In this document: positions 1-17,145 of the stretch, piece by piece | Position numbering within the stretch: the stretch's first letter is position 1 | Layout: every line of letters begins with the position of its first letter | Assembly (NCBI GenBank): GCA_903922535.1 | Contig: CAIXUF010000449.1 | Location: 1-17,145 of the forward strand | Reading direction: 5' to 3' | Length of the DNA: 17,145 nt | DNA from: Candidatus Hydrogenedentota bacterium | GTDB lineage: Bacteria > Hydrogenedentota > Hydrogenedentia > Hydrogenedentiales > CAITNO01 | Program-made: the position numbers and the translations under genes | The notes under the pieces: generated by a model | Databases searched by the model: none | Told to the model about the DNA's origin: nothing | The model's input: the letters and a program-made list of their open reading frames with translations, nothing else

Positions 1-1187
1 GTGGCCAGGGTCAGCGCCATGAGGGACAGGTTGTCGATGTTGAAGCCGAAGGCGTACATCGCCGCGAAGGTGCCCACGATGGACGAGATGAGGGCCAGTG
101 CGGGAATCACCGTCGCGCGCACGTTTCTCAGGAAGAGGAATATGACCAGGACCACGAGCCCGGTGGTCAGCATGAGGGTGAACTTCACATCGTTGACCGA
201 CTCGCGAATGGACTGCGAGCGGTCAAACAGAACCTGCATTTCCACCGATTTCGGCAACTGCGCCTGGAAGGCCGGCAGGAGCCTCTTCACCCCCTCGACC
301 ACCTCGATCGTGTTCGTGCCCGGCTGGCGCTGGACGGCGAGCACAATCGCGCGGGTGTCGCGGAACCAACTGGCCACCTTGTCGTTTTCGACACTGTCGA
401 ACACCTTGCCGAGGTCGTTCAGGCGCACCGGCGCGCCGTTTCGATAGGAGACAATGAGCGGGCCGTAGCCGTCGGCGCGGAGAATCTGGCCCTCGGCCTG
501 CACAGTGAACGCGTTGTTCGCGCCCTGCAAATCGCCCGCGGGGAGGTTGACGTTGGCGTTCTGCACGGCAGCCGAGACCTCGTCGATGCCCACCTTGCGG
601 GTGGCCATCTCCTGGGGGTCAAGCTGGACGCGCACGGCGTATTTCTGCGAGCCGAACACCTGCACCTGGGCCACACCGCTGACCATGGAGATTTGCTGGG
701 CCAGCATGGTCTCGGCGTACTCGTCCACATCGGAGAGCGGCAGGATGGGCGACTTGAGCGCGAGGTACAGGATGGGCGAGTCGGCCGGGTTTGCCTTGCG
801 GTAGGACGGCGGACTGGTCATGTCCTTGGGCATGTCCTTGTTCGCCTGCATGATCATGGACTGCACATCCTGCGCCGCCGCGTCGATGTCGCGCTCCAGC
901 GCAAACTGGAGCGTAATCTGCGTGGACCCGTAGACACTGGTGGAGTTCATCGAGTCCACGCCCTGGATCGTCGAGAAGACGCGCTCCAGCGGCGTGGCCA
1001 CCGCCGAGGCCATCGTCTCGGGACTGGCACCGGGCAGCGATGCGGTGACGGTGATCGTGGGAAAGTCCACGTTGGGCAGGTCGCTGACCGGCAGTGAGCG
1101 GTAGCCCTGCACCCCCGCCAGCAGCAGCGCCAGCACCAGGAGCGTGGTCATGACGGGCCGGCGTATGAACAGGGAGGAGATGTTCAT
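1..1187 (-). CDS. RND efflux permease (HAE1/MdtBC-like), N-terminal 395 residues
   Basis: Inner-membrane proton-driven pump subunit of a tripartite multidrug exporter; partial, running off the left edge. The reading frame is open from the ATG at 1187 to base 1 and gives about 395 of the usual 1,030-1,050 residues. It opens MNISSLFIRRPVMTTLLVLALL (first membrane helix), followed by SDLPNVDFPTI, GASPETMASAVATPLE and LQFALERDIDAAAQDVQ, which are hallmarks of the porter domain in HAE1 pumps and closest by eye to MdtB/MdtC. The visible end, through FLFLRNVRATVIPALA and NIDNLSLMALTLA, is helices 2-3, just before the proton-relay aspartates expected in helix 4. Its ATG overlaps the adaptor stop codon as ATGA (1184-1187), so the two are translationally coupled. 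The family call is firm; the substrate is unknown. Confidence 0.95.
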   Translation of the reverse strand, partial: MNISSLFIRRPVMTTLLVLALLLAGVQGYRSLPVSDLPNVDFPTITVTASLPGASPETMASAVATPLERVFSTIQGVDSMNSTSVYGSTQITLQFALERDIDAAAQDVQSMIMQANKDMPKDMTSPPSYRKANPADSPILYLALKSPILPLSDVDEYAETMLAQQISMVSGVAQVQVFGSQKYAVRVQLDPQEMATRKVGIDEVSAAVQNANVNLPAGDLQGANNAFTVQAEGQILRADGYGPLIVSYRNGAPVRLNDLGKVFDSVENDKVASWFRDTRAIVLAVQRQPGTNTIEVVEGVKRLLPAFQAQLPKSVEMQVLFDRSQSIRESVNDVKFTLMLTTGLVVLVIFLFLRNVRATVIPALALISSIVGTFAAMYAFGFNIDNLSLMALTLA

Positions 1188-2440
1188 TTTGCGGGTGTTC
1201 CGTTGGCCGGGGCGCCGTTTGCCGGCGCCTCTGACTCCTTCACGTCAACGCCGGGCGCGAGCATGAACTGTCCGTCGGTCGCCACTTTTTCCCCGGGCTT
1301 AAGTCCCTCGACGATCACGGTCATGTCCTTCAGCGCGTCGCCCGTTTTCACCGGGCGCATTTCCGCCTTCATGTCCGCCGTGATGACGTAGACATAGGAG
1401 CCCTTCTGGCCCATCTGGACGGCCTTGGTGGGGGCGACAATCGCGTCGGCCTGCACGGCCATGTTTATGAGCACCCGCACAAACTGGCCCGGCCACAGCC
1501 GGCTGTCGGCGTTTTCAAAGGTCGCCTTGAGATTGATTGTGCCTGTGCTGGCGTCCACCGTGTTGTCCACGAAGGAAAGGGCGCCCCTGCAGGGAGCCGT
1601 GTCCCCCCCAATAAGGGCGTCCACACCAATGTCCCCCTCGGTCATGTGCTGCTTCAAGACGGAAAGCTGCCGTTCGGGGATGGAGAATGTCACGCGAATG
1701 GGCGTGATCTGATTGATGGTGACCATCGGTGCCGCGTCCGCCGTCCGGACCAGGTTTCCCGCCTTGGCCGCCACCTCACCCGTCCGTCCCGTCAGGGGCG
1801 CGGTGATGGTGCAGTATTCGAGCTGCAATTTGGCCTGATCGATGGCGGTCTTTGCCGCCGCTATACCCTCAACGCCCGCCCCGGTGTTAGCCTCGTCGGC
1901 GGCCACGGCCGCCTCGCCGGCCTGAAAGTCGGCGCGGGAACGGTCATACTCCTCCTTGGACAACATGCCCTTGTCGGCGAGCCCCTGGTCGCGGGCAAAG
2001 GTTGCCTTTAGACGTTCGGCCTGGGCCTTGTCCTTCAAGGTCATGGCCTTGGCCTGTTCGAGCTGCGCCTGTGCCTTTGACAGGTTGGCCTCGGCCTGTT
2101 TCAGCGCCACCTCGTAGGGCCGCCGGTCGATGACAAAGAGGACCTGATCTTTCTGCACCAAATCGCCCTCTTTGAATCGCACCTCCATCACCTGTCCGGA
2201 CACCTGTGCCTTGATCTGCACCGTCTCAATCGGCTCGACGGTGCCCACGGCCGCCAGTTGCACCGGCATGGTCTGCTGGATGACCTCGCCGATCTTGACG
2301 GGCGCGGGGCCTTTGGGTCCGCCCCCCTGCGCCAGTGCGCCGGCGGGCGCGCCGCCCGGTTTGCAGGCGGCCGGCAACAGGAGCAGCGCGGCGCACAGCG
2401 CGGCAAGAACGGCCTGCCCAAGGAGGGTGTGTCTTTTCAT
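1184..2440 (-). CDS. RND efflux periplasmic adaptor lipoprotein (HlyD/AcrA family)
   Basis: Membrane fusion protein linking the RND pump to the outer-membrane channel in the periplasm; 418 residues. The chosen start MKRHTLLGQ gives a lipoprotein signal with lipobox LPAAC (Cys26), and a GGGAGA ribosome site lies about 7 bases upstream. The open frame continues upstream to 2638, but those residues overlap the preceding gene and look non-native. Domain order by eye: beta-barrel/lipoyl half-motif (GTVEPIETVQIKAQVSGQV) about residues 60-90; an Ala/Lys/Gln-rich coiled-coil hairpin about 110-215; second lipoyl half (YCTITAPLTGRTGE); beta-barrel (ITPIRVTFSIPE); membrane-proximal domain ending near VATDGQFMLAPGVDV. 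The Ala/Pro/Gly/Asn-rich C-terminal tail looks disordered. It lies 28 bases after the channel gene and overlaps the pump gene by 4 bases. Confidence 0.95.
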   Translation of the reverse strand: MKRHTLLGQAVLAALCAALLLLPAACKPGGAPAGALAQGGGPKGPAPVKIGEVIQQTMPVQLAAVGTVEPIETVQIKAQVSGQVMEVRFKEGDLVQKDQVLFVIDRRPYEVALKQAEANLSKAQAQLEQAKAMTLKDKAQAERLKATFARDQGLADKGMLSKEEYDRSRADFQAGEAAVAADEANTGAGVEGIAAAKTAIDQAKLQLEYCTITAPLTGRTGEVAAKAGNLVRTADAAPMVTINQITPIRVTFSIPERQLSVLKQHMTEGDIGVDALIGGDTAPCRGALSFVDNTVDASTGTINLKATFENADSRLWPGQFVRVLINMAVQADAIVAPTKAVQMGQKGSYVYVITADMKAEMRPVKTGDALKDMTVIVEGLKPGEKVATDGQFMLAPGVDVKESEAPANGAPANGTPAK

Positions 2441-2468
2441 GCGGGCGTCTCCCGACGGTCGGTTCCTG

Positions 2469-4220
2469 CTATTGGCCATTGCCGCGGTCCTTTGCTTCCT
2501 GCTTTGCCAGTTCCAGCGAAATGCCGCGCCGTTCGAGAAGGGTCCCCTCCGACGCATGGAGCGCGCTGAGCGCCTGGATATAGCGTATGCGCGCGGTCGC
2601 CTCGTCCACCTCGGACTGGATGAAATCTCGCTGCACAATCAGCAGGTCAAGATTGGTGGTCTTGCCCGCCTCGAAACGGCCCTGCGCGACACGCAACTGC
2701 TCGGTGCGCGCCTCCACGGCCTCGCGGGTCGCCTGAATGCGCTGCCACAGCCCGTCGGCGGTCACGACGGCCTGCCGCACCCCGCGTGCGAGGCTCTGTT
2801 CGAGGGCGCTGACGGACCATCCGATCTGCTGCTCGCTGAGCCGGGCGCGGGTCAGCCGCGCTTTCTCGGCGCGGTTCATGATGGGCTGCTCAAACTGCAC
2901 CCCCACCCGCAGGCTGTTCGAGTCCGTCAGGCTGTTGCCCGTCGTGGCCGCCGTGGTTAGCGAACTCAGGTTGTTCGAGTTTCCTGATCCGTAGGAGCCC
3001 ACCAGGTCGAGACGCGGCAGCACCCCGTTTCGCGCGCGCTGCACATCCAATCCCGCATTGGCCTGGTCCAGCCGCGCCTGGGCCAGTTCGGGCCGATACT
3101 GCAGGGCGAGCTTTTCGCTGGTGTCGGCATCGAGCGGCCTCTGATCTATGTCGATGGGATCGGTGGCGGTGAAGCTGAGGTTCCACTGGCTGGTAGCCGA
3201 CGGGTTGAGCAGTTGCACCATGGCCAGTTCCTGATTGCGCAGGTTGGCCTGCGCGTCGACCAGGTCGGCCATCCGGCTTGCCCGTTCCGCGCGCGCGGCC
3301 ATCACGTCGCCCTGGATGATCTTCTCGGCCGCGAAAAGCTCCTCCGTCCGCTTCAGTTGCTCCTCCGCGAGTTTCAGGCCGAACTGCCTGATATCGAGCA
3401 GCTTCTGCGCGAGGGCGAGATTCCAGTAGCCTGCTTCTGCCTGCTCCACCAGCCCCAGCATGTTCTGCCGGAAGGCATGCTCGCTCTGCGCGGCCTTGTT
3501 GCGCGCCTGGCGCAACGCCACCAGGTTGACCCCCGTGCCCGCGCCGCGCATCAGGGGCTGCGCCACGCTGGCGGTCCAGCCGTGCACCGTTTCGCCGGTG
3601 GTGACGTTTGTGTCCGCCGTGCCCGTGCTTCCGGACAGGGAAAGGTCGGCCCCCGTCGGCAGGTGCTCGTTCACGCCCACGGTGCCCACCGCCGAGTCCG
3701 CTTTCACCGCCGTCTGCGGCGTTCCCTCCACAGCTGCGACAATGTTTCTGATCTGCGTGACGATTGCGATGGTTTGCTGGACGGGGTCCGTTGTGCCGCC
3801 GCTTCCGCCGGTTCCCGTCGTGCTGCTGAAACTGCCGCCGACGGACGTCATGTTGCGCTCGTCGTGGCCGTAGGTGAGACTGCCGAAGAGGGTGGGATCG
3901 AAAGCCGCCCGCGCTTCGGGTTCGAGCGTGCCGCCAATTTTCGGTCCGAAGCGCGCCACTTCGGCGGCGCGATTGTTCAGCACGGCCGTCAGGATGGCGG
4001 TGTCGCGGTTGATGGCAAGGGGTTCTGCCGCCTGTGCGGGCTCTGGAAGCTTCACCGGCTCCGTCGAATTCTGAATCGGGGCGCCTGCCCGCAGCTCCGG
4101 CGACGGGGTGGACGGCGGGGCAACCGTTTCGGGCGTCCATTTGGGCGCCTCAGTGGCGCATCCCACAAGCAGAAGCGCCGCCACGGCCCAGCGCAGAATT
4201 CGCCGTTTGCGGGTGCCCAT
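2469..4220 (-). CDS. TolC/OprM-family outer-membrane efflux lipoprotein
   Basis: Outer-membrane channel of the tripartite pump. From the start at 4220 it has 583 residues, longer than the usual 450-500. MGTRKRRILRWAVAALLLVGC is a clear lipoprotein signal with lipobox LLVGC (Cys21). A Pro-rich linker (about 25-66) and a Ser/Thr/Gly-rich loop (about 126-145) account for extra length. Two OEP repeats follow: one containing ARNKAAQSEHAFRQNMLGLVEQAEAGYWNLALAQ, the other starting near ALQYRPELAQARLDQANAGLDVQRARNGVLPRLDLVGSYG and ending with the helical ARGVRQAVVTADGLWQ. An in-frame ATG at 4244 would add eight residues (MDRQDTQD), but these are encoded by degenerate copies of the 9-bp repeat seen elsewhere in the window, so I prefer 4220. 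Neither start has a strong ribosome site. The gene follows tetR by 48-72 bases. Confidence 0.9.
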   Translation of the reverse strand: MGTRKRRILRWAVAALLLVGCATEAPKWTPETVAPPSTPSPELRAGAPIQNSTEPVKLPEPAQAAEPLAINRDTAILTAVLNNRAAEVARFGPKIGGTLEPEARAAFDPTLFGSLTYGHDERNMTSVGGSFSSTTGTGGSGGTTDPVQQTIAIVTQIRNIVAAVEGTPQTAVKADSAVGTVGVNEHLPTGADLSLSGSTGTADTNVTTGETVHGWTASVAQPLMRGAGTGVNLVALRQARNKAAQSEHAFRQNMLGLVEQAEAGYWNLALAQKLLDIRQFGLKLAEEQLKRTEELFAAEKIIQGDVMAARAERASRMADLVDAQANLRNQELAMVQLLNPSATSQWNLSFTATDPIDIDQRPLDADTSEKLALQYRPELAQARLDQANAGLDVQRARNGVLPRLDLVGSYGSGNSNNLSSLTTAATTGNSLTDSNSLRVGVQFEQPIMNRAEKARLTRARLSEQQIGWSVSALEQSLARGVRQAVVTADGLWQRIQATREAVEARTEQLRVAQGRFEAGKTTNLDLLIVQRDFIQSEVDEATARIRYIQALSALHASEGTLLERRGISLELAKQEAKDRGNGQ

Positions 4221-4244
4221 ATCCTGTGTGTCCTGTCTGTCCAT
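4218..4244 (-). repeat. Degenerate three-unit copy of the 9-bp ATGGAC-NNN repeat
   Basis: On the minus strand the three 9-base units are ATGGACAGA, CAGGACACA and CAGGATATG, sharing a GGAC/GGAT core at exact 9-base spacing. It lies between the tetR stop (4293) and the channel gene, at or over the channel start codon. Compare the clean arrays at 4993-5037 and 13366-13410. It is short and diverged, so chance resemblance is possible. Confidence 0.45.
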
Positions 4245-4292
4245 GTTAATGCGTCTTCACCAGGCACGGCGCCGAAACAGCCGTCCGTTGGG

Positions 4293-4892
4293 TCACGCCC
4301 TTTTTCCGCAGCCAGCGCCGTTCATGAAGAAGTCGATGATTAGGGAGATGTCGATGACCAGCGGCTCCCCCTCGGGCTGCTTGTCCAGTTCATGCGCCCG
4401 GGTGCGCATGAGGCCCATCAGCAGCGTGGCCAGGGTCTCGACGGGGATGTCCGTCCGAATGCGGCCTTCCGCCACACCGCGCGCAATCACCAGCACCACC
4501 GCTTCCCGGAGTTTCTTGCGGCGCATGATCCAGCGCTCGCGCAGCGAGCGCTGGCAGCCGCTCATTCGCGCGTCCTCGGCCATCATCATCTGGAACATTT
4601 CGCGCCGTTTCCCGAAGAAGGCGCTCATGGCCCGGCACATTTGAAGAAGCTGGTCTTCAAACCGGTCCTCCACCGAAACCTGCGCCCGAATCAATTCGCA
4701 CAGTTCGTCAAACCCGGAGGTGGCCACCTGAAAGAAGAGGTCGTCCTTGTTTTCGAAGTACAGGTAGATGGTCCCCTTCCCCACGTGCGCCTTCTGCGCC
4801 ACCTCGTCCAGGGTAATCTCATGGATGCGGCGGCTCTTGAACAGCTTTTCGGCTGTCTGCATGATCACCTGCCGTTTGTCCGCGCTTTCCAT
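4293..4892 (-). CDS. TetR/AcrR-family transcriptional repressor of the efflux operon
   Basis: DNA-binding regulator of 199 residues, normal for the family. The N-terminal helix-turn-helix (about residues 27-46) reads ITLDEVAQKAHVGKGTIYLYF followed by ENKDDLF, the standard TetR signature. The rest is a mainly helical ligand-binding and dimer domain with no strong similarity I can name. The start ATG at 4892 has GGGAG 7-8 bases upstream. It is the first gene of a co-directional unit with the channel, adaptor and pump, and a perfect 14-bp dyad 20 bases upstream of its ATG overlaps the predicted transcription start. The expected model is autorepression of the whole operon, released by a pump substrate. 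That model is inference; the family call is firm. Confidence 0.95.
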   Translation of the reverse strand: MESADKRQVIMQTAEKLFKSRRIHEITLDEVAQKAHVGKGTIYLYFENKDDLFFQVATSGFDELCELIRAQVSVEDRFEDQLLQMCRAMSAFFGKRREMFQMMMAEDARMSGCQRSLRERWIMRRKKLREAVVLVIARGVAEGRIRTDIPVETLATLLMGLMRTRAHELDKQPEGEPLVIDISLIIDFFMNGAGCGKRA

Positions 4893-4911
4893 GACCGGGC
4901 TCCCGTGTAAA

Positions 4912-4925
4912 ACTGACTGGTCAGT
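4912..4925. promoter_or_regulatory. Candidate TetR operator, perfect 14-bp dyad
   Basis: ACTGAC-TG-GTCAGT: two perfect 6-base half-sites about a 2-base centre. It starts directly after the -10 box of the tetR promoter and covers the expected transcription start, 20 bases before the tetR ATG. The placement is that of a self-acting TetR repressor; binding itself is inferred. Confidence 0.7.
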
Positions 4926-4954
4926 ATTGTACCCAGGCGCATGTGCGTGTTCAA
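4926..4954 (-). promoter_or_regulatory. Sigma70-like promoter of the tetR-efflux operon
   Basis: On the minus strand, -35 TTGAAC (4954-4949), a 17-base spacer, and -10 TACAAT (4931-4926). The boxes resemble TTGACA/TATAAT with ideal spacing, and the 14-bp dyad begins at the next base downstream. Confidence 0.65.
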
Positions 4955-4992
4955 GCTGGGTTCTGGTTCTTCCTCAGGCAGATCGGTCGTCC

Positions 4993-5037
4993 ATGGACGG
5001 CATGGACGAAATGGACACTATGGACGAGATGGACTGG
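4993..5037 (+). repeat. 9-bp tandem array, five units of ATGGAC-NNN
   Basis: Five consecutive units with a constant hexamer and a variable last three bases: GGC, GAA, ACT, GAG, TGG. The array begins inside a perfect 10-bp palindrome GTCCATGGAC (4989-4998). It lies 26 bases beyond the sulfatase stop codon and about 40 bases upstream of the tetR -35 box. The unit matches the array at 13366-13410. In one frame it would encode repeated Met-Asp-X, but no gene context supports translation. Confidence 0.9.
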
Positions 5038-5063
5038 AGCACAGGCCCCGCACGCACCCCTTC

Positions 5064-6470
5064 CTATCCTGTCTTCTCGCGCTTCTTGGGGTCGAAGTTC
5101 GGGTTGGGTGTGGGCATTTGCGCGTTCACTCTTCTCAGCCAGTCGTGCAGCTTTGTTCGCAGTTCGCGGGCCTTTTCGGGCATCTTCGCCGCAAGGTCGT
5201 TCTTTTCGCCCAGGTCCGCCCCGAGGTCGTAGAGTTCAAAGCGTTCCTCGCCGTAGTAGTCGATGAGCTTGTAGTCGCCATCGCGGATGGCACCGCCGGG
5301 CGTTGCGCCGCCTGCGTGGTAATGGGGGTAGTGCCAGTAGAGCGCGTCGCGCACGGGCGCGGCGCCGCCGCGCAGCAGGGGCAGCAGGTCAACGCCGTCG
5401 ATGTTTTCCACGGTCATCGGCGCGCCCGCCATGGCCAGGATCGTGGGGAAAAAGTCCACGCTGATCACCGGTGCGTCGCAGACGGAGCCCGGCTTCACCA
5501 CGCCCGGCCAGCGGACAATCATGGGCTCCCGGACGCCACCCTCGTAGAGCGTGCCCTTGCCCGCGCGTAGCGGCGCGTTGGACGTTACCGTGGCCAGCCC
5601 GCCGTTGTCTGACATGAAAATGACCACCGTGTTGTCCGCAATCCCCAACTCGTCGAGCCGCGCCATGACGCGGCCAACGCTTTCATCCACGCTCTTGATC
5701 ATGGCCGCGTAGACCGCGCTGTTCTGCCCATCGCGGGGCCGTCCCTTTTTCTCGAAATGGTCGATGTCCTCCTCCTTGCCCTGGAGCGGCTTGTGCACCG
5801 CGTAGTGGGGCAGGTACAGGAAGAACGGACGGTCCCTGTTGGCGTCGATGTATTTCAGCGCCTCATCGGTCAGCCGGTCCGTGATGTATTCGCTGTCCTT
5901 CACCTTGGGCAGGTCGGGCGACTTATATGGATAGAAATAGCTGGCAGGTTGGCCGGTGTCGGTGCCCGCGAAGTTCAGGTCGAAGCCCTGGTGTTCGGGA
6001 TAATAGGGCGGGCCGCCCAGATGCCATTTGCCAATCGAGGCGGTTGCATAGCCGACGGTCTTGAGCGCCTCGGCGATGGTCACCTCCTCCAGCGGCAATT
6101 CCTGTCTGAAATCCGGCAGGACCAGTTTTTCATAGGGCATCTTCTGTCCGGGAATCCAGTCGGTGAGATGCAGCCGCGCGGGATACTTGCCCGTGAGGAT
6201 GCTGGCGCGGGTGGGCGAGCAGACCGGACATGCGGCGTAGGCGTTGGTGAAGCGCATTCCCTGCGCCGCCAGCCGGTCGATGTTCGGCGTCTCATAGAGG
6301 GTGCTGCCGTTGCAGCCCACGTCCATCCAGCCCATGTCGTCAATCAGGACGAACAGGAAGTTGGGTCTGGACTTCTCCGGCGGGGCCGGCTGCGCGTGGG
6401 AAGCCGTGGCCATACCGAGAGACACGGAGCCCAAGGCGGCCAGGAAATCACGTCGGTTCAGCGTTTGCAT
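5064..6470 (-). CDS. Twin-arginine-exported sulfatase (arylsulfatase family, Cys type)
   Basis: Hydrolyses sulfate esters outside the cytoplasm; 468 residues, typical length. The N-terminus MQTLNRRDFLAALGS is a twin-arginine signal ending near SHAQPA. NFLFVLIDDMGW supplies metal-binding Asp44/Asp45. CPVCSPTRASILTG carries the C-x-P-x-R motif, in which Cys84 becomes formylglycine and Arg88 assists. GKWHLG (148-152) and the MSDNGG motif (Asp288, Asn289) complete the metal and sulfate site, and Lys305 lies in LRAGKGTLYEGG. The C-terminal DGDYKLIDYYGEERFELYDL is the usual second subdomain. Start ATG at 6470 has AAAAGGAG 8 bases upstream and a good promoter. It is divergent from the glycosidase-like gene at 6662. 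No formylglycine-generating enzyme is in the window. Substrate (carbohydrate or aryl) cannot be fixed. Confidence 0.95.
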   Translation of the reverse strand: MQTLNRRDFLAALGSVSLGMATASHAQPAPPEKSRPNFLFVLIDDMGWMDVGCNGSTLYETPNIDRLAAQGMRFTNAYAACPVCSPTRASILTGKYPARLHLTDWIPGQKMPYEKLVLPDFRQELPLEEVTIAEALKTVGYATASIGKWHLGGPPYYPEHQGFDLNFAGTDTGQPASYFYPYKSPDLPKVKDSEYITDRLTDEALKYIDANRDRPFFLYLPHYAVHKPLQGKEEDIDHFEKKGRPRDGQNSAVYAAMIKSVDESVGRVMARLDELGIADNTVVIFMSDNGGLATVTSNAPLRAGKGTLYEGGVREPMIVRWPGVVKPGSVCDAPVISVDFFPTILAMAGAPMTVENIDGVDLLPLLRGGAAPVRDALYWHYPHYHAGGATPGGAIRDGDYKLIDYYGEERFELYDLGADLGEKNDLAAKMPEKARELRTKLHDWLRRVNAQMPTPNPNFDPKKREKTG

Positions 6471-6509
6471 GGAGCATTCTCCTTTTGCGCAGGCTTTGAC
6501 ACGACCCGG

Positions 6510-6538
6510 AGAATAGCACCGGTCCTGCCGGGCGTCAA
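6510..6538 (-). promoter_or_regulatory. Sigma70-like promoter of the sulfatase gene
   Basis: Minus strand: -35 TTGACG (6538-6533), 17-base spacer, -10 TATTCT (6515-6510), about 40 bases before the ATG. It has the same -35 and spacing as the DUF2147 promoter at 10865-10893. Confidence 0.55.
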
Positions 6539-6589
6539 GGGCGCAATGCGCCGCCCGTCATCACGAGAATCCGTCAACCAGGAACCTCC

Positions 6590-6618
6590 TTGCACCGAAG
6601 CGTCGGGATTGGCACAAT
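6590..6618 (+). promoter_or_regulatory. Possible promoter of the glycosidase-PIG-L unit
   Basis: Plus strand: TTGCAC (6590-6595), 17-base spacer, CACAAT (6613-6618), 43 bases before the ATG at 6662. The boxes are moderate matches; the exact spacing and intergenic position support it. Confidence 0.4.
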
Positions 6619-6661
6619 GCAGTTGTTGTTTTTCGGGCCGCACAATCCACGGGGTGACGCC

Positions 6662-9064
6662 ATGAGCCCTTCGCGCGCGCGACTTATCCTTTTGCTGCTG
6701 CCGTTCTTCCTTGCCACGGCTCCGCCGTCCCACGGCCAGACCGACCAGGGGATCCGGCTTGGTTGGACAAATGCGGGCATTGTCGCGCATATGCCGGATT
6801 TCTCGGTCGTTCTGGACTTCGTGCCGCAGTTTTCCGGGCCGGTCGCCCGGTTCGGCAAGGACGGCGCGCCTCAGGTGCTGGTCGTCACGAACATGGAGGC
6901 CCCCTCCCCCACCTGCCTGCGCGTCACCTATGCCCCGAAGGCGCCCAACGGCGCGCAGATGCACATCGTCCAGGATGTTGACCTTGTGGAAAAGGACGAC
7001 GCGTGGCTGCTAACGGATGTCTTTGAGATTTCCGCCGAGGCCGCCCTTGGCGAGGATTTGGAAATCCGCCGTTTCTACACGTTCCCCGCGGGCATGGCCG
7101 CCAGGGCCGTCGCCCCGCTGAAAGACGGCTGGGCGCGGGAGATCGCGCCAGCCGACGACGCGGTCCAATTGGAGTACCGTCTGGGCAATGCCATGACCGG
7201 GGCGGACGGCATGGAACTGGCCCTGCCCCTGCTGGCGCTGCCGGGCGCGGGCGCGGACGCGAGCGACGCCGTGATCGCGATGGACCCGTATTTCAGCAGC
7301 CTGTTCCGGTACCGGGGCATTTCGGGTGTGTCCGAGCTTTCGGTGCATTACCGCTACGGGAGCGGCAGCATCCCGCTGGAGCGCCCCGAGCGGCGCAGCA
7401 CCTGCCTGTGGGTGCCCAAGAAAGCATCCAGCCGCCCGCTTTTCGAAACAGCCGTCGACCAGTTCTTCTTGAACGCGCTGCCCGATGTGCCTCCGGGGCC
7501 AAACTGGCTACATGACATCGCCATGGTGGACTACGACTACCTGAGCGAGAACGGCAAGGGCTGGGCGAAGGATGTCGCGAACCTGGCCAAACTGCTCACG
7601 CCTGAAGAGCGCAAACGCGTCGCGCTGTGCTTCCACGGCTGGTATGACGCCATCGGCACCTACTGCTATGACGCGAACGCGAAACGGATGCAGGACACCT
7701 GGACGGCCATGGCGCGGACGCGCAAGGTGCCGATGACGAAGGAGGAGGTGCGGCGCAAGCTGCGGCTGGCGCGGGAGCAGGGCTTCCGTGTGCTGATGTA
7801 TTTTGGCGACGGCCTGCTGCAGGACAGCGGCACGCCGGGCTACCGGCCGGAATGGGATTTGACCCTTGCCGACGGAAACAAGATCACCGGATGGCAGGGT
7901 CCGGACACCTGGGACAAGACCTACGCCCGAAACCCGGCGAACCCGGCGGTGGCGCAGTGGCACCAGGACTACCTGGCCGCGTTGATTGAATCCTACGGCC
8001 CCGATGTGGACGGGTTTGTGTGGGATGAAACGTTCTACATCAAGACCGGAACCACCACGCTGGCACCCGCGCCGGCCTACTGTGACCGCGCGATGATGCG
8101 GCTGGTCAAAACGCTGGCGCAGCAGGTGCGCGCCGCCGATCCCGAGAAGGTGTTCCTCTCTTCGGATGATATCGGGGTGTCCGGTCTGGGCGCGATGCCC
8201 GGCTACGCGATGGTGGCCCACGGCACCTGGCAGGATTCCTGGTGCCACGCTGCCGTGTGGTCTTTCGGGCTGTTCCCCAACTGGCGCAATGTGCTGTGGA
8301 GCTGCAACTGGAAGCCTTTCTCCGGTTTCGGAAACACCAAGTGGGGCGTGGAAAACTTTGCCGTGCCGGTGGCCATTTCACACGGCTGGGGGGATGACCG
8401 GGGTGTGGCGGACTGGAAGTCCCAGGAGCGGGACAAGATTCTCGGCCTGTTCCGTGCGCGCCTGGCAATGAAGGAACGGGTCCGTTACCTCACGAAAGAC
8501 CCGGTGGAACTGCTGGCCAAAGGCCCCGACACGCTGCAACCCAGCGATCCGGTCCCCAACCCGGCACCCGGCGAGAAGAACTGGGCGCTTGCCTCCGGCG
8601 GAGCGAAGGTGTCCGCCTCCTCGCAGTATGAGTGCCAGGACTTTGACTTTGGACCGGCGGGCGTCATTGACGGCGTGCGTGACGACTCCCTCTGGGGTAA
8701 GAACGGCGGCTGGGCCAGCAAACAGAATGAACCCCTGCCGCAGTGGATTGAGATAGAGTTTCCCGAACCCCACCCTGTGTCACGCTTTGTCGTCATCACC
8801 TACCAGTCCGAAACAACGGCCGAAAAGGCCGACAAATGGGGTGTGCGCGACTACGACATCCAGATGTGGAACAAGAAGGCCAAATCGTGGGACACTGTGG
8901 CGGAAGAGGATCAGGGCCGCGCGATGAAAACGCGCGTCCACATGCTCGACAAGCCGGTCACGGTGAAGAACTTCCGCCTGCTCGTGCGGTGCGGGGCGAC
9001 GGCCGACAACGTTGCGCGGCTGCTGGAAGTCGAGGCTTGGGGCACGCCCCCCGCACAGAAATGA
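6662..9064 (+). CDS. Exported putative glycoside hydrolase with C-terminal discoidin (F5/8 type C) domain
   Basis: Predicted 800-residue secreted protein. The chosen start MSPSRARLILLLLPFFLATAPPSHG is a Sec signal peptide with GGGGTG 5 bases upstream; the frame extends to 6590 without a signal, so I reject the longer start. Residues about 26-280 look like a beta-sandwich. About 280-610 resembles a TIM-barrel glycosidase core: NWLHDIAMVDYDYL, FRVLMYFGDGLL, a strand end DGFVWDETF with Asp450, Asp455 and Glu456, then FLSSDDIG and a Trp-rich stretch (residues 522-550). Residues about 640-794 (WALASGGAKVSASSQYE ... WIEIEFPEPHPVSRFVV ... FRLLVRCGAT ... LLEVEAWG) match a galactose-binding/discoidin fold, usually a carbohydrate-binding module. 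I do not recognise the exact hydrolase family; the catalytic acids are guesses. The PIG-L gene follows after 16 bases. Confidence 0.8.
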   Translation: MSPSRARLILLLLPFFLATAPPSHGQTDQGIRLGWTNAGIVAHMPDFSVVLDFVPQFSGPVARFGKDGAPQVLVVTNMEAPSPTCLRVTYAPKAPNGAQMHIVQDVDLVEKDDAWLLTDVFEISAEAALGEDLEIRRFYTFPAGMAARAVAPLKDGWAREIAPADDAVQLEYRLGNAMTGADGMELALPLLALPGAGADASDAVIAMDPYFSSLFRYRGISGVSELSVHYRYGSGSIPLERPERRSTCLWVPKKASSRPLFETAVDQFFLNALPDVPPGPNWLHDIAMVDYDYLSENGKGWAKDVANLAKLLTPEERKRVALCFHGWYDAIGTYCYDANAKRMQDTWTAMARTRKVPMTKEEVRRKLRLAREQGFRVLMYFGDGLLQDSGTPGYRPEWDLTLADGNKITGWQGPDTWDKTYARNPANPAVAQWHQDYLAALIESYGPDVDGFVWDETFYIKTGTTTLAPAPAYCDRAMMRLVKTLAQQVRAADPEKVFLSSDDIGVSGLGAMPGYAMVAHGTWQDSWCHAAVWSFGLFPNWRNVLWSCNWKPFSGFGNTKWGVENFAVPVAISHGWGDDRGVADWKSQERDKILGLFRARLAMKERVRYLTKDPVELLAKGPDTLQPSDPVPNPAPGEKNWALASGGAKVSASSQYECQDFDFGPAGVIDGVRDDSLWGKNGGWASKQNEPLPQWIEIEFPEPHPVSRFVVITYQSETTAEKADKWGVRDYDIQMWNKKAKSWDTVAEEDQGRAMKTRVHMLDKPVTVKNFRLLVRCGATADNVARLLEVEAWGTPPAQK

Positions 9065-9080
9065 AACAAGGAGACTGTTC

Positions 9081-9836
9081 ATGTCCAAGATGACCCGAAG
9101 GGATGCGTTTAAGGGCGCGGCCGTGCTGGCCGCGGCAGGCATGCTGCCCACCACGGCCAAGGCCGAAGACAAGAAGCGGCTGAAGATCATCGTGGCCGGA
9201 GCACATCCGGACGACCCGGAAAGCTCCTCGGGCGGCACGATGGCCCTCTATGCAGACGCGGGTCACGAGGTGGTGTCCCTGTACCTCACGCGCGGCGAGG
9301 CGGGCATCCACGGCAAGAGCCACGAGGAGGCTGCAAAGATTCGCACCGCCGAGGCGGAGGCGGCCTGCAAGATTCTGCACGCTCGGCCCGTGTTTCTCAC
9401 ACAGATCGACGGATCCACCGAACTCAACGCGGACCGTTATGATGAGGCATGGAAGGTGATCAAGGAGGAGATGCCAGACATTCTCATCACCCATTGGCCG
9501 ATCGACGGGCACCGGGACCATCGCATCATGTCCCTGCTCATGTACGACGCATGGCTGCACGCGAAGAAGAAATTCGAACTCTTCTACTACGAGACGGAGT
9601 CGGGCATGCAAACACAGCATTTTGGGCCGACGCACTATATGGACATCACCGCCACCGAGGACCGGAAGCGACAGGCATGCTATGCCCACCCCAGCCAGAA
9701 TGCGGAGAAGGGGTTCTACGTGCTGCACGACGAGATGAACCGGTTCCGGGGCCAGGAGGCCGGCGTGCCGTACGCGGAGGCGTTTATCCGGCACAACCAG
9801 TCAGGCAGGGTCTTGGGTCTGGGGTCTGGGGTCTAG
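9081..9836 (+). CDS. Twin-arginine-exported PIG-L family zinc deacetylase (GlcNAc deacetylase-like)
   Basis: Probably removes N-acetyl groups from amino sugars using one zinc ion; 251 residues. The start at 9081 has AAGGAG 7 bases upstream and gives TRRDAFKGAAVLAAAGML, a twin-arginine signal. AGAHPDDPE provides His42 and Asp45 as zinc ligands with Asp44 as the likely base. HWPIDGHRDH (138-147) provides the second conserved site, including Asp142, His144 and His147. It follows the glycosidase-like gene closely, so the two are likely co-transcribed. Oddity: the last nine residues (RVLGLGSGV) and the TAG stop are written entirely by the GGGTCTN repeat array, so the native C-terminus after about FIRHNQSG has probably been replaced. 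The active-site half is intact, so activity may survive. Confidence 0.92.
   Translation: MSKMTRRDAFKGAAVLAAAGMLPTTAKAEDKKRLKIIVAGAHPDDPESSSGGTMALYADAGHEVVSLYLTRGEAGIHGKSHEEAAKIRTAEAEAACKILHARPVFLTQIDGSTELNADRYDEAWKVIKEEMPDILITHWPIDGHRDHRIMSLLMYDAWLHAKKKFELFYYETESGMQTQHFGPTHYMDITATEDRKRQACYAHPSQNAEKGFYVLHDEMNRFRGQEAGVPYAEAFIRHNQSGRVLGLGSGV
9808..9835 (+). repeat. Left heptamer array (GGGTCTN)4
   Basis: Four exact 7-base units: GGGTCTT, GGGTCTG, GGGTCTG, GGGTCTA. It lies inside the 3' end of the PIG-L gene and supplies its stop (TAG, 9834-9836). The same heptamer occurs inverted at 10336-10356, on the other side of the S23-type gene. Four regular G-tracts make this strand a candidate G-quadruplex former. 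Confidence 0.92.
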
Positions 9837-9902
9837 TGGGGACGACAGCAGACAGAGACATCCGTTTGCGCATGCCATGTCAACTGAGGCTGGAGACGGG
9901 GC

Positions 9903-10295
9903 TTGAAAAGCTACCGAGAGCTTGATGTTTGGAAAAAGGCGATGGATATGGTGGTGGCGGTATATGAATTGACTTCCGACTTCCCTGCCCAAGAACGGTA
10001 TGGCCTGACGAACCAAATGCAGCGGGCGGCGGTGTCCGTGCCGGCAAACATTGCTGAAGGCTACGGGCGTCTTCATCGCGGCGACTATATCCATCACCTC
10101 AGCATTGCGAGCGGCTCTCTGGCCGAACTGGAAACTCACATTACCCTCGCGGTGCGCCTTGGTTTTGTGGAGCGAGAATTGGCTGCCGCCGTGTGGAATA
10201 TGACCCAGGAAGTGGGCAAAATGTTGTCGGGCATGATCCGTTCCCTGCAAGAAAAGACCAACAAGAGCCAAGCACCCAAAGCAGGCGACACATGA
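9903..10295 (+). CDS. Four-helix bundle protein, S23/23S-rRNA intervening-sequence protein family
   Basis: Small 130-residue all-helical protein. Family hallmarks are plain: KSYRELDVWKKAMDMVVAVY (residues 2-21), FPAQERYGLTNQMQRAAVSV then PANIAEGYGR (27-56), and GSLAELETHITLA (71-83). The start is TTG at 9903 with GGAG 7 bases upstream; the first ATG (residue 14) would remove the conserved first helix, so TTG is preferred. The family was named for proteins encoded in insertions of Leptospira 23S rRNA genes, but most members, as here, lie elsewhere; it is related to the Avd accessory protein of diversity-generating retroelements. No rRNA, reverse transcriptase or variable repeat is present. The Lys/Gln-rich tail is probably disordered. 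It is enclosed by inverted GGGTCTN arrays. Cellular role unknown. Confidence 0.93.
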   Translation: MKSYRELDVWKKAMDMVVAVYELTSDFPAQERYGLTNQMQRAAVSVPANIAEGYGRLHRGDYIHHLSIASGSLAELETHITLAVRLGFVERELAAAVWNMTQEVGKMLSGMIRSLQEKTNKSQAPKAGDT

Positions 10296-10335
10296 ACCGT
10301 AATTGGCCGAGTTTCGACCGTCACCACAGTTCTTC

Positions 10336-10356
10336 CAGACCCAAGACCCAAGACCC
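10336..10356 (-). repeat. Right heptamer array, (GGGTCTN)3 on the minus strand
   Basis: On the minus strand the units are GGGTCTT, GGGTCTT, GGGTCTG, in exact 7-base register and inverted relative to the left array. The first unit starts at the base immediately after the DUF2147 TGA stop, so the array lies in the 3' untranslated region of that gene. Confidence 0.9.
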
Positions 10357-10368
10357 TCACTTCTTGGG
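10347..10368. terminator. Hairpin joining the DUF2147 stop region to the right heptamer array
   Basis: CCCAAGA (10347-10353) and TCTTGGG (10362-10368) form a perfect 7-bp stem with an 8-base loop that contains the DUF2147 stop codon. There is no T-tract, so it is at best a weak or Rho-assisted terminator between the convergent S23 and DUF2147 genes. Confidence 0.3.
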
Positions 10369-10824
10369 CTCCACGTAGCGCGTCCACTTTTCGGTGCGGC
10401 CGAGCAGCGATATGCCGATGAACCCGCGCAGGCCGAGGGTGTTGTCGTTCTCCAGCCACATTTTGCCCTTGTAGGTCTTGCCCGATTCCGGATCGTAGAC
10501 CGTGCCGCCCCCCCACTCCTTCTTGCCGTCAAACTTGAAACCTTTCAAGAACACAAGCCCCAAAATCGGTCGGCCCTGCAGGGACTTGTCCGGATTCTCG
10601 CGGTCATGCTTGGCCTTTCCCGGCTCGGCGTCGCCCGCAGGATAATCCGGCTCCTGCAGCCAGACAAGCCTGCCCTCAAAGGTGCCGTCCGCCGCCTTGT
10701 AAATCTCCACCCGCGACTTGTCACCCGCCGTTGTCCACTGCCCCACAAGATCCGTTTCGCTCAGGGCATACGCTCCGAGGGCAACCATGACCGCAACCGC
10801 CGCAATCCCAATCGTCCAGCGCAT
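10357..10824 (-). CDS. Exported DUF2147 protein
   Basis: A 155-residue protein with a short signal peptide (MRWTIGIAAVAVMVALGAYALS), probably periplasmic. The mature part matches DUF2147: LVGQWTTAGDKSRVEIYKA, GRPILGLVFLKGFKFDG, GGTVYDPESGKTYKGKMWL, and the ending LRGFIGISLLGRTEKWTRYV. The family is a small lipocalin-like beta-barrel of unproven function. The start at 10824 has AAAAGGAG 8 bases upstream; the open frame continues to 11664, but that extension overlaps the DUF4838 gene and has no gene-like character. It has its own good promoter and is divergent from the DUF4838 gene. Its stop codon directly touches the right heptamer array. Confidence 0.9.
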   Translation of the reverse strand: MRWTIGIAAVAVMVALGAYALSETDLVGQWTTAGDKSRVEIYKAADGTFEGRLVWLQEPDYPAGDAEPGKAKHDRENPDKSLQGRPILGLVFLKGFKFDGKKEWGGGTVYDPESGKTYKGKMWLENDNTLGLRGFIGISLLGRTEKWTRYVEPKK

Positions 10825-10864
10825 ATGATCATCTCCTTTTTCAGGTTGAAACATATCCATCCCT

Positions 10865-10893
10865 AGCATAACAGTCGAACTGCAATTCGTCAA
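10865..10893 (-). promoter_or_regulatory. Sigma70-like promoter of the DUF2147 gene
   Basis: Minus strand: -35 TTGACG (10893-10888), 17-base spacer, -10 TATGCT (10870-10865), about 40 bases before the ATG. It is almost the same arrangement as the sulfatase promoter. Confidence 0.55.
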
Positions 10894-10926
10894 TCCCAAG
10901 ATCCTCAATCCCAGGGCCTTCGGCCT

Positions 10927-10957
10927 TTGGACTGCGCCGCGTCCGGTGCCGCATAAT
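10927..10957 (+). promoter_or_regulatory. Possible promoter of the DUF4838 gene
   Basis: CATAAT at 10952-10957 is a plausible -10. A -35 could be TTGGAC (10927-10932, long 19-base spacer). The same CATAAT appears before the propeller gene at 13621. A 14-bp dyad begins three bases downstream. Confidence 0.35.
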
Positions 10958-10959
10958 GG

Positions 10960-10973
10960 CCGCTTCCAAGCGG
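10960..10973. promoter_or_regulatory. Perfect 14-bp dyad between -10 and ribosome site of the DUF4838 gene
   Basis: CCGCTT-CC-AAGCGG: perfect 6-base half-sites around 2 bases, directly followed by the ribosome site AAAGGAG (10974-10980). It would cover the transcription start, like the TetR dyad at 4912, so an operator is plausible; a short mRNA hairpin is the alternative, although the 2-base centre is too small for a good loop. Confidence 0.4.
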
Positions 10974-10986
10974 AAAGGAGTCGGCC

Positions 10987-13329
10987 ATGCGCGGTTATGC
11001 GGCATTTCTCATCCTGTCGGCGCTTCTTGCGGGCGCTCCGCCCGCAACGGCGCTCACCCTCGCAATAAACGGTTCGCCCCATGCGGAGATTGTCCTGCGG
11101 GATGATGCCACCACGCCTGAACAGACAGCGGCCACGGAACTGGCCGCGTATCTGAAACAGGCAACCGGGGCGGTGTTTTCCGTTGTGGCCGAAGCGTCCG
11201 CCACACGGGGCAAACACCACATCCACGTGGGCGGCACAAGGGCGGCAAAACGCCTTGGCGTCGATGTGGACAGCCTCGGCCCCGAAGAATGGGTTATCCA
11301 TGCCAACTGCCGCGACCTGGTGCTGGTTGGCGGACGCCCACGCGGAACGCTGTATGCCGTCTACCATTTTCTGGAAGACGAGGTGGGGGTACACTGGTGG
11401 AATCCCTTTGAGGAGGCAGTGCCCAACGTCCGCAACCTGTCGGTGGGCGATCTGCACCGCCGGGGCAAACCCACGTTCCGCTACCGCGACATTTTCATGC
11501 TCTTCGGCGGCGACAAGGGCCGCTTCGCCGCGCACAACCGGCTCAATCGGGACGGGGACGCGGGCATCGGCGCGCAATACGGCGGGGAGATGGGCTACGG
11601 CCCGCCCTACCACGTGCACACGTTCAACCACTACTTCCCGCCGGAAAAGTATTTCGCCGATCATCCCGAGTGGTATTCGCTAATCAAGGGCAAACGCCAG
11701 AAGAACATGTCCCAGTTGTGCCTGACCAACACAGAACTGCGGGCGGCGTTTGTTGACAAATTGAAGGGCCACATTGCCCAGGCCCGCGCCGACGCGGAAC
11801 GCGGCGGCCAGCCCGCGCCCACCGTGTTCGACATCTCGCAAAACGACTGGGAGGGCATGTGCCAGTGCGACGCCTGCCAGGCCATTGCCAAGGCGGAAGG
11901 CTCCGAATCCGGGCCGCTGCTCGATTTTCTCAATTACATCGCCGACGCGATCAAGGACGAGTATCCGGGCGTGTGCATTGACTCGCTGGCGTACATGATG
12001 ACCCAGAAACCGGCCAGGACGCTGCGGCCGCGGGACAACCTGATCCTGCGGCTGTGCGACACGGGCAGCAACTTCACCAAGCCCGTCACCGACCCGGAGA
12101 ACACACCTTTCCGCGAGCACCTGCTGAGCTGGGCGGCCATCACGAAGAACCTGCGCATCTGGAACTACGCCGTCACCTACGCGCCCCATTACGGCCTGCC
12201 CATGCCCTCGGCGCACACCTACCCGGTCAGCTACCGGTTCTACGCCGAACACAATGTGGAGGGAGTGTTCACCGAGCACGAATATCCCGTCCTGGCCGAT
12301 ATGCGCGACTTCAAGGTCTGGATGATGATGAAGATGCTTGAGAACCCGTACCAGAACTACGGGAAGCAAGTGCGCATCTTCATGGACGGATACTACGGCC
12401 CGGCGGGCAAGAAGGTCGGCGCCTATCTGAAAAGTCTTGAAAAGGCGGCCAAGGCCAAGCCAAGCACGCTGAGCATGGGCGCATCGCCGCGCCAGTACCG
12501 CTACCTGGACCTGAATTTCATCCGTGGCGCGCAGGATCTTTTCGACCAGGCCGAAGCGCGGGTCAAGGACGACGCGGTGTTGCTGCGGCGCGTGCGCCAT
12601 GCGCGGCTGCCGCTCGACCGCGCCACGCTGGTGCTCTACCGCGACCTCGGCGCGCAGTGGCACCATGCCGGCAACGACCCGGCAAGTTTCCCGCTGGACC
12701 GCGACGCGGTGGCGGCGCGCTGCCGCGACACCTGGCGGACGCAGATTGAATTCCGGCTCCCGCCCGGGGAGCAAGCCGGCGCGCTGGCCGAAATGGAGGC
12801 CGAGTTGAAGCCGTTGCTGGTCCCCCTTGTCAAGGCACCCCTGCCCGCGCAATTCCACGACGTGCCGCCCGCCGCCCTCTACGACTACACGGCAGACCTG
12901 TCGCGCAACTTTCTGGACGAGGCCAGGCGCGTTCCCGACAAAGAGGCTGAGTCGGGCGTGACCAACCGCCTCGATCTGTCCGACGGGGATATGGAACGCT
13001 ACGCGCTGCCCATGCCCTGGGGGCTCTATGACAAGACCAGCGCGCGCTTTCCCGGCACGGGGGTTATTCACGCCGAAGACGTGTCCGGCCCCGGCTATCA
13101 CTGGTACAAAATGGGCGCGTTCCCCATCGGCCCCTCCTGTTATGTTTACTTCTGCGGGAGTTGGAACATTCAGTTCGACCTTGACGACGCCGTTGATCCC
13201 GAGCATCCCAACCAGGTTTATGAGGTTTGGGCGAGCATCAAATTCGAGGGGCCCGGTTTCCCCCACGCCCAACCCGGCCAGAAGAACGCCATCTGCGTTG
13301 AGCGCGTGATTCTGAAGAAGGCGGGGTAG
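10987..13329 (+). CDS. Exported DUF4838 protein (glycosidase-associated)
   Basis: A 780-residue secreted protein. Signal peptide MRGYAAFLILSALLAGAPPATA; AAAGGAG lies 6 bases before the ATG. Residues about 24-155 resemble the alpha-glucuronidase/GH20b-like N-terminal domain that often precedes glycosidase barrels (TTPEQTAATELAAYLKQATG, HIHVGGT, LVLVGGRPRGTLYAVYHFLE, then GVHWWNP). DUF4838 covers about 205-470, with the typical HPEWYSLIKGKR, QLCLTNTELR, DISQNDWEGMCQCDACQAI, LDFLNYIADAI and VEGVFTEHEY. Cys292, Cys294 and Cys297 form a C-x-C-x2-C cluster common in the family. The last 250 residues are unassigned and end in a beta-rich part. The family is frequent in polysaccharide-degrading bacteria but has no firmly established reaction known to me. 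The sulfatase, deacetylase and putative glycosidase nearby suggest a glycan role. Confidence 0.9.
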   Translation: MRGYAAFLILSALLAGAPPATALTLAINGSPHAEIVLRDDATTPEQTAATELAAYLKQATGAVFSVVAEASATRGKHHIHVGGTRAAKRLGVDVDSLGPEEWVIHANCRDLVLVGGRPRGTLYAVYHFLEDEVGVHWWNPFEEAVPNVRNLSVGDLHRRGKPTFRYRDIFMLFGGDKGRFAAHNRLNRDGDAGIGAQYGGEMGYGPPYHVHTFNHYFPPEKYFADHPEWYSLIKGKRQKNMSQLCLTNTELRAAFVDKLKGHIAQARADAERGGQPAPTVFDISQNDWEGMCQCDACQAIAKAEGSESGPLLDFLNYIADAIKDEYPGVCIDSLAYMMTQKPARTLRPRDNLILRLCDTGSNFTKPVTDPENTPFREHLLSWAAITKNLRIWNYAVTYAPHYGLPMPSAHTYPVSYRFYAEHNVEGVFTEHEYPVLADMRDFKVWMMMKMLENPYQNYGKQVRIFMDGYYGPAGKKVGAYLKSLEKAAKAKPSTLSMGASPRQYRYLDLNFIRGAQDLFDQAEARVKDDAVLLRRVRHARLPLDRATLVLYRDLGAQWHHAGNDPASFPLDRDAVAARCRDTWRTQIEFRLPPGEQAGALAEMEAELKPLLVPLVKAPLPAQFHDVPPAALYDYTADLSRNFLDEARRVPDKEAESGVTNRLDLSDGDMERYALPMPWGLYDKTSARFPGTGVIHAEDVSGPGYHWYKMGAFPIGPSCYVYFCGSWNIQFDLDDAVDPEHPNQVYEVWASIKFEGPGFPHAQPGQKNAICVERVILKKAG

Positions 13330-13365
13330 GGTCGAAAATGGGTGCAGTCCCCTTGGCTTCACATC

Positions 13366-13410
13366 ATGGACGATACGGACAATATGGACGGGATGGACGG
13401 GATGGACTTG
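13366..13410 (+). repeat. 9-bp tandem array, five units of ATGGAC-NNN
   Basis: Units ATGGACGAT, ACGGACAAT, ATGGACGGG, ATGGACGGG, ATGGACTTG: constant hexamer (one T-to-C change) plus variable triplet. The array starts 37 bases after the DUF4838 stop. Unit and copy number match the array at 4993-5037, over 8 kb away, but the triplets differ. Confidence 0.9.
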
Positions 13411-13597
13411 ATCAGGCAGGTGATTCGGATTTGTGCCCATCCTATTTCGTAAAGTCTGCGGCATTCATGATCTTGGAAGACTCTCCCTGAAGTCGGCAGG
13501 CGTTTGCAGGATTATAGATGGTGGTCCTTCGGGAGACGCCGCCGCACTCCAAGAAACACGCGGGCCTAGCCCATCCGGGCCGTCCCGTATGCCTTGC

Positions 13598-13626
13598 TTG
13601 TGCGGCATAGATCCGCCCGTCATAAT
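13598..13626 (+). promoter_or_regulatory. Possible promoter of the propeller gene
   Basis: TTGTGC (13598-13603), 17-base spacer, CATAAT (13621-13626), 31 bases before the ATG at 13658. Confidence 0.45.
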
Positions 13627-13657
13627 GTTGACTCCAAACCAACCGTGAGGTCCTTTC

Positions 13658-15403
13658 ATGAGCGACTCCAACCATGCGTCCGAAGTTGTCCAGCCCACGC
13701 CTGAAGTCCGTCTGCGCCTGTGGCCTGCCGTCCTGATCGCAACGGTTCATCTTCCGGTTTCGCTTTGGACCCTGTTCCTGGGCGCCACGAACCTTCAAAG
13801 CATGATCGGCCTAATCGCCGCGCCCATCCTGGCGCTGCTGCTGCTGGTCATCTGGTGGCTGGCGGCGAGCCGGGCTCCCTGGCGCTCCCGGCTGCTCGGC
13901 CTGTTGTTGGTCGTGGCCGCGCTGCTGTTGATTGTCGGCACGCAGACGGACCATAAGCCGCTGGTGCTTCTGGCCGCCCTGCCGACGATGACCACCGCCC
14001 TGGTGGCGGCCATGGCGGCCACCTGCCGGCTTCGCTGGTCCCCGCGAAAGTGGATTCTCGCCGTCGTGGTCATCGCCTGCGCACTGGGTTTCAGCATGCT
14101 GCGCGCCGAGGGACTGAGCAGCCGCCTGACGCCGGTGCTTGCGTGGCGCTGGACTCCCACGGCCGAAGAACTGCTCAAGGCCGCGCCCGCCCTGCCCGCC
14201 GCCGAAGCGGGCGGCACGGCCATCCTCCCGGCCCAGGCGGGGCCGGGCGACTGGCCCGCCTTCCGCGGACCGGCGCGGGACGACCGCGTGACAGGGGTGA
14301 AGATCTCCACAGACTGGAGCACGCCCCCGCGCGAACTGTGGCGCAAGCGCGTGGGCACGGGCTGGTCGTCCTACATCGCGGTGGGCGACTACGTCTTCAC
14401 GCAGGAACAGCGTGGCCAGCAGGAACTGGTCACGTGCAGCCGCGCCGCCACCGGCGAGGACGTCTGGGTGAACCGGGTGCAAAGCCATTTCGAAAACGAC
14501 ATGGGGGCCGGACCGCGCGCGACTCCCGCCTTTGAGCAGGGGCGGCTGTACACGCTGGGCGCGACCGGCGCGCTGCAATGCCTCGACGCCGCCACGGGAA
14601 AGGTGGTCTGGACACGCGACATCAAGGCCGATACCGGGGCGGCCGTGCCCACGTGGGGATTTGCCAGTTCGCCGCTGGTTGTCGGCGGCAAGCTCATCGT
14701 GTTCACCCACGGCGGAGACGGCCAAAGCATGATCGGCTACGACCGCCTGACAGGCCAACCCGTCTGGCGCGCCGGGCGCGGTGGCGGCGGCTACAGTTCC
14801 CCGCAGCTTTCGGTCCTTGCGGAAACGCCCCAGGTATTGATAGCGGGCGAATTTGGCCTGCAATCCTTCGTTCCGGAAACGGGCCAACTCCTGTGGGAAC
14901 GGCTGGCGGGCAAAGAACTGAACCCGCGCTGTGCGCAGCCGCTGGTGGCGGACGGCAACAGGGTGATGCTGGGCAGCCCGGCGGGCACCGGCGCGCGCAT
15001 GTTCCTGACACAGAAAAAGGATAGTGCCTGGACTGCGGAGCAGGTGTGGGCCAGCACGAAGTTCCGACCCTACTTCGACGACATGGTGTTCCACAAAGGC
15101 CATATATACGGCTTTGACGGCGATCGTTTCTGCTGCGTCGATGCCGCCACGGGAGCGTTTTGCTGGGAAGGCAAACGCCTTGGCGGCCAGGTGTTGCTTC
15201 TCGCCGACATGGAGATGCTTCTCGTGGTGAGCGAGAAGGGGGACGCGATTCTTTTCCCCGCAACACCGACGGCATGCAGGGAAATCGCCCGGTTCAAGGC
15301 GCTCAGCGGAAAGACATGGAATTATCCGGTGATCGCCCATGGCAGACTGTTCGTCAGAAACGCCGAAGAGGCCGCCTGTTTTGCGTTGCCCGTAGCGCCG
15401 TAG
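13658..15403 (+). CDS. Five-helix membrane protein with C-terminal PQQ-like beta-propeller
   Basis: A 581-residue two-part protein. Residues about 21-149 hold five hydrophobic segments (about 21-42, 49-70, 79-96, 101-123, 132-149) separated by short charged loops. From about residue 198 a PQQ-like/BamB-like propeller starts with DWPAFRGPARDDR, a signature I associate with planctomycete-type proteins. Blade motifs follow: LWRKRVGTGWSS, YTLGATGALQCLDAATGKVVW, IGYDRLTGQPVWRAGRG, LQSFVPETGQLLWER and CVDAATGAFCWEGKRLGG. No dehydrogenase active-site or Cys-pair motif is evident, so it is probably a binding or scaffold propeller, not a quinoprotein enzyme. The start at 13658 has GAGG about 8 bases upstream. 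It appears monocistronic; ligand and pathway are unknown. Confidence 0.85.
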   Translation: MSDSNHASEVVQPTPEVRLRLWPAVLIATVHLPVSLWTLFLGATNLQSMIGLIAAPILALLLLVIWWLAASRAPWRSRLLGLLLVVAALLLIVGTQTDHKPLVLLAALPTMTTALVAAMAATCRLRWSPRKWILAVVVIACALGFSMLRAEGLSSRLTPVLAWRWTPTAEELLKAAPALPAAEAGGTAILPAQAGPGDWPAFRGPARDDRVTGVKISTDWSTPPRELWRKRVGTGWSSYIAVGDYVFTQEQRGQQELVTCSRAATGEDVWVNRVQSHFENDMGAGPRATPAFEQGRLYTLGATGALQCLDAATGKVVWTRDIKADTGAAVPTWGFASSPLVVGGKLIVFTHGGDGQSMIGYDRLTGQPVWRAGRGGGGYSSPQLSVLAETPQVLIAGEFGLQSFVPETGQLLWERLAGKELNPRCAQPLVADGNRVMLGSPAGTGARMFLTQKKDSAWTAEQVWASTKFRPYFDDMVFHKGHIYGFDGDRFCCVDAATGAFCWEGKRLGGQVLLLADMEMLLVVSEKGDAILFPATPTACREIARFKALSGKTWNYPVIAHGRLFVRNAEEAACFALPVAP

Positions 15404-15424
15404 ACCTCAATGTAAATCGTGCGT

Positions 15425-15452
15425 TCCGAACCGCCTTAGACGGCAATTCGGA
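15425..15452 (+). terminator. Possible weak terminator hairpin after the propeller gene
   Basis: TCCGAA (15425-15430) pairs with TTCGGA (15447-15452), with an inner GCC/GGC pairing. It lies 21 bases after the TAG stop. No T-run follows, so intrinsic termination is doubtful. Confidence 0.3.
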
Positions 15453-15594
15453 CAAGACAGAGAACCGGGGGGTTGCCGACAAGGGATAGCGTTGCTTGGC
15501 CGCAATGCGGGTACATATTGTGTATTGGACACTGAATGTGCGAAAATACCGAAACTTAGGCATGGGATAGTTGTGTCCCGTTTGCCCTGGAACT

Positions 15595-15625
15595 GGAACC
15601 TTTTTCCGCAACGCGGGATTAGAAT
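15595..15625 (+). promoter_or_regulatory. Possible promoter of the sigma/anti-sigma operon
   Basis: TAGAAT (15620-15625) is a plausible -10. Upstream, GGAAC occurs twice (15589-15593 and 15595-15599); GGAAC is the usual -35 core of ECF promoters, which would fit autoregulation, but spacing to a clear ECF -10 is not convincing. Transcription would start near 15631. Confidence 0.3.
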
Positions 15626-15630
15626 ACACT

Positions 15631-15649
15631 AAAGCCGAAATACGGCTTT
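15631..15649 (+). promoter_or_regulatory. 7-bp perfect hairpin directly before the sigma-factor ribosome site
   Basis: AAAGCCG (15631-15637), 5-base loop AAATA, CGGCTTT (15643-15649), then the ribosome site AGGAAGG (15651-15657) and ATG at 15662. It would sit at or near the 5' end of the mRNA and could affect translation or stability, or act as a protein-binding dyad. Confidence 0.4.
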
Positions 15650-15661
15650 GAGGAAGGTATT

Positions 15662-16333
15662 ATGGCGGAAGAACTGAGTAATATTGCGGCATTTCACAGC
15701 GAGGCACCCCGGTTGCGGGACGCGAGCACCCCGCTGCCTTTTGCACAATGGACCGATGAGAACCTGATGCTGGAGCATGGACGCGGCTCCGAACCCGCGT
15801 TTGAAGAGCTTGTCCGCAGGTTTCACCGTTCCGTCTTCAATTACATCTACCGCATGGTGCAGAACCGCCACGTGGGCGAGGAACTGACCCAGGAAGTGTT
15901 CATGGCGCTGGTGAAAAACGGCGACCGTTACACGCCTACGGCCAAGTTCTCGACCTATCTCTACACCATTGCCTCCAACATTGTTTACAAGGAATGGGCC
16001 CGGCAAAAGCGCCGTCCGAAGATGTTCAGCCTTTCTTGGTGGAGCAACGACCACGAGGGCGAAGGCGAGTCGCCGATTGACACGATCCGCGACGAAAGCG
16101 CCTGCGTGCTGACCGCGTTCAAGCGGGGCGAAATCTCCGAGGCGGTGAACGAGGCGCTGCACAAGATTGCCCCGCACTACCGCGAATCCTTCGTGCTGAA
16201 GCGGTTCCAGGGCCTTTCCTACGAGGAGATCGCCGAAATCACCGACTGCCCGATCGGCACGGTGAAATCGCGCATTGCGCGGGCCGAGCAGGCGTTGCGG
16301 CCCCACCTCGAAAAATACCGCGAATACGTCTGA
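15662..16333 (+). CDS. ECF-type sigma-70 family RNA polymerase sigma factor
   Basis: Directs RNA polymerase to a dedicated promoter set; 223 residues, slightly long for an ECF factor because of a 40-residue N-terminal extension. Region 2 (about 46-115) includes FEELVRRFHRSVFNYIYRMV, GEELTQEVFMALVKN and FSTYLYTIASNIVYKEWARQ. A 40-residue linker (MFSLSWWSND...) joins region 4 (about 160-215), whose helix-turn-helix is LSYEEIAEITDCPIGTVKSR, then IARAEQALRPHL. AGGAAGG lies 4 bases before the ATG. The anti-sigma gene begins 16 bases after its stop, so the two form a standard sigma/anti-sigma pair. The signal sensed and the regulon are unknown. Confidence 0.95.
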   Translation: MAEELSNIAAFHSEAPRLRDASTPLPFAQWTDENLMLEHGRGSEPAFEELVRRFHRSVFNYIYRMVQNRHVGEELTQEVFMALVKNGDRYTPTAKFSTYLYTIASNIVYKEWARQKRRPKMFSLSWWSNDHEGEGESPIDTIRDESACVLTAFKRGEISEAVNEALHKIAPHYRESFVLKRFQGLSYEEIAEITDCPIGTVKSRIARAEQALRPHLEKYREYV

Positions 16334-16349
16334 CACGGGACGGAACGGC

Positions 16350-17054
16350 ATGGGCATGAACCTCGAACAAACGGTCCTTCGGCATCCTCCGCGCCAGGAA
16401 TTGGTGGCGTTTGCGGAGTCGCTGGTGGACCGTTCGTCGTCGGTTTCGGCCTTTCTCGCCTCGCATGTGAATTCCTGCCCGCGCTGCACCGCACAGGTGC
16501 ACGCCATCCGCGCCAGTCTTGAGTTTGCCTCCTCCGCTTCGGCGCCCGAGCCCTCGGGTGATTTGGCGCGCCAGATTCTGGCCGGCGCCCGCGAGGCACG
16601 GCTCCAAGCCCCCGAACCGGGTCGGAAACGCCCGTCGCTGGCGGCGTCCGTCCTCCGGGCGGCCGTCTATGTGACGGCCACCGCGGCGCTGGCGGTGCTG
16701 ACGTTCGGCATGGCCGTGAACACCGGCGACAACGCCGCCCCGTCGCGCGCCGCGCTTCGGCCCGCGCAGCAGACGGCCCAGTCCCCCGAAGCGGTCTCGC
16801 CCGATTCGATACGGCGCAAGACCGGCGCCATTGAACGGCTTGCCGCCGCGGTGTCCCGCGCCGACAGCCCGCCGCGCACCCTGCGCGAGTGGGAACGCCG
16901 CCGGGCCGTGGAGGGCGTGAGCCAGGATCTCAGTGCGGCCATGGCCGCGCTCGCCCGCAATCCGGGCTGCGCCCGCGCGGACGAGATGGTGCGGACGCAC
17001 TTGGACCGGCAGGTGAACGGTCTGCGTGACCTGTTCGTGGAACGCACGCTCTGA
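16350..17054 (+). CDS. Transmembrane anti-sigma factor with ZAS zinc-binding motif
   Basis: A 234-residue membrane protein that probably holds the upstream sigma factor inactive. The N-terminal cytoplasmic part has H-x3-C-x2-C at His39, Cys43, Cys46 (SHVNSCPRC), the zinc-binding anti-sigma (ZAS) signature. One membrane helix spans about residues 101-123 (VLRAAVYVTATAALAVLTFGM). The C-terminal periplasmic part (about 124-234) is Ala/Arg-rich and probably helical, without a recognisable sensor domain. I chose the ATG at 16350; one two codons later (16356) is equally possible, and the longer open frame from 16275 overlaps the sigma gene. Its position and motif make the call good; the inducing signal is not visible. 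Confidence 0.85.
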   Translation: MGMNLEQTVLRHPPRQELVAFAESLVDRSSSVSAFLASHVNSCPRCTAQVHAIRASLEFASSASAPEPSGDLARQILAGAREARLQAPEPGRKRPSLAASVLRAAVYVTATAALAVLTFGMAVNTGDNAAPSRAALRPAQQTAQSPEAVSPDSIRRKTGAIERLAAAVSRADSPPRTLREWERRRAVEGVSQDLSAAMAALARNPGCARADEMVRTHLDRQVNGLRDLFVERTL

Positions 17055-17068
17055 ACAGGGGCGCGCCC

Positions 17069-17145
17069 ATGAGAATCCCGGCAAAACTCCCCATCCTCGC
17101 CTGTCTCGCACTTTTACTTTCCCTGACCGCCGCCGCGCAGACGGA
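17069..17145 (+). CDS. Start of an exported protein in the sigma/anti-sigma operon (partial)
   Basis: Only 25 codons are present: MRIPAKLPILACLALLLSLT followed by AAAQT, a typical Sec signal peptide. The ATG is 14 bases after the anti-sigma stop, so it is probably the third gene of the operon and may act in the same envelope response. No mature sequence is visible, so no family can be given. The ribosome site is poor (GGGGCGCG). Confidence 0.6.
   Translation, partial: MRIPAKLPILACLALLLSLTAAAQT

Follow-up and report, generated by a model that had tools for sequence, protein, structure and literature searches.

An S23 gene between inverted heptamer arrays in Hydrogenedentota: a candidate single-gene mobile cassette with relatives in several phyla

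Can a small gene that has no transposase and is enclosed by short tandem repeats be a mobile unit? The question is raised by positions 9808-10356 of the window, by which we mean the entire 17,145-nucleotide stretch of Candidatus Hydrogenedentota DNA analysed here. The original prediction had described this region as an S23 gene between inverted arrays of the heptamer GGGTCTN and as a possible minimal mobile cassette. Four units were indeed found at 9808-9834, three at 10337-10356 and the gene at 9903-10295, and the region is organised as follows:

9081-9836, plus strand: left neighbour, a PIG-L-family deacetylase gene weakly matching a TAT-type signal
9808-9834, plus strand: left array, four GGGTCTN heptamers, at the 3' end of the PIG-L reading frame
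9837-9902, plus strand: left spacer, from the array to the S23 start
9903-10295, plus strand: S23 / 23S_rRNA_IVP four-helix-bundle gene, 130 amino acids, TTG start
10296-10336, plus strand: right spacer
10337-10356, minus strand: right array, three inverted heptamers, pairing with the left array in the predicted RNA fold
10357-10824, minus strand: right neighbour, DUF2147

The gene between the arrays is an S23 gene and not a Y1 (HUH) transposase. In profile searches it matched PF05635 at 3.6e-38 (130.5 bits against a cut-off of 33.8) and TIGR02436 with a score of 125.7 against a cut-off of 24. The relationship to Avd that had been proposed was found as a weak similarity, the scores for the bAvd model (33.3, cut-off 40) and the DivGenRetAVD model (35.3, cut-off 80) both falling below threshold. 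The start codon is TTG in the window and ATG at the same position in the related locus L001 (L and G numbers are our labels for loci and genomes).

Both edges of the cassette meet stop codons of the convergent neighbours, as had been claimed: the PIG-L stop TAG (9834-9836) overlaps the final unit of the left array and the DUF2147 stop codon (10357-10359) adjoins the right one. In translation the left array supplies the final PIG-L codons (VLGLGSGV). The PIG-L proteins of the relatives L002 and L003, inspected by eye, end in GLL followed by a stop, which suggests that the old PIG-L stop may have been lost through a small deletion. The lower GC content of the interior was also borne out (0.554, with 0.628 and 0.616 for the 2 kb on either side), values as low occurring in 10 of 333 overlapping 500-bp windows. 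Single GGGTCT hexamers showed no excess in the window (10 versus 8.06 expected); it is the tandem arrangement that is in excess, a three-unit array having occurred in none of 2000 first-order Markov sequences of window length. The predicted RNA fold has the two arrays paired at its base (z value -4.0). The cassette is set between the PIG-L and DUF2147 genes and not within an rRNA gene. Elsewhere in the window, tandem 9-bp arrays of the ATGGACNNN type are present at 4992-5034 and 13366-13407.

The history of the locus was then approached by comparing orthologous PIG-L/DUF2147 junctions, the check that had been recommended for finding an empty site. PIG-L orthologues led to three close loci in Candidatus Hydrogenedentes drafts, 84-87% identical, and the cassette was present in three of the four syntenic genomes, inverted in one and missing in one. 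L001 carries the S23 gene and the arrays in the position and direction seen in the window. In L002 the arrays occupy the window position and the S23 interior is inverted, as the match between L016 and L019 runs backwards in the S23 interior and forwards in the flanks. The inverted gene of L002 is itself interrupted by a second insert with ACGGATT-type and ACGGATTAC-type arrays and no evident gene, so that one array element is nested inside another; the arrays of this second insert resemble in look those flanking the GxxExxY genes described below. By eye, L003 has neither S23 nor heptamers at the junction (10735-10890), which carries a different, palindrome-like repeat of the GGTGCG type, and L004 has different genes downstream of PIG-L. 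Junctions with (L001, L002) and without (L003) the cassette were therefore recovered, but the locus offers no clean empty site, because the L003 junction bears another repeat. A cassette at the same place in all relatives, which had been named in advance as the mark of vertical inheritance, was not found, L003 being without it. Since the same junction is occupied in L001 and L002, the cassette is, on this comparison, old at the window locus and was inverted once; the state of L003 would be compatible with loss and with original absence. Three S23 loci could be compared among the Hydrogenedentota drafts G001-G003 (the window locus, L018/L022/L023 and L025/L026) and each was common to more than one genome, so that movement in these drafts appears slow.

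The genomes of L001-L003 contain other S23 genes beside or between short-repeat arrays, the word differing from locus to locus, and the survey was extended to further genomes. Profile searches returned an S23 match in 52 of 68 Hydrogenedentota genomes, 44 of them over the cut-off, and in all 11 genomes of Acidobacteria, Bacteroidota and Planctomycetota. A total of 72 S23 loci was returned and 67 were used in the flank test, after leaving out L024, L027, L030 and L107 (below cut-off) and L029 (the second half of the gene of L021); 59 had both flanks and 8 lacked a sufficiently long one. The left flank was aligned locally with the reverse complement of the right flank and a score of at least 14 was taken as an inverted repeat. 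By this test inverted repeats surrounded 48 of the 59 S23 loci and none of 30 PIN control loci, all with both flanks (Fisher 7e-15), and were found in 2.2% of 872 mispaired S23 flanks. Periods from 4 to 12 were scanned and strong periodicity was found at 7 bp (37/59), 8 bp (9/59) and 9 bp (2/59), and at no other period; among the PIN controls it occurred at 7 bp in one locus and at 9 bp in two of the 30. Hexamer arrays, visible at a lower periodicity threshold, characterise a small S23 clade. Eleven of the 59 loci fell under the inverted-repeat threshold; inspected by eye, some of these still have an array on at least one side, L019 is disrupted, and no clear array pair can be made out at L082, L096 or L102. 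The cassettes have a median length of 525 bp (5-95%: 431-731), and G exceeds C in the 5' arm of 78 of 81, repeated copies included.

As a second control, 30 Y1 transposase genes of the same genomes were submitted to the same procedure. Inverted repeats were present at 15 of the 26 with both flanks, the longer ones being palindromic and REP-like, and the same test found a 7-9 bp tandem array in the flank of one of the 26 as opposed to 48 of the 59 S23 loci. The flank method thus detects RAYT-like ends and tells S23 ends apart from them. The Y1_Tnp loci (L326-L355) are RAYT-like genes with long REP-type inverted ends that occur alongside S23 cassettes; the two systems coexist in the same genomes with distinct ends.

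The converse search, from arrays to genes, was performed on 1.6 Mb from four genomes, made up of long contigs known to hold S23 except for 400 kb of G047 contig starts not so chosen, and it returned 12 inverted array pairs. Seven had an interior of at least 400 bp, of which five enclosed S23, one a GxxExxY gene and one no recognisable gene (G036:C1), while the five with interiors up to 270 bp had no S23 or GxxExxY match inside. Twelve loci with weak or one-sided arrays were scanned for residence in rRNA, returning one tRNA and no rRNA, and a phage search gave no S23 match at the limit used. The array-bounded S23 cassette as a general design, both as a cassette and as a class, is well supported by these data.

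Evidence for movement was sought in plasmids. S23 genes occurred in 42 plasmid records, mostly cyanobacterial; the 14 examined first comprised 13 cyanobacterial records and one from Gemmatimonadota. Arrays of GGGTGTA, GTAGGGA, AACAGGG and AGTCAGG, among others, were visible. In a set assembled later, 12 of 15 plasmid S23 loci passed the inverted-repeat threshold, L152, L158 and L169 lying below it; the right array of L169 falls within the coordinates taken as gene. In cyanobacterial plasmids L148 and L150 lie between cas6 and cas4, and L149 lies between nrdB and nrdA of a Nostoc plasmid, on the opposite strand.

Five sites are known both filled and empty in cyanobacterial plasmids. The site after a TraM-like gene is filled in L153 and L163 and empty in L160 and L161, with an array remnant in L162; the site after an integrase gene is filled in L146 and L147 and empty in L164 and L165. 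In a Nostoc operon the first junction is filled in L169 and L170 and empty in L156, L168, L171 and L172, and the second is filled in L156 and empty in L168-L172. The fifth site is filled in L157 as compared with L166, L167 and L173. The inserted stretch runs approximately from array to array, that of L156 being about 36 bp longer, and the insertions lie at or near a stop codon. The arrays are gained or lost together with the S23 gene. No target-site duplication was evident by eye at the five sites and about 40 bp of target were replaced at the TraM site, a combination that illegitimate insertion fits as well. One cassette family, with the word AGTCAGG, was found at three sites (L157; L169 and L170; L174 and L175), its homology ending at the outer array edges, and genome G059 holds two cassette copies 90% alike over 375 bp in different places. 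Because of the five filled and empty sites and the one family at three sites, the S23 cassette class appears mobile. The minimal mobile cassette without a transposase that had been proposed is supported by these related cassettes. Vertical inheritance alone was rejected for the class on account of the filled and empty sites, although the window locus is common to three genomes.

We then examined whether the repeat word is tied to the S23 protein. A tree was calculated from 103 of 113 S23 records (at least 78 amino acids, no stop), with few columns and 43 of 100 forks left open, and words were assigned by eye. The clade of the window S23 has GGGTNNN words and other clades have AGKCTNN or RATTNNN; one clade with 8-mers spans three phyla and another has 6-mers. 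Periods cluster on the tree to a degree matched in none of 200 shuffles, near-copies contributing to this result. Words and proteins were compared over 95 rows with a clear tract, L019 being omitted because its best tract belongs to the nested insertion. Word similarity correlated with S23 identity (Pearson 0.43 in a Mantel test, 0/2000 permutations), the mean word score rising from 4.2 below 25% identity to 13.4 at 65-80%. For between-phyla pairs only, r was 0.23 (0/2000 permutations within phyla). This tie could reflect recognition of the word by the protein or joint inheritance of gene and arrays.

The single word GGGTCTN fared differently. The original prediction had treated GGGTCTN arrays as a possible mark of S23 genes, an idea that we rejected for the class after searching G001-G004 and 68 genomes: they occur in 10 of the 68, 12 of 13 three-unit sites in G001-G003 are without a nearby S23 match, and each lineage has its own word. 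These twelve further sites in the relatives show that repeats cognate to the window cassette are dispersed. Among genomes known to carry a GGGT-clade S23, 6 of 11 had GGGTCTN arrays away from that gene, as opposed to 3 of 57 others (p 2.9e-4), with groups drawn after seeing the tree and a non-exhaustive survey of S23 clades. A reversed-pattern control was also positive in G001, G003, G005, G032, G039 and G050, most strongly in G039 and G050, because a GGGTCTG array reads nearly alike backwards. L041 and L044 have, around 1440-1620, GGGTCTN array pairs with gaps of about 45 and 70 bp that look like gene-less hairpin derivatives.

Sequence comparison shows how the cassettes are built, that word and protein vary together, that sites occur both filled and empty, and that one family occupies several sites; that S23 recognises the array, what form the intermediate takes and which part host enzymes play are points that we infer. 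The reading that we prefer, and to which we would give an even chance, is a mobile S23 cassette with the arrays as its termini, in which each S23 reads the word particular to its lineage and host enzymes copy the cassette. Positions 9808-10356 would then be one copy of a single-gene mobile cassette, a free-standing kin of the S23 intervening sequences of rRNA. S23, for which a ring of five four-helix bundles is reported and which is akin to Avd, would bind the paired or single-stranded array, as a DNA hairpin or as RNA, and would pass it to host replication or repair enzymes that copy the cassette into gene boundaries. Solo arrays and short hairpins built from that word would have arisen as derivatives and be mobilised in trans, much as RAYT spreads REPINs. 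We know of no catalytic site in S23; it probably reads its array, with host enzymes completing the movement. Solved relatives of S23 are XCC0516 (2gsc) and 2rld, the former being reported as a homopentamer of four-helix bundles (PMC4990558). The participation of S23 in movement is supported indirectly, at sequence level, by the tie between word and protein. On the other hand, arrays carried along with the gene and diverging with it could by themselves produce the co-variation, and for the S23 gene of C. burnetii decay and an apparent lack of protein production in vivo are reported (PMC4990558).

A second reading places the events at the RNA level and is in our view possible but unlikely. The double-stranded array stem would be cut by RNase III in the transcript, which would make the cassette tolerable in any operon or rRNA, S23 would be an RNA-binding passenger and mobility would be incidental or would proceed via an RNA copy. 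RNase III removes the S23 intervening sequence of C. burnetii with a cut at the first repeat (PMC4990558), an S23 reading frame is reported in other rRNA insertions (PMC11270868), and the pairing of the window arrays at the base of the predicted fold and the cassettes within operons (cas6-cas4, nrdB/nrdA) would agree with such a role. However, some cassettes are antisense to their neighbours (L149, L152) or, as in the window, lie between convergent genes. RVT_1 was undetected in several drafts with more than one S23 match (G041, G059, G016, G054, G001 and G002), so an RNA copy would have no obvious way back.

A Y1 (HUH) transposase working in trans on hairpins formed by the arrays, with S23 as mere cargo, is improbable. 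The usual substrate of these enzymes is single-strand hairpins, and a helper of this kind is conceivable since Y1_Tnp genes were found in 54 of 68 Hydrogenedentota genomes. The Y1 genes carry other ends, as the single tandem array among 26 indicates, the drafts G007, G057 and G067 have S23 matches and no Y1 match, and the tracking of S23 sequence by the word is poorly explained if S23 is cargo.

Still less probable, and disfavoured, is the view that S23 settles by chance at what are simply slippage-prone repeats between genes or hairpin terminators. Heptamer arrays are common between genes in other bacteria (PMC4692102 and PMC4679880), G001-G003 have GGGTCTN arrays dispersed away from S23, and the few periodic PIN flanks reported above point the same way. 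Against it, array pairs are rare and those of gene size enclose S23 or GxxExxY in six of seven cases, arrays and gene are present or absent together when filled sites are compared with empty ones, and words follow the S23 protein. Least probable of all is retro-movement in which S23 serves as the Avd of a reverse transcriptase, diversity-generating or other. The sub-threshold bAvd and DivGenRetAVD matches speak for it, but RVT_1 was found in 30 of 68 draft genomes and was missing in several S23-rich ones, including G059 with its two similar copies, and a reverse transcriptase seems unnecessary for cassette movement.

The mobile S23 cassette was finally compared with known systems. The original prediction knew of no established element of this form; the Coxiella rRNA intervening sequence very nearly has it. 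According to PMC4990558, the 23S rRNA intervening sequence of C. burnetii measures 428 nt and contains an S23 gene; its terminal inverted repeats form a 28-bp stem, and two or three tandem GACAGAT heptamers, variable among strains, precede the S23 start. The paper also cites an older proposal that such intervening sequences are mobile and need the ORF for mobility, and describes their origin as unclear. Like our cassettes, this element combines an S23 gene, a length of about half a kilobase, pairing terminal inverted repeats and tandem heptamers, and the design is therefore not wholly new. Unlike the window cassette, which lies between protein genes, it resides inside 23S rRNA and is excised by RNase III, and the passages of that paper examined here mention neither a protein-linked change of word nor solo arrays, nor sites outside rRNA that occur both filled and empty. 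By analogy, the comparison suggests that rRNA intervening sequences may be rRNA-lodged members of the S23 cassette class; what would be new relative to them is a form that is rRNA-free, mobile and present in several phyla. A literature search covering sources other than subscription papers and preprints found no description of the word-protein tie or of array-bounded S23 cassettes outside rRNA.

The likeness to RAYT/REP/REPIN (cf. PMC2817692) consists of a small gene between inverted repeats that also occur solo or as hairpins between genes; the S23 cassette differs in having a four-helix bundle instead of a Y1 transposase and tandem 6-9 bp words instead of palindromes. Avd of the diversity-generating retroelements belongs to a related fold family, the S23 matches being below cut-offs; in contrast to that system, the S23 cassette apparently does not require a reverse transcriptase. 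With MITEs and IS elements it shares small size, inverted ends, insertion between genes and gene-less derivatives, and it departs from them in having no transposase, no clear target duplication and an end sequence that varies by lineage. Intergenic tandem heptamers are described in Nostoc and Xanthomonas (PMC4692102) and, as TAACTGA repeats, in Beggiatoaceae (PMC4679880), with 70 and 75 inverted heptamer pairs reported in two Xanthomonas genomes; the terms S23 and four helix are absent from both texts.

More broadly, and with somewhat less than even confidence, S23 may be the founder of a mobile class without a known recombinase. In such a class a non-enzymatic ring of four-helix bundles would read the lineage-specific tandem word at the ends of the element and spread cassettes and gene-less array hairpins, explaining part of the heptamer repeats of cyanobacteria, Bacteroidota, planctomycetes and Hydrogenedentota, with the rRNA intervening sequences as lodged members and GxxExxY (PDDEXK_3) as a nuclease-bearing branch. 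To our knowledge, S23 proteins have solved structures, many annotated copies and no known function, and we know of no agreed origin for intergenic heptamer repeats. Joining S23, the rRNA intervening sequences and the heptamer repeats would give each a testable role, that of a mobile unit with its word matched to its protein, and if S23 recognises its word, different phyla would provide a natural set of proteins paired with their repeats.

The GxxExxY family came to our attention through the sole gene-holding array pair without S23 (L218:14596-15107), whose gene we presumed to be PF13366 (GxxExxY, PDDEXK_3), a presumption that was then tested. Among 30 PF13366 loci (L236-L265), 27 had both flanks and 19 of these showed inverted repeats (3e-9 against the PIN controls). 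Their words, such as ACACGAAAG and CACGGAGAA, often look like 9-mers by eye. The strict periodicity threshold, applied to periods 6 to 10, was reached by just 6 of the 30 loci, so the GxxExxY arrays are shorter or looser.
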